This document shows, one piece after another, positions 1 to 64,000 of a stretch of DNA of 64,000 bases (position 1 is the first letter of the stretch; each line of letters begins with the position of its first letter). A program made the position numbers and the translations under genes. Origin of the DNA: Thermosynechococcus sp. NK55a (GTDB lineage: Bacteria > Cyanobacteriota > Cyanobacteriia > Thermosynechococcales > Thermosynechococcaceae); the NCBI RefSeq assembly GCF_000505665.1, contig NC_023033.1, forward strand, positions 372,001-436,000. Direction: 5' to 3'. The notes below the pieces were generated by a model. That model searched no databases. It was not told where the DNA came from and was given only the letters and a program-made list of their open reading frames with translations.

Positions 1-294
1 CAGACCGACACAGATAGTGACGACATCCGATTTAATATGTTGCATCGTGTCGTAAATTGCCATACCGGCGGTGACGGAGCCACCCGGGGAGTTGATGTAG
101 AGCATGATGTCTTTGCCCGGATCTTCGGAGTCAAGGTAGAGCATCACCGCCACAATTTGGTTGGCAATCTCATCATCCACTTCTTTACCCAGGAAAATAA
201 TCCGCTCGCGATAGAGACGGTTATAGATGTCAATCCACTGGGTGTAGGGTTCACCGGGCATCCGGTAGGGGACTTTGGGTACTCCGATGGGCAT
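1..294 (-). CDS. clpP: ATP-dependent Clp protease proteolytic subunit, N-terminal part (cut by window edge)
   Basis: The gene starts at an ATG at 294 and runs off the left edge, so about 98 residues are visible. They read [16 protein letters not shown]..., followed by a [12 protein letters not shown] stretch and [18 protein letters not shown], which are hallmarks of ClpP serine peptidases. ClpP forms the tetradecameric chamber that degrades unfolded proteins delivered by ClpC or ClpX in the cytosol. The catalytic Ser and His would lie beyond the edge, so activity cannot be checked here. Cyanobacteria carry several clpP paralogs plus the inactive clpR. The visible sequence has the normal ClpP glycine-rich loop rather than a ClpR type. 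I cannot say which numbered paralog this is. It lies downstream of the egtD-like gene on the same strand, with a spacer of about 70 bases. Confidence 0.93.
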
Positions 295-366
295 AGAATC
301 CTTCCAGGCTGAGCTATCAACGCCGCTTTTCTCCCTGATTCTAACCTAATTCCTAGAGCCTTCGCT

Positions 367-1338
367 CTACACTTGGCAAAGGCAGAGGGCAAACCACTGC
401 TGAGGATCAGTAAAGGTGTTGATCCATTGGAACCCGGCAGCGGTGAATGCCTCCTTGAGGGCAGTAAGGTCAAACTTGCGGGAAATTTCGGTGAGAATTG
501 GTTCACCAGCAGCAAAGGTGCACTGAAAATCAAGGGCAGCCAAGGTAACGGCTTGTCTCTGTTGCGAATCTAGATACATTTCAATTTGCTGGGCAATTGG
601 GTTATAGATGGCGCGATGGGCAAAGGCTTCGGGCTGAAAATTTCCTTGAAAGCGCCAATTGAGGTGATGGAGGATATTGCGGTTAAAAGCAGCCGTCACC
701 CCTTGGCCATCGTTGTAAGCAGAAAGCAAAATACTCGTGTCTTTGATGAGATCCACGCCCAGCAGGAAATAGTCCCCTTTCTTAAGAACCCGATGCACCT
801 GTTGAAACAGGGTCTGGCATTCGCTGGGGGAAAGGTTGCCGATTGTACTACCGAGAAAGCAGAGCAAGCGGCGGGGGGCTAAGGGGGGTGGTAGGTGCTC
901 TAAGCCTACTTGATAGGTGCCAACAAGGCCATGAATGCTCAGCTGGGGGTAATCGGCAAGAAGAGCCATGGCACTGGTCTTGAGGATCGAGCTGCTGACA
1001 TCAATGGGACAGTAGTAAAGATGGGATTGCACTTGAGTATAGGCGGACAGGAGGAGGCGAATCTTGCGATCGCTACCGCTTCCCAGTTCCACAAGTTCAC
1101 AGGCGCCCGTGAGTTGGGCGATCGCCCCGGCGGCGGTCTTTAAAATGCCCAATTCTGTACGAGTGGGGTAGTATTCCGGTAACTCACAAATTTGTTCAAA
1201 GAGGCGCGATCCCGCAGCATCATAGAAATAGTAGGAGGGAAGAGACTTGGGTTCCTGAGTCAGACCCCGGATGACATCTTGGCCGTCCTGTTCTGTGGTG
1301 AGACTGGGTAAGTGGGTCAGGCGTAGGCGATCGCTCAC
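367..1338 (-). CDS. egtD: EgtD-type L-histidine N-alpha-methyltransferase (ergothioneine pathway)
   Basis: This 323-residue protein belongs to the EgtD family of SAM-dependent methyltransferases, which convert histidine to hercynine (trimethylhistidine), the first step toward ergothioneine. The N-terminal family signature YYFYDAAGSRLFEQI (about 36-50) is followed by LPEYYPTRTE, which positions the amino-acid substrate. The SAM-binding motif ELGSGSDRK lies at about 84-92. The length matches the family norm of about 320. The start is an ATG at 1338. The partner gene egtB is not next to it, so the substrate is assigned by family membership only. Some relatives methylate other amino-acid-like substrates. 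A 300-base spacer separates it from the solute-binding gene upstream, so it probably has its own promoter. Confidence 0.85.
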   Translation of the reverse strand: MSDRLRLTHLPSLTTEQDGQDVIRGLTQEPKSLPSYYFYDAAGSRLFEQICELPEYYPTRTELGILKTAAGAIAQLTGACELVELGSGSDRKIRLLLSAYTQVQSHLYYCPIDVSSSILKTSAMALLADYPQLSIHGLVGTYQVGLEHLPPPLAPRRLLCFLGSTIGNLSPSECQTLFQQVHRVLKKGDYFLLGVDLIKDTSILLSAYNDGQGVTAAFNRNILHHLNWRFQGNFQPEAFAHRAIYNPIAQQIEMYLDSQQRQAVTLAALDFQCTFAAGEPILTEISRKFDLTALKEAFTAAGFQWINTFTDPQQWFALCLCQV

Positions 1339-1639
1339 AGGGAAAACGGCTCCAGAATGGGCAAGTCTTAGGATATTCTAGCTTTTAGCCGCTGCTCCAA
1401 ACGGCGCCCCCACCCCGCGATCGGCAAATTCATAAAATTCCTAAGGCGCCATAGGGAAGTGCCAAGGCTGCCACTCCCGCTGTCTAGGTATTCACTGCAG
1501 TTGCAAGGTTCATGTGGACTCACACTGCACCAACACCGCATGGGTAATCATGGGAGTATTGCCAAGCCCTGGCCAGTGCAGAAACAGAAAGGGGGATGGT
1601 CAGCCATCGAGGATTTTGGGTTACACCGGTTGCTACTGC
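1339..1639. other. Spacer with no recognisable gene
   Basis: This spacer lies between two minus-strand genes and should hold the promoter of the egtD-like gene. Short open frames on both strands show no start signal or family resemblance. I see no hairpin followed by a T-run, no tRNA and no clear repeat. Confidence 0.5.
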
Positions 1640-2559
1640 TTAAACAATACCAATTTGCGCCTGTTGATCATTCCACATGTTCCACTTTTCGTAGATGCGG
1701 CGCAGTGTGCCATCTTTCTTGAGGATATCAAGGGCTTGGTCAATCTCTGTCTTGAGGGTTTCTGCTTTGGGGTTGTTTTTGTTAAAGGCAATAACATAGT
1801 TATTCAAAAAGATTGGGACACCAATTAGCCGTAGGTGATTGTTTACTTTGCCCCCCGGACCGGTGCCAAGAACGTAGTAGGCAACAATTGGAAAGTCTAG
1901 CATCACGGCATCAAGGCGCCCCTGAGCCAACTCATCAAAGATCAGGTTGTTACTAGAGTAGGTACGGGTTTTAATTTTTTATCCCCTTCAAGAATTTCTT
2001 GGGCTTTGTAGTCAATGCCAGTGCCAACGGTCATGCCAGCCAGATTGGCAAGGCTGACTTCCCTAGTAGAAGTGTATTGTTCGAAGCGGGGATCATCGGC
2101 TCGGACTACGATCTGTTGGCCATAGCGATAGTAGGGCTGGGAAAAGAGTTGAAGGCCCTGGCGATCGGGGGTGATTTCCCAACCGTTGAGAATGATATCA
2201 AAGCGGTTGGCAGCAAGGGCAACCAGCAGTTGTTCGTACCCAGTGTCAACGAATAGGGCCTTAACTCCCATCAAGCGGGCGATCGCAGCGGCAATTTCCA
2301 CCTCAAAGCCAACTAAGTTTTTGGGATCAGTAGGGTCATAAAAAACGTAGGGAGCACCCTCAATGGCCTCAGCCCCCCAAACCAATGTACCCGGATTGAG
2401 GAGACCCCTGCTGGAGATGGTGCCCGTGGTTGAGGTTCTGGAGGTTGAATCTACATTACCGGCACAGGCTGTGAGGAGGCTTTTACTGCCTGTGGCGATC
2501 GCCATCGCCCCCATTCCCTGCGCTACACAACGCAAAAACGTGCGGCGGTGCAACTCCAT
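1640..2559 (-). pseudogene. Amino-acid ABC transporter periplasmic binding protein, interrupted by a one-base frameshift
   Basis: Two minus-strand frames encode consecutive halves of one family-3 (polar amino acid type) solute-binding protein. The first (2559-1942) has a twin-arginine-like start (HRRTFLR), a hydrophobic stretch, a lipobox-like LLTAC, and binding-protein signatures such as VGFEVEIAAAIARLMG and NRFDIILNGW. It loses frame after QEILEGDKK. The second resumes with RTYSSNNLIFDELAQGRLD and runs through the usual C-terminal lobe to 1640. The break coincides with a run of six A on the coding strand (T6 at 1975-1980). A seventh A would give GDKKIKTRTYSSNN and join the halves exactly. 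Either the gene is broken, the run is misread, or slippage restores the frame. No permease or ATPase gene lies beside it, so it is an orphan binding protein. If functional it would be a lipid-anchored periplasmic receptor. Confidence 0.75.
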
Positions 2560-2626
2560 AGCGCTGTCCTTGTATGAGGTTGAGCATGAGTTGAGGGTTA
2601 TTGTATCGGATCAACCCAGCCCCGGT

Positions 2627-5491
2627 TTAGTTTCTATCACCCCCACTGCCAAGACTACGACGTTTTGTTACTGTTTGAAAGGCGTAAATAATATCTCCTT
2701 CCTGCCATTGTTGGAAATCATCCAGGCGTACACCACATTCATAGCCAGCCGCAACCTCGCGGACATCCTCCTTCATGCGTTTGAGCGAACTCAAGATCCC
2801 CGTGTGAATGGTGTTTTGCTGGCGCAGCACCCGTACTTTGCAGTTGCGCACCAGCTTCCCATTGAGGACATAACAGCCGGCCACCATGCCTTTGCTGAGG
2901 GGGAAGATAGCTCGCACTTCTGCTTGACCCAGTTCTTCCTCCACCAGTTCGGGTTCCAGCATCCCCTCCATTGCCCCTTGAATATCATCAAGGAGCTTAT
3001 AGATGATGTTGTATTCGCGGATATCCACGTTGTGCTGCTCCGCTGCTTGGCGTGCTCCTGAAGCGAGGGTAGTATTAAAGCCAATGATGACGGCACTACT
3101 GGCAGCGGCAAGGTCAACATCGGTTTCGGTAATTTCGCCGGGGGCCGCCAACAAAATCCGCAACTGCACTTGATCTTGGGGCAGTTGGTTGAGGGCCGTT
3201 AAAATCGCCTCAACCGAACCTTGAACGTCAGCTTTGAGAATGAGATTGAGTTCCTTGAGTTCCCCTTCGCGGGCTTGGCTAGACAAGGAAGTGAGGGAGA
3301 CCCGCCGGGCGGCGGCGGCTTGGGCAAGGCGGGATTGACGTTGGGCGGCGGCGCGCTCCTCTGCAAGGGCACGGGCGGCTTTTTCATCGCTGAGGACTTC
3401 AAATTCATCTCCCGCAGCAGGGACATCTGCCAGACCCAAGACTTCGACTGCAAAGGAGGGGGTTGCTGCCTCGACCCGCTGGCCGCGATCATCAATCATG
3501 GCGCGAACCCGACCAAAACAGGCACCCGCCACTAAAATATCACCGACCCGCAGTGTACCGTTTTGTACCAGCAATGTGGCCACTGGTCCCCGCGCCCGAT
3601 CCAAGTGGGCTTCAATGACGGTGCCCTTGGCGGGGCGGTTGGGATTGGCGTAGAGGTCCTCCACCTCTGCCACCAGCAGGATCATTTCCAGGAGCGTATC
3701 GAGATTTTGCTGTTGCAGGGCACTGACGGGCACCATAATCGTGTCGCCGCCCCACTCTTCGGGCACTAGACCGTATTCAGTGAGTTCTTGCTTGATTCGC
3801 TCTGGTTGGGCAGACTCTTTATCAATTTTATTAATGGCGACGATGATCGGAACCTTGGCTGCCCTGGCGTGGCTAATGGCTTCAATAGTTTGCGGTTGTA
3901 CGCCATCATCGGCGGCAACGACGAGAACGGCAATGTCAGTGACCCGTGCCCCCCGTGCTCGCATAGCGGTAAAGGCTTCGTGACCGGGGGTATCGAGAAA
4001 GACCACCTGATGTTTCTCGCCGTTGTGTTCGACGTCCACGTGGTAGGCGCCAATGTGTTGGGTGATGCCGCCTGCTTCCCCTTGGGCAACCTTGGCATTG
4101 CGGATGGCATCGAGGAGGGTGGTTTTGCCATGATCGACGTGACCCATAATCGTGACCACAGGCGGACGCCGTTGCAGGTGATCAAGGTCACTCGACTCCA
4201 GCATTTCAGTGACTTTTGTGGCCTCGACTTTGTGCTGTGCTGTTTCCACCGCGATCCCCAATTCCTTGGCCACGAGTTCGATCGTTTCGATCTCAAGGGT
4301 CTGGTTGATGGTGGCGGCAATTCCCTTAAAGAAGAGAATTTTAATGATTTCTGCCTCGGGGCGACGCACTAAAGTGGCCAATTCCTGCACCGACATTGGG
4401 CCTTCAATCGTAATGTGATCGGGTGGGGGTGCTTCCGCTGGTTCTCCGTGACGGCGATCGCGATGGCGGGATTGTTTTTTCTCGCTGCTTTTTTCAGTTT
4501 TTGCCGCTGGTGTAACGGGGCGGGCGGGACGGGGAACCTTGGGCTTGGGGGGCCGTTGCAGGGATTGACTGACATCAACCGTTACTTGGTGTACTCCGAC
4601 CAAACGGCTAGTGAGTTCGAGTTCTTCCTCTTCGTCAATGATTTCTTCGCGCAATTTGACGACGCGGGAGGATTTCCGTTTGTGCTCTTCATCATCAAAG
4701 TCTTTGTGACGGTGGCGGTCTTTGATGACTTTGCTAACGGACTTGTCATCGAGTACCTCAACGGTTTCGGTGACGGGCTTTGGTGGATTGGCTGCCCGCA
4801 CGGGTTTGGGTGGTGGTTGTAGCTCGGGTAAAGCTGGTTTGGGCGCTATTTCTGGGGGCTTGACGGGGGCAGGGGGAACGGCCCGCTGGACAATTTCAAT
4901 GCGATCTTGGCTCCTGGGTTTTGCGGGGGCGATCGCCCCCTTTTCTTTTTTGGGGGGGTCCTTTAGCTCCTTACGGGGCGGGGGAGTGGCAGCGACGTTT
5001 TCCTCTTTCTTGGTGGGGCGGGCCGGTGGGGGAACTAAGGTAGGCGCTGGACGTGGTGGCGTTGGTTCGGGTTTTGCGGGGGGGGCAGGGGGCTTGGGAG
5101 CCACAGGTTCCACTGGCTTCGTGGCAACGGGCGCAGGGGGGGTAGGCCGCGTAGGCGCTTGGGGGCGAGCGGGGGGCTGTTGTAATTGGGGCTTGGGCGC
5201 TTCTGGTATTTCAGAGCGGGTTTGGCTGTGCACAGCAACAATTTGCTGCGTTTTTTGGGGGGCTGGGGCTTTCTTCACAGGGGGCAGTGTTTTTGAAACT
5301 TTATGGGGAGAGGCACTATGGGGTTGGTAGGTTTTAGCAGCGTCGCGAATGCGATCGGCATCGGCATCGGAAATTGTGCTGCTGTGGCTTTTATAGGGAA
5401 TCCCCAATTGTTCACAGATCGCCAATAAATCGCGATTATCTAGGTTAAGTTCTTTTGATAGGTCATAGATGCGGACTTTACCAATACTCAT
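2627..5491 (-). CDS. infB: Translation initiation factor IF-2
   Basis: IF-2 is the GTPase that brings initiator fMet-tRNA to the 30S subunit and promotes 50S joining. The 954-residue product has an IF2 N-terminal helical domain ([15 protein letters not shown]..., about 1-55). A long low-complexity Pro/Ala/Lys-rich linker follows (about 60-250), then a charged region, a second IF2_N domain, and the G domain with GHVDHGKTT (near residue 450), DTPGHEAF and NKID. Domains II to IV complete it ([30 protein letters not shown]). A TTG lies four codons further upstream, but the ATG at 5491 gives the family-typical N-terminus and follows a GAGAG purine stretch, so I chose it. The Pro-rich linker is longer than in many bacteria but normal for cyanobacteria. 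Confidence 0.97.
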
Positions 5492-5691
5492 GCTGTCTCT
5501 CAAAGGCTCTGAAATCTCTATGAAGGGGCAAACGGTAGGGCGATCGCGCTCGCCTAGGTCAAGACTACCGTCAAGGTGGAATTAGGGGACTTTAAGGGAT
5601 GGGTTGGGGCAGCTCACTGAACAATAATCTCAAGAGTCGGGACTACAAAAATACAAGTATTCCTATTATTAACGATTTTGGTAGGGATTGA

Positions 5692-6243
5692 TCAGGGCAA
5701 CAGCCCTAAGGGGGGATCAATTTCAATTCTTCGGGCTGCCAGATCAACCACCGGGACGATGGCTGGGACAAAGGGAATATACACCGATTGGGGGGCTGCT
5801 GGGGCAGGGTCGAGTAACTGCACTTCCAGTAGGTCATTGCCCGCATTGACCAAGCCCACTACTTCGCCAACCCGCTTACCTTGGTGATAGACCGCCAGTC
5901 CAATCAGATCCATGAGGTGGTATTCATTGGCCGCAAGGGGTGGGCGATCGCTGGCGGGGACTAAAATTTCTGCCCCCTTGAGCGCCTCCGCTGCGGTGCG
6001 ATCGCTAATTTCGGCAAAGGTAACCACAAACTGTTCGGCACGGGGTAAAAATCGGCCCCGTAGGAGGGTAACCGTATAGGGCTGGGGCTGGCGGGGCGAT
6101 CGCAACCAACGGCAACCAGCCACTGTAAAGCGTTCGGGAAAATCACTAAAGGGCTTGACTTTGACCTCGCCCCGCAGGCCGTGGGCACCAACGATTTGAC
6201 CAATACAGAGCCACTCATTCACCTCAGGGAAGGGGGTCACCAT
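5692..6243 (-). CDS. rimM: 16S rRNA maturation factor RimM
   Basis: RimM is a 30S assembly factor that binds ribosomal protein S19 and helps the 16S head domain mature. The 183 residues show the RimM N-domain (CIGQIVGAHGLRGEVKV, about 13-29, and the PFSDFPERF that follows) and a C-terminal PRC-barrel (about 100-183; NEYHLMDLIGLAVY, GEVVGLVNAGNDLLEV). Length is standard. The start ATG at 6243 lies inside the end of the precorrin-8X methylmutase gene (20-base overlap), which suggests translational coupling and one transcript. A spacer of about 200 bases then leads to infB, so two translation-related genes sit in the same orientation. Confidence 0.95.
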   Translation of the reverse strand: MVTPFPEVNEWLCIGQIVGAHGLRGEVKVKPFSDFPERFTVAGCRWLRSPRQPQPYTVTLLRGRFLPRAEQFVVTFAEISDRTAAEALKGAEILVPASDRPPLAANEYHLMDLIGLAVYHQGKRVGEVVGLVNAGNDLLEVQLLDPAPAAPQSVYIPFVPAIVPVVDLAARRIEIDPPLGLLP

Positions 6244-6838
6244 AGGCCGTCCAAGCCAACTTCAGTAAACCGTTCATAATTGCTGTGGCAACGCTCACGC
6301 CCCCCTTGCAACCCTTAATGGCAATGTGGGGTACCCAAGAGTTTTGCAGGCGATCCAAGGTGGGGGGGAGAAAATTGGGGGCAGCGTCAATAATTAAGGC
6401 GGGGCGAATTTCCTGAGCCTCCACTAAAGTCAGGAGGGGTTCTAGGGCTGAATGATCACTACTGAGAACAAAAATAGCCGTGGGATGCCGTCGTGCCAAG
6501 GTTTCAATACCAAAGGCAATGCGAGATTTTTCCTGCTGCGGCCGGGTGAAGGTTTCTGCCCCACAGTAAATGGGATTGCCAAAGGTGTTTTGGGTGTAGG
6601 AGAGCACCCCCACCTGTACCATCGTTACATCCACCACAATCGGGGTATGAGCAGCAAGGGCAGCCACACCAGATTGCAGAGCCTGCTCTGAATAGACAAT
6701 CAAATTCAGGTATTCTAAATCCCCCGTTGCATAAATCACACGGCGTGTAATATCGTACTGGGCTGGACTCAGGTGATGCCCAGCCAGCAGCTGGTCAATC
6801 AGGCGTAACTGCGCAACATCAAAATGGTGCCATTCCAT
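6224..6838 (-). CDS. cbiC: Precorrin-8X methylmutase (CbiC/CobH), with Tyr at the usual catalytic His position
   Basis: CbiC/CobH moves a methyl group from C-11 to C-12 of precorrin-8X to give hydrogenobyrinate (or the cobalt form) in corrin synthesis. The 204 residues carry family landmarks: a PIVVDVTMVQVGV strand-turn (about 85-97), FVLSSDHSALEPLL, and the closing KGCKGGVSVATAIMNGL. In characterised enzymes such as Pseudomonas CobH the segment around the catalytic His reads VHACG. Here the aligned segment is VIYATGD, with Tyr at about residue 36. I checked the codon (TAT). Either this subfamily uses Tyr or the protein has diverged. cobK and B12-dependent metH elsewhere in the window support a working corrin pathway. 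It overlaps rimM by 20 bases. Confidence 0.85.
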   Translation of the reverse strand: MEWHHFDVAQLRLIDQLLAGHHLSPAQYDITRRVIYATGDLEYLNLIVYSEQALQSGVAALAAHTPIVVDVTMVQVGVLSYTQNTFGNPIYCGAETFTRPQQEKSRIAFGIETLARRHPTAIFVLSSDHSALEPLLTLVEAQEIRPALIIDAAPNFLPPTLDRLQNSWVPHIAIKGCKGGVSVATAIMNGLLKLAWTAYGDPLP

Positions 6839-7022
6839 CCAAGGTGCCGCAAGGGAATTAGGGAATAATCAATATAGCAGCAAAGGTTTCCCCACTAGAC
6901 GCAGGGTGGGATTGCCATCCTCTAGTGTAAGGGGCGATCGCCCAATTTCATGCACACTGGGGCGATCCACGATTTCAGCGAGACTGGTATGCTGGAAACA
7001 GCGTCCTTAAACTTGTGCCACT

Positions 7023-7514
7023 GTGTCTCAGAGTCTCTGTCCTGTTCCGGCAGATCAGCGACCAATTAACGAATATCGTGACCTCAAAGCCTCTTGGTTT
7101 TTTGAATGGTCGAGTTGGCCGCGGCCGCGTTTTCAACGGCGTTTGCTGCTGCTGTGGGGGATGGCTTGGCTAGTCAGTGGACCGGTGGCGATCGCCAGCT
7201 TTTCTCTAAAAGAAGCACCCCTTCACACCTTCTTGGCCGCTGCTGTAGGAGCCAATTTCCTGTTGTTACTCATTCTTTTGCGCCTTGTGTTGGGTTGGGC
7301 CTACGTGGGCGATCGCCTGCAACGTCCCACCGTGGTTTATGAAGAAACGGGTTGGTATGATGGTCAAGAATGGCAAAAACCCGAAGCTGAATTGACTCAA
7401 GATCGCCTGATCTATACCTACGAGTTGCGCCCGATTTTGCAACGGTTACAGGTGACATTTTTAGCGCTTGTGATCTTTTCTTTGGGACTTGCCCTTGGTT
7501 GGGCACTCCTGTAG
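7023..7514 (+). CDS. CGLD27/Ycf36-like membrane protein (DUF1230)
   Basis: This 163-residue protein matches the DUF1230 or CGLD27 family (conserved in green lineage and diatoms), found in cyanobacteria, algal plastids (Ycf36) and plants. The signature is near the N-terminus: CPVPADQRPINEYRDLK then SWFFEW. Two hydrophobic segments (about 42-60 and 66-92) and a final one (about 143-162) flank a soluble loop with YEETGWYDGQEWQKP. The molecular function is not established. The plant homolog has been linked to the iron-deficiency response, which is family knowledge and not evident here. The start is a GTG at 7023. It is divergent from cbiC across a 180-base spacer containing a HIP1 site. Confidence 0.85.
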   Translation: MSQSLCPVPADQRPINEYRDLKASWFFEWSSWPRPRFQRRLLLLWGMAWLVSGPVAIASFSLKEAPLHTFLAAAVGANFLLLLILLRLVLGWAYVGDRLQRPTVVYEETGWYDGQEWQKPEAELTQDRLIYTYELRPILQRLQVTFLALVIFSLGLALGWALL

Positions 7515-7545
7515 CTGCTGCCGATATTGTTGCTCACTTACCCGC

Positions 7546-8505
7546 ATGACCGAACCGATGTCCAAACGCACCCAAGCTCCTGCCCTCGATGTTTACTTAC
7601 TGCGGGAAGGGATTGTTGAGTCGCGCCACCATGTCCATGCCGTTGTCTGTGATGCCCGGGGACGGATTCTTGCCCTTGCGGGAAATGCTGAAACCGCTGC
7701 TTTTATCCGCTCTGCCCTCAAGCCCTTTCAAGCCTTGGCAGTGACGACAACGGGAACAATGGAGCGGTTTGATTTGAGCGATCGCGACCTTGCGATTATC
7801 TGCAGCTCCCACCAAGGTCGTATTGAGCAAGTGCGCCAAGTCTTTAACATCCTTTGGCGTGCCGATGTGGATCCCACCGCCTTGCAATGTCCCGTTCCCC
7901 CCGGTCGCCAAGGGGCACTTCAGCACAACTGTTCGGGTAAACACGCGGGGATGCTAGCGGTTTGTCAACGGCGCAATTGGCCATTGGCAAGCTATCTCCA
8001 CAAAAATCACCCCGTTCAAACGCTCATCCTCGCCAAGGTGGCGGAACTGCTGAAGATGCCCGCCGCCGAGTTTATCTGTGCCCACGACGACTGTGGGGCG
8101 CCCACCTACTTAATGCAACTGGTGCAGATGGCTACCCTTTATGGCCAACTCGCCTCTGGCAATGACTGGGCAATGGAGCGCGTGGTTCGTGCCATGACCC
8201 ACCACCCTGATTTTGTTGCAGGCCCCGGTGCCTTTGATAGTGAGCTGATGCGCCTCACGGAGGGGGAAATTCTCAGTAAGTCTGGGGCTGAGGGGATTCA
8301 ATGTGTGGGGCGTGTGGGGGAAGGCATGGGATTAGCCATCAAGGTCAGTGACGGTGCCCAGCGTGCCAAATACGCCGTTGCCATTCAACTGTTGAAGCAA
8401 CTCGGCTGGATTACCCCCAGTGTGGCGGAGGCCTTGGGGGAGCAGTTTCTAATTCCCAACCCATTTACCCGCCTCGAGGTCAATGGTGAACTGACCTTTG
8501 CCTAG
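7546..8505 (+). CDS. L-asparaginase II family protein (Rhizobium etli type)
   Basis: The product (319 residues from this start) belongs to the asparaginase II family (PF06089), which is unrelated to the E. coli AnsA/AnsB fold and hydrolyses asparagine to aspartate and ammonia. Visible landmarks are VYLLREGIVESRHHVHAVV at the N-terminus, SALKPFQALAV, ICSSHQG, the HNCSGKHAGMLAVC segment and the central CAHDDCGAPTY. These Ser, Lys and Cys residues are conserved in this family and probably form the active site and metal site. Length is usual (about 320-330). I chose the ATG at 7546 over an upstream in-frame extension that overlaps the previous gene and looks non-coding. An ATG at 7558 is an alternative. 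It follows the CGLD27 gene closely and may be cotranscribed. Confidence 0.87.
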   Translation: MTEPMSKRTQAPALDVYLLREGIVESRHHVHAVVCDARGRILALAGNAETAAFIRSALKPFQALAVTTTGTMERFDLSDRDLAIICSSHQGRIEQVRQVFNILWRADVDPTALQCPVPPGRQGALQHNCSGKHAGMLAVCQRRNWPLASYLHKNHPVQTLILAKVAELLKMPAAEFICAHDDCGAPTYLMQLVQMATLYGQLASGNDWAMERVVRAMTHHPDFVAGPGAFDSELMRLTEGEILSKSGAEGIQCVGRVGEGMGLAIKVSDGAQRAKYAVAIQLLKQLGWITPSVAEALGEQFLIPNPFTRLEVNGELTFA

Positions 8506-8598
8506 GGGTTGATTGGTTGCCGCGGGCTAATGGTTAAAATGAATTTTTACCCTAGGCGATGATGAGTAGTCAATTTAGATGCACCTACGGAGGCTGTT

Positions 8599-9669
8599 GT
8601 GGCTGTCACAGCAAATGTCGGAACCATCTTTCCTGTGGTGTGGGCGGGCGATCGCGTGCAATTAATTGATCAAACCCGCTTGCCAGAACAGTATGAACTC
8701 AAGGACATCACCACCGCAGCGGAGATGGCCACCGCCATTCGGACGATGATTGTCCGGGGCGCACCAGCAATTGGTGTGGCAGCAGCGTTTGGCATGGTTT
8801 TGGGAGCGCGGGAATACAGGGGCAGCGATCGCGAGGGCTTCTTAGCCCACCTTGAGAATATTGCTTCGGAATTGCGCCAAACCCGGCCGACGGCAGTGAA
8901 TTTATTTTGGGCCATTGATCGCATGCTAGGAGCAGCCCAACAGCCCACAGCCACCCTTGGGGAACTTCAGCAACACCTCCTTGAAACTGCACAAACCATT
9001 GCCCAGGAAGATGTGCAAGCCTGTCAAGCCATTGGTGAAAACGGCCTTAAGGTTCTGCCGAAAACTCCCGAGAAATTGCGCCTCCTTACCCACTGCAATG
9101 CGGGGGCCCTAGCGACAGCAGGCTATGGAACAGCCTTAGGGGTGGTTCGTGCCGCTTGGGCGGCGGGTCGCTTAGAGCGGGTCTATGCCGATGAAACCCG
9201 GCCCCGGCTTCAGGGAGCCAAATTAACTGCTTGGGAATGTGTCCAAGAGGGCATTCCTGTCACTCTGATTGCTGATACCATGGCCGCCCACTGTATGCAG
9301 CGGGGGATGATTGATGCGGTGGTGGTAGGGGCGGATCGCATTGCCCTGAATGGAGATACCGCCAACAAAATTGGCACCTACAGCGTTGCCCTGGCCGCCC
9401 GGGCCCACAGCATTCCTTTCTTTGTTGCCGCGCCCCTTTCGACAATTGACACCAACATTGCCACTGGGGCCGCAATTCCCATTGAGGAGCGGCATCCCCA
9501 AGAAATTTATCAGGTGGGGTTTAGCCGTATTACGCCTGCGGGGGTGGATTTCTACAATCCGGCCTTTGATGTTACACCGGCTTCCCTCATTAGCGGCATT
9601 ATCACCGAGAAGGGGGTTTTTGCCCCCGCCGAGCTGGCCCAAGCCATCGGCGCTGCAAGCCCCGACTAA
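8599..9669 (+). CDS. mtnA: S-methyl-5-thioribose-1-phosphate isomerase
   Basis: MtnA converts methylthioribose-1-phosphate to methylthioribulose-1-phosphate in the methionine salvage pathway, which recycles the methylthioadenosine left by polyamine synthesis. The 356-residue product shows the eIF2B-like isomerase fold signatures: [16 protein letters not shown] (about 50-65), [17 protein letters not shown] with catalytic Cys near 166, and [19 protein letters not shown] with catalytic Asp near 246. The GTG start at 8599 is supported by a good ribosome-binding site (ACGGAGG, 8587-8593). The stop shares a four-base CTAA with the stop of the convergent gene on the minus strand. No other salvage gene is adjacent. 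Confidence 0.96.
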
Positions 9670-10013
9670 TTATGGCAAACCGCCCGGGCAATGTCACCGC
9701 CGATTGTGCCCGGAGGATAACTTTGGCTACCGTCCCACTCCCAACCGTAGTACTCACTTTTCACATCGTAGGGGTCGCAGGAGGCGGTTGCCGGGTGCCA
9801 ATAGTCATCTCCACGGGTCGAGAGGTGAAAATCTACTTGGACAATGCCATTTTGATTGGTATAGAACCGACGGGAATCCATATCAACGGTGTAAACATGG
9901 CCCTTACTGTCGCGAGCAACTTCCACCTCCTGTTCTGCAAAGGCCGGGGGAGCGATCGCTAGACCTAGGCTCAAGGTGGCTGCCCCCACAAGGGCGACAT
10001 GGGTCCGCAACAT
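9666..10013 (-). CDS. Small exported protein of unknown function
   Basis: I do not recognise a named family. The product is about 115 residues with a clear Sec signal peptide: a positively charged start, a hydrophobic core, and an AFA|EQ-type cleavage site near residue 28. The mature part is rich in Tyr, Asp and Trp and has two Cys (ASCDPYDV and the final AVCHN) that could form a disulfide, fitting a periplasmic or thylakoid-lumen protein. The ATG at 10013 places the signal peptide right at the start. A TTG two codons upstream is less likely. The stop overlaps the mtnA stop by four bases (CTAA, 9666-9669). The 87-base spacer to the plus-strand gene at 10101 must hold divergent promoters. Confidence 0.75.
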
Positions 10014-10100
10014 TGTCAAAAACCTCTTTCTTTGCTAACACGATCGTAGCAACTGTGCTAAAACATCGTTATTCTTAGTTCAAAAACCTCTATAGAAAAA

Positions 10101-10406
10101 ATGATTTCCTCGCCCTCTCCGTTGACCACCACCGACCTCAATGCCCTGGCTGAACGTATCCGTATGGCAGCGGCCCAAGCCAATGGAAATGTCCATGATC
10201 TGTTGGCACTGCTGCGACTTTTAGAGCAATTGCACCGTGAAATTTGTGACAATCAGTTTCAGGCAGCGTTGCCCACCAATCGCCAAGCCCTCTATAAACT
10301 GCTGCGGGATATTGAAACCAATGGCGGCTGGCCCTACATTCCCCGTAGGCGTCTAGAGTCCTTTTTGGGGCTAGTTCAAGAGGCATCCGATCCCGATGAA
10401 TGTTGA
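10101..10406 (+). CDS. Hypothetical protein, first gene of a pair with the SpoIIM-like gene
   Basis: The 101-residue product has no signal peptide or membrane segment and looks mostly helical (ALAERIRMAAAQANGNVHDL, LLRLLEQLHREICDNQF). It ends in a basic and Pro-containing segment followed by an acidic tail. I do not recognise a family, although it looks like a cyanobacteria-only conserved protein. Its last 11 bases overlap the start of the SpoIIM-like gene in another frame, so the two are almost certainly translated from one message and may act together. The start ATG at 10101 is the only good candidate. Confidence 0.7.
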   Translation: MISSPSPLTTTDLNALAERIRMAAAQANGNVHDLLALLRLLEQLHREICDNQFQAALPTNRQALYKLLRDIETNGGWPYIPRRRLESFLGLVQEASDPDEC

Positions 10407-11373
10407 ACGCTGGCTAATCCGGCAGGAGCCCCAGTGGCTAGAGCTAGAACAACTGCTCAACCGTGCCGAAATTGAGGGAATTCAGGGCTGGTCAGCAGCG
10501 GAAATTCGCCGCCTCAGTCAGTTGTACCGCCTTGTCAGTGCTGATTTGGCGCGGGCAAAAACTCGCCGCCTAGGCAGTGGCATTGTCAACTATTTGCAGG
10601 GTCTCACCTTGCGAAGCTACAGTCAGATCTATCAGGGTCAGCACTCCCACGATGGGCGCAAGGTGTGGTGTTTTTTGCAGCGGGGCTTCCCGGCGGTTGT
10701 GCAGCAAACATGGGTCTATACGGCCTTGGCCTTGGGGGTGTTTCTGGTGGCCGCCGCGATCGCTTGGTGGTATGGGTGGCGCGATCGCCAGTTTTTGGAA
10801 CTGCTGGTGCCCCCAGACATCCTCTCCGTCGTGGAAAAGGAGGGCAAGCTGTGGATGGGATCAATTGTGGGGATTGAGCCCTTGGCCTCCAGTGCCATTC
10901 TGACGAATAACCTGAGTGTGGCTTTGGCAATGGTCGCGGGAGGCATCCTGGGCGGCCTGGGAACCCTCTACATCCTTTGGAACAACGGTCTGCACATTGG
11001 GGGGATCGCTGCCCTTGTGGCGCAAAACAACCTAGCGTATCCCTTTTGGGCGTTTGTCAGTCCCCATGGTGCCTTAGAGTTGCCCGCGATTTTTTTGGCG
11101 GGGGCGGCCGGTCTGTTGCTGGGGCAGGCAATTCTCTTGCCAGGGCGCTACCCTCGCCTTAGGGCCTTGAAACGCAATGGTGCCTTGGCGGCGCAACTCA
11201 TGTTTGGAATTGTGCCACTGCTGGTGATTGCGGCTATGATTGAGGGCTTTTGGTCGCCCAATCCGCTGATTCCCAACAGTGTGAAGTATCTTTCCGGTCT
11301 CGGTTTGTTTGCTGCTTTAGTGTTTTATTTGGCTTGGCCCATAGAGCGATCGCCCACAGGTGAGAGAAAATAG
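10396..11373 (+). CDS. Stage II sporulation protein M-like integral membrane protein (DUF95 family)
   Basis: The 325-residue product matches the SpoIIM/DUF95 family. It has a cytosolic N-terminus of about 100 residues with the typical WLELEQLLNRAE and LSQLYRLVSADLARAKT segments, then about six hydrophobic helices. They include WVYTALALGVFLVAAAIAWW, a glycine-rich GGILGGLGTLYILWNNGLHI, and the FVSPHGALELPAIFLAGAAG motif conserved in the family. SpoIIM itself acts in peptidoglycan remodelling during engulfment. Cyanobacteria do not sporulate, and here its role is unknown. It often pairs with RDD-type membrane proteins in other genomes, but none is nearby. The ATG start lies inside the preceding gene (11-base overlap). 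Confidence 0.85.
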   Translation: MNVERWLIRQEPQWLELEQLLNRAEIEGIQGWSAAEIRRLSQLYRLVSADLARAKTRRLGSGIVNYLQGLTLRSYSQIYQGQHSHDGRKVWCFLQRGFPAVVQQTWVYTALALGVFLVAAAIAWWYGWRDRQFLELLVPPDILSVVEKEGKLWMGSIVGIEPLASSAILTNNLSVALAMVAGGILGGLGTLYILWNNGLHIGGIAALVAQNNLAYPFWAFVSPHGALELPAIFLAGAAGLLLGQAILLPGRYPRLRALKRNGALAAQLMFGIVPLLVIAAMIEGFWSPNPLIPNSVKYLSGLGLFAALVFYLAWPIERSPTGERK

Positions 11374-11414
11374 AAAAATGCTTTATTGACGTTTAGGCCG
11401 ATCGCGAGAACACT

Positions 11415-13097
11415 ATGGCAGAAAATTGGCGCAGTCGCATCATTACAGAAGGCATTCAACGCACCCCCAACCGAGCCATGCTGCGAGCTGTGGGTTTTGG
11501 CGACGAGGATTTTAACAAGCCCATAGTTGGGGTGGCCAGTGCCCACAGCACAATTACTCCCTGCAATATGGGGATTGCTGCCCTTGCCAGTCGCGCCGAA
11601 GCAGGAATTCGTGCCGCGGGAGGGATGCCGCAGTTGTTTGGCACAATTACGGTCAGCGATGGTATTTCCATGGGCACTGAAGGGATGAAATACTCCTTGG
11701 TCTCGCGGGATGTGATTGCTGATTCGATTGAGACTGTCTGTAATGCCCAAAGTATGGATGGGGTGCTGGCGATCGGTGGCTGTGACAAGAATATGCCCGG
11801 CGCGATGATTGCCATGGCACGGATGAACATTCCGGCCATTTTTGTCTATGGGGGTACGATTAAGCCCGGTCATTGGCAGGGTCAAGACCTTACGGTTGTC
11901 AGCGCCTTTGAAGCCGTGGGTCAGTTTAGTGCCGGCAAAATGGATGAAGCAACGCTCCATGCCATTGAACACCATGCCTGTCCGGGGGCAGGTTCCTGTG
12001 GCGGAATGTTCACAGCAAATACAATGTCCTCGGCTTTTGAGGCAATGGGCATGAGTTTAATGTATTCCTCAACGATGACGGCGGAGGATGCCGAAAAAGC
12101 TGACAGTACTGAGTTGGCGGGCAAGGTGCTAGTGGAGGCAATCCGCAAAAATATCCGCCCCCGTGACATTATTACCCGCAAATCCATTGAAAATGCCATC
12201 AGTGTGATTATGGCTGTGGGGGGATCCACAAATGCAGTGCTGCATTTTCTGGCGATCGCCCACAGTGCCGAGGTCCCCTTGACCATTGATGATTTTGAAA
12301 CCATTCGCCAGCGGGTGCCCGTCCTTTGCGACCTCAAGCCCTCGGGTAAATACGTCACTGCGGATCTACATCGGGCAGGGGGCATTCCCCAAGTCATGAA
12401 AATGCTCTTCAATGCCGGATTGCTCCACGGGGATTGCCTAACGATTACTGGAGAAACCATTGCCGAGCGGCTGCGGGATGTGCCCGATACCCCCGACCCC
12501 AACCAAGATGTGATTCGTCCTTTTGATCAACCTTTGTATGCCACGGGTCACCTGGCCATTCTCAAGGGCAATTTAGCCAGCGAGGGTGCTGTGGCCAAAA
12601 TCTCCGGGGTGAAAAATCCCCAAATTACCGGGCCTGCCCGCGTCTTTGACTCCGAGGAAGCCTGCCTTGACGCCATTCTGGCGGGCAAGATCAACCCCGG
12701 CGATGTCATTGTCATTCGCTATGAAGGCCCCGTCGGTGGTCCGGGGATGCGGGAAATGCTGGCTCCCACCTCTGCCATTATTGGCGCGGGTTTAGGGGAT
12801 AGTGTTGGCCTCATTACCGATGGTCGCTTTTCGGGAGGCACCTATGGCATGGTCGTCGGTCATGTGGCGCCGGAAGCGGCAGTTGGTGGGACGATCGCCC
12901 TTGTGGAGGAGGGAGACTCGATTACCATTGATGCCCATCGGCGGCTCCTACAACTCAATGTCAGTGAGGAAGAACTGGCGGCGCGGCGGGCTAAATGGCA
13001 GCCCCCTGCCCCTCGCTATACCCGTGGTGTGTTGGCCAAATATGCCAAACTAGTGTCTTCGAGTAGCCTGGGGGCGGTGACTGATCGCTTTGTCTAG
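11415..13097 (+). CDS. ilvD: Dihydroxy-acid dehydratase
   Basis: IlvD dehydrates 2,3-dihydroxy-isovalerate and -methylvalerate to the 2-oxo acids in valine and isoleucine synthesis, using an Fe-S cluster and Mg. The 560-residue product has the three cluster-type cysteines: TITPC (about 50), GGCDKNMPG (about 123) and [10 protein letters not shown] (about 195). It also has the C-terminal [12 protein letters not shown] and [16 protein letters not shown] signatures. Length is typical of the cyanobacterial and plant form. The ATG at 11415 follows the SpoIIM-like gene by about 40 bases. Its stop shares CTAG (13094-13097) with the convergent cobK stop. Confidence 0.98.
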
Positions 13098-13864
13098 GAA
13101 CGAGACAGTTCTTGCAAAAGTTCTTGCAAAAAGGCCTCGATGCCAGCGCGATCGCTCGTTTGCCGGGGATAAACCATGGGCGGACGTTGCAGTGTAATCA
13201 GCTTCACCTGCAGTTCCTGGGCAAGGGTTTGCTTGATCTGCTCACTCGCGGTACCCGAGGCCTTGGTGACCACCGTTGTAATTTGCCACTGTTGCCAGAG
13301 GGCACGCTCTAGCTCCCGCGACACAGGGGGGAAAATGGCAACTAACCGCTGGCGATCGAACCCCACCGCCAAGGCAGTTTCTAAGGCTGTCACCGTGGGC
13401 AGAATCCGCGCAAAGAGGGTCGCCTGCCCCTGAAGGGGCGCAAAGGCCGCTAAATGCTTGACCCCTAGGGTCAGCAATACCCGCTCACCCACCAAGAGAT
13501 TGCTGCACAGCAGGGATGGCAAATCCGTAACCAGACCAGTTGTGTGGGCAGACTCTGGGCGTTCAAAGCGCAGGTAGGGTAACCTCAGCTCTTGGCTTAT
13601 GGCCACAGCCAGGGTAGAAATTTCCACCGCAAAGGGGTGGGAGGCATCTACAACTGCTTGAATAGAGCACTGCCGGATAAACTCACGGGCGCCCTGGGGG
13701 GTAAAGCGCTCAACATGGCAGTGTAGGAGGGGATGGGGGGCATAGAGATGGCAGGCCTCAGGGGTAGTCACGGTTACCCAGCAGCGGATGCCATAGCCAA
13801 CGATGCACTCAGTAATCCAGCGGCTCTCTTGAGTACCGCCAATTAACCACAGGGAGAAAGCCAC
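13094..13864 (-). CDS. cobK: Precorrin-6A reductase (CobK/CbiJ)
   Basis: CobK/CbiJ reduces the macrocycle of precorrin-6A (or its cobalt form) with NADPH in corrin synthesis. The 256 residues begin with the family dinucleotide-binding start [14 protein letters not shown]. Further signatures are [13 protein letters not shown] (about 71-83), [22 protein letters not shown] and a C-terminal [16 protein letters not shown]. Length is standard. It sits two bases after the small membrane-protein gene and at the end of a likely minus-strand operon with the aldo/keto reductase. cbiC and B12-dependent metH elsewhere in the window are in the same pathway, so corrin genes are dispersed rather than clustered. 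Confidence 0.9.
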
Positions 13865-13866
13865 AC

Positions 13867-14043
13867 CTATCCTAGGAGGGCACGGCGAAAGTTCTGACGG
13901 TAGGACTTATTCAACAGCAGCGGCAACCAGAGCACACTGAGGACAAAGCGGGATTGGGTGTAGTAGGTGCGATGAAAACCCTGCCAAAAGCGCAGTGCAA
14001 TAAGGAGGTAGAGGACAATAATGGCAAAACCAAGGAGTTCCAT
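13867..14043 (-). CDS. Small single-helix membrane protein, cyanobacterial
   Basis: The 58-residue product starts with a hydrophobic helix (LLGFAIIVLYLLIALRF, about 3-19) followed by a basic, aromatic tail with LPLLLNKSYRQNFRRAL. A single membrane span with a cytosolic tail is the simplest reading. No family name comes to mind and the function is unknown. The ATG at 14043 gives the cleanest start. A GTG two codons upstream is possible. It lies 21 bases after the aldo/keto reductase gene and two bases before cobK, so it is almost certainly cotranscribed with both. Confidence 0.7.
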   Translation of the reverse strand: MELLGFAIIVLYLLIALRFWQGFHRTYYTQSRFVLSVLWLPLLLNKSYRQNFRRALLG

Positions 14044-14064
14044 AAACACAGCGCTGAATCTGAA

Positions 14065-15027
14065 CTACCACTTCCACATTACTGGATTCTTTGGGTCCAA
14101 GGTGGCAATGACTGGCTGGCTAATTTCATCCAGCATGGCCAAGATGGACCTATCCAACTGCAGATCCGCCGCTTTGATATTTTCCAGGACTTGTTCTGGA
14201 TGGCGGGCACCGACAATGGCACAGGTTTGGGGCTGATGCAGGAGCCAAGCCAATGCCAAGTTCCCTACCGTTGTGCCTAAACTGGTGGCAATGGGTTTCA
14301 TCAACTCAATCGCTTCAAGGGCACGGGCATAGGTTTCCCCTTGAAAGAGTTGGTTTTTAGAGCGGTTATCTTCGGGTTCAAACTGGTGACCCGGACCAAA
14401 GCGCCCCGTCAGCAGCCCTTGGGCAAGGGGCGAGTAGGCCAAAACCGTCATCTCATGCTCAATACAAAAAGGAATTAATTCTGCTTCTGCCCAGCGCCAA
14501 AAGAGGGAATAAGGGGGCTGGACGCTCTCAATGCGCCCATACTGCATTGCCTCAGCCAGTTGGGCACGGGAGAAGTTGGAGACACCAATAGCACGAATTT
14601 TGCCGGCAGCTTGCAACTCCACCATCGCCTGCATGGTTTCCTCAATGGGCACGATTTCTGAGCCAAAGGAACCGGCGGGCCAGTGGATTTGGTAGAGATC
14701 AATGTAGTCGGTGTTGAGGTTACGGAGCGATCGCTCGCAGGCGGCAATCACGTCTTTGTAGCGCAAGTGGTTGGCGAAGACTTTCGTCGCATAGACACAG
14801 CGATCGCGCAAGTCTCCCACGGCTGCAGCCACAATCCGCTCTGAATGACCCTCCCCATAGACTTCAGCCGTATCAATGGTGGTCATCCCTGCTTCGACAG
14901 CAGCACGAATGGTGCGAATGGACTCTTCATCTTCAATGCCAACCCACCAACGTTTGCCCGCTTGCCACGTGCCAAGAATCAGGGGTGTGATTTGAATCTC
15001 TGTGCGACCAAGGGAACGGGTTTGCAT
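14065..15027 (-). CDS. Aldo/keto reductase
   Basis: This 320-residue TIM-barrel oxidoreductase is NADPH-dependent by family. It shows the catalytic tetrad of the superfamily: Asp near 52 and Tyr near 57 (TIDTAEVYGEGHSE), Lys near 82 (ATKV) and His near 115 (YQIHWP). Other family signatures are GVSNFSRAQL, LAYSPLAQGLLTGRF and the cofactor-binding AIVGARHPEQVLEN near the C-terminus. It resembles general AKRs that reduce aldehydes and ketones. The physiological substrate cannot be inferred. It is the first gene of a probable operon with the small membrane protein and cobK. A 206-base spacer upstream, with nothing else recognisable, should hold its promoter. Confidence 0.93.
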   Translation of the reverse strand: MQTRSLGRTEIQITPLILGTWQAGKRWWVGIEDEESIRTIRAAVEAGMTTIDTAEVYGEGHSERIVAAAVGDLRDRCVYATKVFANHLRYKDVIAACERSLRNLNTDYIDLYQIHWPAGSFGSEIVPIEETMQAMVELQAAGKIRAIGVSNFSRAQLAEAMQYGRIESVQPPYSLFWRWAEAELIPFCIEHEMTVLAYSPLAQGLLTGRFGPGHQFEPEDNRSKNQLFQGETYARALEAIELMKPIATSLGTTVGNLALAWLLHQPQTCAIVGARHPEQVLENIKAADLQLDRSILAMLDEISQPVIATLDPKNPVMWKW

Positions 15028-15233
15028 ACCATCATTGAATCAGCCCAACAGTAGGAGTTTTGGGGGGATAGGGTGAATGGTGTAACAAGTTGATGATGTA
15101 GTTGCCCCGAACTGTAGTAATGACAATCCTGTTGTGCAAAACTCCATCGTCACTCTACCGCGATCCGCACTTTCCTGCAACTGATAGAGCTTTTTCAGGG
15201 ACTAGTGGTGGGGGCTAAAAGCCGCTCATCGTT

Positions 15234-15782
15234 CTAACGGCTCAAGAAAATGACCATTGTGCTGCCATAGGTTTTAATGCGTTGCTGCTGCCAGCCGATC
15301 GCCAGAATCGCCTCTAAATCTGGTGGATTTTTTGTGCGACACTCAACGGCAATTTCCCCCTTAGGACTGAGACGCTCCTCCTGCCAAAGCAACTGGAGAA
15401 CGGGTAGATATAAATCACTATTGTAGGGGGGGTCAAAGTAAATAAACTCAAACTGGAGAATAGGGACTTGAGGCAGCTTCTGGCGCACATCCCCCCGCAA
15501 AACCAGGGTGTGCTGATGGGGTTGGGCAAGGGCTGACCAGTTTTCACGGATGACTTGGCAGGCTTGGGGAGACTGTTCAATACCAACCACCCACTGGGCA
15601 CCGCGCAGTAGGGCTTCCGCCCCCATTGCACCGGTACCAGCACACAAATCTAGCCAGCCACATCCTTGGAGGCGACCCTGCCAGATATTGAAAATCGCTT
15701 GGCGAACTTTGGCACTTGTGGGACGGGTACTGTGACCGGGAAGGGTTTTGAGCGATCGCTGGCCCGAAATTCGCAAAGGCAT
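15234..15782 (-). CDS. rsmD: 16S rRNA (guanine(966)-N(2))-methyltransferase RsmD
   Basis: RsmD methylates G966 of 16S rRNA at N2 during 30S assembly. The 182 residues show the family N-terminus MPLRISGQRSLKTLPG, then TRPTSAKVRQAIFNIW, the SAM-binding LDLCAGTGAMGAEAL (about 44-58) and the catalytic DPPYN motif (about 117). The start ATG at 15782 is 25 bases downstream of a strong hairpin followed by a T-run (15807-15854), so transcription from further upstream would have to pass a terminator-like structure to reach the gene. This suggests either a very close promoter or attenuation. Confidence 0.93.
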   Translation of the reverse strand: MPLRISGQRSLKTLPGHSTRPTSAKVRQAIFNIWQGRLQGCGWLDLCAGTGAMGAEALLRGAQWVVGIEQSPQACQVIRENWSALAQPHQHTLVLRGDVRQKLPQVPILQFEFIYFDPPYNSDLYLPVLQLLWQEERLSPKGEIAVECRTKNPPDLEAILAIGWQQQRIKTYGSTMVIFLSR

Positions 15783-15806
15783 ATTTTTAAGGTAACGGCT
15801 TTAGCC

Positions 15807-15854
15807 CAAAATAAAAAGCCCTAGGAGTCTTGCCGTGTTTCGACCCTAGGACTT
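15807..15854 (-). terminator. Intrinsic terminator-like hairpin just upstream of rsmD
   Basis: Arms at 15816-15829 and 15842-15854 pair over about 12 positions around CCTAGG, with one mismatch, one bulge and a 12-base loop. On the minus strand the stem is followed by TTTTTATTTT, the layout of an intrinsic terminator. On the plus strand a weaker TTTTGTTT follows, so it might work both ways. There is no complete gene upstream on either strand that it would obviously serve, which is why an attenuator role for rsmD is worth considering. Confidence 0.65.
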
Positions 15855-16643
15855 TTGTTTGCGAATCACTCCTCACTAACTCAACAATACTCTGAGGGTC
15901 TGGGAACCTGTAGAGCGGCACATGACACTTTCTCAAGTGACACCTGTTTTCTAGGGGGAGGGTGCTGACTTCATTGTCGTGGCTGCTTTGATTTGGACAC
16001 AGTGGTCAGTGACCCGATCCATCAGCTCCATCAGCAAAAGACTCTACTGCGCCAACCCAACCATTCAGTTTGATTCAGGCAAAACACTGTTGTTCCTCCA
16101 GAGAACCAACGCCCGCGTTGGTAAGAATTTAATATCTCAAATAAGATAATTAAACTTATAACAAGTCTTTTAATGAAATTAAAAATCTCATAAGAGATAC
16201 TCTTCGGGAAGGGGCCAAAGGAATCGGAACAGGAGGGCCTGGCTGGCGGACTAGAGCTGTCTTAGGGGTAGGGACCCAAACGAATCAAGGCAAACCCTCG
16301 ATCTAAGGTGATCTCAAACTCTGAGCCCCCTTGAGAGGGGGGATGCTCTTCTGCCTTCGCGGTCGGTTATCCTGCTGAAGCTGTACTGCCTTGAGCTCCG
16401 CTGTAGAGGCAGGAGCCGGCGATCGTAAGAGAGTCTAAAGCAGCGCATCTGACGTGCTTGACTGATCTCGGTTGACCGATTGTGGGTGCCGCAATAGAGC
16501 AAATTTCTCAAAGCTTTTCCTAGAGCGAGTTTTAGCTGCCCTGACTCGAATAATGGACTAAAGTTGGCCTAAATTTCCTTGCTGCACAATCTCCCCTGCT
16601 CAATTGAGGAAAAAGCCAGCAAATGCTATCTTAGATAAGTTGT
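15855..16643. other. Gene-poor spacer with an AT-rich island and small hairpins
   Basis: This spacer between the rsmD terminator and tRNA-Pro holds no recognisable protein gene. It has an AT-rich patch at about 16122-16200, a perfect six-pair hairpin (16106-16121, CCAACG/CGTTGG) and a five-pair hairpin at 15926-15939. On the minus strand a GGAGG site precedes a very short open frame (16031-16087). Together with the terminator at 15807-15854 this would fit a minus-strand untranslated leader or small RNA of about 280-320 bases starting in the AT-rich patch. The rest (16200-16640) shows nothing I can support. Confidence 0.4.
16031..16087 (-). CDS. Possible 18-residue leader peptide upstream of rsmD
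   Basis: A GTG at 16087 is preceded at seven bases by a full GGAGG (16095-16099 on the minus strand) and opens 18 codons reading MFCLNQTEWLGWRSRVFC before TGA. The ribosome-binding site lies in an imperfect hairpin. It lies upstream of the terminator and rsmD in the same orientation, the arrangement of a leader peptide, but nothing proves expression. A chance match is quite possible at this length. Confidence 0.22.
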   Translation of the reverse strand: MFCLNQTEWLGWRSRVFC

Positions 16644-16717
<74 letters not shown>

Positions 16718-16774
16718 TCGGTCAGCACACAACTGTTAAGATAGGTAAGAAATACCCTAGGATTGTGTTGTGCT

Positions 16775-17428
16775 ATGACCTCGGCTGCATCCTCAGTTGC
16801 CCGTTCTGATTTAGCAGAATTGCGTCGTCTCAAGTCTCTCTTGCCGCCAGAGCTGCAAAGCTGGGTGATGATCGAACCAGCAAGTGGGGTGAATCCTCCC
16901 CTCATTACCTGCGAGGAAATTGGCAAGGATGAGGTGGAAATTCAAATTGATTTAGCACGTTGGGATCAATTGGCCAAGGATCAGCGCAACCTCCTCTTTT
17001 GGCACGAGGTTGCCCGCATTCAAAATGACACGATTCCTCGCGATGGCTGGGAAATGGCGGCACTGGCGATTGGCCTGGGGGGTGCCGTGGGAGAACTTTG
17101 GGTACAGGATGGCTTGCTGCTGCTCCTTGCCCTTGGGCTGTGTGGCTTTTCGGGCTGGCGGCTTTACCAGCGCAATAATGGCGAAAAGGTTCTCAAGGAA
17201 GCTATTGCCGCTGATGAGCGAGCGATCGCCCTCGCCACCCGCTTCGGCTATGAATTGCCCAATGCCTACAAAAGTCTTGGCAGTGCCCTCAAGCTTTTGA
17301 TCGAGCAGGCCCCCAATCGCCGCCAACGCAAACGCTATGAGCTGCGTCTGCAGGCCCTGAAGAAGAGCGCGGCTAAGGCCAAGGCTCGCATGCAGGCCAT
17401 GCAAAACGACACTCCAGCAGGCTCCTAG
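16775..17428 (+). CDS. DUF3318-type cyanobacterial membrane protein
   Basis: The product (217 residues from the ATG at 16775) matches the cyanobacteria-restricted DUF3318 family. It starts with a soluble part containing [19 protein letters not shown], then a [20 protein letters not shown] segment. A hydrophobic pair follows (about 107-145: [15 protein letters not shown] and [15 protein letters not shown]), then a basic coiled-coil-like tail rich in Lys, Arg and Ala. The HEVARIQ motif recalls the HExxH-like helix of zinc proteins, but the second His is missing, so I do not claim catalysis. Its function is unknown. The next small membrane-protein gene starts three bases after the stop, which indicates an operon. 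Confidence 0.82.
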
Positions 17429-17430
17429 TC

Positions 17431-17649
17431 ATGGCTCGCCCAAAACGCCAACGGCTGCTGCCAATAATCATTCTCCTGTGGACAGTGGCCAGTCTAGGAT
17501 TTATGGCCCAGTGGGATTTACATCCAGTGCTGCGGTACTATGGCTGGGTCTTTACGGCTCAAATTGCCTTTTTGCTTTTCTTCTTGCCGCAGATGGGACG
17601 ACAGCTCAGGGGTGTCCAACGCTCCCAAGGGAATGACAGTCTTCCCTAA
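17431..17649 (+). CDS. Small two-helix membrane protein
   Basis: The 72-residue product has a basic N-terminus (MARPKRQRLL), two hydrophobic segments (about 9-27 and 37-55) and a basic tail, so it probably spans the membrane twice with both ends in the cytosol. I do not recognise it. It follows the DUF3318 gene by three bases and is probably its partner. It is convergent with isiA, and the isiA terminator lies between them. Confidence 0.68.
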   Translation: MARPKRQRLLPIIILLWTVASLGFMAQWDLHPVLRYYGWVFTAQIAFLLFFLPQMGRQLRGVQRSQGNDSLP

Positions 17650-17657
17650 GTGACGCC

Positions 17658-17684
17658 AAAAAACCTCGATCAGGACGATCGAGG
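17658..17684 (-). terminator. Intrinsic terminator of isiA
   Basis: An eight-pair perfect stem, CCTCGATC (17664-17671) with GATCGAGG (17677-17684) and a five-base loop, is followed on the minus strand by TTTTTT (17658-17663). It lies about 33 bases beyond the isiA stop codon and is correctly oriented to end that transcript. Confidence 0.88.
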
Positions 17685-17716
17685 GTAGGAGGGTAGCTAA
17701 CAGGAATTTATTGAAA

Positions 17717-18793
17717 TTAATTTTCAATAGCTGGACTGAGAAAAGTTTCCAACTCCTTGAAATTAAATCCCATGGCTCGCAGGGCGTGCCAAAGGTGACC
17801 CTGTAGGAAGAAAAAAGCAAGGAAGAAGTGGGCATTGGCTAGCCACGCACGGGGAGTATGTTGGCCAAGGGGCAATTCAATGGTGTCTGCGAAGTAGGGC
17901 GCAATTCCCAGCTTGACTTCTAGGGGTGGTCCATAAAACGCGACCGGATAGGCGAGTGTATTCACTGCACAGAAGTAGGCGGCCACAAACCCCGCCAAGG
18001 CAATTCCCCCAAGTGAATAGGAGAGAATTGCTTCAGCATTAAACATCAGCACCTTCCGTGCCCAAGCCAACGGCGGTACAAGAATGTGCCAAATGCCACC
18101 TGCAATTAGCAAAATGGCAATGTAGATATGCCCTCCCACTAGGTCTTCCAAACTATTAATGCTGGCAAAGTGGGTTTGGTAGCCATAGATAACAAAGGGA
18201 TCCAACGTGGGCTGCGCTACAAGGCGTACCGTTTGCAAATTGGCATCGTACAACCCACCCCAGATGGTTGCTTTGAGAACCAACAGCAGGGCACCGAACC
18301 CCAAAAAGAGCAGATGATGTCCTAAAATAATGCCCAGTTGTTTTGGATCATCCCAGCGGAAGTGGAAGCGACGGGCCCGACCAGTGGCTGTACTGAGATC
18401 ATGGGGGGCACGAAAGGTATGAAAGAGCGCACCGGCCCCTAGGACAGCAGAGGAAATCAGATGCACTGCCCCAATCACAAAGTAGGGGTACAAATCCACC
18501 ACTTTACCCTCCTCGCCGATGCCAAACCCCAAGGTTGCTAGATGGGGCAGCAAAATCAGGCCCTGTTCTCCCATAGGCAGATTGGGGTTGTATTGGGAAA
18601 TTTCGTAAAGCGTAAAGGCGCCGGCCCAGAATACGGTCAGAGCTGCCTGTGCCACATGGGCGGCAATGAATAACCCTGAGAGGTTTACAAATCGGGCATT
18701 ACCGGCCCACCAATCATACTTGACGTTGGCTTGACCGTAGGTTTGTAAGCCGGCAGCCATCACAGGGGTTGGAGATTCACTGGCGATCGCCAT
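17717..18793 (-). CDS. isiA: Iron-stress chlorophyll-binding antenna protein IsiA (CP43')
   Basis: IsiA is a six-helix chlorophyll-a protein related to CP43 that forms rings around photosystem I in the thylakoid membrane under iron limitation. The 358-residue product has the family start [20 protein letters not shown], repeated His-containing helices ([69 protein letters not shown]) and the ending [21 protein letters not shown]. It lacks the large lumenal loop of true CP43, which fits IsiA/Pcb. The ATG at 18793 follows an excellent GGAGG site. Unlike in many cyanobacteria, no flavodoxin gene (isiB) follows. A terminator comes directly after the stop. Promoter motifs upstream resemble Fur-controlled iron promoters. 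Confidence 0.95.
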
Positions 18794-18842
18794 CCTGTCC
18801 TCCTTTGTTGATAAATAGATTGGACGTCAATATTGGGATTTA

Positions 18843-18902
18843 TTGAGCATTAATCTCAACAAACCCAGGTCTACTATAGCAGGTTTATTGAGAATTAGTA
18901 GC
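18843..18902 (-). promoter_or_regulatory. isiA promoter region with candidate Fur sites
   Basis: On the minus strand a TATAGT (18878-18873) makes a good -10 element, predicting a start near 18866 and a leader of about 70 bases. A 17-base inverted repeat, TTGAG(N7)CTCAA at 18843-18859, lies just downstream of that start. A second related element, reading ATTCTCAATAAA on the minus strand, lies at about 18884-18896, upstream of the -10. Both resemble halves of the cyanobacterial Fur box (GAGAAT/ATTCTC type). Repression by Fur with iron would be expected from established isiA biology. The exact sites here are inference. Confidence 0.6.
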
Positions 18903-19025
18903 ATCTAACAAGAATGCAAATATAAAGATATGTAACTAATGGCTAGGGGCATTCTCCTTTCAGAAGGTTGAGCAATAGGCAGGTAAGGCAGTAGAGTAGT
19001 AGCGACAGGTACTTGGCGGTTAGGT

Positions 19026-20702
19026 ATGGCCATTTTGCTTTATCACGAAAATGTGGCAACGGCGGCCACATTGGTCTCGATCCTAACCACTGCCGATCAT
19101 CGGGTGGATGTGGTTGCCCGATCCGAGGACCTCTGGAGCTTACTAGCCAGTCGTCGCTACCACCTCTTGATTGTGGATGAGTCCCATTTGGGCACAACAG
19201 TTGAGGTCTTTTGCCAGAAAGTGCGCGATCGCGGATTTCAGGAACCTATTTTGATCCTCACGGGCCAAGATTGGCCAACCCAGCCAGATACCCAAGTCAT
19301 TTATTGTCGCTATCCCTGCTCCCCAGCAGCACTCCTTGAGATCGTCCAGCAACTCCTCAGTGCAATCGCCACCTCTAAGCCTGAGCAGAACCGCGATTCC
19401 GGCCTGCCCCTTGTCCTTCACATTGACAACGACACCGACTTAATCCGTTCCCTTGAGGAGCATTCTGCCGATAGTGGTTTTCGCTATGTGGCCATAGATA
19501 GCTGGCCCGTCGTCAATACCTTTCTGCAGGAGTGCTGGCCCAATGCTGTCATTCTCAATCCGGAAGTAATGCCCGATAAAGTGACCACCCGCGAGTTTTT
19601 GCAGCAATTGCGCCAACATCGTCCGCCCATCCCCGCACTCGTGTTTACTGCCCGTGACACGTGGCGCGATCGCTTGGCGGCTATTCGCCTTGGCTCGCGG
19701 ATGACCCTGAGTAAGCCCGTTGATGTCGAGCGGCTGTTGCAAACCCTCGAACAGTTACTCCAGCCCCAAGAGATGACCTCCGCCAGCATTCTGGCTGTGG
19801 ACGATGATGCCGTCACCCTGGCCATCCTGAAACGCCTCTTGGAACCTTGGGGAATGAGCGTCACCTCACTTCAAGATCCCGATCAATTTTGGGATGTGCT
19901 AGAGACCACCACCCCCGAATTGGTGATTCTCGATGTCCAAATGCCGGGCATCAACGGCCTAGAACTCTGCCAAGTTGTGCGCAATGATCCCCGTTGGAAT
20001 CAGCTCCCTATCCTCTTTCTTACGGCAACCACTGACCCGGCGCTGGTGAACCAACTCTTTGCCGCCGGTGCTGATGATTTTGTCAGTAAACCCATTGCTG
20101 GTCCTGAGCTGATAACGCGGATCATCAACCGCCTAGAGCGTACCCGCCTTCTGAAACGCTTAGCAGAGGTCGATCCCCTCACAGGACTCAGCAATCGGCG
20201 TAAAGCCACAGAAGACATTGAACGCTTTTTAACCCTTGCCAGCCGCCAACAGCAAACCCTTTGCATTGCCGTTTTAGATTTAGATTATTTCAAACGCATC
20301 AATGATACCTACGGTCACGATGTCGGCGATCAGGTATTGGTGACTACCGCTCGGATGTTGCGCCAGTCCCTGCGCATGGAGGATGTTGTCGCTCGCTGGG
20401 GCGGCGAGGAATTTTTAATTGCGTTGTATGGCATTTCCCTTGAGGTGGCCAAGCACCGCCTTGCTATCTGTTTACAGCGATTGCGGAATCACACCTTCCA
20501 CGCCCCCAACCATGACAGCTTTAAGGTGAGTTTTAGTGCCGGTATTAGTCAATTTCCCACCCATGGAAAGAGCTTAGTGCAACTGGTGAAGACGGCGGAT
20601 GATGCCCTCTATGCCGCCAAGGCAGCAGGACGTGCTCAAATTATGACGGCCCTAAAGGAAATACCCCCAGAACTTGCCAATGCCTCCTCCCAAGAGGAAT
20701 AA
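19026..20702 (+). CDS. Diguanylate cyclase with three receiver-like domains (REC-REC-REC-GGDEF)
   Basis: The 558-residue product has three receiver folds and a C-terminal GGDEF domain, a PleD-like layout with one extra domain. The first (about 1-120) keeps the Asp (LLIVDES) but lacks the switch Lys. In the second (about 128-245) the phospho-acceptor is Asn (AVILNPE). The third (about 254-372) looks intact, with AVDDD, VILDVQMPG and FVSKP. The GGDEF domain has DPLTGLSNRRKATED, LDLDYFKRINDTYGHDVGD, RWGGEEF and an RxxD inhibitory site (RMED) five residues before it, so it should make c-di-GMP with product inhibition. It probably sits in the cytosol, as no membrane segment is seen. A LuxR-type regulator follows 83 bases downstream. 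The ATG at 19026 is divergent from isiA. Confidence 0.92.
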   Translation: MAILLYHENVATAATLVSILTTADHRVDVVARSEDLWSLLASRRYHLLIVDESHLGTTVEVFCQKVRDRGFQEPILILTGQDWPTQPDTQVIYCRYPCSPAALLEIVQQLLSAIATSKPEQNRDSGLPLVLHIDNDTDLIRSLEEHSADSGFRYVAIDSWPVVNTFLQECWPNAVILNPEVMPDKVTTREFLQQLRQHRPPIPALVFTARDTWRDRLAAIRLGSRMTLSKPVDVERLLQTLEQLLQPQEMTSASILAVDDDAVTLAILKRLLEPWGMSVTSLQDPDQFWDVLETTTPELVILDVQMPGINGLELCQVVRNDPRWNQLPILFLTATTDPALVNQLFAAGADDFVSKPIAGPELITRIINRLERTRLLKRLAEVDPLTGLSNRRKATEDIERFLTLASRQQQTLCIAVLDLDYFKRINDTYGHDVGDQVLVTTARMLRQSLRMEDVVARWGGEEFLIALYGISLEVAKHRLAICLQRLRNHTFHAPNHDSFKVSFSAGISQFPTHGKSLVQLVKTADDALYAAKAAGRAQIMTALKEIPPELANASSQEE

Positions 20703-20785
20703 GCTATTCTAAAGGAGCACGCTCATTCTCAGTAAAACTCGGCCCCAGCACCGTTGACTGTCCTAAATGTATGACCTTATAATCT

Positions 20786-21427
20786 ATGACCTTTGAGGCA
20801 TCCTCTGGACAAAAAGCCACCATTCTCTTGGTAGATGACGATCCCAACCTGGTGCTCTTGGTCAAGGATTACCTTGAGATGCAGGGATATCGCGTGCTCA
20901 CCGCAGCCCATGGCAATGAAGGGCTGGCAATTCTTCGGCAACACACTCCAGATTTAATTATTTGTGATGTGATGATGCCGCAGATGGATGGCTATAGCTT
21001 TGTCAGTGCGGTGCGACAACAGGCACACCTCAGTTGGTTGCCAGTGCTCTTTCTCTCCGCTAAGGGGCAAACCCACGATCGCATTAAGGGGTTGCAAACC
21101 GGCGGTGATGTTTACCTGGTCAAGCCCTTTGAACCGGATGAACTCCTAGCCCAAATCCAAGCCCTCCTCAAACAAACGGCTCGCCTGTGGGAGGCTCAAG
21201 GACGACAAGCCCCCCCTGGGCCACCCCCCCCTGGTGTCGAACTCACCCCCACAGAAACGCGAATTCTCCAATATGTCGCCCGGGGAATGTCGAATCGTGA
21301 AATTGCTGCAGAGCTACACGTGAGTCAGCGCACAGTGGAAAGCCACGTCAGCAATATGCTAGGGAAAACGGGTTGCCACAATCGCACTGAGTTGGCTCGC
21401 TGGGCGATCGATTATCATTACGTGTGA
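20786..21427 (+). CDS. NarL/LuxR-type response regulator, Ycf29/Rre1-like
   Basis: The 213-residue product joins a receiver domain (LLVDDDP; phospho-Asp near 61 in LIICDVMMPQMDGY; switch Lys in YLVKPFEPDEL) to a LuxR-type helix-turn-helix (LTPTETRILQYVARGMSNRE... SQRTVESHVSNMLGKTG). A Pro-rich linker (about 143-152, PPGPPPPG) lies between. The SAKGQTHDRIKGLQTGGD segment is like the Ycf29/Rre1 group found in cyanobacteria and red-algal plastids, which controls stress genes. Orthology is likely but not certain, since these genomes hold several NarL-type regulators. It may be cotranscribed with the GGDEF gene. The partner kinase is not in the window. Confidence 0.85.
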   Translation: MTFEASSGQKATILLVDDDPNLVLLVKDYLEMQGYRVLTAAHGNEGLAILRQHTPDLIICDVMMPQMDGYSFVSAVRQQAHLSWLPVLFLSAKGQTHDRIKGLQTGGDVYLVKPFEPDELLAQIQALLKQTARLWEAQGRQAPPGPPPPGVELTPTETRILQYVARGMSNREIAAELHVSQRTVESHVSNMLGKTGCHNRTELARWAIDYHYV

Positions 21428-21484
21428 CCTGCGCTCTTTATGAGGGGCATCCTCCAATACCTTAGCTGCTGTAACTCGCCTGTG

Positions 21485-23911
21485 TCACCGCTGCATGTGC
21501 TCGGCCAGTAGGGCTTGGGCGCGGGGTTTATAGAGTAGATGGAACAGCGCTTCCATGTAGCGCATCATATCTTCGCGGTTTTCTTGAGAAGAGAAGTTCC
21601 AGAAGCCATAGATCTTGGCAAGGGAGAGCAGGCGGCTGCAGTGAATTTTCCAAGTGTAGGTGCTATAGACCCGCTCGATGCCGGCTTTGGAAATCCGTTG
21701 CCACTCCTGGGGATCGCGATCGCAAGCCTCCAGAAAGCGGACGATGGTTTCGGCCATTTCTTCTAAGTGGGTTGGGTTGATATAAAAGCCATTCACCCCA
21801 TCTTGGATAATTTCCAGAGGGCCACCAAAGCGCGTACCAAAGGTGGGCAGACCACTGATCATTGCCTCCAGAATCGTTAAGCCAAAGGCTTCAAACAAAG
21901 CAGGCTGGACAAAAATTCCTTGGCGATCGGCAATAATGCGATAAATTTCCCCCGAATCTGCTTTTGGTAAACGAATCCCTAGCCAGCGAATTTTGCCATG
22001 AAGATTGTATTCATGGATGATTTGGTAGAGCTTCTCAATCTCGGCAATTTCCTCGCGATCGCTGGAGTCTGCGGTGCGTAACTTGCCCGCCACCAAAATT
22101 AAGTTGCAGCGCTCCTGCAGTGCTTTGCTGCGGCCAAAGGCTTCCGCTAGGCCGGTGAGGTTCTTAATCCGATCCAGCCGTGCCATCGAAAAGAGGGGGC
22201 GTTTTTCAGGAGCCTCTAAGTAACCATAGATCTGCTGCGGGTCTTCAAGGGTAAAGAGCAGTTCCTCCAACCGCTGGCGATCGCCCTCTAGTCGCTCCGT
22301 ATAGTGGTAGTAGGGAAAGTAAACTTGTTCATTCACCCCCGGTGGCACCACATTAAACTTCGGGCTAAAGAGTTCAATGCCATTCACCACATGGTACAGA
22401 TCGGGCATTGTAAAGGACTGATAGGACTCGTACTGGCCGATGCTGTCGGGTGTGCCCACAATCTCTTGGTAGGTACTGCTGATAATAAAGTTGGCGGCAT
22501 TCATGGCAATCAGATCCGCCGTAAATTGCAGCGAGAAGTGATACTTATCCTCCAAGTCCTGCCAGTAGAGGTTACTAAACAGGTATTTCGATTTCTCGAG
22601 GGCATGGGCAATGTTGCACTGGGTAACCTTCAGTCGCCGCGCCAAGAGGAAAGCCACTAGGTTGCCATCGGAATAGTTGCCAATAATCAAGTCGGGGACA
22701 TGGCCAAACTCGGCTCGCAACTCTCGCTCCGCATCAATGGCAAAGGTTTCCAAATAGGGCCAGATTTCAAAGCGAGAAATCCAGTTTTGCGTCACCTTAG
22801 GATTAAATTCCCGGAAGGGGACCCGCAGGATCCAAGCATCATTGGTGCCGTAGATTTTCTCTAGGCGTTGGTTGCACAGGGTCCCTTCGGCGTTGGGAAT
22901 CAAACGGGTGAGCACAATAATTTTAGGCCGTGCCTCGAGTACCCCCAACCCCGCCAGTTCTAAATCCTCCCGCATTTGTTTTTCAAGGCTTTTCACTTGG
23001 TCGAGGATATAGACCACCTGCCCACCGGTGTCGGGTCGCCCCAGCACCCCCTCTTGGCCAAACCAGCCGTGGGGAGAAATCAGGGCAATGCGAAAGAGCA
23101 TCGGAATCCGCGAGACAAAGGCCTCCAGCACTTGGTGATCGGGAGAGTCCAAGAGTTGATCCAAAATTTCTAGGGTGTCCCGCACCCGGGCGACAGTATT
23201 GCCCCAACCCGGTTCAAAGCCGAGATTTTGCAGTTCAAAGCGAAACTCACTATAGGCCGCGGCGGGGGCGCGATCGCTTAGGGTTACAAGAGCTTGTTTC
23301 ACCTGTTCTGAGAGGTGTTGAGGAGAGCGAATCCGCTCATTAATCAGGAGTTGATAGCCGTTGTAGCGGTGAATTTGCAAAAAGTTAAAAAGGTTTTGCT
23401 GCCACTGGCGCGGGTCTTGGAACAGCTTACTAGATAAGTAACGATTGAGAAATTCCACCCCCTTACCGATATTCTTGGCATCGCGGATGATCGGCGAGTA
23501 GTCATAGAAAGGCTGAACATCAATTTCAAAAACATCCCCCTCGTTGGGATGGTAGTGATTGACAAGGCGATCGCGCAGATCCAATAGCTCCGGGATCGTC
23601 ATCGGCACAATTGTCAAATCCTCCACCAGCAGCCGACACACCTCCTGCTGCGCAATCCGTGGCCGAATAATCCAGCAGAGACTTTCGTTGTCAACAATGA
23701 TCTCTTGGGTGTAGAACACCAGCTTACTGAGGCGTGACTCTGAGGGTGGGGGGACAGGTCGCCCTTGATTGCGACAGTAATCTGCAAAGGCATCCAGAAT
23801 ATCATTGCGCAGGAGATAACCTTTTTCTCCTAGTTGCAGGATGCGTGAAAACTGGCGCAGATCGGCACGTTCATCACTTTCAACAACGGATTTGAGGAGC
23901 ACAGAGGTCAT
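21485..23911 (-). CDS. susA: Sucrose synthase
   Basis: Sucrose synthase reversibly makes sucrose and NDP from NDP-glucose and fructose. In cyanobacteria it usually works in sucrose cleavage, supplying ADP-glucose. The protein (808 residues from the ATG at 23911) has the N-terminal regulatory region and the GT4-type GT-B domains, with ISPHGWFGQEGVLGRPDTGG and VVYILDQVKSLEKQM (about 280-315), NYSDGNLVAFLLARRL and QCNIAHALEKSKYLF. The NDP-sugar site includes ARLDRIKNLTGLAEAFG and the E-x7-E motif in PALFEAFGLTILEAMISGLP. A TTG two codons earlier is a weaker start. It lies 80 bases after the gltS-type gene in the same orientation, and is convergent with the LuxR-type regulator across a 57-base spacer. 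Confidence 0.96.
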   Translation of the reverse strand: MTSVLLKSVVESDERADLRQFSRILQLGEKGYLLRNDILDAFADYCRNQGRPVPPPSESRLSKLVFYTQEIIVDNESLCWIIRPRIAQQEVCRLLVEDLTIVPMTIPELLDLRDRLVNHYHPNEGDVFEIDVQPFYDYSPIIRDAKNIGKGVEFLNRYLSSKLFQDPRQWQQNLFNFLQIHRYNGYQLLINERIRSPQHLSEQVKQALVTLSDRAPAAAYSEFRFELQNLGFEPGWGNTVARVRDTLEILDQLLDSPDHQVLEAFVSRIPMLFRIALISPHGWFGQEGVLGRPDTGGQVVYILDQVKSLEKQMREDLELAGLGVLEARPKIIVLTRLIPNAEGTLCNQRLEKIYGTNDAWILRVPFREFNPKVTQNWISRFEIWPYLETFAIDAERELRAEFGHVPDLIIGNYSDGNLVAFLLARRLKVTQCNIAHALEKSKYLFSNLYWQDLEDKYHFSLQFTADLIAMNAANFIISSTYQEIVGTPDSIGQYESYQSFTMPDLYHVVNGIELFSPKFNVVPPGVNEQVYFPYYHYTERLEGDRQRLEELLFTLEDPQQIYGYLEAPEKRPLFSMARLDRIKNLTGLAEAFGRSKALQERCNLILVAGKLRTADSSDREEIAEIEKLYQIIHEYNLHGKIRWLGIRLPKADSGEIYRIIADRQGIFVQPALFEAFGLTILEAMISGLPTFGTRFGGPLEIIQDGVNGFYINPTHLEEMAETIVRFLEACDRDPQEWQRISKAGIERVYSTYTWKIHCSRLLSLAKIYGFWNFSSQENREDMMRYMEALFHLLYKPRAQALLAEHMQR

Positions 23912-23993
23912 CGGCAAACTCAGAACACGGCTTTTACTTGAGACGGCACAGGGGCTTGGGTCGTTTCCATTCTAGGTTTCTCCCTGAATAGGG

Positions 23994-25424
23994 TCAATTT
24001 TGCACCAGCGATCGCCGGATTTGGCCATAGTTCCAAAAACCAAACCACAACCACAACAGCAATAGGCCACTTGTCAGTCCCAGCACCGGTGCAACGCCAA
24101 AATTGCGGATCAGAATCGGTGCTGCAGCAGTAAACAACCCACCCCCGACAATTGGCTCAAAGAGAATTTGCTTGTAGGCAAAACTTTCCAGTGCCCCCGA
24201 TTGATTGCGGGGGTCTACCATACGAATCAGCAATAATCCAGTAGATGTCACTCCCATTGATTGCCCCATGTCACCAATCCCACGCTCAAACCAGAATATG
24301 GGCAAAATTCGCGGCGCTAAATAGAGCATGACAAAGAGATTCCAACCAATTCCCCCCAAACTCAAGAGGATAAAGGGGATGAGATTTTCACCAATGGCCG
24401 TTAAAGAGAGGGTGGCCAGGGCGGTAATAATCGTCACATCCAAAGCTACACCGCCAATGTGGTTAATCAGTGGCCGGCTAATCAGGTACTGTTTGCGCCA
24501 ACGGGTCAAGATTAACTGCACAATAATGCCACCGATGAGAGCCAAGGGAAATAGGGGCACATAGGCCATGAGCTTCAAACCCGTGTGTCCCCAACTGACA
24601 CGCTCTAAGAGCCGCAGGGCCTCAAGAATCACCCAGCCCACAAGAATCGCCAAGCCGACAAAACAGAAATTTAATGACAAAGGATCAATGAGTAACTCCC
24701 GCAGCAGTTGTTGGCGCCGCTGCCGTGTTTCTGCGTCATCGTGGGGATGGGGGTCTGGATTCTCCTCAGCTTTGAAGTCTGCCAAGGGTTGGATCTGGAG
24801 GCGTCCCGTGCGCCGTGCCCAGTTAATCAGTGCCACCCCAAAAACCACCCCAGAGACCAAACCCACCGTCGCCAAGCCCAAGGCCATATCAGCACCCGCA
24901 CTAAAGTTTAACTCCCTAAAGGTATCGGCCATCCCAGCGGCAGTTCCATGTCCCCCCTCAAAGGTGATCTCAATCAGGGCACCAGCAATCGGATCCATGC
25001 CAAATACGGGAGTGAGAACAAGCCAAGTTAGCAATAAACCCACAACATATTGCCCCCAAGCCAGAATCTGACCAAAGGCGACCTGCGGTGAGGCTTTCTG
25101 CCAAATTTCCCGAGGGCTAGGGATGATCTCCCCTAAAAATAGACAGGCGAAAACAATGTTGATGAAAATACTCGGGGATTGCTTCCAAACTTCACGGATA
25201 TCTTCGGCAAAAAGGCCATTGACCAAACCCGAGGCGGGAGCAATGTGGCTGGCGATCGCCCCCAGCACACTAGGACCAAGGATGAGTCCCAAGATGCCCG
25301 CAATCACTGAACTGGGCATATAGAGGGATCTCATGAGTGCCCAACGCTGCCGCACAATTCGCCCCCCCAGCAGCAAAACACCCATGAAAATAAACGCCCA
25401 AAAAACTGTCACTAGCCTAAACAT
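23994..25424 (-). CDS. gltS: Sodium/glutamate symporter family protein (GltS)
   Basis: The protein (476 residues from the ATG at 25424) is an integral membrane carrier with about ten or more hydrophobic helices and the GltS signature ITFEGGHGTAAGMADTF (about 154-170), a reentrant-loop motif of this family. The second inverted half has GGVALDVTIITALATLSL and GIGDMGQSMGVTSTGLLLIR. GltS imports glutamate with sodium. A cytosolic loop of about 40 charged residues (PDPHPHDDAETRQRRQQ) links the halves. The length is above that of E. coli GltS (401), and the long central loop explains much of the difference. A TTG four codons upstream is an alternative start. Sucrose synthase follows 80 bases downstream. 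Confidence 0.88.
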   Translation of the reverse strand: MFRLVTVFWAFIFMGVLLLGGRIVRQRWALMRSLYMPSSVIAGILGLILGPSVLGAIASHIAPASGLVNGLFAEDIREVWKQSPSIFINIVFACLFLGEIIPSPREIWQKASPQVAFGQILAWGQYVVGLLLTWLVLTPVFGMDPIAGALIEITFEGGHGTAAGMADTFRELNFSAGADMALGLATVGLVSGVVFGVALINWARRTGRLQIQPLADFKAEENPDPHPHDDAETRQRRQQLLRELLIDPLSLNFCFVGLAILVGWVILEALRLLERVSWGHTGLKLMAYVPLFPLALIGGIIVQLILTRWRKQYLISRPLINHIGGVALDVTIITALATLSLTAIGENLIPFILLSLGGIGWNLFVMLYLAPRILPIFWFERGIGDMGQSMGVTSTGLLLIRMVDPRNQSGALESFAYKQILFEPIVGGGLFTAAAPILIRNFGVAPVLGLTSGLLLLWLWFGFWNYGQIRRSLVQN

Positions 25425-25479
25425 CTGCGATGCCAACTCCTAAAGATTGCCGTGATCATAGAGCCTGCAACAGCAGGAC

Positions 25480-26406
25480 TCAACCCCTCAAAAGTTCGTG
25501 GCGGCGCAACCAATCCAAAAGTAGGCCATTGACGCGATCGGGCTGTTCATCGTGGGGGCAGTGCCCGCTGTGATCGAGCGCCACCACTTCCAGTGTTGGC
25601 TGGACCTGTTGAAACTGCCGGCTAAGGATTGGGGGGATGAAGCGATCCTGTTTTCCCCAAATCAGCAATAGGGGTTGGGACACACGCTTGAGCATCCTCT
25701 TGGCGCTGGGTCCGAAGTCTGGACGGCTCATGGCGCGAATGATTTGCCCAAAGGCGCGATCGCTATGGCGGTCGTAGGCCGGGGTAAGCAGAATTTCCAG
25801 CAATTCATCATCCACACAGGCGGGGTTGGCGTAGGCCAGTTGGGCCCAGCGCTTGACAATAAAAGGACAGCGAATTGTGTAAAACAGAGCGCGCAGCAGC
25901 CAAGGGGCGGTAAAAATCTGTTCAATTGTCCCCACAAGGGGTGCGATCGCCCGTGGAATCAACTCTTCACGCAGGGCTGGATCCGGCAGACTCAACATCA
26001 CCACTCCCGCCGCCATCTGCGGGTAGCGGTAGGCGCAGGTGAGAGCAATCAAGGCGCCAATGGAGTTGCCAACCATCACTGCTGGTTGCCCCACAATTCC
26101 TTGCCAAAAGGCATGAACCTGAGCCGCCCAAAACTCAGCACCATAGGCAGCAATGGGCTTTTCTGCTGCCCCGAACCCCATCAAATCAAGGGCATAGGTC
26201 GGCTGATGCTCTCCCAGCAGCCGCAAATTGTACCGCCAGTGCCCTAGAGATGCCCCAAAGCCGTGCAGCAAGATCACGGGAGACCCCCGATCCCCCTTGG
26301 AAGCAGGTCGCCAAAAACCATAGCGACTCTGCCAGCCCCGCCAGCACCAATCCCGCTGGACGCCATAGCGATAGGGCTCCACCAGTTGTCTCCTGTACCC
26401 ATTCAT
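25480..26406 (-). CDS. Alpha/beta hydrolase
   Basis: The 308-residue product has the alpha/beta hydrolase core: the oxyanion segment VILLHGFGASLGHWRYN (about 44-60), YALDLMGFGAAEKP, a nucleophile elbow VGNSIGALIALTCAYRYP (Ser near 115), LLLIWGKQDRFIPP carrying the acid, and DHSGHCPHDEQPD with the catalytic His. It resembles the plant and cyanobacterial lipase or esterase-type hydrolases, some of which act on chlorophyll or lipid derivatives. The substrate is unknown. No signal peptide is seen. It is divergent from the ATP sulfurylase gene across a 66-base spacer and upstream of gltS by 55 bases. Confidence 0.9.
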   Translation of the reverse strand: MNGYRRQLVEPYRYGVQRDWCWRGWQSRYGFWRPASKGDRGSPVILLHGFGASLGHWRYNLRLLGEHQPTYALDLMGFGAAEKPIAAYGAEFWAAQVHAFWQGIVGQPAVMVGNSIGALIALTCAYRYPQMAAGVVMLSLPDPALREELIPRAIAPLVGTIEQIFTAPWLLRALFYTIRCPFIVKRWAQLAYANPACVDDELLEILLTPAYDRHSDRAFGQIIRAMSRPDFGPSAKRMLKRVSQPLLLIWGKQDRFIPPILSRQFQQVQPTLEVVALDHSGHCPHDEQPDRVNGLLLDWLRRHELLRG

Positions 26407-26472
26407 CCAATAATGACTTCTATCTTATGAAGTTTTGCAACAGATTCATCCAGACCCAAAAGGAGTTCGACC

Positions 26473-27669
26473 TTGAGTCCATCAGCAACCGTACAAACAA
26501 AGGACGCGATCGCCCCCCACGGCGGTATCCTTGTCAATCGTATTCTGTCCCCCGAACAAAAACAGGCTTGGCTTGCTCGCGCCGATCAATTGCCCCGCGT
26601 GACCCTCGATGAGCGAGCTGTCTCTGACTTGGAACTCATTGCCATTGGTGGCTTTAGCCCTCTGACGGGATTTATGGGACAGGCCGACTATGAGCGAGTT
26701 GTCGAAGAAATGTATCTTACCAATGGGTTGCCCTGGTCAATTCCCATTACCCTCTCTGTCAGTGCTGAGGTGGCGGCTCCCCTGGAAATTGGCCAAACCA
26801 TTCGCCTAGATAATGCAGCGGGTCAGTTTTTGGGAATTCTTGAACTCACCGAAAAATATACCTATGACAAACGCCGTGAGGCTCGCTGTGTCTATCGCAC
26901 CGAAGATGACAAACACCCCGGCGTTAAGGTGGTCTATGAACAGGGAGAAGTCAACCTTGCAGGTCCGATTTGGCTCCTAGAGCGACATCCCCATCCCCAA
27001 TTTCCCAACTATTGCATTGATCCAGTGGATTCCCGTGCCCTTTTCCGCGCAAAAGGTTGGCGGACGATCGTTGGTTTTCAGACCCGCAACCCGATCCACC
27101 GTGCCCATGAATATATTCAAAAATGTGCCCTTGAAATCGTTGATGGCCTCTTTTTGCATCCCCTTGTGGGCGCCACCAAGGAAGATGACATTCCTGCGGA
27201 CGTGCGGATGCGCTGCTATGAAATTGTGTTGGACCACTATTTTCCCAAAGATCGGGTGATTCTAGCGATCAATCCGGCAGCCATGCGCTATGCAGGGCCA
27301 CGGGAGGCAATTTTCCATGCCCTCGTCCGCAAAAACTATGGCTGTACCCATTTCATCGTTGGTCGCGACCACGCTGGCGTGGGAGACTACTACGGCACCT
27401 ACGATGCCCAACATATCTTTGATGAATTTGATCCAGGGGCCTTGGGCATTATTCCCTTGAAGTTTGAGCACGCCTTCTACTGCACCCGCACTCAGTCGAT
27501 GGCCACCAGTAAAACGAGTCCCAGCAAACCTGAAGAGCGCATTCACCTCTCAGGGACTAAGGTACGGGAAATGCTGCGCCGAGGAGAATTGCCGCCTCCA
27601 GAGTTTTCGCGGCCAGAAGTTGCAGCAGAACTGGCACGCGCTATGCGACAACCGCAACCCACGCCATAG
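26473..27669 (+). CDS. sat: Sulfate adenylyltransferase (ATP sulfurylase)
   Basis: ATP sulfurylase makes APS and pyrophosphate from ATP and sulfate, the first step of sulfate assimilation. The 398-residue product has the family substrate motif [15 protein letters not shown] (about 197-211), [16 protein letters not shown], a zinc-type Cys set and a C-terminal [17 protein letters not shown]. Length matches the homo-oligomeric Sat type. The TTG at 26473 is a well supported start: AAGGAG lies at the right spacing (26460-26465), and the N-terminus aligns with known family proteins. The next step, PAPS reductase (cysH), is at 39355. No APS kinase gene is adjacent. Confidence 0.96.
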
Positions 27670-27670
27670 C

Positions 27671-27715
27671 CCAAAAATAAAACGAGGGGGTCAAGCTGAC
27701 GGCAGCAAGACCCCT
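27671..27715 (-). terminator. Intrinsic terminator for a minus-strand transcript
   Basis: The stem GGGGTC/GACCCC (27687-27692 with 27709-27714), extended by an inner GCTG/CAGC (27695-27698 with 27703-27706), is followed on the minus strand by CGTTTTATTTTT. There is no T-run on the plus-strand side, so it is not the natural end of sat. It implies a transcript arriving from the right, where only the small gene at 28431-28574 and unassigned sequence are found. Confidence 0.6.
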
Positions 27716-28430
27716 AAGAAGTTAGCAACGACGATAGAGTAACTCAACAACTAAGGTGGACAACTTGTGGTTTCAACTGGCGACTCAAACCCCACTCGGC
27801 GATCTTAACCGATCAGGCTTGGAGCATGGACACTAGGTACTGAATTGCTGTCAACGTTGACGACCTCGGATATTGGGAGGTTACCTAGCTTTGCCTTAAC
27901 TCCCATGGACACAGGATGGGGACTTCGGCAGTAACCACACAAACGATAAGGCTGGATAAAGCGAGAGGACAAATACACAACGGTGAAGCTCAAAGGATTA
28001 ATTTTGATGTTACCCGCAAGACAGGAGTGAGATTTATCTTGGAGTAACTTTGCTTTATCCTGAACTCAAGGACTGGGAGGCACAAGCCTTAAGTTCACTC
28101 TTATCGTTAACCTTTCTTTCTGTGCCTACTTTTAAGTTAGCATAGCCCTTTGGGAATCCTCAAATGTTAACTGAAAATTCAATATCTGAAATATTCCTTA
28201 ACTGATTCTGCAATATGCCGTTAGATTTAGTGGTTGCGCCCTTTTGGTGGTATTTTTCGACCGAACATTTTCGACCGAACATTACTTTTAACAGTTGGGG
28301 CGATCGCCCCCAGCTCATAAAAAACTGCACCCGCCCCCTCCTTGCCACTATGGCGGAGCTGATGCAGAACTATACTGGTTATTTTTACCTGTAAAGTCTC
28401 TATAGGGGTTCTGCTTGCGCAAGACAGTAA
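27716..28430. other. Spacer between sat and the 47-residue gene, possibly transcribed on the minus strand
   Basis: I see no family-level gene here. A minus-strand frame at 27805-27993 (62 codons from a TTG) has no ribosome-binding site and no recognisable fold. Another at 28160-28348 covers a HIP1 site and looks like chance. A 14-base tandem repeat lies at 28256-28283. The terminator at its left end suggests the region is the 3' part of a minus-strand message or contains an untranslated RNA. Confidence 0.4.
28256..28283. repeat. Two tandem copies of a 14-base unit
   Basis: The unit TTCGACCGAACATT occurs twice without a gap (28256-28269 and 28270-28283). Its inner part TTCGACCGAA is nearly self-complementary (TTCG...CGAA). 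It lies between small frames in the spacer. A protein-binding role is possible, but nothing more can be read from the sequence. Confidence 0.85.
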
Positions 28431-28574
28431 CTAGCTCTTACGGGCGGGTGTCCCCGTGAAGGGCTGTGCTCCTGTGGAAGGATAGTGATCATTCCGCGGG
28501 GTGAAGATGCGTCCAAATGCCTCCATCAAAAAGACCATCATACTTTGCAGTTTCTCCCGTATTGCTCTTAACAT
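28431..28574 (-). CDS. 47-residue protein of unknown function, likely a real small gene
   Basis: An ATG at 28574, preceded by AGGAG eight bases away, opens 47 codons ending at TAG (28431). The protein starts amphipathic and basic (MLRAIREKLQSMM), continues with a hydrophobic helix (VFLMEAFGRIF, about 14-24), and ends with a polar segment, NDHYPSTGAQPFTGTPARK. A helix followed by a YPxTGxQPFxG-type tail is, to my memory, shared by small cyanobacterial proteins, but I cannot name the family. It probably associates with a membrane surface. The ribosome-binding site lies in a hairpin (28584-28603) and a long folded leader precedes it, so translational control is likely. The next gene on that strand is 27.7 kb or further left, past sequence I cannot assign. 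Confidence 0.7.
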   Translation of the reverse strand: MLRAIREKLQSMMVFLMEAFGRIFTPRNDHYPSTGAQPFTGTPARKS

Positions 28575-28821
28575 AGGTCAACTCCTAAAGAAAGTGATTT
28601 AGGCTTCCGCCTGTGGCTGAATGAATGAACACCGCAGGAAAAACTCGAAACTTGCTCTACCGGAGCAACGGGATCGGACTTTGTCTCCGGGCCATTAGGT
28701 ATAGCCCTTTTCCCATGCATGGAACACACTCACAACCGGGAAAGCTCCTATAGGAGAAGATCGTTTTCCCGCCTGCAGCCCATCCATAGAAAAGGACTCT
28801 AAAGACTGTACTTTTAGTATA
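28575..28821 (-). promoter_or_regulatory. Structured leader and promoter of the 47-residue gene, with two competing hairpins at the ribosome-binding site
   Basis: A TATACT (-10 type, 28821-28816) predicts a start near 28808 and a leader of about 230 bases. In it, perfect or near-perfect stems occur at 28737-28771 (CGGGAAA/TTTCCCG enclosing the palindrome CTCCTATAGGAG), 28713-28722 (CCATGCATGG), 28689-28707 (GGGC/GCCC) and 28652-28668 (TTGCTC/GAGCAA). The last two overlap: AGGC(GGAA)GCCT at 28601-28612 and CCTAAA(N8)TTTAGG at 28584-28603. They share three bases and cannot form together, and the second buries the AGGAG. I do not match it to a known riboswitch class. The same spacer also has to hold the promoter of the plus-strand glycosidase gene. 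Confidence 0.5.
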
Positions 28822-28923
28822 AAAAATCAGACCCGTTGCCTGAGAGAGTTTGAGACAATTTTTTATATCCTGAATAAGGAAGTTATTGATTTGTGAAATT
28901 CTGTTCTCAATGAGATTCCACCC

Positions 28924-30483
28924 ATGACATTTCTTCCCCCTCTTTCTGATCTTTCGCTGCGCTCGCAGGTGGCGCAAATGGTGGTTGTGCGAGCCAGTGG
29001 CTACCTCTACGATCGCCAGATTCAGTATCCCGCTTGGGAGCCGCCCCAAAACACCTTAAAACACTGGATTAAAGACTGGGGAGTAGGCGGGGTGATTCTC
29101 TTGGGGGGCAGTGCCGTCGAAGTGGCAGAACGCTGTCAGCAGCTTCAATCTTGGGCGACGATTCCCCTATTACTCGCAGCGGATATTGAGGAGGGGGTCG
29201 GCCAACGCTTCAGTGGTGCGACGCAATTTCCGCCGCCAGCGGCTTTGGGAGCCATTGCCAAAAAGAATCCACAACGGGCGGTTGAGCTGGCTAGGGCAAT
29301 GGGAGCCCACACCGCAGCTGAGGCTTTAGCCATTGGCTTAAATTGGGTGCTTGCCCCAGTGGTGGATGTGAATAACAATCCCGCGAACCCAGTGATTAAT
29401 GTGCGTGCCTTTGGCGAGGAGCCAGACATTGTGAGTGCTCTGGCAACCGCTTTCATCCAAGGGGCACGTACCCATCCAGTGCTAACAACGGCAAAACATT
29501 TTCCCGGCCATGGGGATACGGCAACGGATTCCCATTTGGAGCTACCCGTGATGCCCCACGATCGCGATCGCCTGCAAGCCATTGAATGGCCGCCCTTTAT
29601 TGCTGCCATTGCTGCAGGGGTGGATGCTGTCATGAGTGCCCATGTCCACCTACCTGCCTTGGATGCCGAGCGGCCCGCCACCCTGTCTCCCCCAATTCTC
29701 ACGGGAATTTTGCGCCAACAGATGGGGTTCAGGGGGCTAATTGTCACCGATGCCCTGGTCATGGGGGCGATCGCCAACGCCTACGGTACCGCCGAAGCCG
29801 CCGTCAAAGCTGTAGAAGCCGGTGCCGATATTTTGCTCATGCCCTCAGATCCCCCAGCAGCCATTGAAGCAGTGGTTGCTGCCGTTGAGTCAGGGCGGAT
29901 TCCTTCTGAACGCATTCAGGCTGCCGTAGCCCGCCTCCAAGCTGCAAAGGATCGCCTTCAGCCCTTGGCATTGCAGTTGGACTATTTCCAAACCACACCA
30001 GCAGTTGAGGTGGCCACCACTATTGCCCAGGAGAGTCTTGAGCGTGCCGGCCCCGCCTTGCCAGCAGTGACCTCTGGGGTCAATTGTCTGATTGTGGATG
30101 ATGCCCTACAGGCGAGTTTTTTGAGCCGTACCTCTCCAGCCCTCACCCTGCCTCCCACTTGGGGATTTAGCCAACGACTGGTGGTTGATCAGCAAACACC
30201 CCTGACGATGATTGAGGCCTTGCCCAAGGCACCGACCTTAGTGCAGGTGTTTAGTCGCGGCAATCCTTTCCGAGGCAAAGCGGGTTTAAGTGCGCCAGCG
30301 ATCGCCACCCTCGAACAACTGCAAACCCAAAATCAACTGGCGGGTCTGGTGGTTTATGGCAGTCCCTATGCCTACCAGGAGATAACCCAGCGGCTTCACC
30401 CCAAGGTGCCCCGCGTCTTTAGCTATGGACACTACAGCATTGCCCAAGGTCTGGCGCTGGCGTACTTACTAAAGGTTTCTTGA
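28924..30483 (+). CDS. Glycoside hydrolase family 3, beta-N-acetylhexosaminidase (NagZ) type
   Basis: The 519-residue product has the GH3 N-terminal TIM barrel: QMVVVRASG, LLLAADIEEGVGQRF with the substrate-binding Asp-Glu, LAPVVDVNNNPANPVINVRAFG, AKHFPGHGDTATDSHLELP (about 190-208, the His-Asp loop of NagZ-type enzymes) and LIVTDALVMGAI with the nucleophile Asp. A shorter C-terminal domain (about 370-519) follows. Enzymes with the KHFPGHGDT loop cleave N-acetylglucosamine from peptidoglycan fragments or glycans. No signal peptide is seen, so a cytosolic role in wall recycling is most likely. The ATG at 28924 has no strong Shine-Dalgarno. The next gene begins 77 bases downstream in the same direction. 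Confidence 0.9.
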   Translation: MTFLPPLSDLSLRSQVAQMVVVRASGYLYDRQIQYPAWEPPQNTLKHWIKDWGVGGVILLGGSAVEVAERCQQLQSWATIPLLLAADIEEGVGQRFSGATQFPPPAALGAIAKKNPQRAVELARAMGAHTAAEALAIGLNWVLAPVVDVNNNPANPVINVRAFGEEPDIVSALATAFIQGARTHPVLTTAKHFPGHGDTATDSHLELPVMPHDRDRLQAIEWPPFIAAIAAGVDAVMSAHVHLPALDAERPATLSPPILTGILRQQMGFRGLIVTDALVMGAIANAYGTAEAAVKAVEAGADILLMPSDPPAAIEAVVAAVESGRIPSERIQAAVARLQAAKDRLQPLALQLDYFQTTPAVEVATTIAQESLERAGPALPAVTSGVNCLIVDDALQASFLSRTSPALTLPPTWGFSQRLVVDQQTPLTMIEALPKAPTLVQVFSRGNPFRGKAGLSAPAIATLEQLQTQNQLAGLVVYGSPYAYQEITQRLHPKVPRVFSYGHYSIAQGLALAYLLKVS

Positions 30484-30560
30484 TCTTTTGTGAGGGAATC
30501 CATAGGAAACCCCTATACTGCTTTCACGTCCCTAGAGATACCCCCCTAGGATTTGGTGCC

Positions 30561-31880
30561 ATGATAAAGTTTCCTACGGTGGCTGGCTTGGCAACTCTCT
30601 ACACAGTTGCCACAACCCTAGCGATCGCCCCCATGAGTTTTGCAGCTCCCCAGTCTTGGCTCGATCAACCGCTGCGTAACTGGAATCCCAGCCTGCCTCT
30701 CCTAGACATTCCCCCGCGGGGCAATCCAGATCCCGGTGAGTTGAACCGCTGTCGCAGCACACTGCGTTCTCCTCAATCCATGGCCGATCGCCTGATCCAA
30801 CAGCGGGGCTGGTATCTGGTGGGCACACCCATTCGCCATCAGAATGTGGAAATTATCCTTGGTAATACTAGTTTTGATGGTATGTGTCGCCCGATGGGGT
30901 ATCAGGCCTTTGTTTTTGCCCGGGGACGTTACTTGGGAACATTGTCGCCAAATCTCATGGATTCCCGTGCCGATGGCTCGTTCCTTGGCAAGGTCAAGTT
31001 CCAAAGTGATGGCACCTTCACCGCAGACTTTGCCCGCTATCACCCCAACGATCCCCTCTGTTGCCCTAGTCGCATCAGTACCGTGACCTATCGCCTTGAA
31101 GGGGGACTACTGCCTCTGCCGCGCTTAGTGCCGGTGGTCGTTTCCACACAAGCAACGGGGAATCACCCTCCCGACCTGAGCCTCAGCGGTCCGGACCTCA
31201 GCCTTAGCGGTCAGCGGTGGCGTCTCAGGCGCATCGCTAATGAAGCCGTGCCAGTGGATACCGCCTTCATTGAGTTTGAGGGTGCCAACCGCCGTGCCAA
31301 TGGCTTTACTGGCTGTAATCATTTTAATGGTGGCTACATCGCCAACGGCCCACGTCTCCTTTTTGCCCCCTTAGCAACCAGCCAACGTCACTGTGGCCAA
31401 GAACAGCTTCAGAGTGTGGAAACCCAGATGCTACAGGGCCTCAACCGCACCAACCGCTACCGTATTCAAGGAAATACCCTGCAACTTTTTGAGGGTAATC
31501 GCCTATTGTTGACCTTTGAAGCGGGTGCGACTGCAAGTCCCCTCAGTGGCCGCTGGCAACTTCAGCGCCTCGGGAATCCGCCGCTGCCACCGCGTAATCC
31601 CATGGATACCGTGTTTATTGAGTTTGATCCCAGTGCCCAGCAAGCAACAGGTTTCAGTGGCTGTAATAACTTTACCAGTGGCTACAGCGTCAATGCCCAG
31701 CAATTGCGGTTTTCAGCAGTTGCGACAACGCGGCGAGCCTGTATGGGTCCATGGGCACAAAGGATAGAGATGTCGTTTTTGCAGAGCCTCGAGCAAACGA
31801 ACCGCTACCGCATTGAGGGAAATACATTGACGTTCTATGATGGCGATCGCCCCCTTGCGATGTTTCAGCGAACACCCTAG
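30561..31880 (+). CDS. Exported protein with two META domains
   Basis: The 439-residue product starts with a signal peptide (MIKFPTVAGLATLYTVATTL..., cleavage after FAA near 32). A unique region of about 190 residues follows, then two META domains (about 220-330 and 335-439). Each has the GFTGCNHFNGGY or GFSGCNNFTSGY motif, a TxRxC segment (TSQRHC, TTRRAC) and an NRYRIxGNTLxxF(Y/E)G ending, so they arose by duplication. META domains occur in HslJ-type stress proteins, where their role is unclear. A short direct repeat (PDLSLSG twice) sits just before the first copy. The long in-frame extension upstream of 30561 is not used, because the signal peptide starts at this ATG. It probably acts in the periplasm. 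Confidence 0.85.
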   Translation: MIKFPTVAGLATLYTVATTLAIAPMSFAAPQSWLDQPLRNWNPSLPLLDIPPRGNPDPGELNRCRSTLRSPQSMADRLIQQRGWYLVGTPIRHQNVEIILGNTSFDGMCRPMGYQAFVFARGRYLGTLSPNLMDSRADGSFLGKVKFQSDGTFTADFARYHPNDPLCCPSRISTVTYRLEGGLLPLPRLVPVVVSTQATGNHPPDLSLSGPDLSLSGQRWRLRRIANEAVPVDTAFIEFEGANRRANGFTGCNHFNGGYIANGPRLLFAPLATSQRHCGQEQLQSVETQMLQGLNRTNRYRIQGNTLQLFEGNRLLLTFEAGATASPLSGRWQLQRLGNPPLPPRNPMDTVFIEFDPSAQQATGFSGCNNFTSGYSVNAQQLRFSAVATTRRACMGPWAQRIEMSFLQSLEQTNRYRIEGNTLTFYDGDRPLAMFQRTP

Positions 31881-31907
31881 GGAAGATCTGCCATTGAGTG
31901 ATTCTTC

Positions 31908-32795
31908 ATGACCGAGAAACCTCGTCCCCGCAAAAAAAATCGCCCGACAGCGACCCGCCCTCCTCGCCCCCAGCGACGCACTCCAGCCAAACCAATTCAG
32001 AAGGCACCCCCAACTGCCCCGGTGGAGGATGCCCCCGAACTCCTCTATGGTCGCCATGCGGTGCTCTCAGCCCTTGAAAGTGGCCGTCCCTGCAACCGTA
32101 TTTGGGTGATTCCTTCGCTGCGCTACGATCCGCGTTTTCATCAACGCTTGAATGAAGCCAAACAGCAGGGAGCAATTATTGATACCGTCACTCCGGAGCG
32201 CCTCGATCAACTCTGCCAGCGGGGACGACATCAGGGGATCGCCATTCAGGTGGCTGCCTATAACTATTGGTCCCTTGAGGATCTGTTGGCCAAGGCTGCA
32301 ACCGTGAATCAACCGGTGCTATTGGCCGCTGATGGCATTACGGATCCGCAAAATCTTGGTGCCATGATCCGCACTGCAGAGGCCCTAGGGATGCAGGGGG
32401 TGATTATTCCCCAACGACGGGCAGTGGGTATTACCGCAACCGTGGCCAAAGCAGCCGCAGGCGCCTTGGAGTATTTACCGGTGGCACGGGTGATCAACCT
32501 CAACCAAGCCCTTGAAACCCTGAAGGCAGCGGGCTATTGGATCTATGGCCTCTCGGAGCGCGGCGCTGTGCCCCTACCGAAAATCACCTTTGATCGCCCC
32601 ACCGTTTTTGTGGTTGGCAGTGAAGGGGATGGGATTAGCCTGCAAACGCAAAAGCATTGCGACGAAATTGTTGCCATTCCCTTGGCAGGGCGCACCAGTA
32701 GCCTCAATGCCTCAGTGGCGGTGGGGATTGCCCTCTACGAGATCAGTTGTCAGCGATCGCCCGCTTGGGATTTGACTCAGGGACCCCAGGGCTAG
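31908..32795 (+). CDS. rlmB: TrmH-family RNA 2'-O-methyltransferase (RlmB-like)
   Basis: The 295-residue SPOUT methyltransferase resembles RlmB, which methylates G2251 of 23S rRNA. After a basic, Pro-rich N-terminal tail (1-42) come the RNA-binding domain ([32 protein letters not shown]) and the knotted catalytic domain with [20 protein letters not shown] (about 142-161), [14 protein letters not shown] and [14 protein letters not shown], which bind SAM. Specificity (RlmB or tRNA TrmH) is not certain from sequence. The ATG at 31908 is clear. Its stop shares CTAG with the ispH stop (32792-32795). Confidence 0.9.
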
Positions 32796-34000
32796 GACAC
32801 TGTTGCCACAGACCGCAGGGCAAAAATTTTATTGAGAACCTCCTCAACCACCTTATCGGGGGTGGAGGCACCGGAGGTAATGCCAATCGTGATCGGGCGA
32901 TCGGGCAGCCAGTTTTCAGCCACGGTGGGATTCTGATGCAGGGGCTTGTGCTCAATGCGATTTCCCGGCCCAATGCGATCGGCAGAATCAATGTGGTAGG
33001 AGGGAATCCCATGCTCAATGGCAATTTCCTGCAGGTGGGTGGTATTCGAGGAGTTGTAGCCACCTATGACCACCATTAGATCCAAGGGTTCCTTGACCAA
33101 GCTGAGCATTGCATCTTGGCGTTCTTGGGTGGCATCGCAAATCGTATTGAAGCTCATAAAGTGCTCATTGAGGCGATCGGGCCCGTATTTTTGGATCATC
33201 GTACGCTCAAAGAGTTTGCCGATTTGCTCTGTTTCCCCCTTGAGCATCGTTGTTTGGTTGGCAATGCCGACCCGCACCAGATCGCGATCAGGGTCAAAGC
33301 CAGGGGAACAGGCCTTGGCAAACTTGGCCATAAATGCGGCGCGATCGCCCCCCTGGAGGATGTAATCGCAGACATAGCGGGCTTCCTCTAGGTTGAGCAC
33401 AATCAAATACGTGCCGGCAAAGGAACTGGTGGCAATGGTTTCTTCGTGGTTGTATTTACCGTGAATGATCGAGGTGAAACTTACCTTTTTGTGCTTCTCA
33501 ACACTGTGCCACACCTTCGAGACCCATGGGCAGGTGGTATCCACAATCGTGCAGCCGCGCTCATTGAGCAATTGCATTTCTTGGACACTGGCACCAAAGG
33601 CCGGCAAAATCACCACATCCCCCGGGCGCACCTCACTAAAGTCCTTTACCCCATTCACAAGGGGGATAAATTCCACGGCCATTTGCCGTAGGCGCTCATT
33701 CACGGAGGGGTTATGGATAATTTCATTAGTGATCCAAATGCGCTCTGTAGGAAAGTGGGTGCGGGTTTCATAGGCCAGGGCAACGGCACGTTCAACTCCC
33801 CAACAAAAGCCAAAGGCTGCCGCTAAGCGAATCGTCACATCCCCCTGCTGCCAGCGATAGCCATTGGCGCGGATTTGCTGAATCAGAGAACTTTGATACT
33901 CCCCTTGGAGCTGCTGGTTCACTGCCTCGCCGTGGCCAAAGCCTTTGCGGTGGTAGTTTTCTGAACTGTGTAGCGATCGCTTGAATGCGCGGGTATCCAT
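32792..34000 (-). CDS. ispH: 4-hydroxy-3-methylbut-2-enyl diphosphate reductase
   Basis: IspH is the Fe-S enzyme that makes IPP and DMAPP in the last step of the MEP pathway, fed by ferredoxin in cyanobacteria. The 402-residue product has an N-terminal extension like the plant form, then [18 protein letters not shown] with the first Cys. It continues with [33 protein letters not shown] with the second Cys, [15 protein letters not shown] with the third, and [18 protein letters not shown] for substrate. The ATG at 34000 is well placed. It is 41 bases after dxr on the same strand, so both MEP genes form an operon. Its stop overlaps the rlmB stop by four bases. Confidence 0.97.
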
Positions 34001-34041
34001 TGGTTCTCCTCTGAGGCAATCTGATGGTATTTTGACACACT

Positions 34042-35229
34042 CTAGAGAGCAACCATGGGGCTGACGCCCCGCTGGGCTAACTCCTGCACTGTTGCTCGCG
34101 CCCAGCGATCGGCGGCCAAAATATCCTCTAGGGTGGGATTAGTGATGTTTTGAGCAGAGTAGCGATCGCAGGCCATCTCAATGAGGCGGGGAATCTCAAG
34201 GAACGAAATCGCCTCGGCAATAAAGAGGGCTACCGCCTGTTCATTGGCGGCGTTGAGGACTGCCGGCATGGCCCCCCCAGCACGACCAGCAGCATAGGCC
34301 AGTCCCATACAGGGATACTTTTGGTGATCGGGCGATCGGAAGGTCAAATCCCCCGCCTTCACTAAGTCTAAGGGCGACCAATTGGTGGGGATGCGCTCGG
34401 GCCAAGCGAGGGCATATAACAAGGGCAAGCGCATGTCCGGCCAGCCCAACTGCGCCAGCACCGAGGTATCCTGCAACTCAATCAGGGAGTGGATAATACT
34501 TTGGGGATGGATGACAATCTCGATATTGTCGTAGTCCATGCCGAAGAGGTAATGGGCCTCAATCACCTCTAGGCCTTTATTCATCAAGGTTGCCGAGTCC
34601 ACGGTAATTTTTGGCCCCATCGACCAGTTGGGATGTTTGAGGGCATCGGCCACCGTCACCTGGGCGAGTTTCTCCACTGGCCAATCGCGAAAGGCGCCTC
34701 CTGAGGCCGTGAGAATGATTTTCCGCAGTCCGCCTTCGGGCACCCCCTGCAAACACTGAAAAATAGCGGAGTGCTCAGAATCAGCAGGCAGCAGCTTGAC
34801 ACCGTACTCCTGAAGCAGCGGCAAGACCACAGGACCACCGGCAATTAGCGTTTCCTTATTGGCTAGGGCAATATCTTTGCCCGCTTTAATGGCGGCGATC
34901 GTCGGCACCAGACCGGCACAGCCGACAATGCCCGTGACGACAACTTCGGCATCTCCATAGGCGGCCACCGCTGCAATACCCGCTTCCCCAGCCACTAGTT
35001 GCGGTTTTTGGGGCAGATCAGCCAATGCCGCCTCTAGCTCCGGCAATTGTTCAGGATCGGCAATACTGACAATCTCCGGCTGAAATTGGCGAATTTGGGG
35101 AATCAGTCGCTCCAGGTTGCGCCCGGCAGCAAGGCCAACCACGCGAAAGCGATCGGGATATTGGGCAACAATGTCAAGGGTTTGCGTACCAATGGAGCCG
35201 GTGGAGCCAAGGAGATTGAGTGCCTTCAC
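34042..35229 (-). CDS. dxr: 1-deoxy-D-xylulose 5-phosphate reductoisomerase
   Basis: Dxr converts DXP to MEP with NADPH, the first committed step of the MEP isoprenoid pathway. The 395 residues begin with the NADPH-binding [16 protein letters not shown]. They continue with [16 protein letters not shown], the metal/substrate sites [15 protein letters not shown] (about 147-161) and [13 protein letters not shown], then [23 protein letters not shown] with the His. The start is a GTG at 35229. It is the first gene of the dxr-ispH pair and is divergent from nurA across a 115-base spacer. Confidence 0.97.
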
Positions 35230-35344
35230 AATTTTTGGGAGGGTCAGTGGACACCTTAATATCTACCGCAGGAGGGGACACAAGGCAAACCCATACCTAT
35301 TCCGATGAGAATAGCAACAGGCGTTTCTTGAGTCTTTCCCAGTT

Positions 35345-36523
35345 ATGGTGTTACCCCTTTCCCAACTGCTGCAGCAACTGAATGATAAAAAGGATGAATT
35401 TCTCAGGTATGACACTGCCTTTGCTGAGGTGCGACAGGCCTATCAAGAGGCCCTAGGGAGATGGCAGCAACAAACGATTCCCAAGGTTACCGCTGCCATT
35501 GATCCGCAGATTACCCATTGGGGGGCACGTCCCATTGAACCTTGGAATCAGGGGTGGTGCATTCCCTTGGGGGTACAGTGGCCCCATCGGCAGGCAGCAC
35601 AGGGGTGGGCAATGGCCCAACTCATGGAGGTCACCACTGTTGCGGTGGATGGCTCCCAGATGGTTCCCAGTGAGGAGCTATTTTTGCCCGTGGGTGTGGT
35701 ACAGGCGGGCTGGTTCCTCAATCACCATCGGCGCGATCGCCCCTACGCCAAGGAAATTGCCCTTGAACTGATCACACCAGCGGAACTGCGCCAAGCAGAG
35801 ACAGAACTGGCTCAACCCCAAACATACCGCCTCCACGAGCGCTACATTCACCTGCGCCGTTTTGAACTGGAATTAAAAACGCTACGGGAGCGCATGGCCG
35901 AGGTAACCGCACCCGCGTTGCTACTGTTTGATGGCTCTTTTGTGGCCACGTTTGCGGAGTCCTATACCCCCCAATGGCAGGGGCGATATGTGGCAGCTCT
36001 CTGCCAGACCCTAGAGGCTAGTTGGGAGCAACGGATTCCACTGCTGGCCTACATTGATAGCTCCCAAGCCCGGGATTTAGTGACCCTCTTGGGACATCTG
36101 GATCGCCTCCCCCCTAGCCCGCACCTCTGCGATGCCCAACTCTTGAACACTGTTTTGACCCAGTGGGGCGATCGCTCCCCTCTGTTTATCTGCGATCGCG
36201 GCGGTATCCTTGAAAATTATGGGGCTTGGACCAGGGGTATTGGCTTTTGCTACCTCAAGGCCCATCAAGGCTATCCGGTACGTGTTGAACTCCCCCTGTG
36301 GATCTACGAAGCAGGACTACTGGAGGCGGTGATTCGCTGGCTCTGTGGCGAACTGATTACGGGTCAGGGCTATCCCTATGCCCTTGAGGTTGCCGATCAA
36401 GTGGCCGTTCTCCAGGGGAGCGATCGCCAGGCGTTCCTCAAGCAACTACAAGTCTGGGCAGAGGGCGTAGGCATAGAACTCCGCTTTAGCCGCAAATGGG
36501 TGAGTAAGCAGCAGCGGCGCTAG
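35345..36523 (+). CDS. NurA-domain nuclease
   Basis: The 392-residue product has the NurA fold (PF09376), a 5'-3' nuclease with HerA/FtsK-like helicases in DNA end processing. The Asp motifs are VAVDGSQMVPSEE (about 96-108) and LLLFDGSFVATF (about 197-208), with PLFICDRGGILENYG and YLKAHQGYPVRVELP later on. The acidic residues in the first two would bind manganese. Cyanobacterial members are known and usually stand alone, as here: no HerA gene is beside it. The N-terminus is helical and slightly charged. The ATG at 35345 has a weak ribosome-binding site. Confidence 0.8.
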   Translation: MVLPLSQLLQQLNDKKDEFLRYDTAFAEVRQAYQEALGRWQQQTIPKVTAAIDPQITHWGARPIEPWNQGWCIPLGVQWPHRQAAQGWAMAQLMEVTTVAVDGSQMVPSEELFLPVGVVQAGWFLNHHRRDRPYAKEIALELITPAELRQAETELAQPQTYRLHERYIHLRRFELELKTLRERMAEVTAPALLLFDGSFVATFAESYTPQWQGRYVAALCQTLEASWEQRIPLLAYIDSSQARDLVTLLGHLDRLPPSPHLCDAQLLNTVLTQWGDRSPLFICDRGGILENYGAWTRGIGFCYLKAHQGYPVRVELPLWIYEAGLLEAVIRWLCGELITGQGYPYALEVADQVAVLQGSDRQAFLKQLQVWAEGVGIELRFSRKWVSKQQRR

Positions 36524-36630
36524 CTTTATGGGGGTGAATAGTGCAGCGCCTTTAGTGCTTGTTCCAATTCCCATTGTGACCTTAACAGCCAGTCTTTGCC
36601 CCGCAATGCCGGAACATTTCTAGGGCTTCC

Positions 36631-38016
36631 TCACGGGTCTGACCCGTAGTTTTGTTGGTGGCGTTGCCAGAAGTCTTCCCACCAGCCGCGGGGTTCCTGC
36701 TTGCTGCCTGTGTATTCCGTGGGGCGACCCGTATCACCATCGATGACGAGGCTACCGACATAATCGGCATTGCTATAGACCTTGGCAATTTGATCCTTGA
36801 TGTGGCGCATATCCTTAGCAGAGACAACGCCATTGTCGGTCGCCTTATAGAATTGCACCGTCACACGGATTGGGAAGCGGGGATCTCGCTCGATGGGCAG
36901 GTTATCAATTTCAGTGAAGGGGCCTTCCACCGCGCCATAGCTAATTACTGCCGCCTCTACATTGGAGCGACCAGCGCTGGGTGCGGCTTTCATCAAAGTG
37001 GGGGCGGCCATCGGGAAAAAGGGCATCGCCGGTCGTGGCCACGGGGGCTGCTTCAGAGGCACTTGGATCAGCATCACCATATTCATCCCCGCGGCTTCCG
37101 CTTGGGCAGAGGTCATTTCCCTACCGCCGCTGCTGACGCCAAAATCACTGGCGCGTTGTCCCACCAGACTTGCCCGTTCGCCATTCTTGTTGAAAAATAA
37201 CCGCTGTCCCCAGGTTTGGCCGGCTGCAAAGGCATCCCGCTGATTGTCAATGACAGTGGCACTGGTACCTTGGCGGGTGACGAGAATTGCTAAAACCGCT
37301 GGATTTTTTTCGTAGCTCTGGTAGTTAAAGAGGACGGGGTTAAAGGTGGCTTCCCCTTGGGGTGGAATCGGTAGGAAACAGGCTTGGGCACTCACCAGCA
37401 CATGGCTATCGCGATCCGCCAAAAGGGAGCGCCCATTCCCCGCCCACGAGCGCGGGTTGTGGAGATAGTTGCGGAAGTTACCGAGGAATTCCTTGAGGTT
37501 GACCCGCTGGAGCGACTGGCCCTTTTCATTGCCCACAAAGATAAAGAAGCGTTCGAGGGGAATATCGGCCGTGCGATCGCTAAAGTTGGGAAAGCGAATC
37601 ACTGGCATCAGACTCAGTTCATACCCCTTGGTGCGTGGGTTGTACTGCTGGATTTGAATTGTCATATCGCTGATATTGGGACCCACAGCAGAGTTGTGGT
37701 AGCGAGCCGTGTCTTCCCAGGTGATGTCAAGAATATTCAAGCCATACTGCTGGGCAAGGCGCTGCGCCTCTGGGTTGTGGATCATGCTGCGGGTGCGCTC
37801 AATCACTTCGTGGTAGCGATCGTAGTCAGCCACAGAAACGCGCGGTGGGGGGTCGGGTTGAGGGGATGGGGTTGGGGCTGATTCAATGCCCCAATTGGGT
37901 TGACCTTGGGCGGCAGACAGCCAGTTTTTTCCTGGGGAGAGCAACTCCCCCCCTAAAAGAGGGCCAAGAGCGAGTAAACCAATGAGGCCAAGGGAGAGCT
38001 TGAGGGGCACAGCCAT
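36631..38016 (-). CDS. Conserved exported protein, function unknown
   Basis: The product is about 461 residues from the ATG at 38016, which places a hydrophobic signal-like segment (LKLSLGLIGLLALGPLL, about 5-21) right at the start. An in-frame ATG at 38073 is an alternative. A Pro-rich spacer (PTPSPQPDPPP) follows, then a large globular domain with YNPRTKGYELSLMPVI, FPNFSDRTADIPLERFFIFV and VFLNYQSYEKNP-like segments. A second region (ISYGAVEGPFTEIDNLPIE) and an acidic, Trp-rich tail (GWWEDFWQRHQQN) complete it. I recognise no family. The exported, mostly beta-predicted character suggests a periplasmic or lumenal protein. It is convergent with nurA across 107 bases. Confidence 0.72.
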   Translation of the reverse strand: MAVPLKLSLGLIGLLALGPLLGGELLSPGKNWLSAAQGQPNWGIESAPTPSPQPDPPPRVSVADYDRYHEVIERTRSMIHNPEAQRLAQQYGLNILDITWEDTARYHNSAVGPNISDMTIQIQQYNPRTKGYELSLMPVIRFPNFSDRTADIPLERFFIFVGNEKGQSLQRVNLKEFLGNFRNYLHNPRSWAGNGRSLLADRDSHVLVSAQACFLPIPPQGEATFNPVLFNYQSYEKNPAVLAILVTRQGTSATVIDNQRDAFAAGQTWGQRLFFNKNGERASLVGQRASDFGVSSGGREMTSAQAEAAGMNMVMLIQVPLKQPPWPRPAMPFFPMAAPTLMKAAPSAGRSNVEAAVISYGAVEGPFTEIDNLPIERDPRFPIRVTVQFYKATDNGVVSAKDMRHIKDQIAKVYSNADYVGSLVIDGDTGRPTEYTGSKQEPRGWWEDFWQRHQQNYGSDP

Positions 38017-38127
38017 AGAAGTGTTCTGAATCCTACCCCCTAGCCTAGTCAACGAGACCGACAATCCTGCCATGGTTTCACTTTTTGCAACAGGGTTTTA
38101 CGATCAAAAAGCATCCTTGCCCAGACA

Positions 38128-38835
38128 TTGCCTGTGTTATCCGCTGCTGAAATTCGCGATCGCGCCAGCCACCTCAAATCAACGCTGCCCCCCCAGGTCC
38201 GCCTGATTGCCGTCAGCAAGTTTATGCCAGCGGCTGCGATTCGTGCTGCCTATGAGGCCGGCATTCGGGATTTTGGCGAAAGTCGCGTGCAGGAAGCTGC
38301 CAGCAAACGCGCTGAATTGGCTGACCTCACGGACATTACATGGCATCTGATTGGCCATTTGCAAACAAATAAAGTACGGCAGGCGCTGCAACTCTTTGAT
38401 TGGATTCACACCGTTGACCGCTGGAAGTTGGCCGAGCGGATCGATACCCTCCTCAAGGAGACGGGGGCAGCCAGTCCCCGCTGTCTCTTGCAGGTAAAAC
38501 TCCGCCCCGACCCCCAAAAATATGGCTGGGAAAAATCAGAGCTAGAGGCCGCCCTGCCCCAACTGGATGCTCTCTCCCATCTGTGCTGCTGTGGTCTGAT
38601 GACCATTCTGCCCTTGGGGTTGGCCCCCTCAGAACAGTTGCAAGTATTTCAGGAATTGCGGGCTTGGGGTGAGGAACTGAGCACAAAGCCATGGCAGCAG
38701 CTCCAGTGGCAGGAGTATTCGATGGGGATGACCCAAGACTATCCCCTGGCGGTGCAGGCCGGCGCAACGATGGTGCGCATTGGTACGGCTATTTTTGGCG
38801 ATCGCCAATCGGCGTTAGCAATTCGGCAGGAGTAA
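38128..38835 (+). CDS. pipY: PLP-binding homeostasis protein, YggS/PipY family
   Basis: This 235-residue single-domain PLP protein has the family core: RLIAVSKFMPAAAIRAAYEA with the PLP Lys near 31, DFGESRVQEAASKRAEL, WHLIGHLQTNKVRQAL, CCGLMTILPLG and the phosphate-binding SMGMTQDYPLAVQAGATMVR then IGTAIFG. YggS/PipY proteins are not enzymes in the usual sense but keep PLP and amino-acid pools balanced. In cyanobacteria pipY usually follows pipX, which is not present here. The start is a TTG at 38128 or a GTG at 38134. Neither has a clear Shine-Dalgarno, so the N-terminus is uncertain by a few residues. Confidence 0.93.
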   Translation: MPVLSAAEIRDRASHLKSTLPPQVRLIAVSKFMPAAAIRAAYEAGIRDFGESRVQEAASKRAELADLTDITWHLIGHLQTNKVRQALQLFDWIHTVDRWKLAERIDTLLKETGAASPRCLLQVKLRPDPQKYGWEKSELEAALPQLDALSHLCCCGLMTILPLGLAPSEQLQVFQELRAWGEELSTKPWQQLQWQEYSMGMTQDYPLAVQAGATMVRIGTAIFGDRQSALAIRQE

Positions 38836-39354
38836 TGCCCTTGCAAGGGATTGGTTCTGAAATCGTCTCCAGTGGTGAAAAAGAAAACTGCCCGGCGATC
38901 AAAGCTCAAGGCCATCACAGTGTTGATTGTCATGCTCAGAATCGGTGGTGACTCCCGCAGCTTAGGACCAGCCGAGAGCAAGGTGGGCCGCATTTTTGCT
39001 ACCAAGGCCGATTTTGACAGTGATGCCCAGCAGCAGATAGACCCGACGCTCAGCCGCGGCGGGGGCAATGAATTCATCCTGTAGGTGGCATTGGCCAATG
39101 GACATGATGAGCTTGCCTGCTGGATGGTAAGCCGGCAGTAAAGGGCGGGTGTAGACGGCATTGCTTAGATGCCACCACGCACCGAAGATCTGCTCAGTCT
39201 ATAGGTTGCTGTTAGACTTTCAGAGGGACTTGGCTCCTCTGATTAACATGGCAGCGCTTTATCACAAAACAAAGAAAAATAAAGCTGTCCCTTAGACCGG
39301 TGGTCGTGCGTAGCAGGGCGGGTCCTTAGACCCAATTCTTTGGTAAGCTAAAGG
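38836..39354. other. Gene-poor spacer with a coding-like minus-strand frame
   Basis: This stretch lies between pipY and cysH. On the minus strand a frame open from 39198 to 38962 reads like protein, with IFGAWWHLSNAVYTRPLLPA and, after an ATG at 39105, APAAAERRVYLLLGITVKIG, then ends at TAA. It has no good ribosome-binding site and no family I recognise. It could be a small gene, a relic or chance. A CCCTT/AAGGG palindrome lies at 38839-38850. The last 150 bases should hold the cysH promoter. Confidence 0.35.
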
Positions 39355-40095
39355 ATGCTTTCTAAAACCCTGCTAACACCGCCTATGGCCGCATCCCTAA
39401 GCTTTGACCTCGATGCCCTCAACCAACGCTTTGAAGGGGCACACCCTCGTGACATTTTGGCATGGGCCGTCACCGCAATTCCCCAGGGGCTGGTGCAGAC
39501 CAGTGCCTTTAACGTGGATGACATGGTGATTACAGACCTCCTCTACCGTGATCTGCGCCCCAATCCGCCGGTGCCCGTTCTCTTTTTGGACACACTGCAT
39601 CACTTTGCCGAGACCCTAGCATTTGTGCAGCAGGCCAAGGAAAAATACGGTCTGGATTTGCGCACCTACAAAACCCCCGATGTTGACAGCCGCGAAGCCT
39701 TTGCTGCCCGCTATGGCGACAAGCTTTGGGAAACCAATGTTGAGCAGTTTCACCATCTCACTAAAATTGAACCGCTGCAACGGGGCTTGGCAGAACTGAA
39801 TACTGTGGCTTGGATTACGGGACGGCGTCGAGACCAAGCGGTCACCCGTGCCAATATGCCCTATGTGGAACTGGACAAAGAGGGTCGTCTGAAAATTAAT
39901 CCCCTTGCTGCTTGGACACGTAAACAAACTTGGGCCTATGTGATGGAGCACGGGGTGATTTACAATCCCCTCCACGATCGCGGCTATGCCAGCATTGGCG
40001 ATGAACCCCTCACCACCCCTATCGCCGATGGCGAAGATGAACGGGCAGGTCGCTGGCGCGGCATGGGCAAAACTGAGTGCGGGATTCACATCTAA
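39355..40095 (+). CDS. cysH: Phosphoadenosine phosphosulfate (PAPS) reductase
   Basis: CysH reduces PAPS to sulfite with thioredoxin in sulfate assimilation. The 246-residue product has [17 protein letters not shown], a [20 protein letters not shown] motif (about 162-181) and the C-terminal catalytic Cys in KTECGIHI. The cysteine pairs that hold the Fe-S cluster of APS reductases are missing, so it is the PAPS type. The ATG at 39355 is the first in frame. An ATG at 39385 gives an N-terminus ([18 protein letters not shown]) closer to relatives and may be the real start. glyQ follows four bases after the stop, so the two are cotranscribed. The ATP sulfurylase gene is at 26473. Confidence 0.93.
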
Positions 40096-40099
40096 GCCC

Positions 40100-40987
40100 A
40101 TGTACTTTCAGGACGTTATTGCCACACTGCACCAATTTTGGGCGGCTCAGGGATGCCTGATTGCTCAGCCCTACGATGTGGAAAAAGGCGCCGGTACCAA
40201 AAGCCCCCATACCTTTTTACGTGCCCTCGGACCTGAACCTTGGGCAGTGGCCTATGTCGAACCCTGTCGGCGGCCAGCGGATGGCCGCTATGGCGAGAAT
40301 CCCAACCGCTATCAGTACTACTACCAGTACCAAGTGCTGATTAAGCCCTCTCCTGATAATATCCAAGAGATTTATTTGGAGTCACTGCGCGCCCTTGGCA
40401 TTCGCCCCCCAGACCATGACATTCGCTTTGTCGAAGACAACTGGGAGGATGCTGCCGTTGGCGCGTGGGGCGTAGGCTGGGAGGTGTGGCTAGATGGCAT
40501 GGAAGTGACACAGTTTACCTACTTCCAGCAGTGTGGTGGTCTGGATTGTCGGCCGGTTTCCATTGAGATTACCTACGGCCTAGAACGGTTGACAATGTAT
40601 CTCCAGGAGGTGGATGCGATCGCCAGTATCCGATGGAACTCTACCCTCACCTATGGCGATGTCCATCTCCAAGGAGAAATTGAGCAATCCACCTACAACT
40701 TTGAAGCCTCCGACCCGGAACGATTGTTCACCCTTTTTAGTCTCTACCAGCAGGAGGCGGAGCAGCTTCTGGAAAAGCAGTTGGTACTGCCCAGTTTGGA
40801 TTATGTGCTCAAGTGTTCCCACACCTTTAACCTGCTGGATGCCCGCGGTGTCATTTCGGTGGCAGAGCGTACGCGCTACATTGGTCGCATTCGCGGCTTG
40901 GCCCGGCGGGTCGCCCAAGCCTATGTCCAACAACGGGAAGCTCTGGGGTTTCCACTGCTGAAGGAGCCGGCGCCGATCGCCCCCTAA
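40100..40987 (+). CDS. glyQ: Glycine--tRNA ligase alpha subunit
   Basis: GlyQ is the catalytic alpha subunit of the bacterial tetrameric glycyl-tRNA synthetase, and needs the beta subunit GlyS, which is not in the window. The 295-residue product begins [19 protein letters not shown] and has the class II motifs: [40 protein letters not shown] and [17 protein letters not shown], with [20 protein letters not shown]. The long upstream in-frame extension is inside cysH and is not used. The ATG at 40100 fits the family N-terminus exactly. It is separated from the cysH stop by four bases. Confidence 0.97.
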
Positions 40988-41011
40988 GTCACAATTCTCT
41001 AAGGAGCATCC

Positions 41012-41875
41012 ATGGGACGGCAGTGGCACCTGTTGGTGGTCTTGACTGTGTTTGCGGCATCGGCAACGCTGGCAGCGGATGTGCCGCACTTTGTTAGTCC
41101 TAGAAAGTTTTGGAGGCAGTTGGTCTATCAGGTCAAACCGCTGCCGCCCGAAAAAGTGGTGGCCCTCACCTTTGATGATGGCCCTTGGGGAGCCTCAACT
41201 CGCCAAGTTCTGCAAATTCTCAAAGAGGAGGAGGCCAAGGCCACATTTTTTATCCTGGGCAAGCACGCCCTCATGTATCCCGATATCATTGCTGACATTG
41301 TCAAAGGGGGTCATGCCGTTGGCAACCATAGTTGGAGTCATCCCTACCAACCCGTTGACCCTAAAGTAGCTAAGCAGGAAATTGAAAACACCTCTGCACT
41401 GATTGCCAAGCAAAGCCAAGCCCAAACGCGCCTTTTTCGGCCACCGGGGGGCAATTTGACCACAGGGCTAGTGGACTATGCCAAGTCGAAAAACTATGCC
41501 GTCATTATGTGGTCCGTGGATCCCCATGACACTCGACCCAACACAACAGCCGCAGATATTGTGGAGCGTACCCTGAAGAATGTCAAACCGGGCAGCATTA
41601 TTCTGCTCCACGATGGTGGCGGCGATCGCGCCACGACCCGCAAGGCCCTCCCCACGCTGATTCGCCGCCTGCGGCAAAAAGGCTATCGCTTTGTCACTGT
41701 GCCGGAACTGCTGCAACTAGTGAAAGCCCCCCCACCAAAGCCTGAGACACCCACCCCTCAACCGACAATCACTCCGACACCGACCCCAGAAGGTCTGCCC
41801 ACTCCTCAGTTGACGCCTAGCCCCCCTAGTCGCAGTGAACCGCAATTGCAGCCACGCTCTCTGCCCCCTCGCTAA
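41012..41875 (+). CDS. Polysaccharide deacetylase (NodB domain), exported
   Basis: The 287-residue product starts with a signal peptide (LLVVLTVFAASATLAA, cleavage near 22) and has a NodB domain with the three metal motifs: LTFDDGPWG (about 53), NHSWSHPY (His pair, about 108-113) and RPPGGNLTTG. A final SIILLHDGGGDRATT carries the catalytic His. Enzymes of this family remove N-acetyl groups from peptidoglycan, chitin oligomers or exopolysaccharide in the periplasm. The C-terminal 50 residues are Pro/Thr-rich and disordered. The start ATG at 41012 is 24 bases after glyQ. Its stop shares CTAA (41872-41875) with the convergent gene. Confidence 0.93.
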   Translation: MGRQWHLLVVLTVFAASATLAADVPHFVSPRKFWRQLVYQVKPLPPEKVVALTFDDGPWGASTRQVLQILKEEEAKATFFILGKHALMYPDIIADIVKGGHAVGNHSWSHPYQPVDPKVAKQEIENTSALIAKQSQAQTRLFRPPGGNLTTGLVDYAKSKNYAVIMWSVDPHDTRPNTTAADIVERTLKNVKPGSIILLHDGGGDRATTRKALPTLIRRLRQKGYRFVTVPELLQLVKAPPPKPETPTPQPTITPTPTPEGLPTPQLTPSPPSRSEPQLQPRSLPPR

Positions 41876-42378
41876 GGCTCTAGGGGAAATTCATGAATCT
41901 GTGGCGTCGAGGTACCATTGAGGGTTTCCCCCAGTTGATTCAAGGGTTCATAGATTGGTTCTAAGCTGGCCTGAGTGTCAGCGATCGCCCGCAGTAGTTC
42001 AGCCGTGAGATATTCCAAGGGATGGGGAGGGGGCGGTTGGCGGCGCCGATACTTGGGGGTGGGCACAAACTCACTGGCCACGGCCTGAAGCTGATAGGCC
42101 AACGCTTTCACCTTGGCAAGGTACGTCAAGGTTTCCTCAAGGTGCTGGGCAATTTGCTGGTGCTGAGCTTGCAGGTGTTGCCACTGTTCGGGGGCGATCG
42201 CTGCGGGTTTGAGATCCAGGGGAGTTAAATCCTGAAACAGAGCTTCTAAGTCCGGGGTTTCACTACTCACGAGTCCCTCCAACAAGGCCGCATCAAACAA
42301 CTCCCCGAGTACTTCGGGAGAGACAACTGCCCACTCACTGGGGGAAGAAGATAGAGGATCAGGGGCTGTCATGGGCAT
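41872..42378 (-). CDS. Hypothetical acidic helical protein
   Basis: The 168-residue product has no signal peptide and no membrane segment. The N-terminal half is acidic (VLGELFDAALLEGLVSSETP). A helical stretch follows with coiled-coil character (QWQHLQAQHQQIAQHLEETL, about 85-104), then a basic patch (PKYRRRQPPPPHP) and a second helix. I recognise no family. The ATG at 42378 and another at 42372 are both usable. It overlaps the polysaccharide deacetylase stop by four bases and is divergent from ubiX across 85 bases. Confidence 0.65.
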   Translation of the reverse strand: MPMTAPDPLSSSPSEWAVVSPEVLGELFDAALLEGLVSSETPDLEALFQDLTPLDLKPAAIAPEQWQHLQAQHQQIAQHLEETLTYLAKVKALAYQLQAVASEFVPTPKYRRRQPPPPHPLEYLTAELLRAIADTQASLEPIYEPLNQLGETLNGTSTPQIHEFPLEP

Positions 42379-42463
42379 TTACCAAGTCCTGTTGGGGGAG
42401 ATTGCAGATCATGAAAAGGGGGCAGTTGCCCCAACTTTGTTAACCTTATAACGGTTTTGTTTG

Positions 42464-43096
42464 GTGATTGCGGTTGTGACCTCCTCTTCTTTGCCAATTG
42501 TGTTGGGTGTAACGGGTGCGTCTGGGCTCATTTATGCAGTGCGCGCCATTAAATTTCTATTACAAGCCAACTATCCTATTCAACTTGTGGCATCGAAGGC
42601 CGCACATCAAGTGTGGCAGGCAGAATATGGCCTCACTCTGCCAATTCAGCCCGATAAGCAGGAACTGTTTTGGCGCGAACAGGCCCAAGTTTGGGAAGGT
42701 TGCCTCACCTGTCATCGGCCAACAGATGTGGCAGCGGCAATCGCCAGCGGTTCCTTTCGCACCCTGGGCATGGTGATTCTCCCCTGTAGTATGAGTACGG
42801 TGGCCAAGTTGGCGGCAGGCCTGAGTTCCGATCTCCTAGAGCGGGTGGCAGATGTCCACCTCAAAGAACACCGTCCATTGGTGTTGGTGCCCCGCGAAAC
42901 CCCCTTTAGTCTCATTCATCTGCAAAACCTGACCCAATTGGCAATGGCCGGGGCGCGCATTGTACCCGCCATTCCTGCTTGGTATCACCGGCCACAGACC
43001 ATTGAGGACTTAGTGGATTTTGTGATCGCCCGTGCCCTTGATCAGTTAGGGTTGGATTGTGTGCCTCTGCAACGTTGGCAAGGACCCCTTTCCTAA
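42464..43096 (+). CDS. ubiX: Flavin prenyltransferase UbiX
   Basis: UbiX joins dimethylallyl phosphate to FMN to make prenylated FMN, the cofactor of UbiD-type decarboxylases, here probably for plastoquinone synthesis. The product (about 210 residues) has the family start IVLGVTGASGLIYAVRAIKF, the active-site ILPCSMSTVAKLAAGLSSDL (about 105-124), LKEHRPLVLVPRETPFSLIH and a C-terminal AIPAWYHRPQTIEDLVDFVI. The start could be TTG 42461, GTG 42464 or GTG 42476, and none has a clear ribosome-binding site. I give GTG 42464. The stop overlaps the next start as TAATG, so the downstream gene is translationally coupled. Confidence 0.9.
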   Translation: MIAVVTSSSLPIVLGVTGASGLIYAVRAIKFLLQANYPIQLVASKAAHQVWQAEYGLTLPIQPDKQELFWREQAQVWEGCLTCHRPTDVAAAIASGSFRTLGMVILPCSMSTVAKLAAGLSSDLLERVADVHLKEHRPLVLVPRETPFSLIHLQNLTQLAMAGARIVPAIPAWYHRPQTIEDLVDFVIARALDQLGLDCVPLQRWQGPLS

Positions 43097-43629
43097 TGCG
43101 TGCTTGGATTTATTTGGGGGCGATCGCCCTGCTGACAACACTTGCCATCCAAAATTGGCAGCCGGTGGTCTCCCTGCGCTTTTTAGGACAGCAAACCCCG
43201 GCCCTTCCCCTTGCCGCTTGGATTGTGGTGGCCGCCCTTTCAGGGATCGTGGCTGGCCAGTGCTTACTCTGGTTAACCCTCGAAACACCGGCTCCAATAG
43301 CGCGGCCAACCCCGCGATCGCACCCCCCTGAACCTGAACTGGATGCCTCGATGCGTCCGCCGCTGGATGAGCCAGAGATGGATACTGGCGATGTCGAGGA
43401 TTGGTTTAGCGAGCCAGAGCCAGCCCCGCGCGAACCAGACCTTGAACCAGACATTCAAGATCGCCCCCCCACAACCTACTCCTATCAATATCGTCCTTCC
43501 CGCAAAGCCACTGCCAAAGCCCCACCGCCTCCCCCTCAAGTTATGGATGCTGAATACCGCATTCTGACGCCGCCGCCCTCCAACGACAATCCCCCTGAGG
43601 ATGAAGAAGACTGGGATATTCCCCTATGA
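43096..43629 (+). CDS. LapA-like two-helix membrane protein with acidic disordered tail
   Basis: The 177-residue product has two hydrophobic segments (about 3-17 and 36-57) separated by SLRFLGQQTPAL, the layout of the LapA/DUF1049 family, whose E. coli member works in lipopolysaccharide assembly. The rest (about 70-177) is acidic and Pro-rich without a fold that I can see. The relation to LapA is inferred from layout only. The ATG at 43096 shares TAATG with the ubiX stop, and the last four bases overlap the next start as ATGA, so this gene is coupled on both sides. Confidence 0.7.
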   Translation: MRAWIYLGAIALLTTLAIQNWQPVVSLRFLGQQTPALPLAAWIVVAALSGIVAGQCLLWLTLETPAPIARPTPRSHPPEPELDASMRPPLDEPEMDTGDVEDWFSEPEPAPREPDLEPDIQDRPPTTYSYQYRPSRKATAKAPPPPPQVMDAEYRILTPPPSNDNPPEDEEDWDIPL

Positions 43630-44321
43630 TCAAAGGCGTTGCATCGGAGGGATCTGCTGTGAAGGTTGCAGTGGTTGGTGCTACAGGCCGCACCGGTCAG
43701 CGAATTGTGAGTGCCCTACAATCATCTGAGCATCAGGCAATTGCCGTTGTGCGTAACCCCGCCAAAGCCCAAGGGCGGTGGCCAAGGGTCGAGATTCGTA
43801 CTGCCGATGTCACCCAACCCCAGACACTTCCCCCCGCCCTTAAAGATTGCGAGGCAGTGATCTGTGCCACGGGCGCTAGCCCCAGTCTTAACCCCCTAGA
43901 ACCCCTGAGTGTTGATTATCTGGGCACCAAAAATCTTGTGGATGCCGCCAAAGCCGCCCCAGTGCAGCAGTTTATTCTTGTCTCGTCGCTGTGTGTCTCG
44001 CAATTTTTCCATCCCCTGAATCTTTTTTGGCTAATTTTGTATTGGAAGCAGCAAGCAGAACGTTATCTCCAAGAAAGCGGTCTAACTTACACGATTGTGC
44101 GGCCAGGGGGTCTGAAGGAAACCGATGAGGGTGGCTTTCCGATCATTGCCCCAGCGGATACCCTCTTTGAGGGCAGTATCCCGCGATCGCGGGTGGCAGA
44201 AATCTGTGTGGCAGCCTTGGGCGAGCCAAGTGCCTACAACAAAATCTTTGAGGTGGTGAGCCGTTCCGATCAGACGCCGGTGGCCTATCCAGAGTTATTC
44301 CGCTCAGTTGCGGCGGTGTGA
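43626..44321 (+). CDS. Atypical short-chain dehydrogenase (NAD(P)-binding, NmrA-like)
   Basis: The 231-residue product has the Rossmann signature VAVVGATGRTGQRIVSAL (about 14-31), IRTADVTQPQ, AVICATGASPSL and a QQFILVSSLCVSQF strand, with a Lys in a YWKQQAERYLQESGL helix. These are features of atypical SDRs related to plant and cyanobacterial proteins with homologs in chloroplasts. The catalytic Tyr-x3-Lys is partly preserved. The reaction is not known. The ATG start overlaps the previous gene by four bases (ATGA), which indicates a common message with ubiX. Confidence 0.87.
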   Translation: MIKGVASEGSAVKVAVVGATGRTGQRIVSALQSSEHQAIAVVRNPAKAQGRWPRVEIRTADVTQPQTLPPALKDCEAVICATGASPSLNPLEPLSVDYLGTKNLVDAAKAAPVQQFILVSSLCVSQFFHPLNLFWLILYWKQQAERYLQESGLTYTIVRPGGLKETDEGGFPIIAPADTLFEGSIPRSRVAEICVAALGEPSAYNKIFEVVSRSDQTPVAYPELFRSVAAV

Positions 44322-44331
44322 GGATAAGTTG

Positions 44332-45000
44332 ATGCGCTTTTCCCGTTGGTTGGGGGCGATCGCCGGTCTGGTGGCGATAGGCTATTTCTTTTTGGGGACG
44401 CGTTCAAGTGCTCTCTGGTGGTACTGGTACCGCTGGCAGCCGGGTCAAATTGCCCCCTTAGTGATGCAGGGGGGGGATCCCTATGTACGGGCCCTGATGC
44501 GCACCATTTCTGCCAGTGAAGCCAATGATGCCAATCCCTACACGCTGCTCTATGGGGGGGAGCACGTCCAAGACCTCAGCCAGCATCCCGATCGCTGTAT
44601 TCCCATTCGCCAAGGCGCCAATCAGCACCTGTGTACCACGGCTGCCGGCCGCTATCAATTTCTCACCACCACTTGGCAAGAAAAAGCCGCCCGCTATCAT
44701 CCCCAACCGCCAAGCTGGTTTTGGCAGGGCTATAGCTTTGCCCCAGAGTATCAGGATCAGGTGGTCTATCGCTGGCTCACGGATCCTGCCGCTTGGAATG
44801 CCGATATTCCCCAGCTCCTGCGGGAAGGCCGAGTACAGGAGGTCTTTGCCCTCCTGTCGGATACATGGACCAGTCTGGGCTATGGCATGGAGAGCAACCG
44901 GATCACGCCCTACCTCGAAGAGATCTACCAGCAATTGTTGGCTCAAGAATTAGCCGCCTTCCAGACCGCCCAATCTGCGGGGAGGAGCCCATCGCCCTAG
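44332..45000 (+). CDS. Membrane-anchored muramidase-like protein (lysozyme superfamily)
   Basis: The product (222 residues from the ATG at 44332, which follows an AGGATAAG-like site) has one N-terminal membrane helix (WLGAIAGLVAIGYFFLG, about 6-22). A lysozyme-like domain follows with the probable catalytic Glu (TISASEANDANPYTLLYGG, Glu near 63) and the TAAGRYQFLTTTW motif (about 103-115) typical of phage-type muramidases. Enzymes of this group cleave the glycan strands of peptidoglycan. The domain faces the periplasm. Its start lies inside the end of the SDR gene when counted from an upstream in-frame codon, but the ATG at 44332 is cleaner. It is probably cotranscribed with ubiX and the SDR. 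Confidence 0.82.
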   Translation: MRFSRWLGAIAGLVAIGYFFLGTRSSALWWYWYRWQPGQIAPLVMQGGDPYVRALMRTISASEANDANPYTLLYGGEHVQDLSQHPDRCIPIRQGANQHLCTTAAGRYQFLTTTWQEKAARYHPQPPSWFWQGYSFAPEYQDQVVYRWLTDPAAWNADIPQLLREGRVQEVFALLSDTWTSLGYGMESNRITPYLEEIYQQLLAQELAAFQTAQSAGRSPSP

Positions 45001-45136
45001 TTCATTTTCTCTGCCGACGGCTGCTCCAATCGCTGATTCTGGTCTTGCAATGCACTCAGTAACAAAGAGGCTTTCCCTTGCCCCCACAGATTAAAATCAA
45101 AAGAACCCTCTGGTGCAAATTGGCTGGCCTTAGTAG

Positions 45137-48100
45137 ATGTCTATGTCGTTTCTTGAGTATCTCCATGCAGAACCCCGTCGTGTCATTGTCTTTGATGGCG
45201 CAATGGGCACAAATCTTCAGGCACAAAACCTGACGGCAGAGGATTTTGGTGGCAAGGAGTACGAAGGCTGCAACGAATATCTGGTCATTAGTCAGCCAGA
45301 GGCGGTGGCCAAAGTGCATCGCGATTTTTTGGCAGCAGGAGCCGATGTCATTGAAACGGACACCTTTGGCTCGTCTTCAATTGTTCTAAGTGAATACAAT
45401 TTGGGCGATCGCGCCTACGAAATCAGCAAGAAAGCCGCTGTGCTTGCTAAATCCGTGGCCGCTGAATTTAGCACCCCCGAAAAACCCCGCTTTGTTGCCG
45501 GCTCGATGGGACCAGGTACTAAACTGCCCACCCTGGGCCACATTGACTACGACACCCTCTACAGGGCCTTTCGCGAACAGGCTGCTGGCCTCTTTGACGG
45601 CGGGGTGGATCTCTTTATCATTGAAACCTGCCAAGATGTCCTGCAAATTAAAGCAGCCCTCAATGGGGTGATGGCCGTCTTTCAGGAGCGGGGAGAACGC
45701 CGCCCCCTGATGGTTTCCGTGACGATGGAGCAGCAGGGCACGATGCTGGTGGGCTCGGAAATTGGCGCCGCCCTGACGATTCTGGAACCCTATCCGATTG
45801 ATATTTTGGGTCTCAACTGCGCCACTGGCCCCGATTTGATGACGGAGCACATCCGCTACCTTTCGCAGCACTCCCCCTTTGTCATTTCCTGTATTCCCAA
45901 TGCCGGCTTACCTGAAAACATCGGTGGCCATGCCCACTACAAGCTGACGCCGATGGAATTGCGGCTGGCCCTAACCCGCTTCGTCGAAGACTTTGGGGTA
46001 CAAGTGATTGGCGGCTGCTGTGGCACGCGGCCGGATCATATTGCAGCCCTGGCAGAAATTGCAGCGACCCTGACCCCCAAGGCGCGATCGCCCCAACGAG
46101 TTCCCGCTGCCGCCTCCATCTACAGTCCTCAGCCCTATGACCAAGAGAATTCCTTCCTGATTATTGGTGAGCGACTCAATGCTAGTGGCTCCAAAAAATG
46201 CCGCGATCTCCTCAATGCCGAAGATTGGGATGGTCTCGTTGCCCTGGCCCGTGCCCAAGTGCGTGAAGGTGCCCACATCCTGGATGTCAACGTGGACTAT
46301 GTGGGGCGCGATGGGGTGCGGGATATGCGCGAGCTGGTATCGCGGCTGGTTACCAACGTAACGCTGCCCCTGATGCTCGACTCGACTGAATGGCAAAAGA
46401 TGGAAGCGGGTCTGAAGGTGGCCGGGGGCAAGTGCTTGCTGAACTCCACCAACTTTGAGGATGGTGAACCCCGCTTTTATAAGGTCCTAGAACTGGCAAA
46501 AACCTACGGCGCCGGCGTGGTCATCGGTACCATTGATGAAGAGGGGATGGCGCGAACGGCTGAAAAAAAGTTTGCCATTGCCCAACGGGCCTACAGGGCA
46601 GCCCTTGACTACGGCATTCCCCCCTGGGAAATTTTCTTTGACCCTCTGGCACTGCCAATTTCCACAGGGATTGAAGAGGATCGGGGCAATGGTCGAGAAA
46701 CCATTGCGGCCATTCGGCGAATTCGCGCTGAACTCCCCGGCTGCCATATTCTGCTGGGGGTTTCCAATATCTCCTTTGGCTTAAATCCAGCAGCTCGCCA
46801 AGTCCTCAACTCAATGTTTCTCCACGAGGCCATGCAGGCGGGCATGGATGCTGCGATCGTCAGTGCTGCCAAGATCCTGCCCTTGGCCAAAATTGAGCCA
46901 CAGCAGCAGCAGGTCTGCCGTGATCTCATCTACGACCGACGGCGATTTGAGGGGGAAGTGTGTGTCTATGACCCCCTTGCGGAACTGACTCGTCTGTTTG
47001 AGGGCAAGACCACCAAGCAGGATCGCTCCCCAGTGGAAAACCTGCCCCTTGAGGAGCGGCTCAAACGCCACATTATTGATGGCGATCGCCTTGGCCTCGA
47101 GGAGACCCTTGCCAAGGCCCTTGAAACCTATGCCCCCCTTGAAATTATCAATACATTCCTGCTCGACGGCATGAAGGTGGTGGGCGAACTCTTTGCCTCT
47201 GGGCAGATGCAGCTTCCCTTTGTTTTGCAGTCGGCAGAAACGATGAAGGCGGCTGTGGCCTACCTCGAACCCTTTATGGAAAAATCCGCCACCGGGGACA
47301 CTGCCAAGGGCACCGTCGTCATTGCCACCGTGAAGGGGGATGTCCATGATATTGGTAAAAACTTAGTGGATATTATCCTCACCAACAACGGCTATCGCGT
47401 GATTAACTTGGGGATTAAGCAGCCGGTTGAAAATATCATCCAAGCCTATGAGGAGCATCAGGCAGACTGCATTGCCATGAGTGGCCTCTTGGTCAAATCC
47501 ACCGCCTTTATGAAGGAAAATCTCGAGGTCTTTAATGAGCGGGGCATTACCGTTCCCGTCATTTTGGGGGGAGCCGCCCTCACCCCCAAATTTGTCTATG
47601 AGGATTGCCGGTCCACCTACCACGGTCAAGTGATCTACGGCAAGGATGCCTTTGCCGATTTGCATTTTATGGATCGGCTAATGAGTGCAAAGGCCGCAGG
47701 TCAGTGGGACGATCGCCAAGGATTTTTGGATGGTACAACGATCTCCACCCCAGAGGCAGGGAGCACACCCGCGATCGCCCCCGAACCCACCGCGGTTGCT
47801 GAACCCGACACATCAGAAGTGGTGGATACCCGCCGCTCTGAAGCTGTTGCTGTAGATATTCCCCGCCCCACACCCCCCTTCTGGGGCATTTGTCACCTCA
47901 AGCCGGATCAGATTCCACTTTCTGAGGTCTTTGCCTATCTGGATCTCCAAGCCCTGATTGCAGGTCAGTGGCAGTTTCGTAAACCTAAGGATCAAGACCG
48001 TGCCACCTACAACGTCTTCCTTGCGGAGAAGGTCTATCCCATCCTTGAGGAGTGGAAACAGCGCATCCTTGCTGAAAACCTGCTCCATCCTGAACTGATT

Positions 48101-48688
48101 TATGGGTACTTCCCCTGCCAAAGTGAGGGCAACACTGTCTATATCTATGATCCCGAAAGGGTAGGGGATAAAGAGGCCTGTGTCCCTGAGCGGGCGATCG
48201 CCCAGTTTACCTTCCCCCGCCAAAAGGGTGGCCGTCGTCTGTGTATTGCCGACTTCTTTGCTCCTGTGGAATCGGGCATCATTGATGTCTTTCCCATGCA
48301 GGCCGTCACCGTTGGTGAAATTGCCACCCAAGTGGCGCAGCAGCTATTTGCCGCCAATCAATACAGCGATTACCTCTACTTCCACGGGATGGCGGTGCAA
48401 ACGGCTGAAGCCCTCGCCGAGTGGTGTCATGCCCGCATTCGCCGCGAGTTGGGGTGCACCCCTGATCCCGAGTCCATTCGCGATATTCTTGCCCAGCGCT
48501 ACCAAGGCTCCCGCTATAGCTTTGGTTATCCTGCCTGCCCCAATATGCAGGACCAATATACGCAACTGCGACTCCTTAATAGCGATCGCATCGGCATGTA
48601 CATGGACGAGAGCGAACAACTCTACCCTGAGCAATCCACGACAGCCATTATCTGCTACCATCCCACCGCCAAGTATTTTAGCGTCTAA
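45137..48688 (+). CDS. metH: B12-dependent methionine synthase
   Basis: MetH transfers a methyl group from 5-methyltetrahydrofolate to homocysteine through methylcobalamin. The 1183-residue protein has all four modules. The homocysteine domain (about 1-310) shows GLNCATGP and [11 protein letters not shown] with the zinc cysteines. The pterin domain (about 335-620) shows [18 protein letters not shown]. The B12 domain (about 640-860) shows [10 protein letters not shown] with the cobalt His near 737. The SAM-dependent activation domain (about 905-1183) shows [16 protein letters not shown] Pro/Ala-rich linker of about 45 residues (near 862-905) joins the last two. The ATG at 45137 is the first. 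A second in-frame ATG lies two codons later. It depends on corrin, and cbiC and cobK lie elsewhere in the window. Confidence 0.98.
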
Positions 48689-49167
48689 GCCCCAGCTTTC
48701 CTTGGACCAATCGGAGCGAAAACCCTGTTGGCTGAGCAGTTCTTTGAGGACTAGCTGCCCCTGACGCCTCCCAAGGCCAATGGCAGCAACCAGTTGTCTC
48801 TCAATGTTTCGCCAGCATTTTTGGGCACTTGTAGTCCCTCAACGAGGGCAGGGACTTGGGGCACTGCCACGGGTTCTAGGTGAACTCTCCTGATCCCCTA
48901 GGGATAACCTGTTGTCGAGTCATGGTGGCGGGTTGCTGGTTCCCTTTGATGCGTGGCGGTATAGACTTGATCTTTCCCTCCTTGCAAGAACCGAGTCATT
49001 TGGGTTATCGGTCCACCGCTAAACCAGAGGGCAGGTTTTGATCGGCGGCGGCAAGTTCATCCCTTAGCAACTCTGATTGCAAGGGTGGAGTCCAGCCAAT
49101 GCAATTGCTATTGATTGAGATCAGCGATCGCCCCAATGATAAACTGCAAACGTAAAGAGTGCCGGAG
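48689..49167. other. Spacer after metH
   Basis: The spacer carries no gene that I recognise. A seven-pair inverted repeat (AGTCCCT at 48833-48839 with AGGGACT at 48850-48856) has no T-run. On the minus strand, about 48710-48830, one frame reads like a protein (LVAAIGLGRRQGQLVLKELL and QQGFRSDWSKESWG) but has no start or boundaries I can defend, so it may be a relic. The right-hand end holds the promoter of the kinase gene. Confidence 0.4.
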
Positions 49168-50511
49168 ATGCCCGCGGTGACGCGCCCAAAAATTATTGTC
49201 CTAGATGATGACCCCACCGGTTCACAAACGGTGCACAGTTGCCTGCTGTTGACCCGCTGGGATGTGGATACCCTCTGTCGTGGCCTTGCTGATAGCGTAC
49301 CCATCTTTTTTATCCTCACCAATACCCGTGCCTTGCCAGCAGAAATGGCAGCAGAGGTGACGCGCAGGGTTTGTCGTCATCTCAAGGAGGCGATCGCCCA
49401 AACGGGCACAACCGATTACATGATTGTCAGTCGTTCCGACTCCACCCTCCGCGGCCACTATCCCCTCGAAACGGATATCATTGCTGCGGAACTGGGTCCC
49501 TTTGATGCCCATTTTCTAGTGCCTGCCTTTTTGGAGGGGGGGCGCATTACCCGCGATAGCCAGCACTACCTCATGGTCGAGGGTCAGCCTGTGCCTGTCC
49601 ATGAAACTGAGTTTGCTCGCGATTCTGTCTTTGGCTACCGCCACAGCTATTTGCCCGACTATGTGGCCGAAAAGACCCAAGGGCGAATTCCAGCCGGCGC
49701 TGTAGAACGCTTTTTACTGGCGGATTTGCGGCACCCAGCGGCCTTGCTCGATCGTTTAGCCCGCTTGCAGGGGAATGTCTGCGCCGTTGTGGATGCTGAA
49801 ACCCAAGGGGATTTGGATCAGTTTGCTGCGGCCGTGCTCCAGGTGGCCAGTCAAGGAAAACGCTTTTTGTTCCGCAGTGCTGCCAGTTTACTGACTGCCC
49901 TCGCACAACTGCCCCCCCAACCCACCCCGCCAGCGGCAATGGCCACCTATTGCCGCCCTGGGCGCTATGGGGCAGTTTTAGTGGGTTCCCATGTGCGCAA
50001 AACCACTGAACAACTGACCGCCCTGCTGAAGGAACCCGATGTGTTTTCCATTGAAGTGCCCGTAGCACGATTGCGGGACAGTGCGGTGGCTGAAGCAGAA
50101 ATGATTGCTGAGGTCTTGGCGGCGGTGGATCGGGCGATCGCCCAGGGGAAAACCCCTGTCATCTATACCAGCCGTCAGGAACTCACCTTTGCAGATGCAC
50201 CGACACGCTTAGCCTTTGGGCAGCGGGTTTCTGAAGTGCTGATGGCGATCCTTCAGCAGCTCCCCGCCGATTTGCGCTATCTGATCAGCAAAGGAGGCAT
50301 CACTTCCAACGATGTGCTCAGTAAGGGCTTAAACCTGGCCACGGTTCGCCTCTTGGGGCAAGTGATTCCCGGCTGCTCCGTGGTGCGCACCGCTGCCGAT
50401 CATCCCCGCTTTCCAGAATTACCCGTGGTGCTGTTCCCCGGTAATGTGGGCGATCGCGAGGCACTGCGCACGGTCTATCATCGCTTTCAGGGCAGTGGCA
50501 CTGCAATTTAG
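49168..50511 (+). CDS. Four-carbon acid sugar kinase family protein (DUF1537)
   Basis: The protein (447 residues) has the two-domain fold of the DUF1537 family. The N-terminal domain shows IIVLDDDPTGSQTVHSC (about 9-25) and IVSRSDSTLRGHYPLETDI (about 88-106). The nucleotide-binding C-terminal domain shows VLVGSHVRKTTEQL, LISKGGITSNDVLSKGL and VLFPGNVGDREAL. Characterised members phosphorylate tetronate-type sugar acids. Those members normally sit beside an isomerase, epimerase or aldolase for the same sugar, but here none is adjacent, so the substrate is unknown. The start could be GTG 49159 or ATG 49168. The latter has AAAGAG upstream. Confidence 0.85.
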   Translation: MPAVTRPKIIVLDDDPTGSQTVHSCLLLTRWDVDTLCRGLADSVPIFFILTNTRALPAEMAAEVTRRVCRHLKEAIAQTGTTDYMIVSRSDSTLRGHYPLETDIIAAELGPFDAHFLVPAFLEGGRITRDSQHYLMVEGQPVPVHETEFARDSVFGYRHSYLPDYVAEKTQGRIPAGAVERFLLADLRHPAALLDRLARLQGNVCAVVDAETQGDLDQFAAAVLQVASQGKRFLFRSAASLLTALAQLPPQPTPPAAMATYCRPGRYGAVLVGSHVRKTTEQLTALLKEPDVFSIEVPVARLRDSAVAEAEMIAEVLAAVDRAIAQGKTPVIYTSRQELTFADAPTRLAFGQRVSEVLMAILQQLPADLRYLISKGGITSNDVLSKGLNLATVRLLGQVIPGCSVVRTAADHPRFPELPVVLFPGNVGDREALRTVYHRFQGSGTAI

Positions 50512-50616
50512 GAATGATTAGGAATGATTCCCCACTCCCTTGAATCTCGCTGAGTTCAGGGTTTAGAATGCAGTTGCAACAATAATAAACAATTTTTAAT
50601 CTTTCCCGATAAGTGA

Positions 50617-50991
50617 ATGAGTTTAGTCAACACGGTTGGGGCGAAATCAACGGTATGGCGGTGGCTACTGCCTGTTTTAGTGGTACTGCTGGTGGGCGGC
50701 GGTTGGATGTTGGCTCTCCTGTTGCCCCTGCGGGATCCCTACATTCAAGCTGTACGGGCGGCGGTGGGCAATCCCAGTCGCGGCGAACAAATTTTCATCC
50801 TCAACTGTGCGGGTTGCCATGGCATTGATGGCAAGGGGGAAGTCGGCCCTAGCCTCGTGCAGATTAGCCACCGGCGATCGCAGGTACAGCTCATTCAGCA
50901 AATTATCAGTGGCAATACCCCGCCCATGCCCAAGTTTCAAGCCCAGCCCCAAGACATGGCTGACCTATTAAGCTACTTGAAGACACTCTAA
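50617..50991 (+). CDS. cytM: Membrane-anchored c-type cytochrome, cytochrome cM-like
   Basis: The 124-residue product has a long N-terminal hydrophobic segment (WRWLLPVLVVLLVGGGWMLALLL) that probably stays as an anchor, then one CXXCH haem site (CAGCHGIDGKGEVGP, about 65-79) and the axial Met in TPPMPKFQAQPQDMADLL. The anchor, the GxQIFxxNC AGCHG start and the MPKF ending match cytochrome cM of cyanobacteria, which acts in respiratory/photosynthetic electron flow at the thylakoid or cytoplasmic membrane. It could instead be another monohaem cytochrome. The ATG at 50617 is clear. A 92-base spacer with a possible promoter leads to sipA. Confidence 0.83.
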   Translation: MSLVNTVGAKSTVWRWLLPVLVVLLVGGGWMLALLLPLRDPYIQAVRAAVGNPSRGEQIFILNCAGCHGIDGKGEVGPSLVQISHRRSQVQLIQQIISGNTPPMPKFQAQPQDMADLLSYLKTL

Positions 50992-51083
50992 AAATTTTGA
51001 CAAAAATCCCCCAGGTAAAGCTGGTATATTAAATTAAAAATTGTGTTATTAGCATTGCCAATTTCGAGCATCCTTTGGTGGGA

Positions 51084-51299
51084 ATGGAAGAAGTCTTTGC
51101 AGTGGGCGATCGCGTTCGCCTTGTGGAACTGCCACCCTATGTGAAAACAGCGGAACCAATGCCAATGTTGCGTCCCGCCAGTATCCTCACCCTCGGTGAA
51201 GAAGGGGTTATTCTAGGCCAGCAACCGCGAAACTATTGGGTGGTGCGGCTCGAGCGGGGTGCCTTTTTGCTGGAAGCCAAGTATTTGGAGCGGGTTTAA
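51084..51299 (+). CDS. sipA: NblS-interacting regulator SipA (DUF3148 type)
   Basis: The product (71 residues from the ATG at 51084) has the SipA signature: FAVGDRVRLVELPPYVKTAE then PMPMLRPASIL and GEEGVILGQQPRNYWVV. It is a small SH3-like beta-barrel that binds the histidine kinase NblS (Hik33/DspA) and raises its activity, which links it to light and nutrient stress control. It is cytosolic. A TTG at 51075 and GTG at 51078 are alternative starts. The stop overlaps the glycosyltransferase start as TAATG (51297-51301), so both come from one message. Confidence 0.85.
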   Translation: MEEVFAVGDRVRLVELPPYVKTAEPMPMLRPASILTLGEEGVILGQQPRNYWVVRLERGAFLLEAKYLERV

Positions 51300-52423
51300 T
51301 GGCTCCCCTGCTGTCCCTGTGCATGATTGTCAAAAACGAGGCCCATCAATTGCGGCGTTGCTTGCTGTCGGTTCAGCCTTGGGTGGATGAAATCATTATT
51401 GTGGACACAGGCTCCACCGATGAGACGATCGCCATTGCTCGGGAATTTACACCCCACGTCCATGCCGTTGCTTGGCAAGCGGATTTTGCAGCCGCCCGTA
51501 ATGCCGCCTTAGCCCAGGCCACTGGGGAGTGGGTCTTTTACATTGATGCCGATGAAGAATTGGTGGTTACGGATGCCCACTGGCAAGACCAATTGACGGC
51601 GCCGGGTGCCCATGCCATGAATCAGTGGAGTCTGCTGCGCCGTGAACAGTCTAGCGATCGCAACTGGAGTGAATTTTGGAATGTGCGCTTTGGCCGCCGC
51701 TTCCCCGACCTCCATTTTGCCGGCGCCCTCCATGAGCAACTCTACTATCGAGAACGAGAAGCGGTGGTGGGTCAATTGCAGGGGGTTTATCTCATTCACC
51801 ACAACCAAGAAAGCCAAGAGCAATTCCTTGCCAAAATTCGCGATCGCAATATCCCGATCCTTGAAAAAATGGTGCAGCAGGGCGATCGCCGCCTGCAAAA
51901 CTTGGTCTGCCTTGGGGATCACTACGCCGCCTGTGGCGATAGCGATCGCTCCCAAGCATGGTACGAACAAGCCCTCGAGCAGATTGCCCCTGCCGTCGAA
52001 CAGGGGATACTCCCTAGGGACACCACATGGCTCCGTCATCTTCTCTTTTGGGTTAGCTACCGCGCCTTTGAAGCCAAGGACTACGAAACCGCCCAGTATT
52101 ACCTCAGCTATGGCCTGCGCTTCTTTGATCGCTATCCGCCCCTGCTCTATGTAGCGGGGCTACTTATCTTTGAATTGGGCCTGCAGCGAGGGGCGCTGCC
52201 CTACTTTCACCGCTGTTTAGATCTCCTTGAGCAGGGAACCTACGATCGCGCTGAACCCTTTGATCGCCAGTGGATGACCACCCAGCCCGCCTACAGTTTG
52301 GGCTACACCTATATGACCCTTCAGGAGCGCGATCGCGCCATTGCCTACTTTCAAAAAGCCCTTGAATTTAACCCTGGCTATACCCCTGCCCAGATATACT
52401 TGCAGCAACTTCAGAAAATTTAG
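51299..52423 (+). CDS. Family 2 glycosyltransferase with C-terminal TPR-like repeats
   Basis: The 374-residue product has a GT2 domain (LLSLCMIVKNEAHQLRRCLL, about 4-23; IIVDTGSTDETIAIAREF; the divalent-metal DAD motif in YIDADEEL), followed by helical repeats (about 190-374) that include AYSLGYTYMTLQERDRAIAY. This GT2-TPR layout is common in cyanobacteria and actinobacteria, with functions in cell-surface glycan assembly. The acceptor is unknown. Residues between the domains include LHEQLYYREREAVVG. The ATG at 51299 shares the base A with the sipA stop, so it is translationally coupled. Confidence 0.88.
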   Translation: MAPLLSLCMIVKNEAHQLRRCLLSVQPWVDEIIIVDTGSTDETIAIAREFTPHVHAVAWQADFAAARNAALAQATGEWVFYIDADEELVVTDAHWQDQLTAPGAHAMNQWSLLRREQSSDRNWSEFWNVRFGRRFPDLHFAGALHEQLYYREREAVVGQLQGVYLIHHNQESQEQFLAKIRDRNIPILEKMVQQGDRRLQNLVCLGDHYAACGDSDRSQAWYEQALEQIAPAVEQGILPRDTTWLRHLLFWVSYRAFEAKDYETAQYYLSYGLRFFDRYPPLLYVAGLLIFELGLQRGALPYFHRCLDLLEQGTYDRAEPFDRQWMTTQPAYSLGYTYMTLQERDRAIAYFQKALEFNPGYTPAQIYLQQLQKI

Positions 52424-52481
52424 AAAAGCGTAGGTTAGTAGTTTGCTAGGATCAAATAGGAAAGTAAAGCAGTTAAACAGG

Positions 52482-53495
52482 ATGGCACTGCTGGGACAGT
52501 CCGCAGCAGAACTGAAAGCATGGGTAGAAGCCCAAGGACAGCCCGGCTATCGCGGGCAACAACTCCATCAGTGGCTCTATCAAAAGGGGGCGCGATCGCT
52601 CCAAGAGATCACTGTCTTTCCGAAACAGTGGCGCGATGCCCTGACAGGTGTAGAGATTGGCCGCTCAGAAATTCGCTACCGCCATGATGCCCAGGATGGC
52701 ACCGTAAAGCTGCTGTTGACCTTAGCCGATGGTGAAACCATTGAAACCGTAGGCATTCCCAGTAGCGATCGCCTGACGGTCTGCGTATCTTCCCAAGTAG
52801 GCTGCCCAATGGCTTGTGATTTTTGTGCCACCGGTAAAGGGGGCTACCGCCGCAATCTGGCCTGCCACGAAATCGTGGATCAGGTGCTCACGATCCAAAG
52901 TGAAATGGAGCGCCGTGTCAGCCATGTGGTATTTATGGGCATGGGCGAACCCCTGTTAAACTTACCTGCCGTTCTCCAGGCAATCACCTGTCTCAATCGC
53001 GATATTGGCATTGGTCAGCGGCACATCACCATTTCCACCGTGGGCATTCCCCAACAAATTCAGCAACTGGCACAGCACCAATTGCAAACCACCCTTGCCG
53101 TCAGCCTCCATGCCCCCAACCAAGCCCTACGGGAGCAACTCATTCCCAGTGCCAAACACTATCCCCTCAGCCAGTTAATTGCCGACTGTCGTGGCTATGT
53201 GCAACAAACCGGTCGCCGCATTACCTTTGAATATACTGTTCTGGCGGGGGTCAACGATCGCCCCCAGCACGCCGAGGAGCTGGCGCAGCTATTGCGGGGC
53301 TTCCAAAACCATGTCAACCTGATTCCCTACAATCCCATTCCTGAGGCAGCCTATCAACGTCCTACGGATCAGCGCCTGCGGCAATTTCTCAGTCAACTGC
53401 AAGCCCGAGGGGTTACTGCCAGCATTCGGCGATCGCGGGGTCTGGATCAGCAAGCCGCCTGTGGCCAATTGCGCCAAGGCCAACTCATTCCCTAA
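52482..53495 (+). CDS. rlmN: 23S rRNA (adenine(2503)-C(2))-methyltransferase RlmN
   Basis: RlmN is a radical-SAM enzyme that methylates C2 of A2503 in 23S rRNA and A37 of some tRNAs. The protein (337 residues) has the cluster motif [14 protein letters not shown] (Cys near 108, 112 and 115), [46 protein letters not shown] with the second catalytic Cys near the C-terminus, and [17 protein letters not shown]. The TTG at 52443 would add 13 residues that do not fit, so I use the ATG at 52482. It comes 58 bases after the glycosyltransferase gene and may have its own promoter. Confidence 0.97.
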
Positions 53496-53550
53496 ACATT
53501 TTTTGCTATCATAACTTTCTAATTTCCTGTAATTCCTATCCCATTATTGA

Positions 53551-55419
53551 ATGAAGCCAGAGCTTTGGTTCGTTGCTCCCATTGGCGCGATCGCCCTCGG
53601 TGGTATTGCCACCCTGATTCAACCCCAACAACCCTTAGCAGCCCTTTTAGGGAGTGGCATTGGTGCCCTTGCGGGGGCTCCCCTCATTGAAAAGAACCAG
53701 CGCCGTAGCGATCGCCTGCTTCAAGACATTCACACCCTCCTCGCATCCTTTCCAGAGACTACGGAACTCAAGACACTTCTCCTGCAAGAACTCAAGCAAC
53801 AACGCCTCACTGACCTTGCCCAGCAACTACACGAAGCACTTCCCGAAGCCCGGCGCCCGATTCGCAACCAGATAGCCCAGCCACTGGAAACCCTCAAGGA
53901 CAATTTAAGAGACACCTCCCCACTGAGTGCCCAGGAACTAGAGCCACTGATTGAAGCCATTCACGCCCAGAGTGCGGCTCTGCAAACCATTCAGACACTC
54001 CTCCAAAGACCCCAACCCCCCGCAAATACCCTAAAAACCGCTGTCCTCTATGACATTGAGAACTTAGTCTTTAACCAAGGGCAGCGATTAGACCCCGCCA
54101 AAGTCAATGAGCTTGTGTCCTTAGACAAGATTCTGGAGTCAATTAAAAGCACCATTGATCTGGGGGAAATTGCCATCAAGCGCGCCTATGGCAACTGGCA
54201 AAATAAAACGCTTCAAGCCCTTAACGATCAACTCAAGCGCTCACAGATTCAACGGGTTCCTGTCTATGGCCACAATCGAGATCAACGCAATGCCGCTGAC
54301 ATTCAGCTCGCCCTCGATGCCATTGACCTAATTCACCACTATCCTGACATTAACACCTTTGTTCTAATCTCTGGTGATGGTGGGTTTGGCTCCATTGCCC
54401 TGCGCCTGCGCGACTACGGTAAAACTGTGATTGGCTGTGCCTATTGGAATGCCGCTAGTCTTAGCTTTCAGAAGGTTTGCCACCAATTTATCTTTCTTGA
54501 GAATCCCTTCATTGATTCCCCTCCCCCAACCAATGGCAGAAACGGCACACCTTTCCCGCCTCAATCCAAGCCAGCCAACACGACGAGTCAGGCTTCACCT
54601 TTATTGTCTTCTCGTTTACCCATTGAGCCGTTGAACTATCATCAAATTCCTGTGAGCGCTATCGGCCAACGGGAAACCGAAAAACTACTGGAACTGTTGT
54701 CTTACTATACAAGCGATCCGGCAAAATCCCAGGAACTCGTCAACGGAATTGTTTTTGATACTGTCTTTTGGGATATCAAATCGGTACTCCCCCAACTGGA
54801 CCCATTGCGGTTTGGTTTCCTCAAGCCCTCCGGCTGGGTGGCTTATCTAGCCGATCAGCATCAGTTACCTATTTGCGTTGCAGTGAATAGTCAATTGCGC
54901 AAAGCTGTTCTCTGTTGGCGAAATAAGCTCCCCGAGTACTGCACAGTTCATACCCATGGGCCACAGAGTATCCACACCATCTCAATTTATCGCGCCATTT
55001 TTGCCCAGGAAGTCGCAGGAGATGCCCTCTTAACTAACGTGGGACACTGGTTAATAGCCCATCGCCCCCGCAATGTGGCCTCCAGAAGAATGACTAACGC
55101 CATTTTTGAGCAGAGCCACAGGGAGGGGCAGCCAATGAGTGAGACAGGAATCAAGCGGGCGATCGCCAACTATGTCAAAGCGGGTATTCTAACGCGCGCC
55201 TTATCCTCCAGTGGTGACACCCTGACCCTCAACCCTGCCATCAAGGACTTTTCTAGTTTGGTTATCGAGCTACAAAGCCGCTTTCGCCAAGCTGTGGAAG
55301 AGCGCCTCAGCAGGATTGGTGAGACAATCAATGAGCAGGTCTTTGCCCAAGCGGTTCCCCTCCAGCCGCTACAACTGCCTACAAAGAGTCCAGAAAAGGC
55401 ACCAGAACCTCCGTCCTAG
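53551..55419 (+). CDS. Membrane-anchored NYN-domain (PIN-like) RNase candidate
   Basis: The 622-residue product begins with two hydrophobic segments (about 5-20 and 27-44, together a likely anchor). A coiled-coil-type helical region follows (about 50-155), then a NYN/PIN-like domain with the acidic residues [11 protein letters not shown] (about 163-173), [14 protein letters not shown] and [20 protein letters not shown]. Such domains bind metal and cut RNA. The C-terminal half has further domains that look helical, perhaps winged-helix, with a Ser/Pro linker between ([15 protein letters not shown]). NYN proteins with LOTUS-type domains are known in bacteria. Here I cannot confirm LOTUS. The function is unknown. 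The stop shares CTAG with rpaA (55416-55419). Confidence 0.75.
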
Positions 55420-56144
55420 GACGCATTGGGGGGTTCAATATGACTTGGCAACTCTAAACAATACCCAGCACCATAAACCGTTTTGATATAGCGAGGATTG
55501 CGGGGATCAGGTTCCAGTTTGGTGCGCAGGTGACGCACATGGACGCGGATGGTTTCAATGTCATCATCGGGGTCATAGCCCCAGACTTCCTTAAGGATTT
55601 CACTGGGAGAAACGGTTTGGCCGTGGCGTTGCAGCAGACAGTGGAGCAGTTCAAACTCAAGGCGTGTCAGCTTAATGATTTTGCCAAACCAAGAGGCCTC
55701 AAATCGTTCGGGCACTAGCGTCAATGGACCATAGCTGAGGATTTCTCGATGGCCCGCTGTGGCAGGAATGCGATCGGCCCGTCGCAAGAGGGCGCGTACC
55801 CGTGCCAGCATTTCCTCCAATTCAAAGGGTTTGGTGAGATAGTCATCGGCGCCGGCATTAAACCCCTCCACCTTGTTATGGGTTTGGCTCAGGGCCGTCA
55901 GCATCAAAATCGGAATATCTTGGGTGCGCGGATCGCGCCGCAGGCGTTGGCAAATGGTAAAGCCATCCACTTGGGGCAACATCAGGTCAAGGAGAATGAG
56001 GTCGGGAGAGAGTTGCACAGCGAGGGCTTGCCCTTGCATCCCATCCAAGGACTTTGTGACCTCGTAGCCCGCCATTTGCAGGTTAATTGCCAAAACGTCA
56101 GCGATCGCAGGGTCATCATCAATGATTAAGATGCGGGGCTTCAT
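55416..56144 (-). CDS. rpaA: OmpR-family response regulator RpaA
   Basis: RpaA is the main output regulator of the cyanobacterial circadian clock, phosphorylated by SasA and acting on class genes through an OmpR-type winged helix. The 242-residue product has the receiver start [20 protein letters not shown], the phospho-Asp ([14 protein letters not shown], Asp near 53), [35 protein letters not shown], and the DNA-binding domain with [19 protein letters not shown] and [14 protein letters not shown]. It matches RpaA rather than RpaB in the receiver and in the [17 protein letters not shown] ending. The ATG at 56144 is well placed. A TTG six codons upstream is less likely. A TATAAT (56202-56197) may be its -10 element. 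Confidence 0.93.
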
Positions 56145-56162
56145 AGGATGAACGGTACTCAA

Positions 56163-56528
56163 TCCTCATAGGCGGCGGACTACCGCTTCTGAGAGAATTA
56201 TAAACATCGCTGCAAAAACCTTAAGAGTTTGCTGAGTTTCTTTAGATTTTCTCAATATTTGAGGCCAATCTAGGGATATAGACCTTTTCTTTCTAAAATT
56301 GGACTATACCCAGCACATAGGATGTTGTCCTACAACAGCTTTACAAGGTTGAGGGGTCACTGAACCCTCTAAATGGGCCTAGACCACGTTCTAATCAGCC
56401 CTGGGTAGAGTTTGAAACCCAGTTCTAGGGTGCTATACGCAGAGCTACCCAAGCTGGAGGTACGTTTATGCTGCAAGCTTTATGCGCTCTTGAGGGGATT
56501 TTCCACAAACCTAGGCTATACTTTGGGA
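56163..56528. promoter_or_regulatory. Divergent spacer between rpaA and the DUF3370 gene
   Basis: This spacer of about 365 bases holds the rpaA promoter on the minus strand: TATAAT at 56202-56197 predicts a start near 56190 and a leader of about 45 bases. A short hairpin TAGGA/TCCTA at 56318-56332 and another GAGGG/CCCTC at 56351-56369 sit further right, probably in the leader or promoter of the plus-strand gene. Neither is followed by a T-run. No gene is seen. Confidence 0.5.
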
Positions 56529-58280
56529 ATGCAACTTTTGGTCAGAAACGATGACCCTGTCCTGACTTTTGCGAACTGCTCACTCACTGTAATGCTGTGG
56601 TTTGGATCAGATATGCTGGCTCCCATTCTTGTGGCACAAGCCGCTCTAGCAACTCCACCCCAACATTCAGCCACCGTCATACAGGAATATTCGCCTCGCT
56701 CAAATGTTGTTGTTCAAGCCAATGCCGTACCCGTCAAGGTCCTACCCCCTGAAGTCTCTTCCCCACCGGCTACAACGGCCTACGTCACACCCACCCACTT
56801 TGCCTACTTTCCCCAAGACATTCGTCCACTCCCCGGCCAATTAGACGATGTGCCAGTCTTTAATAGCAACAGTCCAGAGATGGTGCGCTCGGAGGGGATT
56901 CTCCTCTCGACGTTTCCACCCCAAGGGAAATGGCAACCAGCGGCTCACCTGAACTATCCCCTAGAGGGGCGCTTTGATGTTTTTGCCCACCACATTACTC
57001 AATCCAATCGGGCGGTGAGTACGCCAACCCTCTATTTAGGGCTACTGGCCTACAACCCAACGGATCGCTATGTCACGGTGAGATTTCATCAAGCCGCTAG
57101 TTTTTTAAGTACTCCAGATGCCCCTTTCCGCAATTTGCCCGCCATAGTCGATAACCCCACTGGCTTTGTTTTTTCAGGGCCTGGGAGTCGAGTCACCAAC
57201 CAAGTGCTGCGGGGGGTACGCCAGACCTTCTTTCCCTCACAGGTCACGATTCCTCCTCGCGAAGCGCGGCTGCTGGCTAATCTGCCGTTGCCGTTGCCCA
57301 CCCAATTTCCCAATGCAGTACTCAATCGTGTCCGCGCAGAGTTGATGCTCAATGCCGATGGCGCGGTCGGTCCCAAGTTGCCCTTAATCCCGGATACGAA
57401 TCCCTTTGGTGATGTCTCCTCCTCCAATGGCCGCTCAACCCTAATGTACTTAGAAAGCAGTGGCCCGATTTATCTGGCACAAATGTCAATGTTTGCCCGC
57501 GTGAACGAGCAGGGCATCGAACGGGCACCCACCCTAGAGGAATGGTGGGCACTGCTCCACCGGGGTCAACTGGTTACTCCCCGCGACATTCCACCCACTC
57601 CCCCCACCAGTGATCGGTTTGGTCGCTTCTTCTATGGCCGTGTGGCCGGGGTTAGTCAAGGCTCCCGCTGGCAAGCCACCCTTACCGATCACCAAACCCA
57701 TGGACAGGCTTTAACAATTCCTGCACCGGGGCGGGCCATCTCCTATGGGATTAGTACGCTCCACCGCGGCACCCTTGGCACCGGTCAAATTCAAAGTGCG
57801 CCCATGTTGGTACGCTATCCAGACACTGCCTACTATGCCCACGGCAATTACGGCGTTCACTATAGTTTGACCTTGCCCTTGGTCAACAATACCGGTCAGT
57901 TGCAGTCCGTCGTGCTAACGCTGCAAACCCCTGTCAAGCAAGATCACCGCAGTGTTGTCCTCAAATTTTTGGAACCGCCAGCCCCCCAAGTCTTTTTTCG
58001 AGGAACGGTGCGCGTCCGCTTCACAGATGATTTAGGACAGATGCAAGAGCGCTATGTTCATTTAGTACAACGGCGGGGTCAGCGGGGAGAACCGTTAGTA
58101 ACGTTAAATATGCGTCCAGGTGAAAAAAGGAATGTTACTGTGGATCTGCTCTATCCCCCCGATGCAACGCCACCCCAAGTGCTGACAGTGGCGACATTAC
58201 TTGGCCCTAGCTATGAGAACACCACTCAAGTGCCCGCCGCTCCCAATTCTCTCTCCCTCACACCTGTCACTACACCCTAG
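56529..58280 (+). CDS. DUF3370-type exported cyanobacterial protein
   Basis: The product (583 residues from this ATG) belongs to a large exported family that I know as DUF3370. A hydrophobic segment near the N-terminus (MLAPILVAQAALA, about 29-41) should be the signal. Typical segments follow: DIRPLPGQLDDVPVFNSNSP (about 99-118), GRFDVFAHHI, YLGLLAYNPTDRYVTVRF, YLESSGPIYLAQMSMFA, RFFYGRVAGVSQGSRWQATL, and later YAHGNYGVHYSLTLPLVNN. The function is not known. The beta-rich composition suggests a periplasmic or surface protein. The first in-frame codon (56412) adds a stretch that does not look like protein, so the start is at 56529 or at an internal Met up to 56613. Confidence 0.82.
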   Translation: MQLLVRNDDPVLTFANCSLTVMLWFGSDMLAPILVAQAALATPPQHSATVIQEYSPRSNVVVQANAVPVKVLPPEVSSPPATTAYVTPTHFAYFPQDIRPLPGQLDDVPVFNSNSPEMVRSEGILLSTFPPQGKWQPAAHLNYPLEGRFDVFAHHITQSNRAVSTPTLYLGLLAYNPTDRYVTVRFHQAASFLSTPDAPFRNLPAIVDNPTGFVFSGPGSRVTNQVLRGVRQTFFPSQVTIPPREARLLANLPLPLPTQFPNAVLNRVRAELMLNADGAVGPKLPLIPDTNPFGDVSSSNGRSTLMYLESSGPIYLAQMSMFARVNEQGIERAPTLEEWWALLHRGQLVTPRDIPPTPPTSDRFGRFFYGRVAGVSQGSRWQATLTDHQTHGQALTIPAPGRAISYGISTLHRGTLGTGQIQSAPMLVRYPDTAYYAHGNYGVHYSLTLPLVNNTGQLQSVVLTLQTPVKQDHRSVVLKFLEPPAPQVFFRGTVRVRFTDDLGQMQERYVHLVQRRGQRGEPLVTLNMRPGEKRNVTVDLLYPPDATPPQVLTVATLLGPSYENTTQVPAAPNSLSLTPVTTP

Positions 58281-58291
58281 GAGTCACCACG

Positions 58292-59023
58292 GTGGACAGC
58301 CGCCTCATCCTAATTGGGGATGTGCATGGTCACTACGAGGGTCTGTGCCGTTTGCTGGATCTCGTTTCCCCCACAGTGGGCGATCGCCTCTACTTCCTTG
58401 GTGACCTTGTGGATCGAGGCCCCAGGAGTGCGGCCGTAGTTGAATTGGTGCGACAGTGTGGCTATGGTGCCCTACGGGGTAACCATGAGGATATGATGCT
58501 TCTCACCTTTGAGGGCAAACAAATCAATCCGGCACGACTCTTGGTTTGGTCCCAAAGTGGTGGAGATGAGACGCTTGCCAGCTACACCTCCACAGAGTTG
58601 CTTTGGGAACACTTGGATTGGCTGCACACGGTGCCCCTCTATCAAGATTTAGGGAATGTGTTTATTGTCCATGCGGGGCTGAATCCGGCATTGCCCCTAG
58701 AACAGCAAACTCATCAAGAGTGTTGCTGGATTCGCGAGTCCTTTTTGGCTCACCCCAGCCCCTACTTTCCAGATAAAACTATTGTGGTCGGACACACCAT
58801 TACCTTTACGTTTCCCAGGGTTCAAGCAGGACAAATTGTGCGGGGTGCCGGTTGGCTAGACATTGAAACCGGTGCTTACCATCGCCGCAGTGGCTACCTG
58901 ACGGCCCTCGACTGGACCAATCAATGGGTCTATCAAGTGAATGTGCTCTACGGTGGTACTCGCCAGGGGGAACTGGACACATTTCTTGTCGATTTGGCAA
59001 AGTTGTCTTGGAATAGGGGCTAG
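58292..59023 (+). CDS. PPP-family metallophosphatase
   Basis: The 243-residue product has the PPP phosphatase motifs: LILIGDVHGHYEGL (about 5-18), YFLGDLVDRGPRS, ALRGNHEDMMLL, VHAGLNPALPLEQQ and the final VVGHTITFTFP. These bind two metals. It could be a protein Ser/Thr phosphatase or a diadenosine-polyphosphate hydrolase, and the sequence alone does not separate these. The GTG at 58292 is the start. The preceding DUF3370 gene ends 11 bases upstream, so the two are likely cotranscribed. Its stop shares CTAG with lspA (59020-59023). Confidence 0.88.
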   Translation: MDSRLILIGDVHGHYEGLCRLLDLVSPTVGDRLYFLGDLVDRGPRSAAVVELVRQCGYGALRGNHEDMMLLTFEGKQINPARLLVWSQSGGDETLASYTSTELLWEHLDWLHTVPLYQDLGNVFIVHAGLNPALPLEQQTHQECCWIRESFLAHPSPYFPDKTIVVGHTITFTFPRVQAGQIVRGAGWLDIETGAYHRRSGYLTALDWTNQWVYQVNVLYGGTRQGELDTFLVDLAKLSWNRG

Positions 59024-59496
59024 CGTTGGTGCGACGCGGACCACAAAAGACACACAATGCCGATGTTGATGGCAATGTCTGCCACATTAAAGACGGGAAA
59101 TTGAATCCAGCGAAAATCCAAGAAGTCAACCACCTCACCCGTGAGCAAGCGATCAATGCCATTGCCCAAGGCGCCACCCAGTAAACAACCATAGCCCACC
59201 TGCTGCCAGCGATCTAACCGCGGACCTAGAATTGCCCAAGTGATCAGCCCCAAGCTAACAATGAGGGACAGCCAGCGCAACCAGAGACTGCCATTGGCAA
59301 AGAGGCTAAAGGCTGCCCCAGTATTCGTAACGTAGGTAATGTGAAAGACACCCGGGATAATGGGCGTTGTTTGCGGCGGCACTGTGAGGGCATAGGTGGC
59401 CACAATCCATGCTTTGGTCAGGCGATCGCTAGCTAAGGCGAGACCAGCGACCCACCAAAAGAGGAAGTTCTTGATCTTCAACCGCTGACTGTTCAT
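59020..59496 (-). CDS. lspA: Signal peptidase II (lipoprotein signal peptidase)
   Basis: LspA removes the signal peptide from diacylated prolipoproteins in the cytoplasmic membrane. The 158-residue product has four hydrophobic helices and the catalytic Asp pair in GGALGNGIDRLLTGEVVDFL and FPVFNVADIAINIG. The conserved TNTGAAFSLF motif is also present. The ATG at 59496 overlaps the mrp stop as ATGA (59493-59496), so translation is coupled. Length is normal. Its stop shares CTAG with the phosphatase gene on the plus strand. Confidence 0.95.
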   Translation of the reverse strand: MNSQRLKIKNFLFWWVAGLALASDRLTKAWIVATYALTVPPQTTPIIPGVFHITYVTNTGAAFSLFANGSLWLRWLSLIVSLGLITWAILGPRLDRWQQVGYGCLLGGALGNGIDRLLTGEVVDFLDFRWIQFPVFNVADIAINIGIVCLLWSASHQR

Positions 59497-60572
59497 CCCA
59501 CAGAGCTCAGGGCAGCCACAGAGACTCGTGCTGCCACCTGTTGGGCGATCGCCCGCAGCGCTTGAGCGGCAGCCGACTGCGGATCCGCAATCAGAATCGG
59601 TTGACCCAAATCCCCCCCTTCCCGCACGGGCAATTCCAAGGGTATCTGTCCCAAAAGCGGCACACCCATTTCCGCTGCCAAGGCTTCGCCACCGCCACTG
59701 CCAAAAATGTCATAGCGACGATTGGGCAGATCAGGGGGAATAAAGTAACTCATATTTTCCACTAACCCCAGGACCGTTACCCCCAACTGCTGAAACATCC
59801 GCAATCCCCGCCGCGCATCCCCAAGGGCAACGGGTTGGGGCGTTGTTACAATCACCACACCCGCCATGGGCACCGCTTGAGCCAGGGTGAGTTGGGCATC
59901 CCCAGTGCCCGGGGGCAAATCCACAATCAGATAGTCCAATGCCCCCCAATTACTTTGGTAGAGAAATTGGCGAATAATGCCGTTGAGCATGGGACCACGC
60001 CAAATGACTGGCTGATCGCGATCAATTAGGAAGGCCATGGAGACCACTTTCAAGCCGTGGGCCACTGGGGGTAACAGGACATCGCCTCTTGCTTCCTTGC
60101 GCACTTCGACAATGGCCTCCTCTAGCCCCAGCATCGTGGGGACATTGGGTCCATAGATATCGGCATCAATAATGCCGACGGCAGCCCCCGCTTGGGCAAG
60201 GGCCAGGGCTAAATTCACAGCAACGGTGCTTTTGCCAACTCCTCCTTTACCACTGGAGACAGCAATAATATTTTTGACCCCCGGTACATTGGTACGATCG
60301 GGCAGACTTTTTTGCTGGGGCGTTTCAGCGGTCACTGCCACTTGCACATCCATTACCCCCGGTAGGGCAAAGACGGCCTTTTTGCAATCTTCGACAATGA
60401 ATTCCCGTAGGGGGCAGGCGGGGGTTGTCAGCACCAGTGTAAAACGAACCGTGCCATCCTCAATGGCGACATCGCGGATCATGTTCAACTCCACCAGCGA
60501 TCGCCGCAGTTCCGGATCTTCAACGGGGCGCAGTGCTGCTAAAACAGATTCAACGGTTAGGGGGGCGCTCAT
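59493..60572 (-). CDS. mrp: Mrp/NBP35-type iron-sulfur carrier ATPase
   Basis: The 359-residue product joins a DUF59/MIP18 domain (VLAALRPVEDPELRRSLVEL, about 6-25) to a deviant Walker P-loop ATPase (IAVSSGKGGVGKSTVAVNLA, about 103-122; IIDADIYGPNVPTMLG; LIVDLPPGTGDAQLTLAQ). Such proteins carry Fe-S clusters to apoproteins. Many bacterial members have a CxxC after ENMSYF. Here this site reads FIPPDLPNRRYDIFG, with no Cys. Cyanobacterial homologs as I know them are similar, so this may be a subfamily trait rather than a defect. The ATG at 60572 is clear. It is cotranscribed with lspA. Confidence 0.93.
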   Translation of the reverse strand: MSAPLTVESVLAALRPVEDPELRRSLVELNMIRDVAIEDGTVRFTLVLTTPACPLREFIVEDCKKAVFALPGVMDVQVAVTAETPQQKSLPDRTNVPGVKNIIAVSSGKGGVGKSTVAVNLALALAQAGAAVGIIDADIYGPNVPTMLGLEEAIVEVRKEARGDVLLPPVAHGLKVVSMAFLIDRDQPVIWRGPMLNGIIRQFLYQSNWGALDYLIVDLPPGTGDAQLTLAQAVPMAGVVIVTTPQPVALGDARRGLRMFQQLGVTVLGLVENMSYFIPPDLPNRRYDIFGSGGGEALAAEMGVPLLGQIPLELPVREGGDLGQPILIADPQSAAAQALRAIAQQVAARVSVAALSSVG

Positions 60573-60802
60573 GGGGTAGTGAATAACTGACGTTTATTGA
60601 GTAGCTTAGGTAGCGATCGTACCATGTTGGGCAAGTTCCCCTGTCGCCAACAGCAGCGATACCGCTGCGCTGCCAAGAAGTTAAGCCTCTGAAAACCGCT
60701 AAAGTCACCGTGGGCGAGAATCACTTCCCCCAGGCCATAATTTCTAGAAAAGGGCGGTATTCTGGAAAGTATGAGCCATTTGGGATCAGAAGGATTGCAA
60801 CG

Positions 60803-62410
60803 TTGACTCACTCCACCCTCCACCAACCGGATACAGCCACTGGCCAAGGCCTGCAACGCCAACTCATTGTCATTCTCGATTTTGGGTCGCAATACTCGGA
60901 ACTGATTGCCCGCCGCATTCGGGAGACCCAAGTCTATTCCGAGGTCATTTCCTATCGCACCACTGCTGAGCAACTCGCCCAATTGGCACCCAAGGGCATT
61001 ATTCTCTCCGGTGGCCCCAACTCTGTCTATGACGAAAATGCGCCCCAATGCGATCCGGAGATCTGGAACCTGGGGATTCCCATTCTTGGGGTGTGCTACG
61101 GCATGCAACTGATGGTGCAACAGTTGGGGGGAAGGGTGGAGCGAGCGATCGCCGGCGAGTATGGCAAGGCGGCGCTTTTTATTGATGACCCCACGGATCT
61201 GCTCACCAATGTTGAGCAGGAAACAATTATGTGGATGAGTCATGGCGATAGTGTCACGGAGTTGCCCCCGGGTTTTCGGGTCTTGGCGCATACCCACAAT
61301 ACGCCAATGGCAGCGATCGCCCATCCCGAGCGGAAACTCTATGGAGTTCAGTTTCACCCAGAGGTGGTGCATTCCCTGGGGGGCATTGCCCTGATCCGCA
61401 ACTTTGTCTATCACATTTGTGATTGCGAACCCACTTGGACAACTGCTGCCTTTGTTGAAGAAGCCATCCGGGAAGTGCGAGCCAAAGTGGGGGACAAACG
61501 GGTGCTCCTTGCCCTGTCGGGGGGGGTAGATTCCTCGACGCTGGCCTTTTTGCTGCACCGTGCCATTGGCGATCAACTCACCTGTATGTTTATTGATCAA
61601 GGGTTTATGCGCAAAGGGGAACCCGAGCGACTTCTCAAGCTCTTTCAGGAGCAGTTTCACATCAAGGTGGAGTACGTCAATGCCCGCGATCGCTTCCTTG
61701 CCCAACTGGTGGGGGTCACCGATCCTGAAGAAAAGCGCAAACGCATTGGCCATGAATTTATCCGCGTTTTCGAAGAAGAATCACAGCGGCTAGGTCCCTT
61801 TGACTACTTAGCGCAGGGAACCCTTTATCCCGATGTCATTGAATCTGCCAATGCCAACATTGACCCCCAAACTGGTGAGCGCGTAGCCGTGAAAATTAAA
61901 AGCCACCACAATGTTGGCGGCCTGCCGGAGAACTTGCGTTTTAAGCTGGTGGAACCCCTACGCAAGCTCTTTAAGGATGAAGTGCGCCAAGTGGGGCGAT
62001 CGCTGGGGCTACCCGAAGAAATTGTGCGGCGGCATCCCTTTCCCGGTCCTGGTTTAGCAATTCGGATTCTGGGGGAAGTGACCCCGGAACGCCTAGAGAT
62101 TCTGCGGGATGCGGATCTGATTGTGCGGCAGGAAATTAACCGCGCTGAGATGTATCACGACTTTTGGCAAGCCTTTGCGGTGCTACTGCCGATTCGTACC
62201 GTGGGAGTCATGGGGGATCAGCGCACCTATGCCTATCCGGTGGTGCTGCGATTTGTCACTAGCGAAGATGGCATGACCGCCGACTGGGCACGGGTCCCCT
62301 ACGACCTCCTGGAGCGAATTTCTAACCGCATTGTCAACGAAGTGCCGGGGGTGAATCGGGTGGTCTATGACATTACCTCCAAGCCGCCGGGAACCATTGA
62401 GTGGGAGTAA
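60803..62410 (+). CDS. guaA: GMP synthase (glutamine-hydrolysing)
   Basis: GuaA amidates XMP to GMP with ATP and glutamine. The product (about 535 residues) has the glutaminase domain with [30 protein letters not shown] (nucleophile Cys) and YGVQFHPEV. The synthetase domain has [18 protein letters not shown] (P-loop of N-type ATP pyrophosphatase), and the C-terminal dimerisation domain has [17 protein letters not shown] and [11 protein letters not shown]. The TTG at 60803 fits: AGAAGGA lies eight bases upstream, and in-frame codons further up give no family match. It is divergent from mrp across about 230 bases, in which I see no purine riboswitch. Confidence 0.97.
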
Positions 62411-62471
62411 ATTTGCTGGCAGGGGGAGCGATCAGTTTCCCTGGGAGAGATGGTGGTGTGAGGGATGTGGC

Positions 62472-64000
62472 ATGAATAGTAAATGGACGCTGGCCCTTAG
62501 CTTCGGTGCAGGTGTGTGGCTGCCCCTAGGGGCAACGGCGCAATCTGGTCCACCCCAGTGGCAAATTGAGGCTCGGCCGACAACTCCCCCAACCTTTGAA
62601 GTGGTACCAACGCCGGAAACTCCCCCCCAGTGGCAAGCTGGTCCTGAACCCAGTGGCGATCGCCCGTGGCAGCCAGCGACCTCAGAGGAATTGGCGCAAC
62701 CGGTTTTACCTCCCGTCGCTGAGCAGGCACCGAGACCGGTCATTGCCGAAGAACCCCAGTATCGCATTCCCCCCTTAATGCGTCCGCCTACCCGTCTCTT
62801 TAACTTGGAGACGGCCAATATCCTGCCCGAGCAAACCCTTGAACTGCGGGGGGGAATTCGCAACTATGATCCCGAAGTGGCTGGCGGCGGCGGCGGTCTA
62901 CAAATTTTCTATGGCTCCATTGACTATGCCATCAATCATCGTTTGCAAGTGAGCTTTAGTGGCAATTACTACGACGACCCCTTGGGACGCTTGGTGAATG
63001 GGCTACAACCTGACCTTCAGTTTGGGGCGATCGCCGGTGGTTTCAAATATCAAGTGCATCGTGGCAAAAACCTCTCTGTAGCCGTGGCTGGCTCCCTAGA
63101 GGCGGTGCGGCTGCGATCGAGCAATTTTCTCTTTACGCCTGCTGCGGCGCCAACAGGGACATGGACGGTGGCTGCTTCACTCCAAGTTCCCCTTACCTAC
63201 ACCTTCAATCCCCAGTTACAGTGGCACTTTACACCAAACCTCACCTACTTTCCCGCCACCATTAACGGCGGGGCAAACTTCTACGACACCAACGTCAACT
63301 TTGGCACCGGCATCAGTTGGCAACCCCATCCTCGGTTTAACCTCTTTGCCGATGTGAATATGCCGGTGGGGCCTGGGGGCAATGCGGTGCGCAGTAGTGA
63401 TGGCGCGATCGTCAACCTGCCCGTGTGGAGTGCTGGTGTGCGTTTCCTCGTGAACCCCTCGGTGAGTATTGATCTGGCAGCAACCAACGCCTTTGGAATC
63501 ACCCCTGCAAGTCGTACCTTGGCTTTTTTGCCCGGTGCCGATCAAGTGGGCATCATGGCGGGATTAAGCTATACCCCCAATATGGGACCTGATTTTGCTC
63601 CCCCTTTTCTGCCCAGTTTTCGCAGCGGGCCGCGGCAACCCCTCACAGATCGCGATCGCCAGCTGCTCCTTAATGGTCTGACTCTTACTTCCCCCAGTAC
63701 CCTCGATCCAGGTATGCTGTACCTGCGGGGCAATAGCGGCACCACAGGAACCGGTTTTCAGGTGGGCTTTGGGCTGGCCTACGATGCCCAATTGACTGTT
63801 GCCATTGAACAGTGGGAGCGCGGCAGAACCCTCATCGAAAACATCAACTACAGTGGCAACCTGCAGTTGGGGCTGGCAGCCAAGTTGCGCTTCCTCGATC
63901 AGGCTCAAGGAGATCCCTTTTCTTTCGCCTTTCAAGGCTCATTTAATCGTGGCATTGAGCAGGGAGGGGGTGCGAGTCGTTCCCTAGGGGGTTTGGAACT
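62472..64000 (+). CDS. Exported outer-membrane-type beta-rich protein, cut by window end
   Basis: An ATG at 62472 opens a frame that stays open to the window edge (about 509 codons). It starts with a signal peptide (LALSFGAGVWLPLGATA, cleavage before QSG near 25), followed by a Pro-rich segment (about 26-105). Then comes a long beta-rich part with alternating hydrophobic and polar residues, such as LELRGGIRNYDPEV, NFYDTNVNFGTGIS and FNLFADVNMPVGPGG. The pattern suggests a barrel in the outer membrane, but I recognise no family. The GC content and codon use are like the neighbours. No gene overlaps it on the plus strand. The opposite-strand frames are shadows. Confidence 0.72.
   Translation, partial: MNSKWTLALSFGAGVWLPLGATAQSGPPQWQIEARPTTPPTFEVVPTPETPPQWQAGPEPSGDRPWQPATSEELAQPVLPPVAEQAPRPVIAEEPQYRIPPLMRPPTRLFNLETANILPEQTLELRGGIRNYDPEVAGGGGGLQIFYGSIDYAINHRLQVSFSGNYYDDPLGRLVNGLQPDLQFGAIAGGFKYQVHRGKNLSVAVAGSLEAVRLRSSNFLFTPAAAPTGTWTVAASLQVPLTYTFNPQLQWHFTPNLTYFPATINGGANFYDTNVNFGTGISWQPHPRFNLFADVNMPVGPGGNAVRSSDGAIVNLPVWSAGVRFLVNPSVSIDLAATNAFGITPASRTLAFLPGADQVGIMAGLSYTPNMGPDFAPPFLPSFRSGPRQPLTDRDRQLLLNGLTLTSPSTLDPGMLYLRGNSGTTGTGFQVGFGLAYDAQLTVAIEQWERGRTLIENINYSGNLQLGLAAKLRFLDQAQGDPFSFAFQGSFNRGIEQGGGASRSLGGLE

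Follow-up and report, generated by a model that had tools for sequence, protein, structure and literature searches.

A probable atpT gene of Thermosynechococcus sp. NK55a and the likely transposon origin of its long leader

On the minus strand of the window (the whole 64,000-nucleotide stretch of Thermosynechococcus sp. NK55a DNA analysed here, in which position 1 is the first letter), a 47-codon open reading frame follows a long leader in which two overlapping hairpins reach its ribosome-binding site. The locus raises the questions of what the small gene encodes and whether its leader is a regulatory RNA or has another origin. The best explanation, to which we assign a probability of about 0.8, is that the gene is atpT, encoding AtpΘ, that the leader consists largely of two nested MITE insertions, and that the hairpins are not a selected switch. 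The product would be a small amphipathic protein acting on FoF1 ATP synthase to keep it from running in reverse, with hydrolysis of ATP, under a weak proton gradient such as that in the dark. Transcription would begin at about 28809 from a conserved promoter just upstream, originally with a leader of about 32 nt. A first miniature inverted-repeat element of about 100 bp would have inserted at a TA near the transcription start and undergone decay; a further copy from this family would later have inserted at a TA within it, giving the present 235-nt leader.

28431–28574, minus strand: 47-codon gene, probable atpT (AtpΘ), assigned from the open reading frame, the family profile and the fit to published work (PMC5126843, PMC9241938).

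The open reading frame runs from an ATG at 28574 to 28431, with AGGAG located 7 nt ahead of the ATG, and is a true gene. It occurred as a single copy in all 11 genomes of the genus at 79–100% identity, without internal stops in any of them, and its variable sites fell far more often in third positions (37 of 47) than in first and second positions (15 of 94). A search with a profile built from 22 relatives, with the consensus core EAxGRIFxPxxDHYPATGVQPFxG, found the family in 292 of 390 cyanobacterial genomes. Family proteins measured 42–59 aa, compared with 48 aa for Norf1 of Synechocystis. The sequence-only reading had described the 47 residues as looking conserved, and this holds both within the genus and across cyanobacteria. 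Among the 98 genomes with no family match, 63 belonged to group f2 (64 genomes of 1.6–3.7 Mb, one of which had a match), and genomes of group f5 were also mostly without a match; f2 appears to comprise marine picocyanobacteria and their relatives, and f5 the JA group. Searches of Pfam, NCBIfam and PDB with the 47-aa protein returned no match.

28816–28821, minus strand: predicted -10 box, TATACT, at a position conserved in the genus.
28575–28604, minus strand: rest of the original short leader with the ribosome-binding site, alignable with the ~32-nt leaders of genomes G002 and G010.

The promoter region was conserved in 11 upstream regions and ended in TTTTTTATACTAAAAGTACAG, with variants in G005, G002 and G010; the -10 box read TAAACT in G005 and TATAGT in G002, G010 and the outgroup genus (G012). 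The start predicted behind this box, at about 28809, agrees with the start near 28808 proposed earlier, both promoter and start being predictions for this organism. Simple scans revealed neither a sigma-70 promoter with a -35 box at the gene nor a terminator 3' of it. A two-repeat HLR1 (RpaB) promoter site found no support, as its best scores of 11–13 out of 16 were equalled by 27–90% of shuffles; G010 was the exception among the scored genomes (4% of shuffles), with G002 and G012 left out of the scoring.

Comparison of the 11 aligned genomes revealed that TTAGGAGTTGACCTATG was invariant, and that the distance from promoter to this sequence fell into three classes. Counted from predicted transcript starts, the leader was about 234–245 nt long in G000, G003, G004, G005 and G008, about 105–145 nt in G001, G006, G007 and G009, and about 32 nt in G002 and G010. 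The outgroup has an apparent leader of about 30–32 nt behind its TATAGT box, and since it too appears short, the short leader is probably the ancestral form.

28700–28801, minus strand: younger MITE-like element, with inverted ends, a TA duplication, a match of E 4.1e-18 to a profile built from 28 other copies, and an empty site in four relatives.
28605–28810 (ends approximate), minus strand: the older MITE-like element, decayed and split by the younger copy.

The extra leader length is transposon sequence, in the form of two nested miniature elements. When the leader was used as a query, dispersed partial matches were obtained elsewhere in the genomes, and their alignment defined an element of about 102–104 bp, TACAGCCCTTTTC...GAAAAGGGCTGTA, with 13-bp terminal inverted repeats (TACARCCCTTTTC) and TA at both ends. 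Nine genomes (G000, G001 and G003–G009) contained 10–29 copies each; no matches were found in G002, G010 or G012, and the exact element ends were absent from G002 and G010. The younger insertion is matched by an empty site, CAGCCTT-TA-CCTAATGA, in G001, G006, G007 and G009. This empty site (CAGCCTTTACCTAATGA) has one TA in the four relatives, whereas the filled site has two, which is the footprint of transposition; the empty sites may represent either the original state or precise excision.

The older insertion is well supported, from alignment statistics, as a decayed copy of the same family. Global alignment of the leftover ~105 nt with the 28 copies gave a z score of 6.4 (none of 1000 shuffles as good), and the interior, with the suggestive ends removed, still gave 3.55 (equalled by 2 of 1000 shuffles). 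The right end of the older copy, as seen in relatives, matched at profile position 102 (E 0.03–0.05, weak alone). With both elements removed, the remaining leader could be aligned to that of G002 (p 0.001) and of G010 (p 0.0085).

Bacterial MITEs that duplicate TA are of the kind mobilised by IS630/Tc1-mariner-type transposases, and we place the element in this class on account of its TA duplication. It resembles such MITEs in length (~104 bp), 13-bp inverted repeats, TA ends, copy number in the tens, the single TA at its empty site and the lack of an open reading frame; it differs in that neither an autonomous partner nor a matching family name was found. A non-exhaustive search revealed no autonomous partner or other transposase source, and the only pair of facing ends inspected, spanning 1.5 kb (G004:2537119–2538651, L151), was discarded as an autonomous element because it contained no open reading frame long enough for a transposase. 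The window contains more partial copies, at 60687–60758 (minus strand; nhmmer E 1.2e-8) and, weaker, at 47343–47399 (plus strand; E 0.0023) and 56280–56355 (plus strand; E 0.007).

It is unlikely, though conceivable, that the lineage with this leader of transposon origin has co-opted it, so that atpT mRNA is stabilised or translated differently with no two-state switch involved; the long stem that the inverted ends of the element can form would be one possible route. This stem, formed by the younger element, dominates the predicted G000 fold, and the insertion has been kept in five species; however, four relatives without the younger element and two without either carry the same gene. In Synechocystis, atpT mRNA has a half-life of 33 min in darkness but 1.6 min in the light, and the determinant of this stability was assigned to the coding sequence or 3'UTR, not to the 5'UTR, since it was not transferred to gfp by fusion with the native 5'UTR (PMC9241938). 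The native Synechocystis 5'UTR does raise expression, and promoter plus 5'UTR are needed for dark induction. We consider it unlikely that a miniature transposon has been domesticated in part of the genus as an RNA control element of the gene for an ATP-synthase brake; if it has, the species, whose leaders on this gene measure about 32, 135 and 235 nt, may differ in their dark response.

The 47-aa protein is very probably AtpΘ (AtpT, formerly Norf1), the inhibitor of FoF1 ATP-synthase ATPase activity, as judged from its size, amphipathic helix, distribution among lineages and the Synechocystis Norf1 residues that can be derived from published primers. Synechocystis Norf1/AtpΘ has 48 aa and is widely conserved in cyanobacteria, with reported absences in marine picocyanobacteria, Gloeobacteria and thermophilic Synechococcus JA strains (PMC5126843); a later paper stated likely homologs for all available cyanobacterial genomes and described the protein as amphipathic and as preventing ATP hydrolysis by FoF1 (PMC9241938). 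The gaps of the present family in f2 and f5 parallel the published Norf1 absences (PMC5126843). An N-terminal amphipathic helix was predicted at residues 7–24, with a muH of 0.47 here and 0.78 in G012 (range 0.47–0.78). The norf1 probe primers (PMC5126843) contain one open frame that reads EMLQDLM (residues 5–11) and ends in VNSTEE-stop, provided that, by our own arithmetic, the stated 168 nt include a 24-nt T7 tail; EKLQSMM of the 47-aa protein fits EMLQDLM, a comparison confined to primer-derived residues rather than the whole of AtpΘ. The two systems differ in their 5'UTRs, which measure 143 nt in Synechocystis and 235 nt, largely transposon-derived, here. In Thermosynechococcus sp. NK55a the protein would have the same function as in Synechocystis. 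It is quite improbable that the family represents a different conserved small protein of cyanobacteria, since size, distribution, amphipathicity and primer-derived residues all fit AtpΘ.

An AtpΘ-like tail was also observed at the C terminus of proteins of about 95 aa whose N-terminal part is a Nif11 domain (PF07862; E values of 1.4e-12 and 7.6e-12), in some genomes. Full-length fusions of this type occurred in 10 of 145 sampled cyanobacterial genomes, among others at the following loci.

L028, 1312–1599, plus strand: Nif11-AtpΘ fusion.
L080: Nif11-AtpΘ fusion.
G012:C5:39537–39818: Nif11-AtpΘ fusion.
G018:C52:9296–9577: Nif11-AtpΘ fusion.

In G034, G079, G099 and G018 the fusion was the only match to the AtpΘ family, and it may therefore replace atpT in these four genomes. 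Nif11 and AtpΘ were named together in none of the papers of the literature collection searched.

28584–28603, minus strand: hairpin A, CCTAAA/TTTAGG, covering the AGG of AGGAG.
28601–28612, minus strand: hairpin B, AGGC/GCCT, spanning the junction between element and leader.

Both hairpins noted in the sequence-only reading are present in the minus-strand sequence. Hairpin A (CCTAAA-TCACTTTC-TTTAGG, 28603–28584) holds the AGG of AGGAG inside its 3' arm, and shares three bases (28603–28601) with the 4-bp hairpin B (AGGC-GGAA-GCCT, 28612–28601). A perfect stem of at least 6 bp over the ribosome-binding site was found in 0.8% of shuffled upstream sequences, but 3 of the window's 37 sites resembling a Shine–Dalgarno sequence (SD) likewise have a stem of at least 6 bp over them. 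In isolation, the predicted energies at 37 and 55 °C were -3.3 and -1.15 kcal/mol for hairpin A and -5.0 and -2.72 kcal/mol for hairpin B. Hairpin A appeared in the predicted fold that included the start of the coding region and was missing from the minimum-free-energy fold computed for the leader by itself; hairpin B appeared in neither. With the coding start included, the AGG of the SD was predicted to be paired in most genomes, including short-leader G002, in which its partner is CCTA just ahead of the ATG, and partial occlusion of the SD by such pairing is possible.

In hairpin B, the final bases of the old element are paired with bases of the original leader, and the hairpin therefore exists only in the nine genomes with that insertion; its four pairs showed no variation among them. 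Hairpin A belongs to the original leader. It was likewise invariant in the nine genomes, but was weaker in G002 and G010, with four of six pairs left in each. All changes in hairpin A were one-sided, and no compensatory change was detected in either hairpin among the genomes of the genus, so that the comparison with relatives yielded none of the covariation looked for. The loops varied in sequence while the arms did not (nine genomes), which is suggestive at most of some selection on the stems, given the few independent changes. The loop of G009 differs in length by 8 nt with arms unchanged; just 5' of the start codon, this genome (L009) has an 8-nt tandem duplication (CTTTAGGA), by which TTTAGGA at the ribosome-binding site is present twice. 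Hairpin A is best explained as a weak helix of the original leader and hairpin B as a product of the insertion junction.

An Rfam search, at gathering scores and with E values up to 10, gave only chance-level matches in the leader region, in keeping with the earlier remark that the leader matched no known RNA class. Elsewhere in the window, Rfam identified three RNAs.

18178–18355, plus strand: IsrR antisense RNA (109.6 bits).
15809–15882, minus strand: Cyano-1 RNA (50.1 bits).
16644–16717, plus strand: tRNA.

Further stems proposed for the leader are present in predictions, but as a whole it shows no more structure than its dinucleotide shuffles do (z -0.89 for the 235-nt leader, with 43 of 200 shuffles scoring as well; z -0.32 for its 3' 129 nt). 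The layout had been likened to a riboswitch, RNA thermometer or small-RNA target; pairing is indeed predicted over part of the SD, as in SD-masking thermometers and riboswitches, but conserved architecture, covariation and a known class are all lacking here. A cis-acting switch in which A and B exclude each other, so that the SD of atpT is either masked or exposed, is very unlikely: the overlapping arms, the mostly paired AGG, the invariant arms with variable loops and the mainly post-transcriptional control of atpT in Synechocystis (PMC9241938) would suit it, but it is opposed by the missing two-sided changes, the absence of B and weakening of A in G002 and G010, the 32–245 nt range of leader length, the lack of fold excess or of an Rfam family, the transposon origin of the variable part and the dependence of B on a transposon junction. 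We found no evidence of a dedicated regulatory switch in the leader, and infer that it has no regulatory role.

The reading of the locus as atpT behind nested insertions names a probable ATP-synthase inhibitor gene in Thermosynechococcus, which serves as a model genus for photosynthesis structures. It also takes one candidate off the list of riboswitches, since the leader now has a concrete origin. Control of atpT in Synechocystis is mainly post-transcriptional, and the natural series of leaders on one gene in this genus offers a test of the role of the 5'UTR in that control.
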